Below, piece after piece: positions 1-45,267 of a DNA stretch of 45,267 nucleotides. The position numbers and the translations under genes are program-made. Source of the DNA: Chloroflexota bacterium (GTDB lineage Bacteria > Chloroflexota > Anaerolineae > J102); assembly GCA_024224665.1 (NCBI GenBank), contig JAAENG010000157.1, positions 1 to 45,267 of the forward strand, given 5' to 3'. How positions within the stretch are numbered: the first letter of the stretch is position 1; every line of letters starts with the position of its first letter. Below the pieces are notes generated by a model, which ran no database searches, was not told where the DNA came from, and was given only the letters and a program-made list of their open reading frames with translations.

Positions 1-880
1 AGCCACATCACGGATACGCGCCCGAGGACAATAGGGGCCAGACATTGTGAAGGATGGCCCATGAACGGATTTGTAGTTCGGCAGAGGAACGATGGCCGTG
101 GAAGAAACGAGAGCTGGCATGCCAGCGGGCCATGGGCTCCATGTGGCGGTCAATCATGTTGCTGGTGCGGTAGGCGTCAGGGAAATCGAAAGCCAAAAGG
201 AAGCGGTCTGTACTAGCGCAGAGTTTTTCGACAGCGGTCAAGGCAGTGCCGGAAAGGTGTTGCTGAGCCCAGGCCAGGAAGTCATCGGCTTGCTGACGAA
301 AGGCTTGTGGGTCGCTAGCACCATAAATGTTCCAGACCTGCTGGACGATGTGAGAGTAAAGGTCCTTGAAACGTTTCTTGCAGCGGTTGCGAATCTTGAT
401 GAAGGAATGGCGAAAGCACTGGATAATGACAATCATGGGAAAGAGTGCCAGCCAAGCGTTCTGAGTGGCCTGCCAACCATCAGTATTAACCGTTTTTGGC
501 AGATAATCAGCCTTCAACTGCCCTGTTTCCTCCTGAAAACAAGCATACGCTTCCCTGAGCGTTGGCTTGTCCGCTTTCATAGCCAAAGAAGCGCCCAAGA
601 CACAGTCGTCACCGACAGTTGTAGCAATGTCCACTGGAAACAATTCGGGACAGCTTGCAATCATACCATCCAACCATTCTCGAAAACGAACACTATCAGG
701 CAATATCTCTTGATACGTACTCATGACTATGGGTACGTATCACTCGTTTGTTGACCTTCGATACTTCACATCGTTCTGTGCTATGATTTCGTTGAGGCAC
801 GATTGGCAGTTCTCCTGGAGGTTTTCTGTCAATTTCGCCTCATCTTTCCTCGATCCACAGAATCCGGTAGAACTAGGCAT
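1..880 (-). pseudogene. Decayed DDE-type transposase, runs off the left edge
   Basis: The main open frame (724 to 8) has the landmarks of a large DDE transposase family common in Chloroflexota: VNTDGWQATQNAW, FPMIVIIQCFRH, and TSNMIDRHMEPM near the C-terminus. Three lesions are visible. First, an in-frame TGA at 740-742 separates it from a 46-codon stretch (880-743) in the same frame. Second, the N-terminal PELFP motif runs straight into IATTVGDDCVLG; from memory of the family about 100 residues with the first catalytic Asp lie between these, so an internal deletion is likely. Third, the frame ends at LLSSGAYP, but shifting one base in the GGGG run at 34-37 restores YCPRARIRDVA, which reads out of the window. 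I see no terminal inverted repeat. The deletion rests on remembered homologues, not an alignment; the frameshift and stop are visible directly. From 881 to 1116 I see nothing else that can be supported. Confidence 0.72.
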
Positions 881-1116
881 TTTACATATCTCCGAATGGA
901 TGGAACCTTAGCGCCCTTCCCATCGTTTAAGAGTCAATCACAGTATCCCCGGGGAACTGAAATAGTTTGAAAAACGATAAGCCTGCATTGTCGTATCTCG
1001 GATGAAGGCAAAGACCCTTATTGCCATCTCTGCTAAGCCGATATTTCATCTGCCACTCTGCTGTCGTCTGTAGTGATGTGGCAACGCCGGCCCTCATAAG
1101 TTTTGTGGAGGAGATC

Positions 1117-3486
1117 ATGAAATTGAAACTATATACGACGAGTGTCTGCCTTAGCTTCTGCTTGCTGTTTCTGCTTGTGCCGGTAGCTTTTGCCCAAGGC
1201 TTTGTGCCGGAACCCCCACCTGAAGATATGCCCCCGGCAATCGGTGGTCCCATACGCATTGAATTACACAGTGTCGATGCAGTAGTCGATGCCCAGGTCG
1301 CCACCGTGCATGTCACGCAGATTTTTCGCAATCTGGCTGATTGGCAGATCGAAGGGACGTACATCTTCCCCTTACCCGAAAACGCCGCTGTTGGAGACTT
1401 TCAGATGACAGTGGATGGGCAAGTGCTGGAAGGCGAAGTGATGGATAGCGAGCGCGCGCGCCGTATCTATGAGAATATTGTGCGCCAACGCCGTGATCCT
1501 GCCCTGCTGGAATACCTCGGCCATAATCTGTTTCAGACCAGTGTTTTTCCTATCCCACCCGGTGAGACGCGAAAACTGGAACTGACATACACGCAAGTGC
1601 TAGATCTGCAGGGGGGACTCTACAACTTCCGCTACCCCTTGCAAACTCGCCAATATGCGACCGCACCGGTACAGAACCTGGCCGTACGTGTCGAATTACG
1701 TAACCAGCCCGGTTTACGCACCCTTTACAGCCCCAGCCATAACGTCAGCATCGATCGCATCGGTGATGATGCGGCACTGGTGGGGTTTGAAGTTTCGAAT
1801 GTACAGCCGGAGCGTGATTTTGATCTTTATTTCGGCGTCTCGAAAGAGGCTGTTGGCTTAAATCTGCTCAGCTATAAACCCAGTGGCGAAGATGGCTTTT
1901 TCCTGCTGCTGGCTTCGCCCGGTATCGATGTAGCAGCGGATGAAGTGGTGCAACGCGACCTCATCTTGGTGATGGATATCTCTGGCTCGATGGAAGGGAC
2001 GAAGCTGGCGCAGGCGAAACAGGCTGCTCATTTCCTGATCGACAACCTGAACCCTGGCGATCGCTTCAATATGATCGGATTTAGCACGGGCGTGAAATTG
2101 TGGGAAGAACAGCTGCAAAAAGGCACTTCCGAAAGCCCGGCCTCGGCACACCGTTTTATCGACTCACTTAAGGCGGCCGGATCCACCGACATCAATCGGG
2201 CTGTTCTGGAGGCTTTAGGTCAGCTACAAGGCAAGGGTAACGTCCCACGCCCGGCCTACATACTTTTTATGACGGATGGCCTGCCTACACAGGGTGTGAC
2301 TGAATCAGATCGCATTGTTGCCAATGCTCTTCTCAACACCCCCAAACGTTCTGTCAGGTTGTTCACCTTTGGCGTCGGTTATGATGTCGACACGGATCTG
2401 CTGGATACTCTCAGCAGCGAACTGGGCGGCAGAAGCAGCTATGTCAAGCCGGATGAAAGGATCGACGAGGTATTAGGAGATTTTTACGACCAGATCAGCA
2501 CACCGGTGCTCGCCAACGTTTCTATCGAACTTCCCGGCATGCGTGTTGACGATACCTATCCTTACCCCTTGCCCGATCTTTTTGCAGGTGAGCAGTTGGT
2601 GGTGGCGGGACGCTATCGCCAGGGTGGGGATACGGCTGTCACTTTGCGCGGGTATGTCAATGGCCAGGAGCGAAGTTTCAGCTACCCAGGTCAGCGTCTC
2701 GTCTCCGCCGGCGGAGAACCCTTGGTCGCTCGCTTATGGGCTACGCGCAAGATCGGCGCACTTCTGGATCAAGTGCGACGCCAGGGGCCGAATGACGAAC
2801 TGATCGATACCATTGTCAATCTGAGCACCACCTACGGCATTGTCACACCCTATACAAGCTACCTGGTGCTGGAACCTGAATTTAGAGACCAGGTCGCCAT
2901 AGAACCGCGAGTGCGTGCAACGCCTGCCCCTGGTATTGGTGGCTTCGACGGTGCAGCCGCGCCGGAAGCTGCTGAGGCGCCCAAGGAGGTTGTGGTAACA
3001 GTCGAGGTTGAGATGATGGCGGCAGAACCGGCCAGCGGTGAACGTGCTGTCAGTAGCAGTGAAGCCCGCTCTGCCTTACGAGAGGCAGATCGCGCCGTCG
3101 AGAGCCAGGGCACCCGTTACGTGGGGGGCAAATCATTCAGCTTCCAGGGGATGGTTACCCGACCTGATGGAACTGCCTCCGAATTTTGGGTGGACCATGC
3201 CTATAAAACCTCAATGCCGGTGCAGCCGGTTCTTTTTGGCAGCGAAGCGTATTTCGAGCTGGCCGCTGAACCGGACGTGGCTCAATGGCTGGCCATTTCA
3301 CCCGAACTGGTTCTGGTGATCGATGACACCGCCTATCGCATCTCTAGCCAAGAGACAATTGCCGATCAACCCCATACGATATCACCACTCCCTACCCCCA
3401 CACCAGAAGTGGGTCCACCTTCTACTACACCAGCTGGAACCGGATTCCTTGACTGGTTGCGCCGGCTTTTTGGTCTGCCGGGATAA
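1117..3486 (+). CDS. Exported VIT and vWA domain protein
   Basis: A 789-residue protein. The start is placed at the ATG preceded by GTGGAGGAGATC; an open frame extends upstream to 1021 but has no ribosome site and would bury the signal peptide. Residues 1-26 form a signal peptide ending in VAFAQ. A vault-inter-alpha-trypsin (VIT) domain covers about 45-175 (RIELHSVDAVVDAQVATVHV, TYIFPLPENAAV). A vWA domain follows with an intact MIDAS: DISGS at 287-291 and TDGLPTQG with Asp387. The C-terminus is a low-complexity Pro/Thr linker followed by the amphipathic LDWLRRLFGLPG; there is no sortase motif or clear C-terminal membrane helix. VIT-vWA proteins generally mediate metal-dependent protein contacts outside the cell; the partner is unknown. 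The next gene, 69 bp downstream, also encodes a vWA protein, so the two may be co-expressed. Confidence 0.93.
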   Translation: MKLKLYTTSVCLSFCLLFLLVPVAFAQGFVPEPPPEDMPPAIGGPIRIELHSVDAVVDAQVATVHVTQIFRNLADWQIEGTYIFPLPENAAVGDFQMTVDGQVLEGEVMDSERARRIYENIVRQRRDPALLEYLGHNLFQTSVFPIPPGETRKLELTYTQVLDLQGGLYNFRYPLQTRQYATAPVQNLAVRVELRNQPGLRTLYSPSHNVSIDRIGDDAALVGFEVSNVQPERDFDLYFGVSKEAVGLNLLSYKPSGEDGFFLLLASPGIDVAADEVVQRDLILVMDISGSMEGTKLAQAKQAAHFLIDNLNPGDRFNMIGFSTGVKLWEEQLQKGTSESPASAHRFIDSLKAAGSTDINRAVLEALGQLQGKGNVPRPAYILFMTDGLPTQGVTESDRIVANALLNTPKRSVRLFTFGVGYDVDTDLLDTLSSELGGRSSYVKPDERIDEVLGDFYDQISTPVLANVSIELPGMRVDDTYPYPLPDLFAGEQLVVAGRYRQGGDTAVTLRGYVNGQERSFSYPGQRLVSAGGEPLVARLWATRKIGALLDQVRRQGPNDELIDTIVNLSTTYGIVTPYTSYLVLEPEFRDQVAIEPRVRATPAPGIGGFDGAAAPEAAEAPKEVVVTVEVEMMAAEPASGERAVSSSEARSALREADRAVESQGTRYVGGKSFSFQGMVTRPDGTASEFWVDHAYKTSMPVQPVLFGSEAYFELAAEPDVAQWLAISPELVLVIDDTAYRISSQETIADQPHTISPLPTPTPEVGPPSTTPAGTGFLDWLRRLFGLPG

Positions 3487-3555
3487 AAAATGTCGCTCAA
3501 GTGCCCGGTAGACGATCGTGAATACCGGGCCATTTTAATCGAAGGAGAAGATAGA

Positions 3556-5220
3556 ATGAAACGCCAAGCCCCTTACAAACACACTCTTTACTGGGTTTTG
3601 CTGCTGACACTACTGCTATCCTCATGCGCGCCTTTCGCCGCACCCCAACCCGCAGCCGAACCCGCAGCCGAACCTGCAGCCGAACCTGCAGCCGAACCTG
3701 CAGCCGAAGAGCAACGTGTTTACGCAACTATTGCGGTTGAAAGCGAAAGTGTCTTGAGCAGTCTCAGCGCTGCCCCTCTGGAACCGATCAGTGAGCTGTC
3801 TGGTGATGTATTCTCTACAGGCGGTTCCAGCACAGTCAATGATGCTGCCTACGACGCCACCTTTTTCAAGAACTATGGCGTCAATCCTTTCGTCGACACG
3901 GAGGATGACCATCTGTCCACTTTCGCCATGGATGTGGACACGGCCTCGTATACCGTCGCCCGCCGCTATCTGAACGACGGTAATCTACCTGAGCCCGACT
4001 CGGTGCGGGTCGAAGAGTTCATCAATTACTTCGACCAGGCCTATGAGTCGCCCGGCGACCAGGTATTTGCCATTCATCTGGAAGGCGCGCCCTCGCCCTT
4101 TGGCAATGACAAACAATGGTTGATGCGTGTGGGCCTGCAAGGCAAACACATCAATGATGAAAACCGCAAAGATGCCACCCTGATCTTCGTGATAGATGTC
4201 TCCGGTTCCATGGATCGAGAAAACAGGTTGGGTTTAGTCAAGAAGTCGTTGCGATTGCTGGTGGATGAGCTACGCCCCAGCGATGAAGTCGGCATCGTTA
4301 TCTATGGCTCTCAGGGCCGCGTGGTGATGGAACCCACCCCTGCTGCCAATCAGGATCGCATCCTCAGCGCCATCGACAGCTTACGCAGCGAGGGCGCTAC
4401 CAATGCCGAGGAAGGACTGTTGCTGGCCTACCAGATGGCGGCCACACACCTGCAGTCCGACCGCATCACCCGTCTCATCCTCCTATCCGACGGTGTGGCT
4501 AATGTGGGAAACACCGGACCCAACTCGATTCTGGCCAAGGTGCGCGGTTATGTTGGGGACGGCATTGCCCTTTCGACCGTGGGTTTTGGCATGGGCAACT
4601 ACAATGATGTGCTCATGGAGCAACTGGCCAACGACGGCGATGGCAATTACTACTATGTAGACACCCTCGACCAGGCCCACCGCGTGTTCGTGGAGAATCT
4701 CACCGGCTTGTTGCAAGTCATTGCCAAGGATGCCAAGATCCAGGTGGATTTCAATCCTGATGTGGTGCGAAGCTACCGGCTTTTGGGGTACGAAAACCGC
4801 CGGGTGGATGATGACGATTTCCGCAATGATGACGTGGACGCCGGCGAGGTGGGCGCAGGCCACAGTGTGACAGCCCTGTACGAACTCAAGTTCCAGGATG
4901 AGGTTGTAAACGAGGAGGATGCTGCCGCTACCCTATACATCCGCTTCGCCGACCCTGATACTGGGGAAGTGGTCGAGAACAGCCAGTTTATCTCCCGCGC
5001 CGGTTTCTCTCCCGACCTTGAGATGACGACCCCCCATTTCCAACTCGACGCTGCCGTGGCCGAATTCGCCGAGATCCTGCGCGAAAGCTACTGGGCGCAG
5101 GAGGGCAATCTGGCCGATGTGCTGGCTTTAGCCGAACAGGTGCAAGAGCAATTGGCCGGAGATGCCGATGTGGCCGAGTTCGTGACGTTGGTGGAGCGAG
5201 CGAATGAGTTAGCTCGATAG
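3556..5220 (+). CDS. YfbK-type vWA lipoprotein
   Basis: A 554-residue lipoprotein. The start ATG follows GAAGGAGAAGATAGA, a good ribosome site, rather than the further upstream in-frame start. The lipobox is LLSSC, followed by a PAAE repeat linker. The N-terminal YfbK-specific domain (about 85-195: FFKNYGVNPFVDTEDDHLST, DVDTASYTVARRYL) precedes a vWA domain whose MIDAS DVSGS lies at 214-218. The C-terminal part (RLLGYENRRVDDDDFRNDDV onward) matches the DUF3520-type domain found at the end of YfbK proteins. Family members are surface or periplasmic lipoproteins of poorly known role, presumed to bind proteins through a divalent metal. The adjacent VIT-vWA gene suggests a joint extracellular complex; that is inference. 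Confidence 0.93.
   Translation: MKRQAPYKHTLYWVLLLTLLLSSCAPFAAPQPAAEPAAEPAAEPAAEPAAEEQRVYATIAVESESVLSSLSAAPLEPISELSGDVFSTGGSSTVNDAAYDATFFKNYGVNPFVDTEDDHLSTFAMDVDTASYTVARRYLNDGNLPEPDSVRVEEFINYFDQAYESPGDQVFAIHLEGAPSPFGNDKQWLMRVGLQGKHINDENRKDATLIFVIDVSGSMDRENRLGLVKKSLRLLVDELRPSDEVGIVIYGSQGRVVMEPTPAANQDRILSAIDSLRSEGATNAEEGLLLAYQMAATHLQSDRITRLILLSDGVANVGNTGPNSILAKVRGYVGDGIALSTVGFGMGNYNDVLMEQLANDGDGNYYYVDTLDQAHRVFVENLTGLLQVIAKDAKIQVDFNPDVVRSYRLLGYENRRVDDDDFRNDDVDAGEVGAGHSVTALYELKFQDEVVNEEDAAATLYIRFADPDTGEVVENSQFISRAGFSPDLEMTTPHFQLDAAVAEFAEILRESYWAQEGNLADVLALAEQVQEQLAGDADVAEFVTLVERANELAR
3649..3708 (+). repeat. Five in-frame 12-bp units coding PAAE
   Basis: Five consecutive copies of CCYGCAGCCGAA encode Pro-Ala-Ala-Glu, forming a rigid spacer just after the lipidated Cys of the YfbK-type lipoprotein. 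The first two units carry CCC for Pro and the last three CCT, so the array grew in at least two steps. The unit length is a multiple of three, so copy-number change would lengthen the tether without breaking the frame. Confidence 0.95.
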
Positions 5221-5229
5221 ACGCTGTAG

Positions 5230-5261
5230 ATTGGCAGCGCTCGTAGTTGAGCGCTGCCAAT
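5230..5261 (+). terminator. Hairpin after the vWA pair
   Basis: A perfect 13-bp inverted repeat, ATTGGCAGCGCTC and GAGCGCTGCCAAT around the loop GTAGTT, starts 9 bp after the stop of the YfbK-type gene. There is no T-run, so it may stabilise the 3' end or terminate only weakly. Confidence 0.6.
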
Positions 5262-5309
5262 TGACTTGCACAATGTTGATATGCACAGGGTGATGAAAGA
5301 AACAAAATC

Positions 5310-5465
5310 TCAACTGTCATCCCTTCGACTTACGACCTTTGGTCATCGCTCAGGACGCGGCCTGAACGAATGTGAGGGATCTCGAGCTGCTTAGATATGC
5401 TCTTGTGCCTGGAGATTGCTTCACTTTGCGACCATCGGTCGTCGTTCGCAATGACACATGTGAGG
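5310..5465. repeat. Two degenerate interspersed repeats, each holding a CGACC-N3-GGTCG micro-hairpin
   Basis: The spacer between the convergent vWA and polA genes has two patches. The first (about 5319-5358) reads TCATCCCTTCGACTT, then an insert with GACC-TTT-GGTC (5334-5344), then TCGCTCAGGACG. A related sequence without the insert lies on the other strand at 34179-34206. The second patch reads GAGATTGCTTC then CGACC-ATC-GGTCG (5429-5441) then TTCGCAATGACA. Both patches look like widespread intergenic repeats interrupted by the same small dyad. No gene is visible between 5221 and 5466. Confidence 0.55.
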
Positions 5466-5466
5466 T

Positions 5467-8238
5467 TTAGGTTCCTTTCTCCCACGAACTCAAATCATAC
5501 CAATCCCGCCCATACTCCGGCTCGGCCTTCAACGGCGCTTCCAGTTCGTAGGCTGATTCCATGGTCTCCACCACCAGGGGGGCAACACTCGCTAGCTCTT
5601 TCTCAGGCACCTGCAAGACGATCTCGTCGTGTACCTGCAAGTTCATGCGGGCGCCGAAGCTCAACTCGCGCAGGCGGCCATGCAAGTGCAGAATCGCGAT
5701 CTTGAGGATATCGGCGGCAGTGCCCTGGATAGGATGGTTGACGGCCGCGCGCTCGGCCGCAGCACGCGCTTGCTGCGTCCCCCGTGCCGATGTCTGCAAC
5801 ACAGGGAAATATCGCCGTCGTCCCAGCAGCGTTTCCACATAACCCCGATCCTTGGCCTGAGCGATGGTGTCATCGAGGTAGCGGCGCACACCGGGATAGG
5901 TATCGAAGTAGGTCTGCATGAACTGCCGGGCCTCGTTCATACTCAGATCGGTGCGGCTGGAGAGACCGAAAGCGCTGACACCGTACGAAGTGGCGAAGTT
6001 CATCATTTTGGCCACCGCACGCTGGTCCGAGGTCACCTCAGCCAGGGGGATGCCATAGATCTGACTGGCCGTGGCAGTGTGAATATCCAGACCCTGCGCG
6101 AAGTTCTCCAACATAGCCTCGTCGCCAGAGATGTGGGCGAGCACGCGTAACTCCACCTGAGAATAGTCTACGGCCAGGAGATAGTGTCCCGCTGGGGCTA
6201 CGAAGGCTTTGCGCACGCGGCGACCTAGTTCTGAGCGCACCGGTATGTTTTGTAGATTGGGTCGATTGGAAGAAATGCGACCTGTCTCAGCGCCGGTCTG
6301 GTCAAAGGAGGTATGAATACGCCCTGTATAGGGATTGATCAGCCTGGGCAGGGCGTCGACATACGTGTTCTTGAGCTTGGTCAACTGCCGGTTTTCCAAA
6401 AGGCGGTCGATTAGCGGATGCATGCCTCGCAGACCTTCCAGTACACCGGCAGCGGTTGAATAATGGCCGCTCTTGGTCTTCTTCAATCCTGCCGTGGGTA
6501 AGCCCAGGCTGCCAAAGAGGGCGTCAGAAAGCTGCTGGGTGGAGTTCAGGTTGAAAGGGTAGCCCACATCTGCATAGATCTCACCGGCCAGAACCTCCAG
6601 GCGCTGGCTCAATTCCTCACTCATTTCGGCCAGATAGCCGGCATCTAGCACAACACCGACCGATTCCATGTCCGCCAAGACGGGTGTGAGAGGCATTTCC
6701 AGATCCCAGAACAGGCGGTCTACGCCTCTATCGTTCAGTTCCGGCAGTATCTGCTCGGCCAGACGCCAGGTCATATCTACATCGGCGGCCGCGTAATCGC
6801 TGACACGCTCGATGGGCGCCTGGTCCATGGTGATGGCTTTTCGCCCCGTACCGATCAGGTCTTTGATCGGGGTCATTTCAATGCCGAGGCGTTTGAGTGT
6901 AAGTCCCTTCAGGCCCAGGCTGCGGCTGCCGGGATCGAGCAGAAATTCGCCGATCATGGTATCGACCATAGGGCCATGGATGGGCAAGCCATGTCTACGA
7001 CAGACAATCAGATCATATTTTGCATTATGTGCCAGCTTGGATTTAGTAGCATCGGCCAAATGAGGCCCGACCTGTGCCAGGACTTGCTCCGGCGATAGCT
7101 GTTGCCCTGCCTGATGTGCGATGGGAATGTAGACGTTAGTATCCGGTCCTTCTCCCCAGCCCAACGCTAACCCGACCAGCTTTGCCTGGTGCTCATCCGT
7201 ACTCGTGGTTTCAACATCAAAGCAGATGCGATCTGCCTGGCTCAAGGCGGCGGCGACCTGGGCAAGAGCTTCTGGTGTGGTGATGGCCTTGTAACCTTTG
7301 GGAGCAGAGGTCTCGCTTGCTGTTGCAGGAGACCCTGAAAATAAGCCCAGTTGTTCAGCGCTGGTTGGGGTCGCCTCACCTTGCGTGGGGAGCCGGGCGA
7401 TCAACGAACGAAATTCTAAGGCAGAGAAAAGTTGCACGACTGCCTGCCGGTCGTAATCGTGCAACACACAGGCTTCGAGGTCCAACTCAATACCAGGTAC
7501 ATCTACGATGGTTCCCAACGCCCGCGAAAGATAGGCATCGTCCCGATGTTGGCTTAGGGCATTACGGGCACGAGTAGGAGAGACCTCCTCCAGATTCTCG
7601 TAGATCGTATCCAGATCACCCCAGGTATGGAGCAATTTGATCGCCCCTTTTTCGCCCACACCATACACGCCGGGGATGTTATCTGATTTATCTCCCACCA
7701 TGGCCTTGAGATCGATCAACTGTTTGGCTTGAAGCTGGTAGCGTTTCTCCACACGGGCGGGATCATAAATGATGGTATCAGAAAATTTACGGCCCGATGT
7801 TAATACCCAGATCCGATTCTCGACCACCTGTAGCAAATCCCGATCCCCGGTCACGATGATAGCCTGTACCTCTTGCTGTGCAGCCTGCCGGGCCAGGGTG
7901 GCCAGTACATCATCTGCTTCGTAGCCTTCGGCCGTGAAAACGGGGATATTCATGGCCTTGACCATTTGCTGGATGCGCGGGATCTGCGAACGCAATTCAT
8001 CGGGCATGCGCTCGCGGGTGGCTTTATAGTCCTCGAACTGATCTTGGCGGAAACTACGGCCCACGTCGAAAGCGACGGCAATGTGCGTAGGCTGCTGATC
8101 CCGCAGCACATTGAGCACCATCGAGAGAAAACCGAAGGTGGCATTGGTCAACTCACCTTGGCTGGTTGCCATATCAGGTGGCAGAGCGAAGAAGGCGCGA
8201 TATGCGAGAGAGTGGCCGTCAATTAAGATAAGTTTCAT
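5467..8238 (-). CDS. polA: DNA polymerase I
   Basis: A 923-residue family A polymerase, full length, with all three domains. The 5'-3' exonuclease/flap domain covers about 1-290 (LILIDGHSLAYRAFFALP, IVTGDRDLLQVV, GVGEKGA). The 3'-5' exonuclease domain covers about 315-500 and looks active: FDVETT supplies DxE, NAKYD the second Asp, and YAAAD the third motif. The polymerase domain has motif A DYSQVELR (Asp691), motif B RAVAKMMNFATSYG and motif C VHDE (Asp871). It fills gaps and removes RNA primers in replication and repair. The gene stands alone, convergent with the vWA genes. No convincing Shine-Dalgarno sequence is seen before the ATG at 8238. Confidence 0.97.
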   Translation of the reverse strand: MKLILIDGHSLAYRAFFALPPDMATSQGELTNATFGFLSMVLNVLRDQQPTHIAVAFDVGRSFRQDQFEDYKATRERMPDELRSQIPRIQQMVKAMNIPVFTAEGYEADDVLATLARQAAQQEVQAIIVTGDRDLLQVVENRIWVLTSGRKFSDTIIYDPARVEKRYQLQAKQLIDLKAMVGDKSDNIPGVYGVGEKGAIKLLHTWGDLDTIYENLEEVSPTRARNALSQHRDDAYLSRALGTIVDVPGIELDLEACVLHDYDRQAVVQLFSALEFRSLIARLPTQGEATPTSAEQLGLFSGSPATASETSAPKGYKAITTPEALAQVAAALSQADRICFDVETTSTDEHQAKLVGLALGWGEGPDTNVYIPIAHQAGQQLSPEQVLAQVGPHLADATKSKLAHNAKYDLIVCRRHGLPIHGPMVDTMIGEFLLDPGSRSLGLKGLTLKRLGIEMTPIKDLIGTGRKAITMDQAPIERVSDYAAADVDMTWRLAEQILPELNDRGVDRLFWDLEMPLTPVLADMESVGVVLDAGYLAEMSEELSQRLEVLAGEIYADVGYPFNLNSTQQLSDALFGSLGLPTAGLKKTKSGHYSTAAGVLEGLRGMHPLIDRLLENRQLTKLKNTYVDALPRLINPYTGRIHTSFDQTGAETGRISSNRPNLQNIPVRSELGRRVRKAFVAPAGHYLLAVDYSQVELRVLAHISGDEAMLENFAQGLDIHTATASQIYGIPLAEVTSDQRAVAKMMNFATSYGVSAFGLSSRTDLSMNEARQFMQTYFDTYPGVRRYLDDTIAQAKDRGYVETLLGRRRYFPVLQTSARGTQQARAAAERAAVNHPIQGTAADILKIAILHLHGRLRELSFGARMNLQVHDEIVLQVPEKELASVAPLVVETMESAYELEAPLKAEPEYGRDWYDLSSWEKGT

Positions 8239-8365
8239 GATACTTGTATGAGGAGTGTAAATGTAGGGGGCATCCTGGCGATTGCCCTAAAGGTGGAGGA
8301 AAATCTAAAGGGTCGCCCAAAGCTGGGAGCAAGCTACACCCCAACGCCTGTGTTAGAAGGCGCTG

Positions 8366-8409
8366 GAAAAACAAACCGCCCACGACGTTTTATCGACGCA
8401 TGGGCGGTT
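8366..8409 (-). terminator. Terminator-like hairpin downstream of the helicase-like gene
   Basis: Read on the minus strand, GGAACCGCCCA and TGGGCGGTT form a 9-bp stem around an 18-nt loop, followed by TGTTTTTCC. This suits a factor-independent terminator for transcription entering from the helicase-like gene at 8680. The rest of 8239-8443 holds nothing I can support. Confidence 0.55.
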
Positions 8410-8443
8410 CCAGATTCATTTTGTGGCGAGAAGGATAACGATA

Positions 8444-8659
8444 TCAATCGCTGACAGCGATCTGACCATGATCGACGAGGTCTCTAATTTGAGAGAGCTT
8501 GAGCACATCGGCACGAAAGCGCCGCTTTCTACCTTTATCCAAACGTTGTTCGCCCGAACCGAGGTGAAGGATGATGTGTTCTGCGCTCACATTTTCGAGC
8601 AGAGCTGTATTCCTGTCGCTGGCGATTTGATCGTTGCGCTTACGCGAAAATAGTTTCAT
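8444..8659 (-). CDS. Small hypothetical protein
   Basis: A 71-codon frame, 20 bp downstream of the helicase-like gene and upstream of a terminator-like hairpin on the same strand, so it lies inside the expected transcript. The product is basic at its N-terminus (MKLFSRKRNDQIASDR) and has no membrane segment. Its start vaguely recalls MinE (LFGRKK..IAKER) and the tail DVLKLSQIRDLVDHGQIAVS could be stretched to the MinE pattern, but the match is too weak to name. No Shine-Dalgarno sequence precedes the ATG. It may be 3' untranslated sequence with an accidental open frame or a decayed small gene. Confidence 0.3.
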   Translation of the reverse strand: MKLFSRKRNDQIASDRNTALLENVSAEHIILHLGSGEQRLDKGRKRRFRADVLKLSQIRDLVDHGQIAVSD

Positions 8660-8679
8660 GGCGTTATCTTACTTGGCTA

Positions 8680-10317
8680 TCAAGCTTTGCGGAATGAGAC
8701 CACACGGCCTCGTAGTCTGGTATTGGGTACACGTGTCAGCACGCGTTCGACGTAATCTTCCTGTACTTCAACGAATGTGAATCGATCGCGGATGTCGATG
8801 TTGCCGACAGCACGTCCCGGGATGTTAGCTTCGTTGGCAATGGCACCCACGATGTCTTTAGGGCGTACACCGATGTCATAACCTGCATCCATAACGAGGC
8901 GTACATAACCGGCCTCGACCTCTCGTTCCTCGTCCGACTGGCGGTCACGGGGGCCGCGCTCACGACCACGTGAGCCACCGCCAGAACTATAGCGGGATTG
9001 GGAAGGTTGGCGACGGTCGGTGCGACGGGTGAAAATAGTGTCAGATTGGTTATGTTGCACCATGCTTACGGCTGCGGCGGCGATTTCCGCCCAATCGTAA
9101 CCTTCCTCGGCCAGATCGTTTAGCAAAAGCATGTAGACTTCGAGATTGCTCCGGCCGATAATGTCGCGCATGCGTTGTTTGAAGGCATCGGCTCGTTGAG
9201 ATACATCACTAGCACGCGTCGGTGGCAAAACAGCCTTGATACGCTGCCCCAAGAAATTTTCAATTTCGCTAAGAAGCCGGCGTTCTCGGGCAGTGACCAG
9301 CGAGAAATGTGTCCCTGTATCTGCTACAAGCTTTGTGCGGCTGGCATACGATTCAGCACCCATGGGGATATCGAAGCTGATAGCAAAGCTCGTTTCAATG
9401 ACCAGGTCTTCAGCAGCAGTGTCGGTAATCACAAGAAAATCGATACTCTGTTCACGCCAATTCAATACGACCGTGTCGGAGTAGCTGGCCTCGCTGTTTT
9501 TATTGAGCGAAGCAGCCAAATAGCCTTGGGCTTGCAGCATTTGGGCAACCTCTTCCGCTGCCGGACCAAGATTGACGTAAATCAAAGCACGATCGATACC
9601 TTCGCCATCCAGCAGGCGGGCGACTGACGTCATTTTTTCTGCCAGAGTGACGACTTGATAACGATGCTTGATGAGCGGCATAGCAACAGCCGTTGCTTCA
9701 CGTTTAAGCAAGACAGGTTCAAATAGATGTTGGTCAGCCAACTCCTGCAGATCGCTTTTCAACTGCGCCGACAAGATCACGGTCTGACGGCTGGCCGGCA
9801 TCTGGTCTAGCAGCGCTTCGATGAGATCGCCACGCTTTTTCGATAGCAATTGATCGGCGCTATCAATGACCACAAACTGAACGTTGTCGAGATTGAAAGA
9901 CTGACGTTCGACATGGTCTTTGATGCGCTTGGGTGTGCCGACGACAATGGTTGTCGCCCTGCCAAGCCTTTCAGCTTCACGTTGCAAAGGCTGTCCTCCA
10001 AAAACCGGCACAACGTGCAAGTGCGGCTGTTGGCTCATCTGCTGAAAGAGTGTCGAGACGCGCATAGCGTCATCACTTGATTCGACGATAGCAACCACTT
10101 GCACACCCTCGACTTCAGGGTCGAGTGTTTGCAGGATGGGCAAAACATAGGTAAGCGTTTTGCCACTTCCTGGTGGTGCTTCGACGACGGCATCGCGGCC
10201 TGCCAACAGTTGTGGCACCGCTTCAACTTGTAGTTTGCTGGGTTGCTCGTAACCTAAAGTTTCCAGCCCCGCAATCAGATCGGGATTTAGGCCGAGTTCG
10301 GCGAATGTCTGACTCAT
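8680..10317 (-). CDS. Degenerate DEAD-box-like protein with DbpA-type RNA-binding domain
   Basis: A 545-residue protein with the DEAD-box helicase fold order: Q-motif region near 26-30, motif I APPGSGKT (47-54), motif Ib-like GTPKR (128-131), motif II, motif III, a second RecA domain, then a C-terminal DbpA/CsdA-like RNA-binding domain (about 466-545). Motif II reads DSAD (152-155) instead of DEAD, so the catalytic Glu is missing. Motif III is SAQ (183-185) instead of SAT. The motif V region is TDTAAEDL, and motif VI, normally HRxGRxGR, is ASRTKLVADTG (325-335) and lacks the arginine finger pattern. A Ser/Arg/Gly-rich linker precedes the RNA-binding domain. By family knowledge DEAD-box proteins need the Glu and motif VI Arg residues for ATP hydrolysis, so I infer an ATP-binding but non-hydrolysing RNA chaperone or ribosome-associated scaffold. 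TGAGGAAAT lies before the start. Confidence 0.88.
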   Translation of the reverse strand: MSQTFAELGLNPDLIAGLETLGYEQPSKLQVEAVPQLLAGRDAVVEAPPGSGKTLTYVLPILQTLDPEVEGVQVVAIVESSDDAMRVSTLFQQMSQQPHLHVVPVFGGQPLQREAERLGRATTIVVGTPKRIKDHVERQSFNLDNVQFVVIDSADQLLSKKRGDLIEALLDQMPASRQTVILSAQLKSDLQELADQHLFEPVLLKREATAVAMPLIKHRYQVVTLAEKMTSVARLLDGEGIDRALIYVNLGPAAEEVAQMLQAQGYLAASLNKNSEASYSDTVVLNWREQSIDFLVITDTAAEDLVIETSFAISFDIPMGAESYASRTKLVADTGTHFSLVTARERRLLSEIENFLGQRIKAVLPPTRASDVSQRADAFKQRMRDIIGRSNLEVYMLLLNDLAEEGYDWAEIAAAAVSMVQHNQSDTIFTRRTDRRQPSQSRYSSGGGSRGRERGPRDRQSDEEREVEAGYVRLVMDAGYDIGVRPKDIVGAIANEANIPGRAVGNIDIRDRFTFVEVQEDYVERVLTRVPNTRLRGRVVSFRKA

Positions 10318-10407
10318 GTTGTTAGAATTTCCTCAAAGTAATGTTCACAAGATACCGGTCACGTGTCCAACCACAGCTCCCGGAGGTGCTATCCCACACC
10401 AGAGCAA

Positions 10408-10434
10408 ATTATAGCACAAGCCTCATGAAGTCAA
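10408..10434 (-). promoter_or_regulatory. Promoter of the helicase-like gene
   Basis: On the minus strand TATAAT lies at 10413-10408 and TTGACT at 10434-10429, spaced 15 bp (16-17 bp if read as TTTGAC or TTTTGA). The transcript would begin near 10402 with a leader of about 85 nt. A perfect -10 with a near-consensus -35 in a non-coding spacer is good evidence, though spacing is short. Confidence 0.6.
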
Positions 10435-10854
10435 AAATCTGGGCTTCAGGCAGTAGTGGCTCTGCAAAATGTGGCGCCGTAAAGAATTTGTATCCCAATA
10501 ACAGGCTCTACTGACAAAAGGTCGAACCATGCAACGAAGATCGAGATGACAGCGAAAAGGGTGGGATTTGAACGAACTTTTCTCTGTGAACCCCCTAGAC
10601 TTCCCTCGTGATCCCCGCGCCCTCTGCGGTGAAAAAGCTGATTCAGTGGACTCATAAGTGCTTTCACCCGCATAGTATTCTGCCCTAAGTCCTTTACATC
10701 CATGGCCTGGGAGTTGCCAAAACCGCCAAACAGTCTAAAAATAGGTGGGAGAGATGCTATTTGGCGCCGCACCCTGACAAGCAAGCACCAAGCATCACTG
10801 ATACACTCATCACCTGCCACCCTCCTCAGTTTGAGTTCACACCTCGCTGATCTT
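10435..10854. other. Spacer between divergent genes
   Basis: Apart from the minus-strand promoter, the spacer holds no gene I can support. An open frame continuous with the downstream membrane protein starts at 10702, but its first 51 codons lack a ribosome site and do not look like protein. A patch near 10598-10640 (CCTCTGCGGTGAA) resembles a dispersed intergenic phrase. A tRNA-like T-arm near 10561 was examined and rejected. Confidence 0.4.
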
Positions 10855-12807
10855 ATGCCTGACAACTTGCCCGACTGGCTGAGTATTCTTGAGTTTGCCA
10901 ATCTCGTTCTATCCTCAGCCATCCTCATTCTCAGTTTTTCCCTTTTCGTGTATATCCTGACCTTCAACCTGCATAGCCGCGTAGGCCGAGCCTTCGCGGC
11001 TTTGTTACTTGGCGTTATCCTCGTCTACTCGGGAGACATTGTGATCCCGCGCGTAGGTTGGCAGGAAAGCTGGCTACGGTTTCAGTGGTTGGGCATTGCC
11101 CTGGTGCCCGCCGCGTATCTGCATTTCTCGCGTGCGGTGCTGTTGGCCACCTGGCTTCAAACTGAAAGTAAACGGTGGACGTGGATCGTCCGGGGTGCTT
11201 ACTTAGTTAGTGCGTTATTCGCTCTTTTGGCTCTCCGAACCGATGTCCTTGTGCGTCCTGCTGCCGGTGTGGTGCCGGTTACCTACCTGCAACCCGGCCC
11301 TCTCTTCCCTCTCTTTACGCTCTACTTCATCGTCGCCAGCCTTTGGGGTGGACTCAACCTGTTGTTGGCCCGTTCACAAGCCCGTACCCTTGCCTCGCGC
11401 CGGCGTTTGAACTATCTGTTATGGAGTTTCGTCGCGCCCGGGTTGGGCGTGTTTCCCTACCTGATCCTGATCTCTCGCGCCGGCGCTACATCTCCAAACA
11501 CGGTGCTTATTCTGGCCAGCATCGCCAATATCGCTGTCGGCATTATGCTTGTGGTCATGGCTTATAGCGTAGCCTATTACGGCGTGCTTTCGCCTGACCG
11601 CACTGTGAAGCGCCAGCTCGTCTATTTTTTGTTACGAGGGCCGGTGGTCGCAGCCATCGTCGTTGGCCTGATCCTGGCGATCCCCAGTGTCGAAGCTATC
11701 CTCGGCCTGCCGCCTGATACAGCCCTCACCTTGCTTGTGGTTGGTACGATCGTTCTTGCCCAGGTGCTCTTGTACATCTTCCAACCCTGGATCGACCGCC
11801 TGCTCTATCGCAAAGAAACAGACGAAGTACAATGGATGCGCACACTGGAAACCCGCTTGATGACCAGTGGCGATCTCAGCCAATTCCTGGAAAACGTCCT
11901 GGTTTCTATTTGCGATGCCTTGCAAGTTGATGAAGGATTCGTCGCTCTACCTGGCGAGTCAGGTGCTCGTCTGGAAGCTGTGGTCGGTAGCGAAGATCGG
12001 GCGAGAGAAGCGCTATCCTTGCCCGAAGTACAACAGCTCCTTACAACACGGGAACCAGACACACAATTTCATCAGATCGACGGATACTACGTACGCAATC
12101 TCACCAATCGCCATACCGACCAGCCACTGGGCATTATTGCCTTATGCAGTGCCAGCCTGCAACTGGAAGCGTCAGATAGCAATACGGACGCGGTGACCGA
12201 GGCCTTGCTGCGCCGCGCAGAGATTGCGGTCGAAGACCGTCATCTGCAACTGGATGTCTTCAAAGCCTTGCGACCGATTTTACCTGATATCTCAGTGATG
12301 CAAGCGCTTAGGGGCACCGTTCCTTACGTCGTCGCTGCTTCATCCACCGAGCAAGCCAACCTCTCCGATGATTCCAATTTCGATGAATGGGTACGAGACG
12401 CCTTATCGCACTTCTGGGGCGGCCTAAAGTTGAGCAAAAGCCCTTTGCTAGGATTACAGGTTGTGCGCAATGCCTTAAATGAGTATGATGAATCACCAAC
12501 TCGTGCCTTGCGCGCGGTTTTACAGTCGGCCGTAGAGCAGCAGCGTCCATCCGGTGACAGGCAGATGACGACATCGGAGTGGCTCCTGTATAATATCCTT
12601 GATCTCAAATATCTTCAGGGCAAACGCGTGCGCGAAGTCGCCAATCGCCTGGCCATGAGCGAATCCGACCTTTACCGCAAGCAACGCGTCGCCATATCCG
12701 AGGTTGCACGTACTTTGGCAGACATGGAAGCTAATGCCGAACATGTCACGAATGGCAATGGCAGCCATAACCTTGCTGAACCCGAGATTGAAGACCGTGC
12801 TGCCTGA
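10855..12807 (+). CDS. Polytopic membrane protein with GAF and HTH regions
   Basis: A 650-residue protein if the ATG at 10855 (MPDNLPDWLSIL) is the start; the frame is open to 10702 but this ATG sits directly before the first membrane helix. About eight or nine hydrophobic helices occupy residues 10-310, arranged like the 7TM sensor regions of some histidine kinases (N-terminal periplasmic loop, YYGVLSPDRTVKRQ linker). A GAF-like domain follows at about 331-465 (LETRLMTSGDLSQFLENVLV, DEGFVALPG). There is no kinase domain. The C-terminus (about 586-625: QGKRVREVANRLAMSESDLY) looks like a helix-turn-helix of the sigma-70 region 4 or transposase kind. I infer a membrane-bound signal receiver acting directly on DNA or on another protein. 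FtsK follows 35 bp downstream on the same strand. Confidence 0.75.
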   Translation: MPDNLPDWLSILEFANLVLSSAILILSFSLFVYILTFNLHSRVGRAFAALLLGVILVYSGDIVIPRVGWQESWLRFQWLGIALVPAAYLHFSRAVLLATWLQTESKRWTWIVRGAYLVSALFALLALRTDVLVRPAAGVVPVTYLQPGPLFPLFTLYFIVASLWGGLNLLLARSQARTLASRRRLNYLLWSFVAPGLGVFPYLILISRAGATSPNTVLILASIANIAVGIMLVVMAYSVAYYGVLSPDRTVKRQLVYFLLRGPVVAAIVVGLILAIPSVEAILGLPPDTALTLLVVGTIVLAQVLLYIFQPWIDRLLYRKETDEVQWMRTLETRLMTSGDLSQFLENVLVSICDALQVDEGFVALPGESGARLEAVVGSEDRAREALSLPEVQQLLTTREPDTQFHQIDGYYVRNLTNRHTDQPLGIIALCSASLQLEASDSNTDAVTEALLRRAEIAVEDRHLQLDVFKALRPILPDISVMQALRGTVPYVVAASSTEQANLSDDSNFDEWVRDALSHFWGGLKLSKSPLLGLQVVRNALNEYDESPTRALRAVLQSAVEQQRPSGDRQMTTSEWLLYNILDLKYLQGKRVREVANRLAMSESDLYRKQRVAISEVARTLADMEANAEHVTNGNGSHNLAEPEIEDRAA

Positions 12808-12842
12808 TTTCCCCCTCCCCCATTGTTTCCAGGCTCGTTATC

Positions 12843-14933
12843 GTGTCGAAAAATGCAGAGGTAAAACAACGCAAGTATGAGACGATTGGGCTGATTCTAC
12901 TTGCAATCGGTTTAATCGCCTTGTTGGATATGTTCTTCCTCTCGGGGGATAATCATGTCTTGCATACGATTGTAGGCGTCGGCGCCTTGCCCCTTGCTGT
13001 TACCCTGACGGCATTGGGAGCGTTCATCACGTTTCGGCGACTCGCCGGCCCGCTGTTAGGACCTCACTGGCATGGCGAGGCTATCTTGGGTATCGAATTG
13101 ATCTTTGTGGCTGCGCTGACGATGTTGCATATGCAATTGGGATCAGATAATTACGCAGCAGCGTTCGAGGGACGAGGTGGCGGCTTGATGGGATGGTCTT
13201 TATCGCAGTTGCTCACTCAGGCGGTCGGTGCGACGATCTCCTGGGTTCTGCTGATTGTGCTCGCTGTATTGGGACTGATTTTGATCTTTGAGTACACGCC
13301 ACTGCGTATGCTCAATCTTCCCCTCCCCCGGCTTCCGGATCTCTCACTGGCTGAAGCGCCGGAGGAAACGCACTATGTCGGTGAATCGCCTGTGCAAGAG
13401 CCCACCAGACCGGTCACAAAGAAAGAGACGAAAACTCGGTCGAGCCAGCAAAAAAGCCAGAAGAAGACCCAAAGTTCGGGACAGGCCCCCGCCCGAGTTC
13501 GGCGTTCCAAAAAACTGCCCCCTCTCAGCCTGTTGCAAATCGAGGATAGTGGCGGTTCTGGCGAAGAACAAGCCCAGATTCAGGCCCATATCATCGAGGA
13601 TACACTCAGTAGCTTTGGCATCCCCGCCGTCGTTACTGAGGTCAATATCGGCCCTACCGTCACCCAATTCGGCATATCGCCAGGTACATACGAACGGGCC
13701 GGGCGCATCATGCGTGTTCGTGTAAACAAGATCGTTTCGTTGTCAGATGATCTCTCGTTGGCACTGGCTGCCAGTCCTGTACGAATCGAAGCCCCTGTGC
13801 CGGGGCGTCCTTTTCTGGGTATCGAAGTGCCAAACCCCGATCTGACACTTGTATCACTGCGTGGGATATTGGAAGATAAAGATTTCCGGAGAACCCGCAG
13901 CCCCCTGGCGATCCCTTTTGGGCGGGATGTGAGCGGTGCAGCAGTCGGCGAAGATCTGCATTCATTGCCCCATCTCTTGATTGCCGGCGCCACAGGCTCG
14001 GGGAAATCGGTCGCTCTCAATGCCATTATCTGCGCGCTGCTGTTTAACAACCTACCCTCTGCCTTGCAGTTGATCCTGGTGGACCCCAAGCGTGTGGAAC
14101 TGCCTGGCTATAATGGCATCCCTCATCTCTTGGCTCCCGTGGTCACCGACCCACAACACGCAGAGGGGGCGTTGACATGGCTGTTGATCGAGATGGACGA
14201 ACGTTATCGTCGCTTTAGTGAAAAAGGGGTACGCAATATCGGTGGCTATAACCGAAAGGTGGGGACAAAAGATCGGTTACCTTACATTGTAACGATTATC
14301 GACGAACTGGCCGACCTGATGGTGACGGCGCCCGACAATATCGAAGCTAAGCTGGTGCGGCTGGCGCAAATGGCCCGAGCCACCGGGATTCATCTGATCA
14401 TCGCCACACAGCGGCCTTCAGTCGATATCGTCACCGGGCTGATTAAGGCGAATTTTCCTGCCCGTTTGGCCTTTGCTGTCACCAGCCAGATCGATTCGCG
14501 AGTGATCATCGACTCGCCAGGCGCAGACAAGTTGCTTGGGCGCGGCGACGGCCTGCTCATGACGGCCGACAGCTCTAAACTTCGGCGAATTCAGGGTTGT
14601 TTTGTGAGCGACAGCGAGATCAATGCCCTGGCACAGTGGTGGAAAGAGCAGATACCGGGTAACGAGATCGATTCAACACAGCCGCGCTATCCCTGGAACC
14701 AGCTTATGGTGGATGAGGCCAATGCTGACGATATGTTGTACAAAGCTACAGAAACTGTACGCGGACGTCAGAGCATTACAACATCTTCGTTACAACGCTT
14801 GATGGGGATTGGCTATCCTAAAGCAGCGAAATTGATGGAGCAGTTGGAAGCAGAAGGCGTTGTGGGGCCGGAGGATGATCGCCGTAGCGGGCGTGCTGTA
14901 CTGATCGAAGATAACGATCTGTCTTTCGAATAA
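12843..14933 (+). CDS. ftsK: DNA translocase FtsK/SpoIIIE
   Basis: A 696-residue translocase starting at GTG 12843; no in-frame ATG is better placed. Four membrane helices lie within the first 165 residues, followed by a Lys/Gln-rich linker, the alpha/beta motor with Walker A GATGSGKS (382-389) and Walker B LILVDPKRVEL, the downstream FtsK signature ATQRPSVDIVTG, and a C-terminal gamma winged helix (about 625-690: TSSLQRLMGIGYPKAAKLME) that reads polar KOPS-type sequences. It pumps DNA through the division septum and coordinates chromosome dimer resolution. The short N-terminal and linker regions are more like SpoIIIE than E. coli FtsK. I see no strong ribosome site before the GTG. Confidence 0.96.
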   Translation: MSKNAEVKQRKYETIGLILLAIGLIALLDMFFLSGDNHVLHTIVGVGALPLAVTLTALGAFITFRRLAGPLLGPHWHGEAILGIELIFVAALTMLHMQLGSDNYAAAFEGRGGGLMGWSLSQLLTQAVGATISWVLLIVLAVLGLILIFEYTPLRMLNLPLPRLPDLSLAEAPEETHYVGESPVQEPTRPVTKKETKTRSSQQKSQKKTQSSGQAPARVRRSKKLPPLSLLQIEDSGGSGEEQAQIQAHIIEDTLSSFGIPAVVTEVNIGPTVTQFGISPGTYERAGRIMRVRVNKIVSLSDDLSLALAASPVRIEAPVPGRPFLGIEVPNPDLTLVSLRGILEDKDFRRTRSPLAIPFGRDVSGAAVGEDLHSLPHLLIAGATGSGKSVALNAIICALLFNNLPSALQLILVDPKRVELPGYNGIPHLLAPVVTDPQHAEGALTWLLIEMDERYRRFSEKGVRNIGGYNRKVGTKDRLPYIVTIIDELADLMVTAPDNIEAKLVRLAQMARATGIHLIIATQRPSVDIVTGLIKANFPARLAFAVTSQIDSRVIIDSPGADKLLGRGDGLLMTADSSKLRRIQGCFVSDSEINALAQWWKEQIPGNEIDSTQPRYPWNQLMVDEANADDMLYKATETVRGRQSITTSSLQRLMGIGYPKAAKLMEQLEAEGVVGPEDDRRSGRAVLIEDNDLSFE

Positions 14934-14960
14934 CGTTTTTGTGTTTTAAAGTTTGGGGAG

Positions 14961-14989
14961 TTGACAATTAATCTATAAGCAGGTACACT
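14961..14989 (+). promoter_or_regulatory. Sigma-70-type promoter of the PadR-ABC operon
   Basis: TTGACA at 14961-14966 and TACACT at 14984-14989 are separated by 17 bp, a near-consensus promoter. Transcription would start near 14996, just before the palindrome at 15000-15021 and 54 bp before the padR start. Confidence 0.8.
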
Positions 14990-14999
14990 ATTCACAAGT

Positions 15000-15021
15000 A
15001 ACTAGTCATCCATGACTAGTT
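15000..15021. promoter_or_regulatory. Palindromic operator, probably for the PadR protein
   Basis: AACTAGTCAT and ATGACTAGTT form a perfect 10-bp dyad around CC, placed from the expected transcription start onward, where a bound repressor would block initiation or clearance. A third partial half site, ACTAGTTTTAC, lies at 15030-15040. PadR regulators often bind dyads at their own promoters, so autorepression is the natural reading. Confidence 0.72.
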
Positions 15022-15049
15022 TGGCGGATACTAGTTTTACACTGAATCG

Positions 15050-15598
15050 ATGGAAGGCCAGATTGTGGAACGGAAACTACTATTACTCGGCATGTTACGG
15101 ATGCAGGACATGCATGGCTACCAGCTCAATGAAATGATCGATAGCCATATTCAGGCAGGTTTCGCACTTAAGAAACCGACGATGTATAAGCTACTCAATG
15201 CCATGGTAGAGGATGGTTGGCTCACCTGTGCCACGCATAAAGAGGGTAATTATCCGACAAGACGCGTTTACTCGCTTACGGCTGCCGGAGAACTCGCCTT
15301 TATGAAGCTCCTGCGAGACAGTCTGAGCGCTTATTCGCCAATTGAGTATCAAGGCAATGTAAGCTTACTATTTATGAACGCATTGCCCGAGGACGAGAGA
15401 ATGGCACTACTGCATCGACGTCGAGAGATCGTTAAATCCTTACAGCATGCTATGCATCCACTGCCGGCAATCAGTAACCCGCATGATCTTGTCCAATTAC
15501 ATCAGATTCGCCACCTTGAGACGGAACTGGCATGGTTGGATGAAGTGATCGCCAGTGTTTCAGAAGAGCGTATCCATCTCGAACTCTCACAATTTTGA
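15050..15598 (+). CDS. PadR-family transcriptional regulator
   Basis: A 182-residue PadR protein. The N-terminal winged helix (about 8-90) shows LLLLGMLRMQDMHGYQLNEM, KKPTMYKLLNAMVEDGWL and the wing YPTRRVYSLTAAGELAF. The C-terminal helical part (about 100-180) would dimerise, as in the larger PadR subfamily. Such regulators usually repress an adjacent ABC exporter and release DNA when a toxic ligand binds. Here the ABC ATPase begins 43 bp downstream, and a promoter plus palindrome lie just upstream, so I infer self-control of the whole three-gene unit. Confidence 0.92.
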   Translation: MEGQIVERKLLLLGMLRMQDMHGYQLNEMIDSHIQAGFALKKPTMYKLLNAMVEDGWLTCATHKEGNYPTRRVYSLTAAGELAFMKLLRDSLSAYSPIEYQGNVSLLFMNALPEDERMALLHRRREIVKSLQHAMHPLPAISNPHDLVQLHQIRHLETELAWLDEVIASVSEERIHLELSQF

Positions 15599-15640
15599 CA
15601 CATAAGAAACTTGAACCAGCAAAGAAGGAGATTTTTTGTT

Positions 15641-16600
15641 ATGCCTCAAATGAATCACACTTTGGCAATCGAAACCAAGGGATTGGTCAAACGCTACAGC
15701 GAGGAAGTGCTGGCAGTAGATGGCATTGACATCGCCATCGAGAAGAACAGCATTTACGCTCTGCTAGGTCCTAACGGCGCCGGCAAAACCACCACGATGT
15801 CGATGCTCACCACCTTGTTGGAACCGACCCGTGGATCCGCTACTGTGGCTGGCTACGACATCGTCACCCAGGCCAAGGAAGTACGCAGCCAAATTGGTGT
15901 GACCTTTCAGGAGATCGTCCTGGACCCCGATCTTACCGGTCGGGAATCACTCGATTTTCATGGGCGTTTATACAGCATGGACAAAGCCAAGCGGCAGGCA
16001 AAGATAGATGAACTCCTGGCACTGGTGGAGTTGGAAGAGGCCGCTGACAGGCGAACCAATACCTATTCAGGAGGCATGAAACGACGTTTGGAACTGGCAC
16101 GTGGGTTGATGACAGAACCAGATGTCCTCTTTTTGGATGAGCCAACACAGGGTCTTGATCCACAAAACCGGGCGAATATCTGGGATTATATTCGTAACTT
16201 GAAAGAAAATACCGATATGACCCTGCTTTTGACCACACATTACATGGATGAAGCGGAAGCCTTGGCAGATCGTGTGGCGGTCATCGATCATGGCAAAATC
16301 GTGGTGGAAGGCACGCCCAGAGAACTGATCGATCAGATGGGTACCGATATATTCTATGTCGATGGTCAAGGAAATAGGGAAACTTTTGTCGTTCAGCTTC
16401 AGAAATTGCCTTTTGTGCAGGGTGTCGATACCACTGATGATGTTATTCAGATCAGTGTTGGTTCGGGCTCGGGTCGCTTGATCGAGATCGTCAAGGCCTC
16501 GCAGGCGGCAGGCTTTCATGTCGAAGATATTTCCCTTGCTAAACCGACATTGGGCGATGTCTTCCTGAAGTACACCGGTCGCCAATTGCGAGATAAATAG
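15641..16600 (+). CDS. ABC-2 type exporter, ATP-binding subunit (DrrA-like)
   Basis: A 319-residue ATPase. The start at ATG 15641 follows AAGAAGGAG with a 10-nt gap; a TTG at 15611 in frame is a poorer choice. Walker A is GPNGAGKTT (43-51), the signature SGGMKRR begins at 143, Walker B LFLDEPTQGLDP begins at 163, and the switch His is in TTHYMDEAEALADR. The C-terminal extension (about 235-319) is typical of the DrrA/daunorubicin-resistance class. It powers export through the permease encoded next. The substrate is unknown. Confidence 0.95.
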   Translation: MPQMNHTLAIETKGLVKRYSEEVLAVDGIDIAIEKNSIYALLGPNGAGKTTTMSMLTTLLEPTRGSATVAGYDIVTQAKEVRSQIGVTFQEIVLDPDLTGRESLDFHGRLYSMDKAKRQAKIDELLALVELEEAADRRTNTYSGGMKRRLELARGLMTEPDVLFLDEPTQGLDPQNRANIWDYIRNLKENTDMTLLLTTHYMDEAEALADRVAVIDHGKIVVEGTPRELIDQMGTDIFYVDGQGNRETFVVQLQKLPFVQGVDTTDDVIQISVGSGSGRLIEIVKASQAAGFHVEDISLAKPTLGDVFLKYTGRQLRDK

Positions 16601-16688
16601 TTGAAGACAAGACTCACATTTTAGTACGATACAGGACTTCAGTCCTCAATCGCGTAAGCTTTAGGATATCAAAATAGGAGAACAAACT

Positions 16689-17468
16689 ATGAGTGCATCA
16701 ATCATACTCTGGCAGAAACAGATGAAGAAGACCATGATCCATTCTGAAGAAGTTTTTGGAATTCTGTTTCAGCCTATTCTGTGGGTCGTGCTTTTCGGTG
16801 TGGGCATGCGCAGCCTCATGGGGGCGACCACGCCAGGCAATGGCGATGGCTACATGACTTTTATCCTGCCGGGTATCATCGCCTTGACGGCGGTGGGAGC
16901 AGCCATTGGTGGAGGTTCGACTTGGCTCAATGAACGGTTGGCAGGTATTGTCAAGGAGTATTTGGTCGCACCTATTCCTCGTTTGAGCATCTTGATGGGC
17001 AACGCCCTCAGTATTACGACCACGGTGTTGATTCAGTCGATCATCATCTTGGTTGTGGGCGTGCTGATGGGGGCAAGGTTGGGCGCCAGTCCTCTGGGTT
17101 GGTTGGGCGGTTTCCTCTTGATCGCCGGATACGGTATTGGTTTTTCTGGTATCGCCCTGGCCGTCGCTTCTAAAACCGATAGTTCCGCTGGCTATCATAT
17201 GATGATCTTCATGTTGCAACTGCCCTTGCTTTTTTGGAGTAACTCGCTCTACCCGTTGGCAACACTCCCCACCTGGATGCAAATCGGCGCATTTTTGAAC
17301 CCGACCACCTACGCCGTGACCGGCCTACGGCTGATCACGATGGCTCCTGTACCTGAGATGGGCAATGTGGATACGATCCCTTTATGGCTCTGTTTTCTTG
17401 TGATCGCTATTTTCGCAGCGCTTGGTATGGGGTTGGCATTGAGGGCATTTAAGAGTGCTATCAAATAG
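16689..17468 (+). CDS. ABC-2 type exporter, permease subunit
   Basis: A 259-residue integral membrane protein with six predicted helices, preceded by TAGGAGAACAAACT. The ABC-2 family pattern is clear: FILPGIIALTAVGAAIGGG, the ERLAGIVKEYLVAPIPRLSI coupling segment, and the closing SNSLYPLATLPTWMQIGAFL, NPTTYAVTGLRL region. It forms the membrane channel for the ATPase 88 bp upstream. The gap between them contains a small dyad AGGACT-TC-AGTCCT, which may attenuate translation but has no proven role. Confidence 0.94.
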   Translation: MSASIILWQKQMKKTMIHSEEVFGILFQPILWVVLFGVGMRSLMGATTPGNGDGYMTFILPGIIALTAVGAAIGGGSTWLNERLAGIVKEYLVAPIPRLSILMGNALSITTTVLIQSIIILVVGVLMGARLGASPLGWLGGFLLIAGYGIGFSGIALAVASKTDSSAGYHMMIFMLQLPLLFWSNSLYPLATLPTWMQIGAFLNPTTYAVTGLRLITMAPVPEMGNVDTIPLWLCFLVIAIFAALGMGLALRAFKSAIK

Positions 17469-17492
17469 CCAATGCATCAAGCTACGCTGAAA

Positions 17493-17531
17493 AACGCCCG
17501 TCCCAGAATCGACGATTCTGGGACGGGCGTT
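17493..17531 (+). terminator. Long terminator hairpin after the ABC operon
   Basis: AACGCCCGTCCCAGAATCG and its complement form an almost loopless 19-bp stem around one A. The T-run lies on the minus-strand side (CGTTTTTCAGCG) rather than after the plus-strand stem, so it would terminate minus-strand transcription better, though both neighbours are on the plus strand. Confidence 0.7.
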
Positions 17532-17627
17532 GCGCGTTGACTCATAGTTTCATGAATTGGGAGCAACAGGTTATCTGGCAGTATCATAGTGGTGTGGAGT
17601 TACGAACAATACCTAAAAGGAGCAACG

Positions 17628-18587
17628 ATGCAAACAAGACAGCTAGGATTTACCGATCTTCATCTCACGACCGTTGGTTTGGGCACCTGGGCCATCGGCG
17701 GGCCCTGGCAGTGGGGTTGGGGGCCGCAGGATGATGCTGATTCCATTGCCGCAATACAGCAAGCCCTCGATCTGGGTATCAACTGGATTGATACAGCCCC
17801 TGCTTATGGGTTAGGGCATAGTGAGGAAGTCATTGGGCAGGCTGTCCAGGGGCGTAAGGATGGTCTGATCATCGCCACCAAGTGTAGCCGGGTTTGGGAT
17901 GATCCCAGTTCGGGCCAGATCCATGGCAACCTTCAAGCCTGGAGTATTCGCCAGGAGGTTGAGGAGAGCCTGCGCCGCCTGGACGTTGATGTGATCGATC
18001 TCTATCAAATCCACTGGCCCCAACCTGATGAAGATATCGAGCAGGCCTGGGAGGAGATAGCAAGGCTGGTTGAGGTGGGCAAAATCCGCTACGCCGGTGC
18101 TTCCAATTTCAGTGTAGATCAGCTCAAACGCGTTCAGTCCATCCACCCGGTCGCATCATTACAGCCGCCCTTCAGCATGATTCATCGCGACATCGAACAT
18201 GAGTTACTGCCCTATTGTGCCGAACAAAACATCGGCGTGATCGCCTACAGCCCTTTGCAAACCGGTCTGCTCACCGGCGCCTTTAGCCAAGAACGCTTGG
18301 CATCGCTGCCTGCTGATGACATGCGACACCAGCAAGCTAACTTCCAGGAACCGACCTTTACTGCAATCCTCGACCTGGTCGATCAACTCCGACCTATCGC
18401 CGAGGGCAATGGCCGCACTCTTGCAGAGCTGGCCATTGCTTGGGTGTTATCCCGGCCTGGTGTAACGGCAGCCATCGTCGGCGCGCGCAGGCCAGAGCAG
18501 ATCGTGCAGACTGCACCCGCAGCCGATTGGCAACTCATGCCCGCAGAATTGTTACAGATCGAGGAACTCTTGCGAGTTCACCTATAA
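17628..18587 (+). CDS. Aldo/keto reductase
   Basis: A 319-residue NADP-dependent oxidoreductase. The start at 17628 has AAAGGAG five bases upstream; an earlier in-frame start at 17589 has none. The catalytic tetrad is complete: Asp55 and Tyr60 in IDTAPAYG, Lys85 in ATKC, and His129 in YQIHWP. The C-terminal cofactor region is VLSRPGVTAAIVGARRPEQI. The sequence is of the general AKR class that reduces aldehydes and ketones or acts as a yeast-like sugar reductase; the substrate cannot be told. It follows the ABC operon but is separated by a terminator-like hairpin. Confidence 0.94.
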   Translation: MQTRQLGFTDLHLTTVGLGTWAIGGPWQWGWGPQDDADSIAAIQQALDLGINWIDTAPAYGLGHSEEVIGQAVQGRKDGLIIATKCSRVWDDPSSGQIHGNLQAWSIRQEVEESLRRLDVDVIDLYQIHWPQPDEDIEQAWEEIARLVEVGKIRYAGASNFSVDQLKRVQSIHPVASLQPPFSMIHRDIEHELLPYCAEQNIGVIAYSPLQTGLLTGAFSQERLASLPADDMRHQQANFQEPTFTAILDLVDQLRPIAEGNGRTLAELAIAWVLSRPGVTAAIVGARRPEQIVQTAPAADWQLMPAELLQIEELLRVHL

Positions 18588-18595
18588 AAGTTTCG

Positions 18596-18787
18596 CTAGA
18601 AAGCGACCCCACTTGCGATTGCCAAAACAGAAAGCGGCATCAGGAGCAGTACGACATTCATGATAGTCATGGCACATTCGCCACGGCGAATATGTGTGTA
18701 GGCGGCGCCTGACATAGTCGATGCCAGGCCTAATGCCACAAGGGGCGTCAGTAGGGGGGGGATGCCTGTAGCCGCCGGCGGGCGCCC
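18596..18787 (-). pseudogene. C-terminal remnant of a DoxX-like membrane protein
   Basis: About 63 codons on the minus strand read PPLLTPLVALGLASTMSGAA, YTHIRRGE and NVVLLLMPLSVLAIASG, which matches the last half of small DoxX-like proteins (family pattern LTPLAALGLALLMIGA, ITHLRRGE, NVVLL). The usual first two helices are absent upstream, where neighbouring frames contain no match, so this is a truncated copy. A run of eight G near 18754 lies in its N-terminal part and may mark a slippage site. The rest of 18588-18933 holds nothing else recognisable. Confidence 0.5.
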
Positions 18788-18933
18788 TGTTTCTGATTCG
18801 AAACCCACATGGTGTGAGCGACGACAGTAACCAGACTTTCAGGATGCTAGATTGGATGGCATTGATCGTCGTAAACTCATCCCGCACACCTACTGCTGTC
18901 TTTTAGTTTTCATTTTGATACCTGGAATCGGCT

Positions 18934-19683
18934 ATGGTTTTTTTGCGCTTAATGCGCCTGACGCTATCTACCGGTTTTTTGCTGGTTATGATGCTGACGC
19001 TCACGATGAACAGTGATGCCAGCTTAGCGGATCCTGCGCCAGACATCCTGAAACAGAAGTCCAACGAAGAAAAACCATTCATCCTACCCTTTAAGGAACC
19101 TCCCGGGCCGGATACCTGGTTGTTGGGTCAGACCTATGGCAATACGATTGGAGCCTATTTCAACCGCAATACCACGTATCGGTTCAGCCAGGGCATTCAC
19201 TTTGGCATGGATTTTTCTGCACCCTGCGGCGCCGAACTCGTTGCCATCGCAGATGGTGTGGTTGCTCTGGTCGACGCCTTTGCCTACGGTTCTCTACCTC
19301 ATAATCTCATCATCGATCATCCAGAGTTGGGCTATGCTTCACTTTACGGGCACCTGTTAGAAACCCCTAATCTGGAACCGGGTCAGGAAGTGAAGGCCGG
19401 CGAGGTCGTGGCGTTCAGTGGTGATCCTGCCGACACCTGTTATGGCCGGCCCCATCTGCATCTGGAGATACGAGATTATCCTGGCCGTTCCTGGAAATAT
19501 AATCCTGTAAACCTGATCGATGTCGATTGGGACAACCTGGCTCTGGTGGGGTCCTTCAGCCAGGGATTCGAGCGGGATTTGGACAGGCCCCGGCGTTGGC
19601 AATACTTAGACCGGCAACCTCCCGCCGTGTCACGGGGAAGGATCCTCAACGACTTTGCCAATCCCTGGCCAAAGCAGAGGTAG
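18934..19683 (+). CDS. Secreted M23-family metallopeptidase (LytM)
   Basis: A 249-residue exported protein with an N-terminal signal segment (LTLSTGFLLVMMLTLTM). The peptidase domain (about 85-200) has both zinc motifs: HxxxD as HFGMD (His89, Asp93) and HxH as HLHLE (His174, His176), plus the LYGH motif (His140). Such enzymes cut peptide cross-links in the cell wall, or act as degenerate activators; here all zinc ligands are present. No clear ribosome site precedes the first ATG at 18934, and the second Met at 18952 is possible. The propeller lipoprotein gene begins 7 bp after the stop, which suggests translational coupling. Confidence 0.92.
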   Translation: MVFLRLMRLTLSTGFLLVMMLTLTMNSDASLADPAPDILKQKSNEEKPFILPFKEPPGPDTWLLGQTYGNTIGAYFNRNTTYRFSQGIHFGMDFSAPCGAELVAIADGVVALVDAFAYGSLPHNLIIDHPELGYASLYGHLLETPNLEPGQEVKAGEVVAFSGDPADTCYGRPHLHLEIRDYPGRSWKYNPVNLIDVDWDNLALVGSFSQGFERDLDRPRRWQYLDRQPPAVSRGRILNDFANPWPKQR

Positions 19684-19690
19684 CACTTTT

Positions 19691-20800
19691 ATGAACTTGT
19701 TTGTCCACAAGATCGCCGGCGTGGGGCTGATTGGGTTCGCACTGATGGCTGTCATCATCGCCGGATGTCAGGGTGAACTCACACCGCCATTAGCGCCTAC
19801 AGCCACGCCTACAGCCACTCTCACACCCACTGCCACTCCCACACCGGTGCCTGTGGTCATGCAATTGACTGCTGGTGGTTGTTGTACCCAACCCTTCTGG
19901 TCGGCGGATTCGCAGCAAGTTCTCTACATCGACCGGCCCAATAATCAAGCGCCGGTTGGCATTTGGGCAGTCAACCTCGCCGAGCCATTGGCCGATCCCG
20001 TTCTCGTTACAGAGCGCATCGAGGAGAGTCTGGCTGCAGATGGCTATCTGGTGGACGCCAACGGCGAGACAAGCTCGATCGAACGGCTGGCTGATGGCGC
20101 ACGCTGGCAGGTACCCGCGCAAGGGCGTCGGGTGAGGATATCACCCGATCAGACGCGTATCGCCTGGTCGATCAGTGATCCGGATATACCCTTTGAAAGG
20201 CGGGTGGCGAGGATCTGGGTGGCCAATTTGGATGGATCTGACGCACAGCAGGTGGCACGGATACCTCGTGGCAATCTCAGCGGCTGGGTTTCTGACGACC
20301 TATTGTTACTCAGTGGCAGCGATACCTTGCAATCTCGACAGCGAACGCTCTCGACCCTGGCTCTGAGTGATGGCACGGCCACCGAGCTGGCTAGGGCCAA
20401 TCGTCTGCGCGGCGCAACGCTCTCCCCTTCAGGCGAGTGGCTTATCTATTATCGCACTTTCGCGCCTGACCCCGCCCAGAACGGTTTGTGGCTCGTGCGC
20501 AGCGATGGTAGCGAACGAAGACAGCTAGATCGAAGTCTATTCGGTGCATACCAGTGGCGCCCTTGCCCCAACTGTGCGTCTGACGATGAGCGTTTGCTTG
20601 TCATCCCTTTCGATCCCGAAGCAGATTATCATACGTTTTGGGAAGTGAGCGTGGCATCGGGTGAGGCGCGGCAACTCACAGATCCTGATATCACACCCTT
20701 CAAGATCGCCAATGGTGATTGGCAATTGTCAGCAGATGGGCGCCATGTAGTCTATGTGGAGAGCGCCGATCGTAATATTTGGGTCGTTGACCTGCCATAA
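19691..20800 (+). CDS. TolB-like beta-propeller lipoprotein
   Basis: A 369-residue lipoprotein with signal peptide and lipobox VIIAGC. A Pro/Thr-rich linker (PTATPTATLTPTATPTP) leads to repeated WD40-like/PD40 blades: FWSADSQQVLYI, RVRISPDQTRIAW, ATLSPSGEWLIYY, WQLSADGRHVVYVES. These blades are the pattern of the TolB C-terminal propeller. It is likely a surface protein-binding scaffold acting with the M23 peptidase immediately upstream. The CC in AGGCCTQP, before the first blade, is unusual and could form a disulfide. Confidence 0.9.
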   Translation: MNLFVHKIAGVGLIGFALMAVIIAGCQGELTPPLAPTATPTATLTPTATPTPVPVVMQLTAGGCCTQPFWSADSQQVLYIDRPNNQAPVGIWAVNLAEPLADPVLVTERIEESLAADGYLVDANGETSSIERLADGARWQVPAQGRRVRISPDQTRIAWSISDPDIPFERRVARIWVANLDGSDAQQVARIPRGNLSGWVSDDLLLLSGSDTLQSRQRTLSTLALSDGTATELARANRLRGATLSPSGEWLIYYRTFAPDPAQNGLWLVRSDGSERRQLDRSLFGAYQWRPCPNCASDDERLLVIPFDPEADYHTFWEVSVASGEARQLTDPDITPFKIANGDWQLSADGRHVVYVESADRNIWVVDLP

Positions 20801-20844
20801 GCCATCGTCACAGCTAAGGGGTGCATCGATTTCCCCCGCCTAGT

Positions 20845-21843
20845 TCACTGCTGGCGTTGTTGAGTGGCACGATCAAAGAAGCCATCGACACGTTGGTCCA
20901 ACGCTTCACCTTCGAACCCTTGTTCAGCGAAGAAGGCGCGCATTGCATCTTTGCCCGCATCCAGATCACCGCCGTTTTCTGTGATGACTTCGGCCAGGGA
21001 TTTGTCCTCTTCCATACCTGCTTGCAGGATCTCGACATTGACGCCGCTGGCATCACTCAGCGGTTGCAGTAAACGTGCAAAGAAGCCGCCGCGATTTTGT
21101 AACTCGGATTCATCCAGATCACCTGTCTTGACCTGCAAGCTGCGGATCAGAGCGTTCAACATACCGCGCTCGAGGAAGGCGCCGGCATTGTCGCCGCCGA
21201 ATCGCTCTGCGATGGCCGTTGCCCTTGCTTCAGGAGCAACCTGACCACCGGGTCCCTGACCCGGTAAACCACGACCGCCGGGACCCCCACCAGGCAAGCG
21301 ACCGCCACCACCGGGTAGACGGCCACCAGCGGCGGCATCACCAGTATTGTCTCCACCAAAGCCACGGCCAAATCTAACGCCCTGCTCCTGCAGCAATGCT
21401 TGAGCGCTTTCAGATGTTAGTTGTAAGGCTGCGATCGCCTTGATTTGTTCCGAATGCATGGTATCCTGTATCTGATTGATCACGGCATCCAATTCGGCCT
21501 GTGCGGTGGTATCGGCATTGCTCAAAGCCCGATACGCTTGCCAGAGCGGCAGGATTTCGGCTGCAAGTGTCTCATCGATAGCCTGATCGGTTTCTTCAAG
21601 TTGCAGTGAACCGAAGACCAGTTGCGTGGATGCCGGCAGGGCATCGGTATAGTTCATACCCAGCCGGCCTTCGCCATTGCTGGGATTACGAACTGTTGTC
21701 GTGTTCGATTCACTGGTCTGGCTACTTCCGGCAGCCTGAGCTACGTTACTACTTGGGTTTTCAGCCGCATCATCTGAGCCACCACAAGCAGCCAGAAAGA
21801 GGGCCAAGAGAAAAAACGGGACTATTCGGATTGTTCTTTGCAT
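20845..21843 (-). CDS. Gly-rich lipoprotein downstream of a MacAB-type exporter
   Basis: A 332-residue lipoprotein with lipobox FLAAC. It has a Ser/Asn-rich linker, a helical region (about 65-155), a collagen-like Gly/Pro block with repeated GRLPGGG and PGGRGLPGQGPGG (about 172-203), and a C-terminal helical region (about 215-332). I do not recognise the family; the two helical parts share a pattern of short amphipathic helices with acidic ends and might be metal- or protein-binding. It lies 345 bp downstream of the MacB-like permease on the same strand, so it may be an accessory part of that exporter. The start has no strong ribosome site beyond GGAGAACG. Confidence 0.85.
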   Translation of the reverse strand: MQRTIRIVPFFLLALFLAACGGSDDAAENPSSNVAQAAGSSQTSESNTTTVRNPSNGEGRLGMNYTDALPASTQLVFGSLQLEETDQAIDETLAAEILPLWQAYRALSNADTTAQAELDAVINQIQDTMHSEQIKAIAALQLTSESAQALLQEQGVRFGRGFGGDNTGDAAAGGRLPGGGGRLPGGGPGGRGLPGQGPGGQVAPEARATAIAERFGGDNAGAFLERGMLNALIRSLQVKTGDLDESELQNRGGFFARLLQPLSDASGVNVEILQAGMEEDKSLAEVITENGGDLDAGKDAMRAFFAEQGFEGEALDQRVDGFFDRATQQRQQ

Positions 21844-22000
21844 GCAAACGTTCTCCTAAAAACAAGATTTCGGGTTGTATATTGCGTATCAATGGATCCA
21901 GATCTATACACGATGCAACATGCATTACGGGGTTACTCCGCAAAATGTGCGTTGTGTGCGTTAATTGTCCAGGTCGAACTCGCTCGGCTTTGGTCTCGTC

Positions 22001-22115
22001 TAGACCGGTAAACCAGTAAACCGGAAAACCAGGCCGACTCCGGCAGGCGACGTTTGTCCCGGTCTACCGGTCTACAGGGTTCCTGGTCTACCATTTTACA
22101 GGTTTCCCGGGCTAC
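22001..22115. repeat. Opposed arrays of an 8-bp word (TAGACCRG family)
   Basis: The left arm (22001-22032) has four 8-bp units: TAGACCGG, TAAACCAG, TAAACCGG, AAAACCAG. The right arm (22052-22115) read on the minus strand has eight units such as GTAGACCG, GTAGACCA and GTAAAATG. The arms face each other across about 18 bp. The same word builds the array at 45136. No gene is visible elsewhere between 21844 and 22188. Confidence 0.85.
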
Positions 22116-22188
22116 AAAAAGAGTGATAGCGGTCATCATCTCCGCCATAGCAAACAATTCGGTTGTGGCTTCGCCACCATATGTTATC

Positions 22189-23517
22189 CTATTCGTGTCT
22201 TAAAGCATCGATGGGATCAAGCTGTGCCGCTTTGTTGGCGGGGTAAAAGCCGAAGAAAATGCCAACGATCGCAGCCGATCCAAAGGCCAAAAGAATAGAG
22301 CTGGGGACGATGACCGTCCTCATGTCACTGGTAGCGCCAAACAGCCAGGCGCCACCGACGCCTACCATGACACCGATCAAGCCGCCGACTAGGCTGAGCA
22401 TGAGCGCCTCGGTGAGGAATTGCCAACGGATATCATTGGGTGTGGCCCCCACCGACTGGCGTATCCCGATCTCTCGTGTGCGCTCGGTGACGCTGACTAG
22501 CATAATGTTCATAATGCCGATACCACCGACGATGAGCGATACGGCCGCCACCCAGGCCAAGAGGTTGCGAAATGCCTCGGTCGTCGCGCCCTGCGTGTCG
22601 ATGATATCCTGCTGCGTCTGAATCGTGAAAGGCGCCTCTGCCACCGACACATCCTTGCTGCTCGCCAGTTTGAGCTGGATCTGGGTGATAACCTCTTCCA
22701 TATCGGCTTCTTCATCGATTTGCGCATAAATGATGCGGACTCGATTACCGATAAAGCGGGCGAATTGGCTGGGAATAAACTTGTCGAACATAACGGTAAT
22801 TGGTGTGTAGAGTTGCGCATCGAAATCAGTGTTTCCGACCACGCCCTTGTCGTCAGCCACTCCGATTACGGTCAGTTTGGTGGTGTCGATGGTGATGGAT
22901 TGGCCGATGGCATCGAGCCCACCTTGGCTGGGATCGCCAAACAGTTCCTCGGCCAGACTCGACCCTAAGACCGCCACTTTGGCTTTACGGTCCACTTCTG
23001 TTTCATTGAAAAAGCGCCCCTGAGCGATGGCAACATCTCGCACCGATGGGAAATCAGGGGTGGTACCGACAACCGGGACATCTGTGAGGTTGGTGCCGCC
23101 CGATTTGATCGTCTGGGTTGTAGTCTGATCGACAGCTGTTCCTACAACACCGGGAATGCTCTCAACGATGGCTGTGTCATCGTAGACCAGGGTCGGCCCG
23201 GTATTACCACCGCCCGGCCTGCCCCGCCCGAAAGAACCCTGGATAAAGGCCAGATTAGAACCCAATCCCCGGATCTGTTCGGCAATGGTGGCTTCAGTGC
23301 CGGCGCTGATGGCGATCATGATGATGACTGCAGCAACACCGATGATCACACCCAGCATGGTCAGCAGGGAACGCACCTTGTTACGGGCGATACCCTCCCA
23401 GGCAATGCCGATGATCTCAGCAGGACTGATGATGCCCACATCAAGAGCGGAAGCATCTTCCTCCTCCGCCGGGGTCACAACAGGATAAGGACTTGCCGTG
23501 TCTTGTGTTGTCATCAA
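22189..23517 (-). CDS. MacB/FtsX-type ABC permease
   Basis: A 442-residue permease of the MacB class. One N-terminal helix ([20 protein letters not shown]) is followed by a large periplasmic MacB_PCD domain (about 75-305), then three C-terminal helices ([60 protein letters not shown]). [15 protein letters not shown] and PIDALRHE are class hallmarks. It lacks a fused ATPase; that is encoded just upstream, with a 4-bp ATGA overlap. Together with the membrane fusion protein it should form a tripartite mechanotransmission exporter for peptides, lipids or siderophores. Confidence 0.95.
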
Positions 23518-24227
23518 TTCACTCCCGGCTTCTTACCATCCGGCGAGATCAGGCCGTCTACCAGCACAATGGAACGCTCGGTTTGATTGGCAATGTATTG
23601 TTCATGTGTGACAATGAGGATGGTGCGGCCACGGGCATGGAGTTCATGGAGAAGAAGCATGATCTCCTCGCCGGTCTTCGTGTCCAGATTACCGGTGGGT
23701 TCATCAGCCATGATCAGGACGGGGTCATTGACAAGCGCTCTGGCAATGGCCACACGCTGTCTTTGCCCACCCGATAATTCATTGGGGTCGTGATGCATGC
23801 GATCTGCCAAACCAACTGCTTCGAGAGCGGCCATGGCTTTGTCTTCACGTTCTGCCGGCGACAATTTGCCGTTGCGGCGATACACCAGAGGTAACATCAC
23901 ATTGCGCAAGGCACTGGTGCGGGACAACAGGTTAAACGATTGGAAGATAAAACCGATTTTGCGGCTGCGAATGTGTGCAAGCTGCACTTTATCCAAGTCA
24001 CCGACCGATTCGCCGTCGAGGATATAGGCGCCCTCGCTGGGGCGATCCAGGCAGCCGAGGATATTCATCAAGGTGCTTTTGCCTGAGCCGGAGGGACCCA
24101 TGACGGCCACAAACTCACCTGGCTCGATGTGGATATCGACACCATTCAGGGCGGCGACTTCCACGTCACCCATGGTATAGACTTTGCGTAACGCAGTGGC
24201 TTCGATAATTGCTTGAGGTTGGTTCAT
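23514..24227 (-). CDS. MacB/LolD-type ABC ATPase
   Basis: A 237-residue ATPase if read from ATG 24227 ([17 protein letters not shown]), which lies 4 bp after the stop of the fusion protein gene; an alternative ATG at 24248 would add seven residues. Walker A is GPSGSGKS (44-51), the signature is [15 protein letters not shown], and Walker B is [12 protein letters not shown]. The sequence is of the MacB/LolD class that pairs with FtsX-like permeases. Its stop overlaps the permease start by 4 bp, so the proteins should be made in step. Confidence 0.95.
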
Positions 24228-24231
24228 GCTA

Positions 24232-25773
24232 CTATTGCGTCGCCACAATGCCGGTGGTTACCACATCACCCCGTTCGAGGCCGGATAAGATCTCGGCAAA
24301 GGTGAAGTCCATTAAGCCGACTTCGACCATACGCAGTTTTGGCTCGCCATCCTCCATCACAAATGCGGAGAATTGACCCGGTGTGATCTCTCGTAAGGCT
24401 TCGACCGGTACCAATAGTGCGTTCGTTGCGCGACCTCCGATCACCTCGACCGTCGCATTCAGGCCGATAGGCAAGGTCTGTGGTTTGGCAAAGGAGTTTT
24501 TGTCGAGGCGCACCAGCGCCCGTACAACGCTCGTGCCGCTATCAGTCACCAACGATGGGTCGACTTGCTCGATATTGCCGATGAATGTGTCGTCGGGGAA
24601 GGCGTCGAACACCACCGCCACTTCGAATCCGACACCCGCTTTGTCCAGATCTGATTCATCGAGGAAGATCTCTAGCAGGGGTTGGTCTAGATCGGCCAAA
24701 GAAATAATCACCGCTGTCCCGATGTTTTCGCCGACCTGGGTGTTCACAGCGGTGATGACGCCGGCGATGGGGGCAGTCAGAACGGTGTCGTCCAAGTCTT
24801 TCTGGGCGCTAAAAAGGCCATTTTGTGCTTGTTCCACAGTCAATTGGGCCAGCTCTACCTCGATATCAGATGCGCCGGCCAGGAGTTCATCGAGTGCGGC
24901 CTGCGCCTGCTCGACCTTGGCCTCGGCCGCAGCGATATCTTCAGCTTCTGGGCCATTTTGCAAGCTGTCCAGAACCGATTGCGCTGATGCGACCTGGGCC
25001 CTTGCAGCAGAAATCTGGTCGGCATCAGCACCGGCCGTGGCAGCGTCATAGTTCGCCGATGCTCTTTCGTAGGCGATAGTCGCTTCTTGTAGTGCAGCCG
25101 CCTGGGGCGAGCGCCCTACATCGGAGCGGTAGGCAATGTCATTGTAATCATTTTGCGCATTTTGTAAGGCCAGTTCTGCCAGGTTCAGTTCGGCTTTGGC
25201 GCCCGCTACTTCAGGAGCAGAGGGGCCAGCCAATAACGCATTCAGCGCTTGCTGCGCGCTACGCAGGCTTTGTTGTGCTGCCGCCATATCCTGTTCACCC
25301 GCTGGGGCCATCAGTTGCGCCAGCTCTGCTTGAGCCGAGACAAGCGTTGATCGGGCCGAAGCGTGCGAGGCGGTATCAGCATCCGCCAAAAGCTGTTGTA
25401 ATTGCAGTTCGGCTTGCCGCAGTGCTATCTCGGCCTGCAGTACCGAGGACCGGGCATCGCTGTCATCCAGCACGGCCAGCACATCTTCAGCCTGCACCGT
25501 GTCTCCGACTTGCACGGCTAATTCGGACAGCAAGCCACCTGTGCGAAAACTGAGATTGACCTCAGCCACAGGGATCACCGTACCGGCGCCCGTGGCTGAG
25601 ACAACGATCTCGCCTTGCCTGACTGTTGATGTTTGCAAAGCGGGTTCGTCACTAGCCTGGGCATCGGCAGTCTGCGTGTCGTAATAATAGTAGGCTCCTG
25701 CTCCTCCGATAATGACTATGGCAAGCAGAAGGAGAAGCCATCTCGTGCGTTTTGACTTCGAGCTTCGGGACAT
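24232..25773 (-). CDS. MacA/HlyD-type membrane fusion protein
   Basis: A 513-residue periplasmic adaptor. One N-terminal helix ([20 protein letters not shown]) anchors it. The lipoyl halves ([40 protein letters not shown]) flank an unusually long Ala/Gln-rich coiled-coil hairpin (about 110-330) with several internally similar segments such as [16 protein letters not shown] and [20 protein letters not shown]. Beta-barrel and membrane-proximal domains follow. Ribosome site GAGGAT lies 12 bp upstream. It is the first gene of the exporter operon. In a single-membrane cell it would act as a cell-surface adaptor without TolC. Confidence 0.94.
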
Positions 25774-26303
25774 TTTTCTACAGATCCTCTTTTTTGATCA
25801 TTGTTTCGTCTATCAACTTCTGAATACCCTATCGATAATCAAAGTCAGTTTACATGGATGACTGTGTTTTGTATAGGTAATCTGTTTTGTCGGCGGGTAG
25901 TTATGTCGCCAGCAAAATACATTGGTAAGAAGCTCATTCTAGACTAACAGAAATTTGTGATCAATGGTTCAGGAATTGTTAAGATCGCCAGATCGAATAC
26001 ATGAAATCACCTTCGTTCATCCCGTTGCACCATATGGCAGTTCAAACTGAATCGAAAAAAATCCATGTTCAACAGGATTTCATGTGGTTGACATAGATTT
26101 AGGCTGATAGGTGAAACGTCAAACGTGAAAGACAACCCGCCATGACGCCATGACGACATCACGTTTCACGTCTTCACGTTTGACACCTTGTAACCACACG
26201 GGTTCCCAGAGAGCCAAAATCCGCAAAAGAAATAGCGGCGGCTCTGGTCTTTCGACTAGAGCCGCCGCCTGAATTAAGAGGTTGGATACGTTCAGATGTG
26301 GGG
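25774..26303. other. Spacer upstream of the exporter operon, with an opposed heptamer array and a terminator
   Basis: The first 330 bp upstream of the exporter operon hold no gene or motif I can support, though its promoter must be there. At 26112-26132 three heptamers (GTGAAAC, GTCAAAC, GTGAAAG) face a complementary set at 26155-26186 (minus-strand GTCAAAC, GTGAAGAC, GTGAAAC). Between them CATGACG is repeated twice, 8 bp apart. The protease terminator follows at 26235-26268. Confidence 0.65.
26235..26268 (-). terminator. Terminator of the HtrA-like protease gene
   Basis: A 14-bp stem (GCGGCGGCTCT region, one G-T wobble) around a 6-nt loop, followed on the minus strand by TATTTCTTTTGCG, lies 36 bp after the protease stop. 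It is a typical factor-independent terminator. Confidence 0.82.
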
Positions 26304-27497
26304 TCAGGATTTCGGCTGAGTTCCCAAAATCACTGATATCGTTCTTTCTTTACCATTGCGGATGATCTTCACATTCACCCGTTCACCAACGCTGGTCTGT
26401 GTCTCCAGGTAAACTGTTAGATCCTGGTAGGTTTGGATGGGCGTACTATCAATAGCAACGATAACGTCACCCCCCAATGGCAATCGGGAACGGCCGACAA
26501 TGGTTTCTGTACTTCCGATCAGGCCGGCTCTTGCTGCTGCGGCGCCTCGTATCGTTTCTAGCACCAACAGACCTCGGTCTACCGGTAGTTTCATCTCAGC
26601 ATCGCGCAGGGTTTCGGCGGCGGTAGGGTTCAGCTCGAATAGCTGGGTTCCCAACCAAGGATGGGCGTAGTAGCCATTCTCGATCAACTCGGGTACGACC
26701 CGAAGCACGGTATTACTCGATACAGAGAAACCGATACCGGCATTGCCGCCGCCGGGACTGATGATCTGCGAGTTCACGCCGATCACGCGGCCTGTTAGAT
26801 CCAATAGAGGGCCACCTGAGTTACCGGGGTTGATAGCTGCGTCGGTCTGGATGGCTTCACCGATAAAGCGATTATCTTGTGGGCTTTGTATCACCCTACC
26901 CAGGGCACTGATAACGCCGGTGGTCAATGTCTGATTCAAACCAAAGGGATTGCCGATGGCGATAACGAACTGACCTACGCGTATCTTGTCGGATTCAGCG
27001 ATAGGCAGCGGGGCAGGCAGAGGCTTGGCCGCATCGATTTTAACAATGGCGAGGTCGTTCAGGGGGTCAGTGCCGATTAGCTCAGCTTCAAGTTCTTGCC
27101 CGTCAGAGAGTGTCACAAGTAACTGTTCGGCGTCTTCGACCACGTGGAAGTTGGTGATGATATGTCCTTGGTTATCATACACGAAGCCTGTACCGGTTCC
27201 GCCCTGGGGCACACGACGTCCAAACATCATGCCGTAACTGCGGTTGGTGATATGGACGACCGATGGGCTAGCAGTCTCATAGATATCGATGATCTTGGCT
27301 TCAAGCGCGTTAAAAGCTTCGTATACCTCACTTAATTCATCATCTGTTACGGCTGCTAGTTCGGTTGCGGCGGTGTCAGGCGCCTGGGCAACGGCTTCAG
27401 TGGGGGGGGACGAAAAAACTGTACCGGTAAGTGATATGACGAGTAAAGTTGAACTGACAAACAGTAAGACCCATTCTCGCGGAGAGATTGTCTTCAT
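26304..27497 (-). CDS. HtrA/DegP-type serine protease with one PDZ domain
   Basis: A 397-residue protease. The start is set at ATG 27497, which has a perfect AAGGAGGT ribosome site; the frame is open to 27659 but that extension lacks one. An N-terminal signal anchor (WVLLFVSSTLLVISLTGTVF) precedes a trypsin-like domain with an intact triad: His118 in NFHVV, Asp148 in NDLAIV, and Ser227 in GNSGGP. One PDZ domain closes the protein (about 300-395: GGDVIVAIDSTPIQTYQDLT). HtrA proteases degrade misfolded envelope proteins. It lies 348 bp downstream of the histidine kinase gene on the same strand; two-component control of an envelope protease would be a familiar arrangement. Confidence 0.95.
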   Translation of the reverse strand: MKTISPREWVLLFVSSTLLVISLTGTVFSSPPTEAVAQAPDTAATELAAVTDDELSEVYEAFNALEAKIIDIYETASPSVVHITNRSYGMMFGRRVPQGGTGTGFVYDNQGHIITNFHVVEDAEQLLVTLSDGQELEAELIGTDPLNDLAIVKIDAAKPLPAPLPIAESDKIRVGQFVIAIGNPFGLNQTLTTGVISALGRVIQSPQDNRFIGEAIQTDAAINPGNSGGPLLDLTGRVIGVNSQIISPGGGNAGIGFSVSSNTVLRVVPELIENGYYAHPWLGTQLFELNPTAAETLRDAEMKLPVDRGLLVLETIRGAAAARAGLIGSTETIVGRSRLPLGGDVIVAIDSTPIQTYQDLTVYLETQTSVGERVNVKIIRNGKERTISVILGTQPKS

Positions 27498-27845
27498 CAA
27501 GACCTCCTTAAAGTGGGAGCAACCATGCAGTTGCTTCTCTATCTCCAGGATGTAGTGTAGTGCTATGATATTACAGGGACATGAGAAGATCGTTAGGATT
27601 TTGTAACAATTGCCACATGCCGGTGTAGGGGAGATCACATCGAGGAAAGGAGAAATCAAAAGGTAAAAGGCAAAAGGTGAAGGGCAAAGAGCACAAGTGT
27701 CGTCGTTTGAGAACTTAATGCCTGCGAAGACATTCCCTGCTTTTTCCTTTTGATTTTTACAGTTTAACGTCTATCCGCCGTCGCAGGTTTCTCAATACTG
27801 AACGACCACTTCCGTCAGATCTGAAATGAGGAAAAACAGTTACTT
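27498..27845. other. Spacer with opposed AAAAGGY heptamer arrays
   Basis: Five heptamers (AAAAGGT, AAAAGGC, AAAAGGT, GAAGGGC, AAAGAGC) at 27658-27692 face a complementary AT-rich arm at 27735-27760 (minus-strand CAAAAGG, AAAAAGC). The second arm is itself enclosed by CCTGCGA (27721-27727) and TCGCAGG (27781-27787). The 160 bp before the protease start must hold its promoter, but I see no convincing -35/-10 pair. Confidence 0.65.
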
Positions 27846-29525
27846 CTAGCCGGGCAATGGGAACTGGAGGATAAAGCGACTGCCACCCTCTGGGGGCAAA
27901 TCTATCTTGATCTGGCCCTTGTTCTGCTCTACCAAAGTTTTTACAATCGAGAGACCTAATCCTGCCCCGCTACCTGCCTGGAACCCGGGGCGTTCATGAC
28001 GATGGCGGCTGCGAGCCTTATCCACCTGATAAAAGGGATCGAAGATATGTGGCAGATCGGCCGGAGGGATACCCGGACCACTATCCTGCACGGAAATCAA
28101 GACGTTTGGTTTCATCACTTCAGCATTTACGGCAACTCGCCCACCATTCGGTGTATACTTGATGGCGTTGTCTACCAGGTTGATCAGGATGGCCTCGAGT
28201 TGGTCAGGCCAAATCTGCAGAGAGGGCAGTCTCTCGGGTAGCGTCAGGATCAGTTCGACTCCGCCCTGTTCTGCCCGTAACCGCATGTATTGGACAACAG
28301 CAATCATATGAGGACGGATGGCGATGCGCCGATCTGGTGTGCGAGTGTTGTCTGTCTGCTGGAGGCGAGTCAAATCCAGCAAGCTGTTCGCCAGGTGTCC
28401 GAGTCTGTCGGCCTCGCTATCTATCTCTCTCAAATAGCGGATGGTGATATCTGGGCGTTCGTTGCCCAGGCTGAGTAATGTTTCAGATCTTAGTTTGATA
28501 TTTGTAAGAGGTGTGCGCAATTCGTGGCTGGCATTGGCAACAAATGCTTGCTGTTGCTCCAGCATGTTGCGAACCTCATCCACCATGAAGTTGAAGGCGA
28601 AGGCAAGGGCTCCTAGTTCATCACTGCGGCTGATCTCGACCTGTTGGTTGAGATCCCCAGCTGCGGCTGCTAACGCTGCCGCCTCCAACTTGCGAAGGGG
28701 ATGTACCAGGCGACGGCCAATCCAGATGCCAAGCACCGTTGCGACCACAAGGGCTGCGATTCCGGCTCCGACAAGCCGTAATTGCACATTCCATATTGCC
28801 TCCATGATATCTTGCATGGGCTGGCTTAACTGCACTACCCCCAACAAATCACTACCTTGCTGGATGGGGGCGGCAACGAAAAGTGTATCTTCTCCGCTGA
28901 AGGGATCCGCACGGACATGGTGTTGCTCTGTCCCGGCCAGAGCGGCTATCACCTCGATCTGATCACGTTGATTGCTGATCTGTTCGATGGGATAAATGCT
29001 GTCTGCAACAACATTGCCGCGTGCGTCCAATATCGTCACTCTGGCATGTGTGTCGTCGGCGTAGCCGGAGGCGACCTGTTGCAAGCGCGGTAAGTCCGGG
29101 CCTATCTGTGTCAGGACGATGCCACCGGCCTCTTGCTCGAATCGTGTGTCTTCTTCGTCCCCCTGCCCGGATGTATGTTCGTCCTCTTCGTCCTCTTCGT
29201 CCTCTTCGTCCTCTTCGTCCGATTCATCCTCATCCTTCTCACGCTCGCGTTCATCCTCCCATTGGCGGTAAGCTACGAACTCCTCTGTATAGCCACTCAA
29301 TGGGTCTTCAAGCGTGTTGGCGGCCAGGAACGCGGCCAGTTCCAGATCGTTTTCAGCTGCACTCAGTTGGATGGTATAGGTAGTTTCGCCCACGACCACT
29401 GCCAGCAGCACTAGCACGACCACGAAAACCAGACCATAAGTCAGCATGATCCGGTATTGCAGACTACGTTGCCAGGGCCAGCGACCCGGCGGGAAGGGTG
29501 GAGGGATCGGTTGAGAGGGCGTCAC
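27846..29525 (-). CDS. Sensor histidine kinase with acidic extracytoplasmic loop
   Basis: A 559-residue kinase starting at GTG, 9 bp after the response regulator stop. Helices at about 28-48 and 250-270 enclose a sensor region whose first part (about 90-131) is a run of Asp/Glu with nine-base DNA repeats coding DEE. HAMP follows, then the HisKA box NASHELRTPL (His334), the N box NLVDNAIKYTPNGG, and G boxes DSGPGIP and GAGLGLSIVKTLVEQNKG. The acidic loop suggests direct binding of a metal cation, as acidic motifs do in PmrB- and BqsS-type sensors; this is inference. It should phosphorylate the adjacent OmpR-type regulator. Confidence 0.94.
   Translation of the reverse strand: MTPSQPIPPPFPPGRWPWQRSLQYRIMLTYGLVFVVVLVLLAVVVGETTYTIQLSAAENDLELAAFLAANTLEDPLSGYTEEFVAYRQWEDEREREKDEDESDEEDEEDEEDEEDEHTSGQGDEEDTRFEQEAGGIVLTQIGPDLPRLQQVASGYADDTHARVTILDARGNVVADSIYPIEQISNQRDQIEVIAALAGTEQHHVRADPFSGEDTLFVAAPIQQGSDLLGVVQLSQPMQDIMEAIWNVQLRLVGAGIAALVVATVLGIWIGRRLVHPLRKLEAAALAAAAGDLNQQVEISRSDELGALAFAFNFMVDEVRNMLEQQQAFVANASHELRTPLTNIKLRSETLLSLGNERPDITIRYLREIDSEADRLGHLANSLLDLTRLQQTDNTRTPDRRIAIRPHMIAVVQYMRLRAEQGGVELILTLPERLPSLQIWPDQLEAILINLVDNAIKYTPNGGRVAVNAEVMKPNVLISVQDSGPGIPPADLPHIFDPFYQVDKARSRHRHERPGFQAGSGAGLGLSIVKTLVEQNKGQIKIDLPPEGGSRFILQFPLPG
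29181..29220. repeat. 9-bp in-frame repeat in the kinase sensor loop
   Basis: GTCCTCTTC recurs 4.4 times without change and codes for Asp-Glu-Glu on the minus strand. Being a multiple of three, gain or loss of units would change only the length of the acidic stretch, which could tune ion affinity. Confidence 0.9.
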
Positions 29526-29534
29526 GATGGTGGT

Positions 29535-30251
29535 CTAGGATGCAAGCTCATCAGGCGCTACCAATCGATAGCCGACGCCGCGCACGGTGAGAATCAGTTC
29601 GGGCTTGCTCGGGTTGTCTTCCAGTTTTTCCCGACACCAGCGGATATGGACATCCAGCGTCCGTGGATCCCCCACCCAGGTTTCTCCCCATACAGCGTCC
29701 AGCAAGTCACCTCTGGGCACGACTGCGCCATGAGCGTCCAGTAGCGCTATCAAGACATCATATTCGCGTTGAGATAGGGGGACCGGTTCATTCTTTCGTA
29801 TCACCTGGCGCCGGTTTTTATCTATATAAAGAGGCCCGATCACAAGAGGAGCGCTCTCGTTTCGCCCTTCTACTTGATCAGCAAAATCGACACGGCGCAG
29901 ATTGGCTCTGACTCGTGCCAGTAATTCGCGAAAACTAAAGGGTTTGACCACATAATCGTCGGCGCCTAGCTCCAGCCCCATCACCCGATCCATCTCTTCT
30001 CCGCGCGCGGTCAACATGATGATAGGAATGGTGCTCTCTTTGCGGATCTCACGGCATACTTCCCAGCCATGCATTTTGGGCATCATCACATCTAGCAAAA
30101 TCAGATCCGCAAGCGCTGATCGTGCCAGTTCGAGTGCTGCAACGCCGTCGTAGGCAGTGAGAACGTCATAATCTTCGCGCTCGAGTTGGAAACGTAGCGC
30201 CTCGACAATCATCACATCGTCGTCAGCCAGAAGAATGGTTTGTGTAGACAT
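29535..30251 (-). CDS. OmpR/PhoB-family response regulator
   Basis: A 238-residue regulator. The receiver domain has the acidic pocket at Asp10-Asp12 (LLADDD), phospho-acceptor Asp54 in LILLDVMMPK and a conserved Lys in VVKPFSFREL. The winged-helix effector (about 135-235) includes PLSQREYDVLIALLDAHGA, DVHIRWCREKLEDNP and VRGVGYRL. It precedes its kinase by 9 bp and follows the ferric-reductase-like gene by 15 bp. OmpR-type regulators bind direct repeats spaced 11 bp; such an array lies upstream of the operon near 33976-34014. Confidence 0.95.
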   Translation of the reverse strand: MSTQTILLADDDVMIVEALRFQLEREDYDVLTAYDGVAALELARSALADLILLDVMMPKMHGWEVCREIRKESTIPIIMLTARGEEMDRVMGLELGADDYVVKPFSFRELLARVRANLRRVDFADQVEGRNESAPLVIGPLYIDKNRRQVIRKNEPVPLSQREYDVLIALLDAHGAVVPRGDLLDAVWGETWVGDPRTLDVHIRWCREKLEDNPSKPELILTVRGVGYRLVAPDELAS

Positions 30252-30266
30252 GGAATCGATAGTGGT

Positions 30267-31094
30267 TTATGTGTACTCATGTTGATGATGTTTGCTTGGA
30301 TGCAACATGGGGCGTCGTTTCGGCTGATAGGTGAACAGGCGGTAATAAGTCAAAAAGAGGATCGCTGCACCAGTCAACAGATACATGAGCTTCACGGCAA
30401 CTAGATGAGTGTCGCTGCCAGCCATGATACCGTGAACGAAGGCGAATAGAAAGGCCAGGTAGGCTCCGGTATGAATAACCCGCCATAGCTTTCTGCCGAT
30501 TCGGTTTTTGGCATATGTGCTGATGATAAGGCTCAACGACAGCAAGAATGCTAGAGTTCCCAGGCCGGTCCAAAGGGGCTCATACGAAGTGGAGAAAGGA
30601 ACGATCAAGTGCCAGAGCTTGAAGTCGATGTATGAATCACCGAGCAGAGCCAGGGAGTGGATCACCATAAACGCCGTCGCAAGCAGTGGTAGGTACTCGT
30701 GCAAACCATAGACCAGGGTGGTCTCGATCCGGCCTTTGGCGAACTTGCTGCTCATGACAACGCCCCAGCCGGTAGCCAACCACAATAACAGATAGGCGAC
30801 AAATCCTCCGGCACGGGCAACGAACCAATAAGCCTGACTATGTTCAGACAGTGGCAGGCCCATGAGTTGGCCCTGCGTTGCCAGCGCTGCACTCGTCTCG
30901 ACAGGTAAAAGTGCTATCACTCTCTGTGTGAGTGTCACTCTCTGTATAAATGGTTGCCATATGTGGGCAAGGGTTTCGAGATTCTGTCCGGCGCTGAGCC
31001 ACAATCCCAAGCCAACCAAAGCCGCACCGAACAGCATTCCCAATACGATATAGAGGATCGATGTCTGCGATGTTGTGTGTGTCTGTGTTGTCAT
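30267..31094 (-). CDS. Ferric-reductase-like transmembrane protein
   Basis: A 275-residue integral membrane protein. After an N-terminal helix and an outer loop it shows a core like the ferric reductase-like transmembrane domain/MsrQ group: FVARAGGFVAYLLLWLATGW, YGLHEYLPLLATAFMVIHSL, LWRVIHTGAYLAFLFAFVHG. His residues in HEYLPLL, MVIHS, RVIHT and FVHG are placed as two pairs for two haems. It has no FAD/NAD(P)H reductase domain, so it would pass electrons across the membrane between carriers. Its position beside ApbE, which makes covalent flavin carriers, supports an electron transfer role. Ribosome site GGAGG precedes the ATG. Confidence 0.85.
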   Translation of the reverse strand: MTTQTHTTSQTSILYIVLGMLFGAALVGLGLWLSAGQNLETLAHIWQPFIQRVTLTQRVIALLPVETSAALATQGQLMGLPLSEHSQAYWFVARAGGFVAYLLLWLATGWGVVMSSKFAKGRIETTLVYGLHEYLPLLATAFMVIHSLALLGDSYIDFKLWHLIVPFSTSYEPLWTGLGTLAFLLSLSLIISTYAKNRIGRKLWRVIHTGAYLAFLFAFVHGIMAGSDTHLVAVKLMYLLTGAAILFLTYYRLFTYQPKRRPMLHPSKHHQHEYT

Positions 31095-31145
31095 TTGAGC
31101 CTCCAGATGGGCTGTTCATGTGATGTGTACAGCTACGGTTTCTGG

Positions 31146-31619
31146 TTATGACGCTTTGGTGCGAGTGCCTGCATGGGTGGGAGCCGGGGGTGGGGGTGGG
31201 ATCTCAGGTAGGGTTGGTAGGGGGGGGAGAGGCTCCAACGTGGCGAGTGGAGCCAGTTTGGGGATGGGAGATAGCGTGATGTCATCGACAACACCTGGTG
31301 GGCTCGGTTCTGCACTATCGGTCTTATCCACTTTTTCGCTCGCGGTTACAGAGGGTATCACCAGTGTATCAATCGGGGCTGGTTGCACGAGCGGTTTGAT
31401 CGTAGGCCATGGCGTTGTGAGCGAAGATGTTGTCGGCGAGGATGATGTCTGAATAGCGGTTTGAACCGCAACATTGGGGGCGGTTTCAACCATGCCATTT
31501 TCAATCCGACCTACGAGATTCCAGCCGCCAAATAGGGTTAAAGTTGCCAGTGCGGCCATCGTAGTTTTGGCGCTGTTTGAGATTTCGCGTGGTTTTCGTC
31601 TGGGTTCAGGTTTAATCAT
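31146..31619 (-). CDS. Pro-rich single-span membrane protein
   Basis: A 157-residue protein with a basic N-terminus (KPEPRRKPREISNSAK), one hydrophobic segment (about 20-37) and a long extracytoplasmic tail rich in Pro, Thr and Ser, ending in PPLPTLPEIPPPPPAPTHAG. I do not recognise the family. Such a Pro-rich tail may span the cell wall. It sits between apbE (11 bp) and the ferric-reductase-like gene (51 bp), so it belongs to the same transcript. Confidence 0.75.
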   Translation of the reverse strand: MIKPEPRRKPREISNSAKTTMAALATLTLFGGWNLVGRIENGMVETAPNVAVQTAIQTSSSPTTSSLTTPWPTIKPLVQPAPIDTLVIPSVTASEKVDKTDSAEPSPPGVVDDITLSPIPKLAPLATLEPLPPLPTLPEIPPPPPAPTHAGTRTKAS

Positions 31620-31630
31620 TTTGCTGTCTC

Positions 31631-32629
31631 TTAATTCAGGAATTCAGCAGCGTTACTCGTCAGCAGCAGTTGCTCTTCATTTGTGAATAGGGCGCCGGCC
31701 ACATCGGGCAGCGACTGTAGATAAGCTAAACCTGACCTGCTGCCGAGAATGAGGGCGGTTCTGGCATAGATTTCGGCCAGAACAGTGCGTGACGCCACCA
31801 CACTGACAGAGAGTACGTCGCTGTGAGCTGGTTTTCCGCTACGGGGATCGATAACATGATGCATTGTCTTTCCCTCTTTTCGCCACTGTCTTTTGGCTAT
31901 CGAGGATGTTGCCAGGGCATTATTCTTAATGTTGAAACGGGCCAGGATGTGGTTGGAATCAAGGGGATGTTCGAGATCGATTTCCCAGCCCCGAGTGGAT
32001 TGCGGCGAACCGTAACCGTAGAGGTCGCCACCGGCATTGATCAGAAAGGGCCCTTCAGCGGCCAACTGGTCTGCGACACGATCGACTGTCCAACCCTTGC
32101 CCATCCCACCCAGATCCAGACCGAACCCGGGTGGTTTTCTGATCTCTAGCGTTCGGGGGTTGAGGTCGATGTCTCTGAATGTCACTCCATGAGAATGATG
32201 TAAATCGGAGCTTGTTGCACTGGCGATGTCGTCAGCCATGTCAAGGGTCATTCGTTCGAAACTGCGGTCGTAGCCCGCCAACTGGAGTGCATTGAGAATG
32301 GTGGGATCGTACAGCCCGCCCGTGGCCTGAGCGGCATAAAGCGCCATCTCTACGGCCTGAAATAAGGTATTGCTAACACGATTCGTTATGCGTTTACTAT
32401 GATTGAGCTGTGCAAGCTCACTCTGCGGATCGAAGCGGGAGAGATGATTTTCGTAATGGGCGAACGTGTTCAGCGCTTCAGTTATCGACGCGTGGTTGTG
32501 GGAGCAAACACAGATGTGGACATCGGTGTTCATGGCTCGGAAATCGTGCTGATACCACGCCCATCTCGCTGCTCCTGCCTGCTCTGATCGTTTCCTTGCC
32601 GACCTGCCGACTTTTAGATCAGTCGCCAT
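31631..32629 (-). CDS. apbE: FAD:protein FMN transferase (ApbE)
   Basis: A 332-residue ApbE protein starting at MATDLK; this ATG overlaps the stop of the previous gene by 11 bp, and the Met-rich frame further upstream is only the out-of-frame reading of that gene's His/Asp/Glu tail. Motifs of the family are all present: RAMNTDVHI, SRFDPQSELAQLN, DLGGMGKGWTVDRVAD, INAGGDLYGYG and HHVIDPRSGKPAHSDVLSV. ApbE moves FMN from FAD to a Thr of exported FMN-binding proteins. No signal peptide is obvious, although such enzymes usually act outside the membrane. I find no acceptor motif (DxxSGAT type) in any neighbouring gene. Confidence 0.93.
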   Translation of the reverse strand: MATDLKVGRSARKRSEQAGAARWAWYQHDFRAMNTDVHICVCSHNHASITEALNTFAHYENHLSRFDPQSELAQLNHSKRITNRVSNTLFQAVEMALYAAQATGGLYDPTILNALQLAGYDRSFERMTLDMADDIASATSSDLHHSHGVTFRDIDLNPRTLEIRKPPGFGLDLGGMGKGWTVDRVADQLAAEGPFLINAGGDLYGYGSPQSTRGWEIDLEHPLDSNHILARFNIKNNALATSSIAKRQWRKEGKTMHHVIDPRSGKPAHSDVLSVSVVASRTVLAEIYARTALILGSRSGLAYLQSLPDVAGALFTNEEQLLLTSNAAEFLN

Positions 32630-33320
32630 CTTCTTCATGTTCGTCATCATCATGCTCATCATGTTCATCATCATCATGTTCTTCATGTTCGTCATGTTCG
32701 TCATGTTCGTCATCATCATGTTCTTCGTGTTCGCCGTCGTGGTGGCTGCTCTGGTCGTTATCTGATCCCTGAACGGCTGTTTGCTGGCTGGCTATTTCGG
32801 CATAGGCTAATTCGAGGTCTGCCAGGGTTGTCTGTAATTGCAGGCGCAGGGCCTTATCGGTCTCACCGAAGCTCGCTTGATGAGAGATGATTTCATTCTG
32901 GAAGACGAGATCATCTTGGGCTATAGCCTCTTGTAATGCCTCTATCTCAAGTTGTAGCGATTGAGTCGATTGCGCTTTTTTGGCTGCTGGTGTGTCCAGA
33001 TCCACCAATTGATTTTGAAGCGTTTCGATCTGCGCCTGCATGGTTTTATCGAGCGTTGCCAATGCCTCCTGCCCTTGAACGATTTGTGACTGTAGTGTTA
33101 GCTCACGCTCCTTGGCCAGGGTCGCCAGCGCCTCTTGCTGAAGGTCGGGTGAGGGGATGGAACTTGGCTCACCGGGCGGTTGGGCTACCGACAGCTCTTG
33201 GGAGCTGGCCCCCTGAGACGGGGTCGCATTAAACATGGCAGACGTAGTTAAGGCTATAGCCAGGGCGACGACAATGGCGGTGCTTACGCCTGCGGCAAAA
33301 AGAGCTAGTTTCTGATTCAT
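32619..33320 (-). CDS. Membrane-anchored coiled-coil protein with His/Asp/Glu-rich tail
   Basis: A 233-residue protein: one N-terminal helix (about 7-29), a Pro-rich linker, a long coiled coil (about 60-182) with similar segments (EALATLAKERELTLQSQIVQ, EALATLDKTMQAQIETLQNQ), and a tail (192-233) made only of His, Asp and Glu apart from a few residues, with 11 His. Such a tail would bind several divalent or trivalent metal ions (Zn, Ni, Cu, Fe). I do not recognise the family. It overlaps apbE by 11 bp and follows a second coiled-coil gene by 48 bp, which suggests that the two pair with each other. Confidence 0.86.
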   Translation of the reverse strand: MNQKLALFAAGVSTAIVVALAIALTTSAMFNATPSQGASSQELSVAQPPGEPSSIPSPDLQQEALATLAKERELTLQSQIVQGQEALATLDKTMQAQIETLQNQLVDLDTPAAKKAQSTQSLQLEIEALQEAIAQDDLVFQNEIISHQASFGETDKALRLQLQTTLADLELAYAEIASQQTAVQGSDNDQSSHHDGEHEEHDDDEHDEHDEHEEHDDDEHDEHDDDEHEEDGD

Positions 33321-33368
33321 AATGGGATGTCCTGGATTCGGGTGTGTGGTGAGAGGTATCGCTACTGT

Positions 33369-33887
33369 CTATCGCCGCAGTTGAACATTGGCCTCTGCCA
33401 GTCTTGCATGTGCTTCGGCAAGCCGATTCTGTAGCTGGTTGATTCGAGGTTGATAGTCTGTGGACAGCTGGTCAAGTTGTTGTTGATATGCTATCTGTCG
33501 CTCTTCACGCATTGTCTGCAGTTGTTGAAATTGTGTTGTAAGTTCCGCCTCTTGTTGATCGAGGCTGCTGATCTGCGTTTGCGCAGAGACCACAGCATTT
33601 TCAAGATCCTGGATATGAGCCTGATACAACTGCTGTCGTTCCTGGTACCACGAATTTATTTGATTGATCTGCACAACATAATCGGATTCTCGCTCCGCCA
33701 GAGATTGTACCCATTCCCTGTTTTCAGAAGTCAAGGTCACGGGATTTTGAATGTTTTCCGAAGCCTGCTTCTCGGGAGCGGTTTCAATGGGCGCCGCTGT
33801 GAGTCTAGGAAGCAGGCCGATAACGCCGGCGCTTAATAGAACAACCAGAGTCAGGCTCGTCGCCAGCAAAGGGCCAATGAGTTTCAT
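33369..33887 (-). CDS. Membrane-anchored coiled-coil protein, first gene of the metal/redox operon
   Basis: A 172-residue protein. The start is ATG 33887 with GGAGGT upstream; a TTG directly before it is in frame but not needed. One N-terminal helix (LLATSLTLVVLLSAGVIGLL) is followed by a coiled coil (about 55-170) rich in Gln, Glu and Leu. It resembles the next protein in layout but lacks its metal-binding tail. No enzyme motif is visible. It is probably a structural partner in the envelope. Transcription should begin near 33942. Confidence 0.84.
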   Translation of the reverse strand: MKLIGPLLATSLTLVVLLSAGVIGLLPRLTAAPIETAPEKQASENIQNPVTLTSENREWVQSLAERESDYVVQINQINSWYQERQQLYQAHIQDLENAVVSAQTQISSLDQQEAELTTQFQQLQTMREERQIAYQQQLDQLSTDYQPRINQLQNRLAEAHARLAEANVQLRR

Positions 33888-33948
33888 CAATTACCTCCAT
33901 GTGATAAAGGTTCATGTGGGTGGGATGAGGTATACCTCGTTGCTATGC

Positions 33949-34014
33949 ATGATAACGAGTTTGACCGATGGTGTGGTTAACTCAGTTTTATCTCGGTGTT
34001 AAGTTTGGGTTAAG
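33949..34014 (-). promoter_or_regulatory. Predicted response-regulator box array and promoter of the metal/redox operon
   Basis: On the minus strand CTTAAC-CCAAA-CTTAAC (34014-33998) is the layout of a PmrA-type box (CTTAAT-N5-CTTAAT). GTTAAC at 33981-33976 lies 22 bp further down, again in the 11-bp phase, with a poor element between. TATCAT at 33954-33949 would be the -10, and the -35 region would fall at the end of the array, as expected for OmpR-class activation. The likely binder is the regulator at 29535-30251. Confidence 0.62.
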
Positions 34015-34087
34015 GACTTAGGACAGAATAATATGCGCATTTAGGGAGTTCCAGAATTTAAATGCCCCCAAAACCTGAGTCCTGCGC

Positions 34088-34329
34088 AAAGCGTGAAACG
34101 TAAAATGTGAGGATTTAGGCGTGAAATTGTATTAGTCAGGCACATGTTGAATGCTGTCGAATAGGATTAGGACGCAGACCTGTCCTGAGCAGGGTCGAAG
34201 GATGAACGCGGAAAAAGCAGATTCTTTCCTCTTTTATCCGCGTCCCATTCATCTGTTCAACGTGTGATTGACCATTACAATTTAGGCGTGAAATCATTAC
34301 GCATCACGCATCACGCATCAAGTTTCACG
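34088..34329. repeat. GTGAAAC/CATCACG heptamer arrays and a nested interspersed repeat
   Basis: Heptamers related to GTGAAAC occur at 34093-34113, 34121-34127 and 34286-34292. A facing array of five heptamers (CATTACG, CATCACG twice, CATCAAG, TTTCACG) fills 34295-34329. Between them, 34179-34206 is an inverted relative of the 5319 repeat (minus strand CATCCTTCGACCCTGCTCAG), and GATGAACGCGGA (34201-34212) pairs with TCCGCGT and TTCATC at 34237-34253. No gene lies in 33888-34360. Confidence 0.72.
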
Positions 34330-34360
34330 AGTTTTGGATTATTATTTTCCTGGAACAGCC

Positions 34361-34906
34361 CTAAGGTTCGAACTCGCGCACGATTATCTCGTTTTCGGTG
34401 CCCCGTACCATCTGTCCGGCATCCCACACAGGCCCCATGATGATGTGCCGGGGAAAGGCTGGATTTTCTCCCATATTCACTCGGATATCTGTGCGACCAC
34501 TATGCAGCAGAGCACCACGTACTGTGTCGAAAAGCCCTGTAACCGTAAAAGGGAAGGACTGCGTTTCATCCAGACTGTAAGGTTCTCGCCACGTTTGTTC
34601 ATATGCATTCCACATAAGCATCGTAGCATCTGTGACCTCACCCTTCTGCACAGTGATGTCATATCGCCTTAACTCGTCGGGGCGTTTTACATCCACGACA
34701 ATGTGATAATCGAGTATTGGATGTGCGTTCCACGCCGCTTCCATCCGTTCTAGCTCAGCCAAGGAGGTGCCTTTTAGCCTTAGTTCACAAGCTGTTAGCA
34801 ACGATACCAGGACCAGACTACAGGCAATCAACGCCAGCCGCCTTGAAACATGTATTGGTTTTTGTTGCTTAATTGATGCAGCTGGGTGCTGGGTAGGATA
34901 CAGCAT
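34361..34906 (-). CDS. DUF6174-like lipoprotein
   Basis: A 181-residue lipoprotein with lipobox LLTAC (Cys40). The mature part shows the pattern of the DUF6174 group: an Asn/Trp-rich start (MEAAWNAHPILDYHIVV), RRYDITVQKGEVTDATML, YSLDETQSFPFTVTGLFDTV, and a closing beta pair. The function of that group is unknown. The signal peptide has a long n-region (22 residues), but I see no better start. It is 473 bp upstream of the metal/redox operon and separated by repeats, so it is probably a separate unit. Confidence 0.8.
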   Translation of the reverse strand: MLYPTQHPAASIKQQKPIHVSRRLALIACSLVLVSLLTACELRLKGTSLAELERMEAAWNAHPILDYHIVVDVKRPDELRRYDITVQKGEVTDATMLMWNAYEQTWREPYSLDETQSFPFTVTGLFDTVRGALLHSGRTDIRVNMGENPAFPRHIIMGPVWDAGQMVRGTENEIIVREFEP

Positions 34907-34961
34907 CTTTATAACTGACGGCCTTTGTTGTCATTGATTCAAAATATAGCAAATTAGCAAA

Positions 34962-34985
34962 GCGCCCCGCACAAGGGCGGGGCGC
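34962..34985 (-). terminator. Terminator of the rhodanese gene
   Basis: GCGCCCCGC and GCGGGGCGC form a 9-bp GC-only stem with a 6-nt loop, 32 bp after the rhodanese TAA. On the minus strand it is followed by TTTGCTAATTTGC. It marks the TAA at 35018-35020, not the internal TGA, as the gene's end. Confidence 0.75.
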
Positions 34986-35017
34986 AGCACGACCTGAGCG
35001 GACTCAACCAACAATAA

Positions 35018-35524
35018 TTATCCGCTGCCACTATCTATAGGATATCCTGCGTTTTCCCAAGCTCGCAGACCGCCCAAAATCGCTTTTGCGTTTGTGTATC
35101 CATTGTCGAGCAAGATTTGCGCCGCACCGGCGCTGGATTCTTCGTTCGGTCACGTACAGTAGAGAAGTATCTCGGTTTCGAGCGGCAGCTCGCTGTAGCG
35201 ATCTTCGAACTCGCCAGGAGGGATGACCACGGCGCCGGGGATATGGCCTGCTTCGTATTGTTCGACATAACGCACATCCACGATGACTGCCGCTCCGTCG
35301 TCAAAGCTGGCTTTGGTGTCTTGTATAGAAATGCGAGGCACGGCAGGATAAGGGAGATTTTTATCAACGACAAGGGTCGCTGGCTGACCTACTGCCGGAG
35401 TTGGCTCATCATTTCGAGGGATCAGCACCAACGCTGCCACGAGTAACAGCAGTGCTCCCCCCGCGATGATGAGAATCCAGGGGTTGATGGGAAAAGGTCG
35501 GTTATCGTTCTTGTCTGCAGTCAT
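35018..35524 (-). CDS. Membrane-anchored rhodanese with in-frame TGA in the active-site loop (candidate selenoprotein)
   Basis: Read through one TGA the gene gives 168 residues: an N-terminal helix (WILIIAGGALLLLVAALVLI) and a rhodanese domain (about 63-165). The first half shows AAVIVDVRYVEQYEAGHIPG. The active-site strand reads EILLYCT, then TGA at codon 125 (35150-35152), then PNEESSAGAAQILLDNG, AILGGLRAWENAGYP and a TAA at 35018. In related rhodaneses I recall YCxCPNE here, so the TGA stands where a Cys is expected, two residues after Cys123. The frame after the TGA is intact for 43 codons with no further stop or shift. A hairpin with loop GGUGC begins 16 nt after the TGA. Selenocysteine insertion fits; a recent nonsense mutation or sequencing error is the alternative. 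It lies about 200 bp downstream of acr3. Confidence 0.72.
35119..35133 (-). promoter_or_regulatory. SECIS-like hairpin after the in-frame TGA
   Basis: On the transcript GCGCC and GGCGC form a 5-bp stem with a GGUGC loop; the loop starts 21 nt after the UGA. Bacterial SECIS elements place a short stem with a G at the first or second loop position about 16-37 nt after UGA, and the E. coli fdhF loop also begins GGU. AAGA and UCUU further out could add a lower stem across an internal loop. A 5-bp GC stem can arise by chance. Confidence 0.5.
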
Positions 35525-35725
35525 GATCTAAGGGTGAAAAACCGTGAGTGTTGTGCCGGCCCCCTGTTTTTGCCGATATTTGACAAACTCTGACCATCGA
35601 ATCATCAAAAGGGGAGTCGGTTAAAGTGTGCTAATGTTGATAGCTCTAGTTTAGCATTCTATCGTTACCTGGTCTATGTGAGCCTGCGGGCATTGGCAAT
35701 CTCAGGCGCAAGACTACATCGATAG

Positions 35726-36880
35726 CTACTTCATTAGTTTTTCTGACGGAGGGCAGGCTTCTGCGGCCGCACCAATCGTGGCTGCAGAGACAGGCTGCAA
35801 TTCGTGTGCAAAATAGCGTCGCTGGAAAAACAAGGCGACATTCACCATAAGGATCATCACCGGCACTTCGATCAAGGGGCCGATCACGGCGGCGAAGGCC
35901 ACACCCGAACCGATACCGAATACCGCCACTGCTACGGCGATGGCCAACTCGAAATTATTGCTGGCCGCGGTGAATGCCAACGTTGTAGTTTTGGAGTAAT
36001 CGGCGCCAATGCGTTTTCCCATCCAGAAACTCACTAGGAACATGATCACAAAATATAGGGTGAGGGGGATGGCAATAACCACGACATCTTGCGGTATCTG
36101 CACGATCAGTTCCCCTTTGAGGCTGAACATCACCAAGATGGTGAATAGCAACGCCACCAAGGTGATGGGGCTGATGCGGGGGATGAACTTGGTCTCGTAC
36201 CACTGGCGATCTTTGACCCGTAGCAGGATGAAACGGGTGAGAAAACCGGCGATCATGGGAATGCCGAGGAAGATGAAGACGGTCTTGGCCAGTTCGCCGA
36301 CACTGATATCAACCGTCACACCGGATCCCCGCAGACCAAAAACATCGGGCAGCAAGGTGATAAATAGGTAGGCATAGACGCTGTAAAAGAGCACCTGGAA
36401 GACGCTGTTGAAAGCCACCAGACCGGCCGCGTACTCGGTGTCGCCAGAGGCCAGTTCGTTCCAGACGATGACCATGGCAATGCAACGAGCCAGCCCGATG
36501 AGAATGAGTCCAACCATATACTGCGGGTAATTGTGAAGAAATAGAATCGCCAGGATAAACATGAGGATGGGGCCGACGATCCAGTTTTGAACGAGCGAGA
36601 GCCCTAATACCCTGGTGTTGCGGAACACTTCTGGCAGGCGCTCGTACTTGACCTTGGCAAAGGGTGGATACATCATCAAGATCAAGCCGATGGCGATGGG
36701 GATGTTGGTGGTCCCGACCTGGAAGCGATTTATGAAGGGCTCGACACCGGGAATGAGGTAGCCAAGAGCGACGCCAATGGCCATGGCCAGGAATATCCAC
36801 AGCGTCAGATAACGGTCCAGGGTGGAAAGGCTTTTATTGGGTCTGCGTTCCTGGGGCACGGTTGTTGATAGTTGTGTCAT
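35726..36880 (-). CDS. acr3: Acr3-type arsenite permease
   Basis: A 384-residue permease with ten predicted helices. The start is ATG 36880 with AGAGGCAG upstream; 28 further codons are open but unlikely to be used. It has the Acr3 signature: [34 protein letters not shown], the [11 protein letters not shown] helix with the conserved Cys133, and [20 protein letters not shown]. It exports arsenite or antimonite using the membrane potential. No ArsR, ArsC or ArsM gene is next to it; the downstream rhodanese and the divergent cytochrome share its control region. Confidence 0.94.
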
Positions 36881-37318
36881 GATCTGCCTCTGATTTCTTC
36901 TGTCGCTATCTCCAGCGCAATGGACTGGAGCGCATTGTGCAACTATAGTTTCGCGCCACTGCACTCAGAAAACCATGATTTACATCATATGTGTACATAT
37001 ATTCTCATGTTTGTTGGACCCTAGCGGGACTTTCGCAAAGAGCGACCTATATAAGAAGGATTTATTATTAATCTTTTGCTAATGTGATATAAATCATATT
37101 CAGATTCTACTCATCATGCTATCATGTGCTATGTGTTTGCTTAATCTTCTGTTTATTGGTGTATTGTCGCACAATAAGATGTATTTGATGCACCGATCCA
37201 TAGTGGGCGATCAGCAGCCTAGGGAGGCGATGCCATTTGATCATACCGTAGATAAATTTTCTCTATCCAAAACTTTCGATCGCTACGTTGAGAGACGTAG
37301 CCTAGAGGAGGAATTACC
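36881..37318. promoter_or_regulatory. Divergent control region with two TGAT-N4-ATCA boxes
   Basis: Two FNR/CRP-type dyads are visible: TGAT-TTAC-ATCA at 36976-36987 and TGAT-ATAA-ATCA at 37085-37096. The second is centred 41.5 bp upstream of the start expected from TATCAT at 37120-37125, the class II activator spacing, and would drive the cytochrome. For acr3, TATAGT at 36947-36942 (minus) puts the first box near -46.5. A further dyad ATATGT-GT-ACATAT overlaps it at 36987-37000 and could bind another regulator such as ArsR. The cytochrome leader from 37132 to 37318 is about 187 nt with no other clear structure. Confidence 0.68.
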
Positions 37319-40300
37319 ATGCGAAGACGCATACCTATGACCCTATTGGTCCTCCTGACCCTGTCTCTGGTTCTTGTTCTCAGCTCAGCATCATGGGCCG
37401 GTACCTACACCGACGGCCCCGATTCTGTGGATCAGGGCAAACCAGGTTATCTTGGATCTGATACCTGTAAAGCATGCCATAACGACGAGCACACCACCCT
37501 ACAAGAGACTTTGCATCCCTGGAAAGTACGACCCAAGGCAGAAGCTAATATTATCGGCGACTGGCCGGTCGAATGGGAAGGCGAGACTTACACGCTTGAC
37601 CAGGTTGATTGGGTCATCGGCGCTCATCCCAAGTGGAAACAGCGCTATGTCGATATCCAGGAAGATGGTTTCTGGAAGATACTGCCGTTCCAGTGGAACG
37701 TGGAAACAGGAGCGCTAGCGGCTTATAGCCACGCTGGCGACTACCGGCGTGATTGTGCCGGTTGCCACACAACTGGTCTTGACGTAGATCAGTTCGGTGT
37801 CACAGAGATCCCCTGGAGCGAACCAGGTGTCACCTGTGAGTCATGTCACGGCCCGGGCGACAATCACATCGCCAATATAGGCAAGCCTCCTGGAGAGCGT
37901 GGCATCTATGCAGAATCCGATCCCGAAGTCTGCGGTTCCTGTCACACCCGCGGCAAGACCAAAGATGGCCTGTACAGTTGGCCTGAAGGTTATGTGCCCG
38001 GCGGCGATGTCCACCTGGACGAGATTTGGGATGTCACTGATGCTACCAAGAGTTGGTGGTTCGACAATCCGGAAGATGAGAATGACCCCTTCCACGCCAA
38101 GCAGCACCGCGAGCAATATCCCGAGTGGGAAGCATCAGCGCACAGTACCGCGCAGATATCCATTCAGGAAAGCGGTCACGGTTCTGAATCCTGTCTGGAA
38201 TGCCATTCCGACGATTACCGCCGCGACCCCGAGAACGTCACGGTGGAGACAGCAGAATTCGGCATCACCTGCCAGACCTGTCATCTCAACCATGAACCAG
38301 GTGAGATCGGCAACCAATTGGTCAAGGACGCCTACGAACTCTGTGTCGAATGCCATAACGGCCACCTGGAAGGCGAGAAGTTCGAGCCAGGTTCCAACAT
38401 CCACCATCCCATGCAGGAGATGTTCGAAGGCATCGGTTTCCCCGGTATCGACGACATCCCCTCACCGCACTTCACATCGGATGGCGGCGCAACCTGCAAG
38501 AGTTGCCACATGGCGGGAACGGCTAAGTCAGCCATACCTGGTGACATCTCCAGTCACCGCTTCACCGTCGCCATGCCCGGTGATGTGAAGGAAGGAGAAC
38601 CAGATTCTTGTACAGGCTGCCATACTGATGCCAGTAAAGAGAATCTACAGAATATCATCGATAGCCGCCATGACGAGATCATGGGTGCTCTGGCCGACCT
38701 GAATGCCTTGGCCATGGACAATGGCTGCCCCGATCTGAGCACAGGCCCGGCCGGTGAATCAGATGCCTGTAAGCTGGCCTATTCCGGCTACACCATGGTA
38801 AACGCCGAGGGCAGTTACGGCATGCACAACTATCTCTATGCTAAGGCTGTCCTTAGGGCCAGCACAGAGGCATTTGACGTGCCGGCCTACGATCTACCCT
38901 ATGTCGGCTCAGCGACCTGTTCAGCCTGTCATAGCGACAAATACGACAGTAATCTCGAGACGCTGCATCCCTGGAAAGTACGGCCCAAGGCAGAAGCCGA
39001 TGTAATCGGCGACTGGCCGGTAGAATGGGAGGGTACCACTTACACCCTCGACGACGTCGATTGGGTGATCGGCGCCCATCCCAAGTGGAAACAACGCTAC
39101 ATCAGTATCCAGGAAGATGGTTTCTGGAAGATCTTGCCATTCCAGTGGAACGTGGTGACCGGGGAGGCCTCGGCTTACAGCCACGCCGGCGATTACCGCC
39201 GCGACTGTTCGGGTTGCCACACCACCGGTGTTGATGTAGATCTGTTCGGTGTGACAGAGATACCGTGGAATGAACCAGGTGTCACCTGTGAGTCATGCCA
39301 CGGTCCAGGTCAGGACCACGTCCTCAGCACAGACAAGGAGAACGATCCACAGATCTACACCTCCCTTGATTCCGAATCTTGTGGCGCCTGCCATAATCGC
39401 GGCAAGACGAAGGATGGTGAGTACAGCTGGCCTGAAGGCTACGTGCCCGGAGGCGACGTCCACCTGGACGAGATTTGGGATGTGACTGACGCCACCAAGA
39501 GTTGGTGGTACGACAACCCCGATGATCCGGAAGATCCAGGGCACGCCAAGCAGCATCGCCAGCAATATCCCGAATGGGAACGCAGCGCTCATCACGAAGC
39601 ATTGGCCAGTATCCAGGATAGTGGCCACGGCCAAGATTTCTGCCTGGGATGCCATTCCGAGGACTATCGTCGCGATATGGAAAATGTGACCGTGGAGACG
39701 GCCGAGCACACCATCGAGTGTGTCACCTGTCACGCCTCACACGACACGGGCGAAGAGGGTACATCGCAACTCTTGATGGGCCAGTACGATCTCTGCGTGC
39801 AGTGTCATACCGGCACCTCTGGCGGACCCATCGAACCTGGTGACTCTGTCCATCAGCCCATGCAAGAGATGTACGAAGGCACCAGCATGCCCGGCATTGA
39901 GGATAACCCCAGTAAACACTTCCAAACGAGTGATGAGGAAGGTGGCGGTCCTGTCTGTTCAAGTTGTCACTTCATGCGGACTGGAAAGAGTTCAACCTGG
40001 TTCAGCTGGGAAAATGGCAACATTATGAAGGGTGACATCGCCAGCCATCTCTTGGTTCCGGTTATGCCAGGCGATGCCGATGAGGCACAACCAGATGCTT
40101 GCAGTACATGTCATGATTGGCCCAAGGCTACCGGTCAAACCATCATCGACGGTATTCAGACCACTACACAAGCGGATCTTGATGAATTGTCTGAATGGTT
40201 GCAAAAGCTCAGTGGTGTGGATAACGACGATGTTGATTACGCCCACACAGCTCTTAGCTTTGTCGATAGCGATGGCAGTGTCGGAATCCACAACCCAGCT

Positions 40301-40396
40301 TACGCTGGAGAGATCCTGGATGCAGGCATAGACAGGGTGAATGATTACACCTTCGTGTATATGCCCGTCTTGCTCATGCCTCTACCCAAACCCTAA
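37319..40396 (+). CDS. Secreted 18-haem cytochrome c with internal duplication
   Basis: A 1025-residue protein with signal peptide (LLVLLTLSLVLVLSSASWA) and a strong AGAGGAGG ribosome site. I count 18 CxxCH motifs in two sets of nine: CKACH (Cys50), CAGCH, CESCH, CGSCH, CLECH, CQTCH, CVECH, CKSCH, CTGCH, and from Cys534 CSACH, CSGCH, CESCH, CGACH, CLGCH, CVTCH, CVQCH, CSSCH, CSTCH. The halves repeat at 484 residues with long identical stretches (LHPWKVRPKAEA, WVIGAHPKWKQRY, YSWPEGYVPGGDVHLDEIWD). Each ends in a helical part resembling NrfA/c554-type cytochromes (DGSVGIHNPAYAGEIL). There is no membrane anchor. It probably carries electrons at the cell surface; a reductase role is possible but no catalytic haem site is evident. 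Confidence 0.95.
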   Translation: MRRRIPMTLLVLLTLSLVLVLSSASWAGTYTDGPDSVDQGKPGYLGSDTCKACHNDEHTTLQETLHPWKVRPKAEANIIGDWPVEWEGETYTLDQVDWVIGAHPKWKQRYVDIQEDGFWKILPFQWNVETGALAAYSHAGDYRRDCAGCHTTGLDVDQFGVTEIPWSEPGVTCESCHGPGDNHIANIGKPPGERGIYAESDPEVCGSCHTRGKTKDGLYSWPEGYVPGGDVHLDEIWDVTDATKSWWFDNPEDENDPFHAKQHREQYPEWEASAHSTAQISIQESGHGSESCLECHSDDYRRDPENVTVETAEFGITCQTCHLNHEPGEIGNQLVKDAYELCVECHNGHLEGEKFEPGSNIHHPMQEMFEGIGFPGIDDIPSPHFTSDGGATCKSCHMAGTAKSAIPGDISSHRFTVAMPGDVKEGEPDSCTGCHTDASKENLQNIIDSRHDEIMGALADLNALAMDNGCPDLSTGPAGESDACKLAYSGYTMVNAEGSYGMHNYLYAKAVLRASTEAFDVPAYDLPYVGSATCSACHSDKYDSNLETLHPWKVRPKAEADVIGDWPVEWEGTTYTLDDVDWVIGAHPKWKQRYISIQEDGFWKILPFQWNVVTGEASAYSHAGDYRRDCSGCHTTGVDVDLFGVTEIPWNEPGVTCESCHGPGQDHVLSTDKENDPQIYTSLDSESCGACHNRGKTKDGEYSWPEGYVPGGDVHLDEIWDVTDATKSWWYDNPDDPEDPGHAKQHRQQYPEWERSAHHEALASIQDSGHGQDFCLGCHSEDYRRDMENVTVETAEHTIECVTCHASHDTGEEGTSQLLMGQYDLCVQCHTGTSGGPIEPGDSVHQPMQEMYEGTSMPGIEDNPSKHFQTSDEEGGGPVCSSCHFMRTGKSSTWFSWENGNIMKGDIASHLLVPVMPGDADEAQPDACSTCHDWPKATGQTIIDGIQTTTQADLDELSEWLQKLSGVDNDDVDYAHTALSFVDSDGSVGIHNPAYAGEILDAGIDRVNDYTFVYMPVLLMPLPKP

Positions 40397-40422
40397 GCAA
40401 TACGCTCACCCCACGTTTTACG

Positions 40423-40457
40423 AACGCTCCCGGTTGCAACACCGGGAGCGTTTTTTT
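40423..40457 (+). terminator. Strong terminator of the cytochrome gene
   Basis: AACGCTCCCGGT and ACCGGGAGCGTT form a perfect 12-bp stem around TGCAAC, followed by seven T. It lies 26 bp after the cytochrome stop. Confidence 0.93.
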
Positions 40458-40485
40458 GCCAAAGGTACTATCATCCTGCCGTACA

Positions 40486-41544
40486 TCATACGGTTATGTC
40501 ATTCGTAGCGAACGAGATTGCTATGGGTCTTGCCTGCTCATCGAGCGTAACATCCTTCCAATATGCCACGCTGCGTTTGATCGTCTCGAAGCCCACTCGC
40601 TCGTAAACGCCGAGGGCGCCGGTGAGACTCTGGGAATCGACGCCTAAAGTGGCATATTCCAAGCCCATCCTCTTGAAGGCATACATGGATTGGTTGAGCA
40701 AAGCGGTGGCGAATCCGCGCCTGCGCCAGTTGCGGCGTACGCCCAGAATGCCAATCCAGGCCTCGTCGATGTTATGCCGTTCATTTTCCTCTGGGCTGTA
40801 GAAATTGATCGAGAATCCGGCAACCTCCTCGCCATCAAGAATAACAAAGGAGTGATCAGGCATAAAACTGTCGCGGCTGATTTCCTGGTTATCCCAGACC
40901 TCTTTTGTGGTGGGCGAATAGCCCCAGTGATCTTGAAAGGACTCGTCAAAGGCTTCGAAAGTGCATTGGTCGAGATCAGGGCGCCAAGAAGTTATTTCGA
41001 TGCCTTTGGGCAGGACTACCTCAGCGATGGGCCGGCTCAGGTCACGGCGCATGGTGAAGAAGTGGCGGATGATGTTAAATCCGTGCCGATCGACTAGATC
41101 ACGCCGGTACCGTTCGAAGTCCATGCTGCCGACACGGAGGATGTGCGGCCTGTCATGCGGCCGTTCGGCCAGGATCTGGCGCCCGCGTGCTTCCGCCCAA
41201 TCGAGCAAGAAATCGCCCAGCCCGGTATCACGATGCTCTGGATGGATATCTATCCAGAGATAGGCCCGGTATTCTTCCCCCGGTTCGGGGGGGGCGAAGA
41301 TCCAGGTGTTGGCTGCCACGCGACCGTCAGCTGTGAGCGCGATCAGGGTATCTGTCTCGACATTGACATCAGGGTCGTCGAACTCTTTTTCCATATCGGA
41401 AAGGGCTCCCGCCCATTGGCGTCCATCATGTGCATCGATATCCAGCAAGAATTGAAAAATGGTAGGGGCGTCCTCTATACATGCAGGCCGCCAGGTGTAT
41501 TCGGGAAAGGGTATGGGTTGGGGTAAGCTATAGATGTTAGACAT
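40486..41544 (-). CDS. Tandem GNAT acetyltransferase
   Basis: A 352-residue protein starting at MSNIYSLPQ; the frame is open a further 63 codons upstream, but that part overlaps nothing useful and lacks protein character. It holds two GNAT folds in a row. The first (about 15-165) ends in IHPEHRDTGLGDFLLDWAEA; the second (about 185-340) has the acetyl-CoA loop GVRRNWRRRGFATALL and YERVGFETIKR. The layout recalls MshD, the mycothiol synthase, but specificity cannot be told. It is the last gene of the MFS-SDR-GNAT-GNAT unit, 100 bp from the previous gene. Confidence 0.9.
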   Translation of the reverse strand: MSNIYSLPQPIPFPEYTWRPACIEDAPTIFQFLLDIDAHDGRQWAGALSDMEKEFDDPDVNVETDTLIALTADGRVAANTWIFAPPEPGEEYRAYLWIDIHPEHRDTGLGDFLLDWAEARGRQILAERPHDRPHILRVGSMDFERYRRDLVDRHGFNIIRHFFTMRRDLSRPIAEVVLPKGIEITSWRPDLDQCTFEAFDESFQDHWGYSPTTKEVWDNQEISRDSFMPDHSFVILDGEEVAGFSINFYSPEENERHNIDEAWIGILGVRRNWRRRGFATALLNQSMYAFKRMGLEYATLGVDSQSLTGALGVYERVGFETIKRSVAYWKDVTLDEQARPIAISFATNDITV

Positions 41545-41644
41545 GAGATTATCCGATTGTGAAGGTGTGTGTGTTGTGTCAGGTTTCGACGATAGGACGA
41601 ACTTGATGATGGATGATTGCCAGGCGTTACAATGATGTTGGGTA

Positions 41645-42991
41645 TCAACCGATGACCCAGGGAGCCCCACCAAAGGCCGGGAACAGGGTATCGAGCAGTA
41701 CCTCCGCCTTATTATTGGCCCGGGCATCGGCATGTTCCTGGCTGAGTTCGGCGCAACGGCGGCGACCGCAGAGCAGGTGCAAGAAGGTCAGATCAGGGAA
41801 GCGTGCATCACCTTTGAACCACTCTTCTGGTGACCAGGCTTCGATTGCTGTGATCCTGCCCTTTTCGAAGGTCATGTGGATGCCGTTGCGGTAGTTGTGC
41901 CATTTCAGTTCGCCGCTGTATCCGGCGGCCACGCTATCGACAAGATGCCTTTCCAGTGCCGGCCTCACGTGGCTGAGAAAGGCCACCAGATCGGGCACTC
42001 GAACATACCAGGCATAAGGTTTGATAGCATGAAATCCTGTTTTCCAGGCATTGTACAGAGGGTGATCCGGCCCCATCCGCAAGTGGAGGGCCTTCATCTG
42101 ATGGGTCTTCATCTGCGCGTTTTCGTCAGCAGGATTGGGCGTGGCTTCACCCACTTGCCAGAGACCGTGCAGAAGCGTCGGTAAAAACTGGAGGAGCCCC
42201 AGGCCTGGTTTTAGCTCAACCTGTGTGATGGAAAGCGCATTATGCCAGCGCCAGGGGTGGTGTTGAACATACCCCAGGCGCTTCCCTTTTTTAGTTTCGA
42301 GGATCTGCCAGCGCCGCCGACCCAACTCATATTCGGAGAAGCCGTCGAACTCATACTGCCAGAGATCATCTGAGAGCGCGACCGAATAGGGGTAGCGCTT
42401 GCTGGAACACTGGTAGAGATCACGTATAAAGGGAAGGTCTGCCAAGGCGGCCGGGCGCAGCTGATACGGGTCGGCTTCGGCGTCATAGCTTGGGAGGTCT
42501 CTGTGGTAGACATTGCAACCCGCATCCAGATACATGGCCATCTCGTAGCCAAACATGCGGTAATACCAGGGGATGCCGGTAATCGCCAGCATCAGTTCGC
42601 CCCGTTTTGCACTGAGGCGGTGGATGACTTCGAATTGGCGGCGCACCAGGCCGCGACGACGATATTCGGGATCTGTGCCCACCAGTTCGGGTCTGCCCAG
42701 CTTGAAGGGCACACCACCGTAGGACCAGGTCTGCGAGATCAGGTTCATGCTGGAGATGATCCGACCTGTACTCGTGTCCTCGACCATGGTGAAATCACTC
42801 GGCCCGATCAGGGGGTGTTTGCCCTCCATAAAGTCGCGGGAAAGCGCGCCGAAGTGGTCGATATCTTGATTTTCGTCATGCATACGATGATTGAACTCGG
42901 CCACAGCATGTGTGTCTGCCGATGTCGCCCAGCGTAACTGCAGGTTGTCTCCCAAGTCGATGGGAAGGTTGAGATCGTTGTGTACGTTCAT
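41645..42991 (-). CDS. Eis-like GNAT acetyltransferase
   Basis: A 448-residue protein starting at MNVHND, 7 bp after the SDR stop. The N-terminal GNAT domain has GTDPEYRRRGLVRRQFEVIH as acetyl-CoA loop and GIPWYYRMFGYEMAM. A second GNAT-like part and a C-terminal beta domain (HNYRNGIHMTFEKGRITAIE, LHLLCGRRR) give the three-part outline of the Eis group, which acetylates amines such as aminoglycosides or lysines in proteins. The substrate here is unknown. Its operon with an MFS exporter is consistent with modification and export of a small molecule. Confidence 0.87.
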   Translation of the reverse strand: MNVHNDLNLPIDLGDNLQLRWATSADTHAVAEFNHRMHDENQDIDHFGALSRDFMEGKHPLIGPSDFTMVEDTSTGRIISSMNLISQTWSYGGVPFKLGRPELVGTDPEYRRRGLVRRQFEVIHRLSAKRGELMLAITGIPWYYRMFGYEMAMYLDAGCNVYHRDLPSYDAEADPYQLRPAALADLPFIRDLYQCSSKRYPYSVALSDDLWQYEFDGFSEYELGRRRWQILETKKGKRLGYVQHHPWRWHNALSITQVELKPGLGLLQFLPTLLHGLWQVGEATPNPADENAQMKTHQMKALHLRMGPDHPLYNAWKTGFHAIKPYAWYVRVPDLVAFLSHVRPALERHLVDSVAAGYSGELKWHNYRNGIHMTFEKGRITAIEAWSPEEWFKGDARFPDLTFLHLLCGRRRCAELSQEHADARANNKAEVLLDTLFPAFGGAPWVIG

Positions 42992-42998
42992 GGTATTC

Positions 42999-43871
42999 CT
43001 ATTGAGACATGCGCCAGCCACCGCCGACGTAGAGCAGTTGGCCGGTCAACCAGCGAGCTTGTTCTGAAGCCAGAAAGAGGATGACATCGGCCACATCATC
43101 GGCCCGACCGACTCGCCCTAACGGTGTACCTGCGGCGATCCGTTCCTCTAGATCAGGCCGGATGTACCCGGTTTGGATGGGACCTGGCGCAACGATGTTG
43201 ACGGTGATGCCGTATTTGCCCATTTCTGCTGCAGCGGATCGGCTGTAAGATTCGATAGCGTGTTTGCTGGCGGCATAACTGACGTTATGTTCATGTGAGT
43301 GGGCGGCGTCTGTGCTGATGTTGATCACGCGCCCCCAGGCGATCTTTCTTGACAGCGTGCGTTGAAAATACTCTGACATAAGTAAGGCGAATGCCCTTGT
43401 GTTGATGGCGAAATGGGCATCGATCTGGGCGGCACTGATGTAACGGACGCCATCTTCGATAGCTGCTCCCACCTGTGTCGGATCAAAGGTTTCCAGTACG
43501 CAGTATGTGTGGTTGTTGACAAGGATATCCACGGGGCCGAGTTCCTGTTCGCAGAGGTCGAATAGTTTGGGAATGTTCGCTGTATCGAGGAGATCCGCTT
43601 CGTGTGCTGCAACCAGCCCACGCTGTTGGTCCAACTCGAGCAGAAGGGATTCAACCGGCTGTTGTTGCAATGCCCGATAGAGCACATCGCCGCCCACGCC
43701 TACCTCAAGCGCCGCCGTCAGTTCTGTCTCATCATAAGTGGTAGGGGCTTGGTAATAATGAATGAAAACGCGGGCGCCATTGGCAGCAAATGCCTTGGCC
43801 GTGGCCGCGCCTATTCCATGATTGGCTCCAGTGATTAAAACGGTTTTGTCTCGCAACCGAGGATCGATCAT
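42999..43871 (-). CDS. Short-chain dehydrogenase/reductase
   Basis: A 290-residue SDR with a strong TTGGAGGTGAACCT ribosome site. The cofactor loop is TGANHGIG (14-21), the NNH motif lies at 119-121, and the catalytic residues are Ser186 (ISTD), Tyr199 and Lys203 (YAASK). PGPIQTGYIRPDLEERI and GGGWRMSQ close the classical fold. An insertion of about 40 residues after the second strand (about 45-85) is longer than in typical SDRs and may shape the substrate site. It starts 15 bp after the MFS gene and ends 7 bp before the Eis-like gene. Confidence 0.93.
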   Translation of the reverse strand: MIDPRLRDKTVLITGANHGIGAATAKAFAANGARVFIHYYQAPTTYDETELTAALEVGVGGDVLYRALQQQPVESLLLELDQQRGLVAAHEADLLDTANIPKLFDLCEQELGPVDILVNNHTYCVLETFDPTQVGAAIEDGVRYISAAQIDAHFAINTRAFALLMSEYFQRTLSRKIAWGRVINISTDAAHSHEHNVSYAASKHAIESYSRSAAAEMGKYGITVNIVAPGPIQTGYIRPDLEERIAAGTPLGRVGRADDVADVILFLASEQARWLTGQLLYVGGGWRMSQ

Positions 43872-43886
43872 AGGTTCACCTCCAAT

Positions 43887-45122
43887 CTATTGAGCGGATG
43901 CGCTTGGTGTTTGTAATCGCCGTAAAATCACAGCGAATAGGATGGGAACCGGCAATATAAGCAGCGCTGTGCTGGCATAGCCGATAGAGAGTGTGGTCAG
44001 TGTAGCAATGGCGCCGATCAAGGGTCCACCGATCATCTGACCGATGGCGTTCATCTGTCCCCACATAGAGAGGACTGTGGCCCTGACCTGCGGCTCGATC
44101 TGCTTGGTCACCCAAGGCTCGTAGAGGGCATCGCCGCCGTGCCGGAACTGCACCAAGACCACATAGGTGATAATCCCCAATGTAAAGCTGGTTGCAAAAG
44201 CAAACGCTAAGATGGCAAGGATTGAGAGTGTAGAGAGGAGTTGGATTACACGTACCGTTTTGAATGCGTTTTCTTCAGGTACTTTGCGTCGTAGCCATTC
44301 GGCGGTAAAAATGCCCAGTAGTGAATTGACGATCTGGATCACACCCAGCCACACCACCGGCTGTAGATCGATAAACGTGGGCCAGACGAAATCCTCCAGC
44401 AGGTGCGGCACGCTCAAACGGTCGAGCCCCTCGCTGGCCAGGCCGAAGCTGAGTTCGATGGCGAAGATAATCTGTAACAGGCTGCTGGCTCGCACGAACC
44501 CGGCGCCGCCACGAAAGGTGTCGGCCAGTTTGCCCCAGGTGTCGCGTTCGGCGACGACCGTGGCTTGGAAATTTGTCTCGGGCATAATGAAGATCAACGC
44601 CAGACCTAACAGGGCAATGCCCAGGCCGGCTATCACAAAGGTCAGGCCCAAGCTCAAGGAGCCGATTGCCATACCCAGCAATACTCCGGCGATAGACGCA
44701 GCACGGCCGATCTGCCCGCCACGGATCATGACATGGGTCAGGCGGTGTTCGCCGATCTCTCCGGCGATCCAGGCTGATTCGGCGCCACTGAGAAAGGTGG
44801 CGCCTACGCCCCAGATCACCTGAGCCAGCAAGACCGCGCCAAAGAAAGGGAACAAGCCTTCGACCACAAAGCCAACGCCGATCAGCGCAAAGCCGATTAT
44901 CAGCGAGAGCTTACGGCTGTAGGCATCGGCGACGACGCCGGTGGGGATCTCTGCCAGGAAGTAAGCGGCCTCCAGCACCGTGCCTACCAGCACCAGTTGC
45001 AGGGGGTTGAGTCCTACCACCTGCACGCGATAGATGGCGCTGACAATGACCATACTGCTAAACAGCAGACCGTAAACCGCCTGGATCAGATAGTAGGTTC
45101 GTAAAGCGGATAGTTTGCGCAT
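43887..45122 (-). CDS. MFS transporter
   Basis: A 411-residue transporter with about 12 helices. The first half holds the loop ADAYSRKLSLIIGFALIGVG (motif A-like, between helices 2 and 3) and VIWGVGATFLSGAESAWIA (motif typical of the group that includes tetracycline/antibiotic efflux proteins). The second half starts after a central loop near 205. It is the first gene of a four-gene unit; no ribosome site is obvious before the ATG, and the octamer array starts 14 bp upstream, so the promoter must lie within or beyond that array. Confidence 0.91.
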   Translation of the reverse strand: MRKLSALRTYYLIQAVYGLLFSSMVIVSAIYRVQVVGLNPLQLVLVGTVLEAAYFLAEIPTGVVADAYSRKLSLIIGFALIGVGFVVEGLFPFFGAVLLAQVIWGVGATFLSGAESAWIAGEIGEHRLTHVMIRGGQIGRAASIAGVLLGMAIGSLSLGLTFVIAGLGIALLGLALIFIMPETNFQATVVAERDTWGKLADTFRGGAGFVRASSLLQIIFAIELSFGLASEGLDRLSVPHLLEDFVWPTFIDLQPVVWLGVIQIVNSLLGIFTAEWLRRKVPEENAFKTVRVIQLLSTLSILAILAFAFATSFTLGIITYVVLVQFRHGGDALYEPWVTKQIEPQVRATVLSMWGQMNAIGQMIGGPLIGAIATLTTLSIGYASTALLILPVPILFAVILRRLQTPSASAQ

Positions 45123-45135
45123 AATTATGGATAGA

Positions 45136-45267
45136 GTAGACCGGTAGACCAGAAGACCGATAGACCAGTAGACCAGAAGACCAGTAGACCAGAAGACCAG
45201 TAGACCAGAAGACCGATAGACCAGTAGACCAGTAGACCAGTAGACCAGTAGACCAGTAGACCAGTAG
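45136..45267. repeat. Array of 16.5 octamers (GTAGACCA family), cut by the window end
   Basis: From GTAGACCG at 45136 the sequence runs in strict 8-bp steps: GTAGACCR, GAAGACCR and ATAGACCA variants, with the last five full units identical. The same word makes the arms at 22001-22115. No spacers separate the units, so this is a simple tandem repeat. It occupies the expected promoter region of the MFS operon. Confidence 0.95.

Follow-up and report, generated by a model that had tools for sequence, protein, structure and literature searches.

A predicted selenocysteine-containing rhodanese in a Chloroflexota genome and its relatives in at least seven phyla

A rhodanese gene with an in-frame TGA

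A rhodanese gene of a Chloroflexota bacterium, located on the minus strand of the window (the whole 45,267-nt stretch of DNA analyzed here), contains a TGA codon within its active-site loop. The question raised by this locus is whether the codon ends the gene, reflects a mutation or an error, or encodes an amino acid, which the initial annotation had proposed to be selenocysteine (Sec). The features of the gene that bear on this question are as follows.

35018..35524, minus strand: predicted selenocysteine-containing rhodanese gene (PF00581 match and orthologues with TGA at the same codon)
35426..35482, minus strand: predicted transmembrane helix, residues 15 to 33 (AlphaFold2 model and hydropathy)
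35051..35323, minus strand: rhodanese domain, residues 68 to 158 (Pfam PF00581; Foldseek matches to solved rhodaneses)
35156..35158, minus strand: codon for Cys123, at the rhodanese catalytic Cys position (GlpE-type alignment; end of strand 118 to 122 in the model)
35150..35152, minus strand: in-frame TGA, codon 125, predicted to be read as selenocysteine (same column in homologues)
35119..35133, minus strand: putative bacterial SECIS (bSECIS) hairpin, GCGCC-GGUGC-GGCGC (conservation, covariation, and published model)

The frame runs from an ATG at 35524 to a TAA at 35020 to 35018 and codes for 168 amino acids if the TGA is read through. The active-site region of the read-through product is ILLYCTUPNEESSAGAAQ, with the TGA two codons past the catalytic Cys. 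In a Pfam scan of the read-through protein, PF00581 spanned the TGA with a score of 60 bits (cut-off, 22.2). Both the placement of codon 125 inside the active-site loop and the continuation of the frame, with a conserved second half, to a TAA were thus confirmed, and the domain is conserved to its normal end. The terminator that had been described after the TAA is weak, consisting of a hairpin at about 34985 to 34962 with a poor T-run that was not listed by the terminator scan. The window gave no match in an Rfam scan at gathering thresholds and none with ARAGORN. Low-complexity stretches elsewhere in the window included, at 32619 to 32719, Met/Asn repeats with which an ApbE-family gene begins and which overlap the His/Asp/Glu repeats of the next gene, and, at about 29150 to 29230, a long Asp/Glu run within a sensor kinase.

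Homologues with TGA at the same codon

In a protein search of 396 genomes of the same class, 339 had matches. An in-frame TGA was present in nearly every one of the best 60 or so, and stop-free matches started only at about 31 to 45% identity. TGA was found at the same column in 51 distinct loci of the class, within the motif CTU or CAU and, in four loci, UTU; when the first 30 of these loci were aligned, 29 had C-T-U at this column and the thirtieth had UTU. Across phyla, 84,980 genomes were searched with a degenerate pattern in which the amino acids were fixed and most synonymous bases were left free. This search recovered at least 119 loci, nearly all of them rhodaneses, from no fewer than seven phyla. 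The active-site motif was present in 118 of the 119 matches listed, and 110 passed a full-domain filter. Chloroflexota (54 loci), Acidobacteriota (29), and Myxococcota (11) were represented among the matches listed, as were Gemmatimonadota, Nitrospirota, Pseudomonadota, Thermomicrobiota, and Rokuibacteriota.

In total, TGA was present at the codon corresponding to codon 125 in about 150 distinct homologous loci among the matches listed. These included loci on the complete chromosomes CP070639.1 and CP070735.1 and three copies (L068, L069, and L070) in a genome assembled as a single contig (G027). Upstream of one of these copies, L069, lies an ArsR-type gene, and downstream lies a second lipoprotein-like gene that resembles the tandem rhodanese family. 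The related rhodaneses with CxC in the loop that the initial annotation had mentioned were nearly absent from the class: the Cys version of the motif was found in 2 of 396 genomes, both times outside the Ser-Ala-Arg context and probably by chance, and one more distant rhodanese (L084) carried CAC. A plasmid collection yielded only distant rhodaneses (<60% identity).

A conserved hairpin downstream of the TGA

Exactly 16 nt past the TGA, a hairpin begins that has a stem of 5 bp, a GGUGC loop, and a folding energy of −11 kcal/mol, with its apical loop (35128 to 35124) 21 nt past the UGA. Published constraints on bSECIS elements (PMC13188914, section 5) specify a loop of 3 to 9 nt with G in the first two positions, a stem of 4 to 16 bp, a distance of 16 to 37 nt from the UGA, and a minimum free energy of at most −7.5, and the window hairpin lies within all four. 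Folding energy alone was unexceptional (z of −0.9 to −1.8); as this single-sequence value was not significant, it was not counted as evidence, and it is only because of conservation that the hairpin stands far beyond chance.

Codons +6 to +10 past the TGA encode Ser-Ala-Arg/Gly-Ala-Ala as AGC GCC CGT/GGT GCG GCG with few exceptions. Normalized codon entropy was 0.06 to 0.30 at these positions, against mostly 0.4 to 1.0 at other conserved residues. Among the matches listed in the cross-phylum set, 108 of 110 sequences retained GCC, and 107 retained GCG. Stem positions were paired in 98.8% of cases, with double changes in three of the five pairs; none of 500 shuffles reached so high a value, and slid controls gave 20 to 60%. 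Columns 21 and 33 covaried (C-G, 129; T-A, 11; A-T, 1; others rare), with a Fisher P value of 4e-11 for their co-change (no correction for kinship). The window scored 72.6 bits (E value, 7e-15), and non-Sec rhodaneses at most 19.8 bits, with a covariance model that was trained without the window and that also contains coding signal. These sequence comparisons indicate that the hairpin in the +6 to +10 region is under selection. The GGUGC-loop hairpin noted in the initial annotation is therefore real (35133 to 35119), and its assignment as a bacterial SECIS in the expected place agrees with both the published model and the conservation with covariation.

Selenocysteine-decoding genes

The draft genome is a MAG of 628 contigs, estimated at 91.7% completeness and 6.4% contamination. 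It contains tRNA-Sec (71.6 bits, UCA anticodon; ARAGORN) and SelA (461 bits). The contigs carrying them matched the window in tetranucleotide composition (0.93 and 0.90) more closely than did the loci of relatives (0.71 to 0.78). The selA gene of the draft (L048:6028-7404, G000:C70) adjoins two genes resembling those for the two aconitase X subunits (small and large), not selB.

Neither selB nor selD was found in the 628-contig draft by profile, nor was selB found with a relative's protein. The best match to TIGR00475 (184 bits, 406 amino acids, among tRNA genes) looks like EF-Tu and was rejected as SelB, and a SelD-like match of 24.6 bits, in a 354-amino-acid gene beside a hypD-like gene, was read as HypE. 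Among relatives of the same family, selB was present in all six tested (G260, G250, G286, G050, G210, and G199), as was a TGA-containing selD (G260, G250, G286, G050, G210, and G103). The gene that adjoins selB in relatives was also not found in the draft, by a search method for which an empty answer proves little; its absence makes a gap in the assembly the likely explanation of the missing selB and selD. The machinery expected for a selenoprotein was thus recovered in part: tRNA-Sec and SelA in the draft itself, and selB and selD in its close relatives.

More widely, selB scored over its cut-off in 27 of 30 genomes with a TGA-containing rhodanese. Its co-occurrence with the TGA gene was modest (27 of 30 versus 25 of 37; P = 0.04), since Sec decoding is widespread in this class. 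SelD was present in 19 of the 20 TGA-rhodanese genomes searched, each time with a TGA of its own. TGA-containing SelD loci include L250 to L255 and those of 13 further genomes.

Alternative readings of the TGA codon

As the sequence comes from one draft MAG, with contamination at 6.4%, the TGA could be taken for a nonsense mutation or an error of sequencing, and the gene for a pseudogene of an ordinary Cys rhodanese. The same codon recurs, however, in about 150 distinct loci among the matches listed, from at least seven phyla and independent assemblies, among them the two complete chromosomes and the three copies in a single-contig genome; conservation also runs to the normal domain end, and the hairpin is under selection. 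We regard the probability of such a defect as negligible. A true stop, giving a functional product of 124 residues that ends in Cys-Thr and leaving the rest as a remnant or a separate product, is likewise extremely improbable: UGA is also an ordinary stop in this genome, but every locus has a conserved C-terminal half past the TGA, including the post-loop helix and the GG-W motif, and a product ending at the TGA would lack a large share of the rhodanese fold.

Recoding of UGA to amino acids other than Sec is known in other lineages, and the codon might be read here as Trp (code 4) or as Cys by a near-cognate or special tRNA. Of 46 large ORFs in the contigs of this genome, 19 terminate at TGA, which is thus an ordinary stop, so the code is not reassigned. 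Furthermore, when any TGN was allowed at the first motif position, the 110 sequences among the matches listed had Cys in 102 cases, TGA in 8, and Trp in none, and a SECIS, tRNA-Sec, and SelA are present. A different amino acid at this codon is very unlikely. Selenocysteine at UGA125, and with it the status of the gene as a selenoprotein, is by contrast strongly favored by the sequence evidence, namely, TGA at the same codon in about 150 homologues, a covarying bSECIS, tRNA-Sec and SelA in the genome, and SelB and a Sec-containing SelD in close relatives; the central proposal of the initial annotation is upheld. The hairpin 21 nt downstream would direct ribosomes at UGA125 to insert selenocysteine via tRNA-Sec and SelB.

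UxU forms and breadth of the family

In 11 of the 152 distinct loci among the matches listed, TGA was present at both positions of the motif (UxU), with TGA replacing the codon that corresponds to Cys123.

U-T-U loci: L046 (G013), L104 (G145), L118 (G007), L120 (G251), L128, L143, L160, L174, L191, L192, and L209

These loci are scattered over the tree and belong to Chloroflexota, Nitrospirota, and Myxococcota; one of them (L174) is located on the complete chromosome CP070639.1. On a tree built from 110 columns, nine changes were needed to account for UxU, at least three of them forced by well-supported branches, which suggests that UxU probably arose repeatedly. UxU is not among the motifs in a 2026 review catalogue, within literature coverage made up mostly of papers outside subscription.

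Some members differ in architecture. In L195 (bacterium HR26), a CTU rhodanese is fused to the C terminus of a protein resembling potassium/proton antiporters; L196, L184, L220, L231, and L234 are similarly long and may also be fusions. In about 16 members, including L021, L026, L027, L030, L042, and L112, the membrane helix is preceded by two zinc-ribbon-like CxxC pairs.

It is likely that the window gene is a branch of a large family of mainly membrane-anchored and near-exclusively Sec-containing rhodaneses, for the most part unannotated, spread over at least seven phyla with one near-identical SECIS, and that UxU arose within this family by repeated replacement of the catalytic Cys by Sec. 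Because an internal TGA is ordinarily taken to terminate a gene, most annotations probably truncate or omit the members of this predicted cell-surface selenoprotein family, which occurs in bacteria of soil, sediment, and reactors, among them Anaerolineae and Acidobacteriota. With a hairpin that is nearly identical in its letters across phyla, the family offers a good substrate for the study of SelB recognition, and the repeated change from CxU to UxU is a natural experiment on the contribution of a second selenium to a redox loop.

Predicted fold, location, and chemistry

An AlphaFold2 model of the protein (mean pLDDT, 88) contained a helix at residues 15 to 33, a flexible linker, and a rhodanese domain, with the transmembrane helix and the domain at pLDDT values of 95 to 98. 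Foldseek matched the model to solved rhodaneses (E value of 4e-10 to 3tp9). Cys123 follows the strand at residues 118 to 122, and Sec125 precedes the helix at residues 126 to 140. Among the matches listed, 153 family proteins mostly began with a transmembrane helix or a lipoprotein signal according to a simple hydropathy script. An N-terminus-inside orientation was favored 86 to 13, and positive charges preceded the helix in 86 of 104 transmembrane cases, suggesting an extracytoplasmic position for the domain. As modeled, the window protein is probably a membrane-anchored, extracytoplasmic rhodanese.

The active loop, C-T-U-P-N-E-E, differs from the six-residue CRxGx-type loop of GlpE-like sulfurtransferases, and its Cys is separated from the GG motif by two more residues than in rhodaneses of the GlpE type. 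Because of this longer loop, ordinary thiosulfate sulfurtransferase activity may be absent. From fold and motif, the Cys-Thr-Sec loop is probably a selenenyl-sulfide redox or sulfur-transfer site, with Cys and Sec predicted to act as a redox pair on sulfane sulfur or disulfides; a selenenyl-sulfide bond between Cys123 and Sec125, as had been suggested for this pair, is plausible. The product would present its rhodanese domain on one N-terminal helix, most likely at the outer face of the cytoplasmic membrane. Cys123 would take up sulfane sulfur or form a mixed disulfide, Sec125 would resolve this intermediate by forming a selenenyl-sulfide, and the pair would then be recycled by an external thiol or a thioredoxin-like reductant. 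Taken as a whole, this mechanism of persulfide or thiol redox handling at the cell surface has about an even chance of being correct.

Gene neighborhood and arsenic

A neighboring gene lies 201 nt upstream of the rhodanese gene on the same strand.

35726..36964, minus strand: ACR3-family arsenite efflux transporter (TIGR00832, 453.7 bits against a cut-off of 282.8)

On the other strand beside it is a gene for a multihaem cytochrome of 1,025 residues (37319 to 40396) with two similar halves, indicating an internal duplication.

The initial annotation had suggested that Sec in a membrane rhodanese beside an arsenite permease would be a new setting. The arrangement is present here but was found in only 1 of 152 loci among the matches listed, that of the window, and ACR3 was rejected as a conserved partner. 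The same 152 loci included neighbors encoding ArsR-type regulators (14 loci) and heavy-metal P-type ATPases (18 loci), as well as unrelated ones such as M3 peptidases (23 loci) and SCO1-type proteins (8 loci). Metal-type genes were nearby in 24 of 152 loci among the matches listed versus 2 of 44 control loci (P = 0.07). As the neighbors are mixed, a link of the Sec rhodanese family to metals or metalloids is suggestive at best. A specific role in arsenic resistance, with the rhodanese as partner of the adjacent ACR3, would fit the short distance and shared strand and the ArsR-type or P-type ATPase genes at some family loci; against the single occurrence of ACR3, the P value for metal-type genes, and the many loci with unrelated neighbors, it is unlikely.

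Comparison with known rhodaneses and selenoproteins

The window protein shares with single-domain rhodaneses of the GlpE/PspE type the rhodanese fold, a catalytic Cys located where a strand ends, and the GG-W motif. It differs from them in a loop that is about two residues longer and unlike CRxGxR, in the predicted Sec, and in the membrane anchor. YgaP of Escherichia coli also carries a rhodanese domain on a membrane anchor, and its solved domain was matched by Foldseek; it contains Cys only, and its anchor is arranged differently. TsoB (NF045694) is likewise a selenoprotein with a rhodanese domain. The window protein matched it weakly (23.5 bits, far from the cut-off of 805 bits), and TsoB, unlike the window protein, has a UxxxxU motif and resembles a rhodanese/DsbD fusion.

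The closest known relative is described by NF041203 (rhodanese_LYCAU, "rhodanese-related (seleno)protein"), in which Sec also lies two residues past the catalytic Cys; the corresponding CxU motif in the window protein is Cys123-Thr-Sec125. Among rhodanese models, NF041203 gave the best match to the window protein, as it did to each of the 20 further TGA-containing rhodaneses scanned. The window protein scored 83.4 bits, below the cut-off of 115, and is therefore placed outside this curated equivalog; it also has CTU instead of CAU and an N-terminal membrane anchor. Nineteen of the 20 sampled TGA rhodaneses likewise fell below the cut-off, and only L192 (122.8 bits, UTU) passed it.

CxU rhodanese selenoproteins were predicted in 2005 (Zhang and Gladyshev, cited in PMC9312934, which gives COG0607 form 2 as CxU), and a "rhodanese-like form 3, CxU" is catalogued in PMC13188914. 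The window protein belongs to this kind and is not new in principle, and the novelty that the initial annotation had seen in a Sec-containing membrane rhodanese is reduced accordingly, as far as these sources extend. What is new lies in the details: the breadth of the family, the near-identical hairpin across phyla, and the 11 double-Sec UxU forms among the matches listed.
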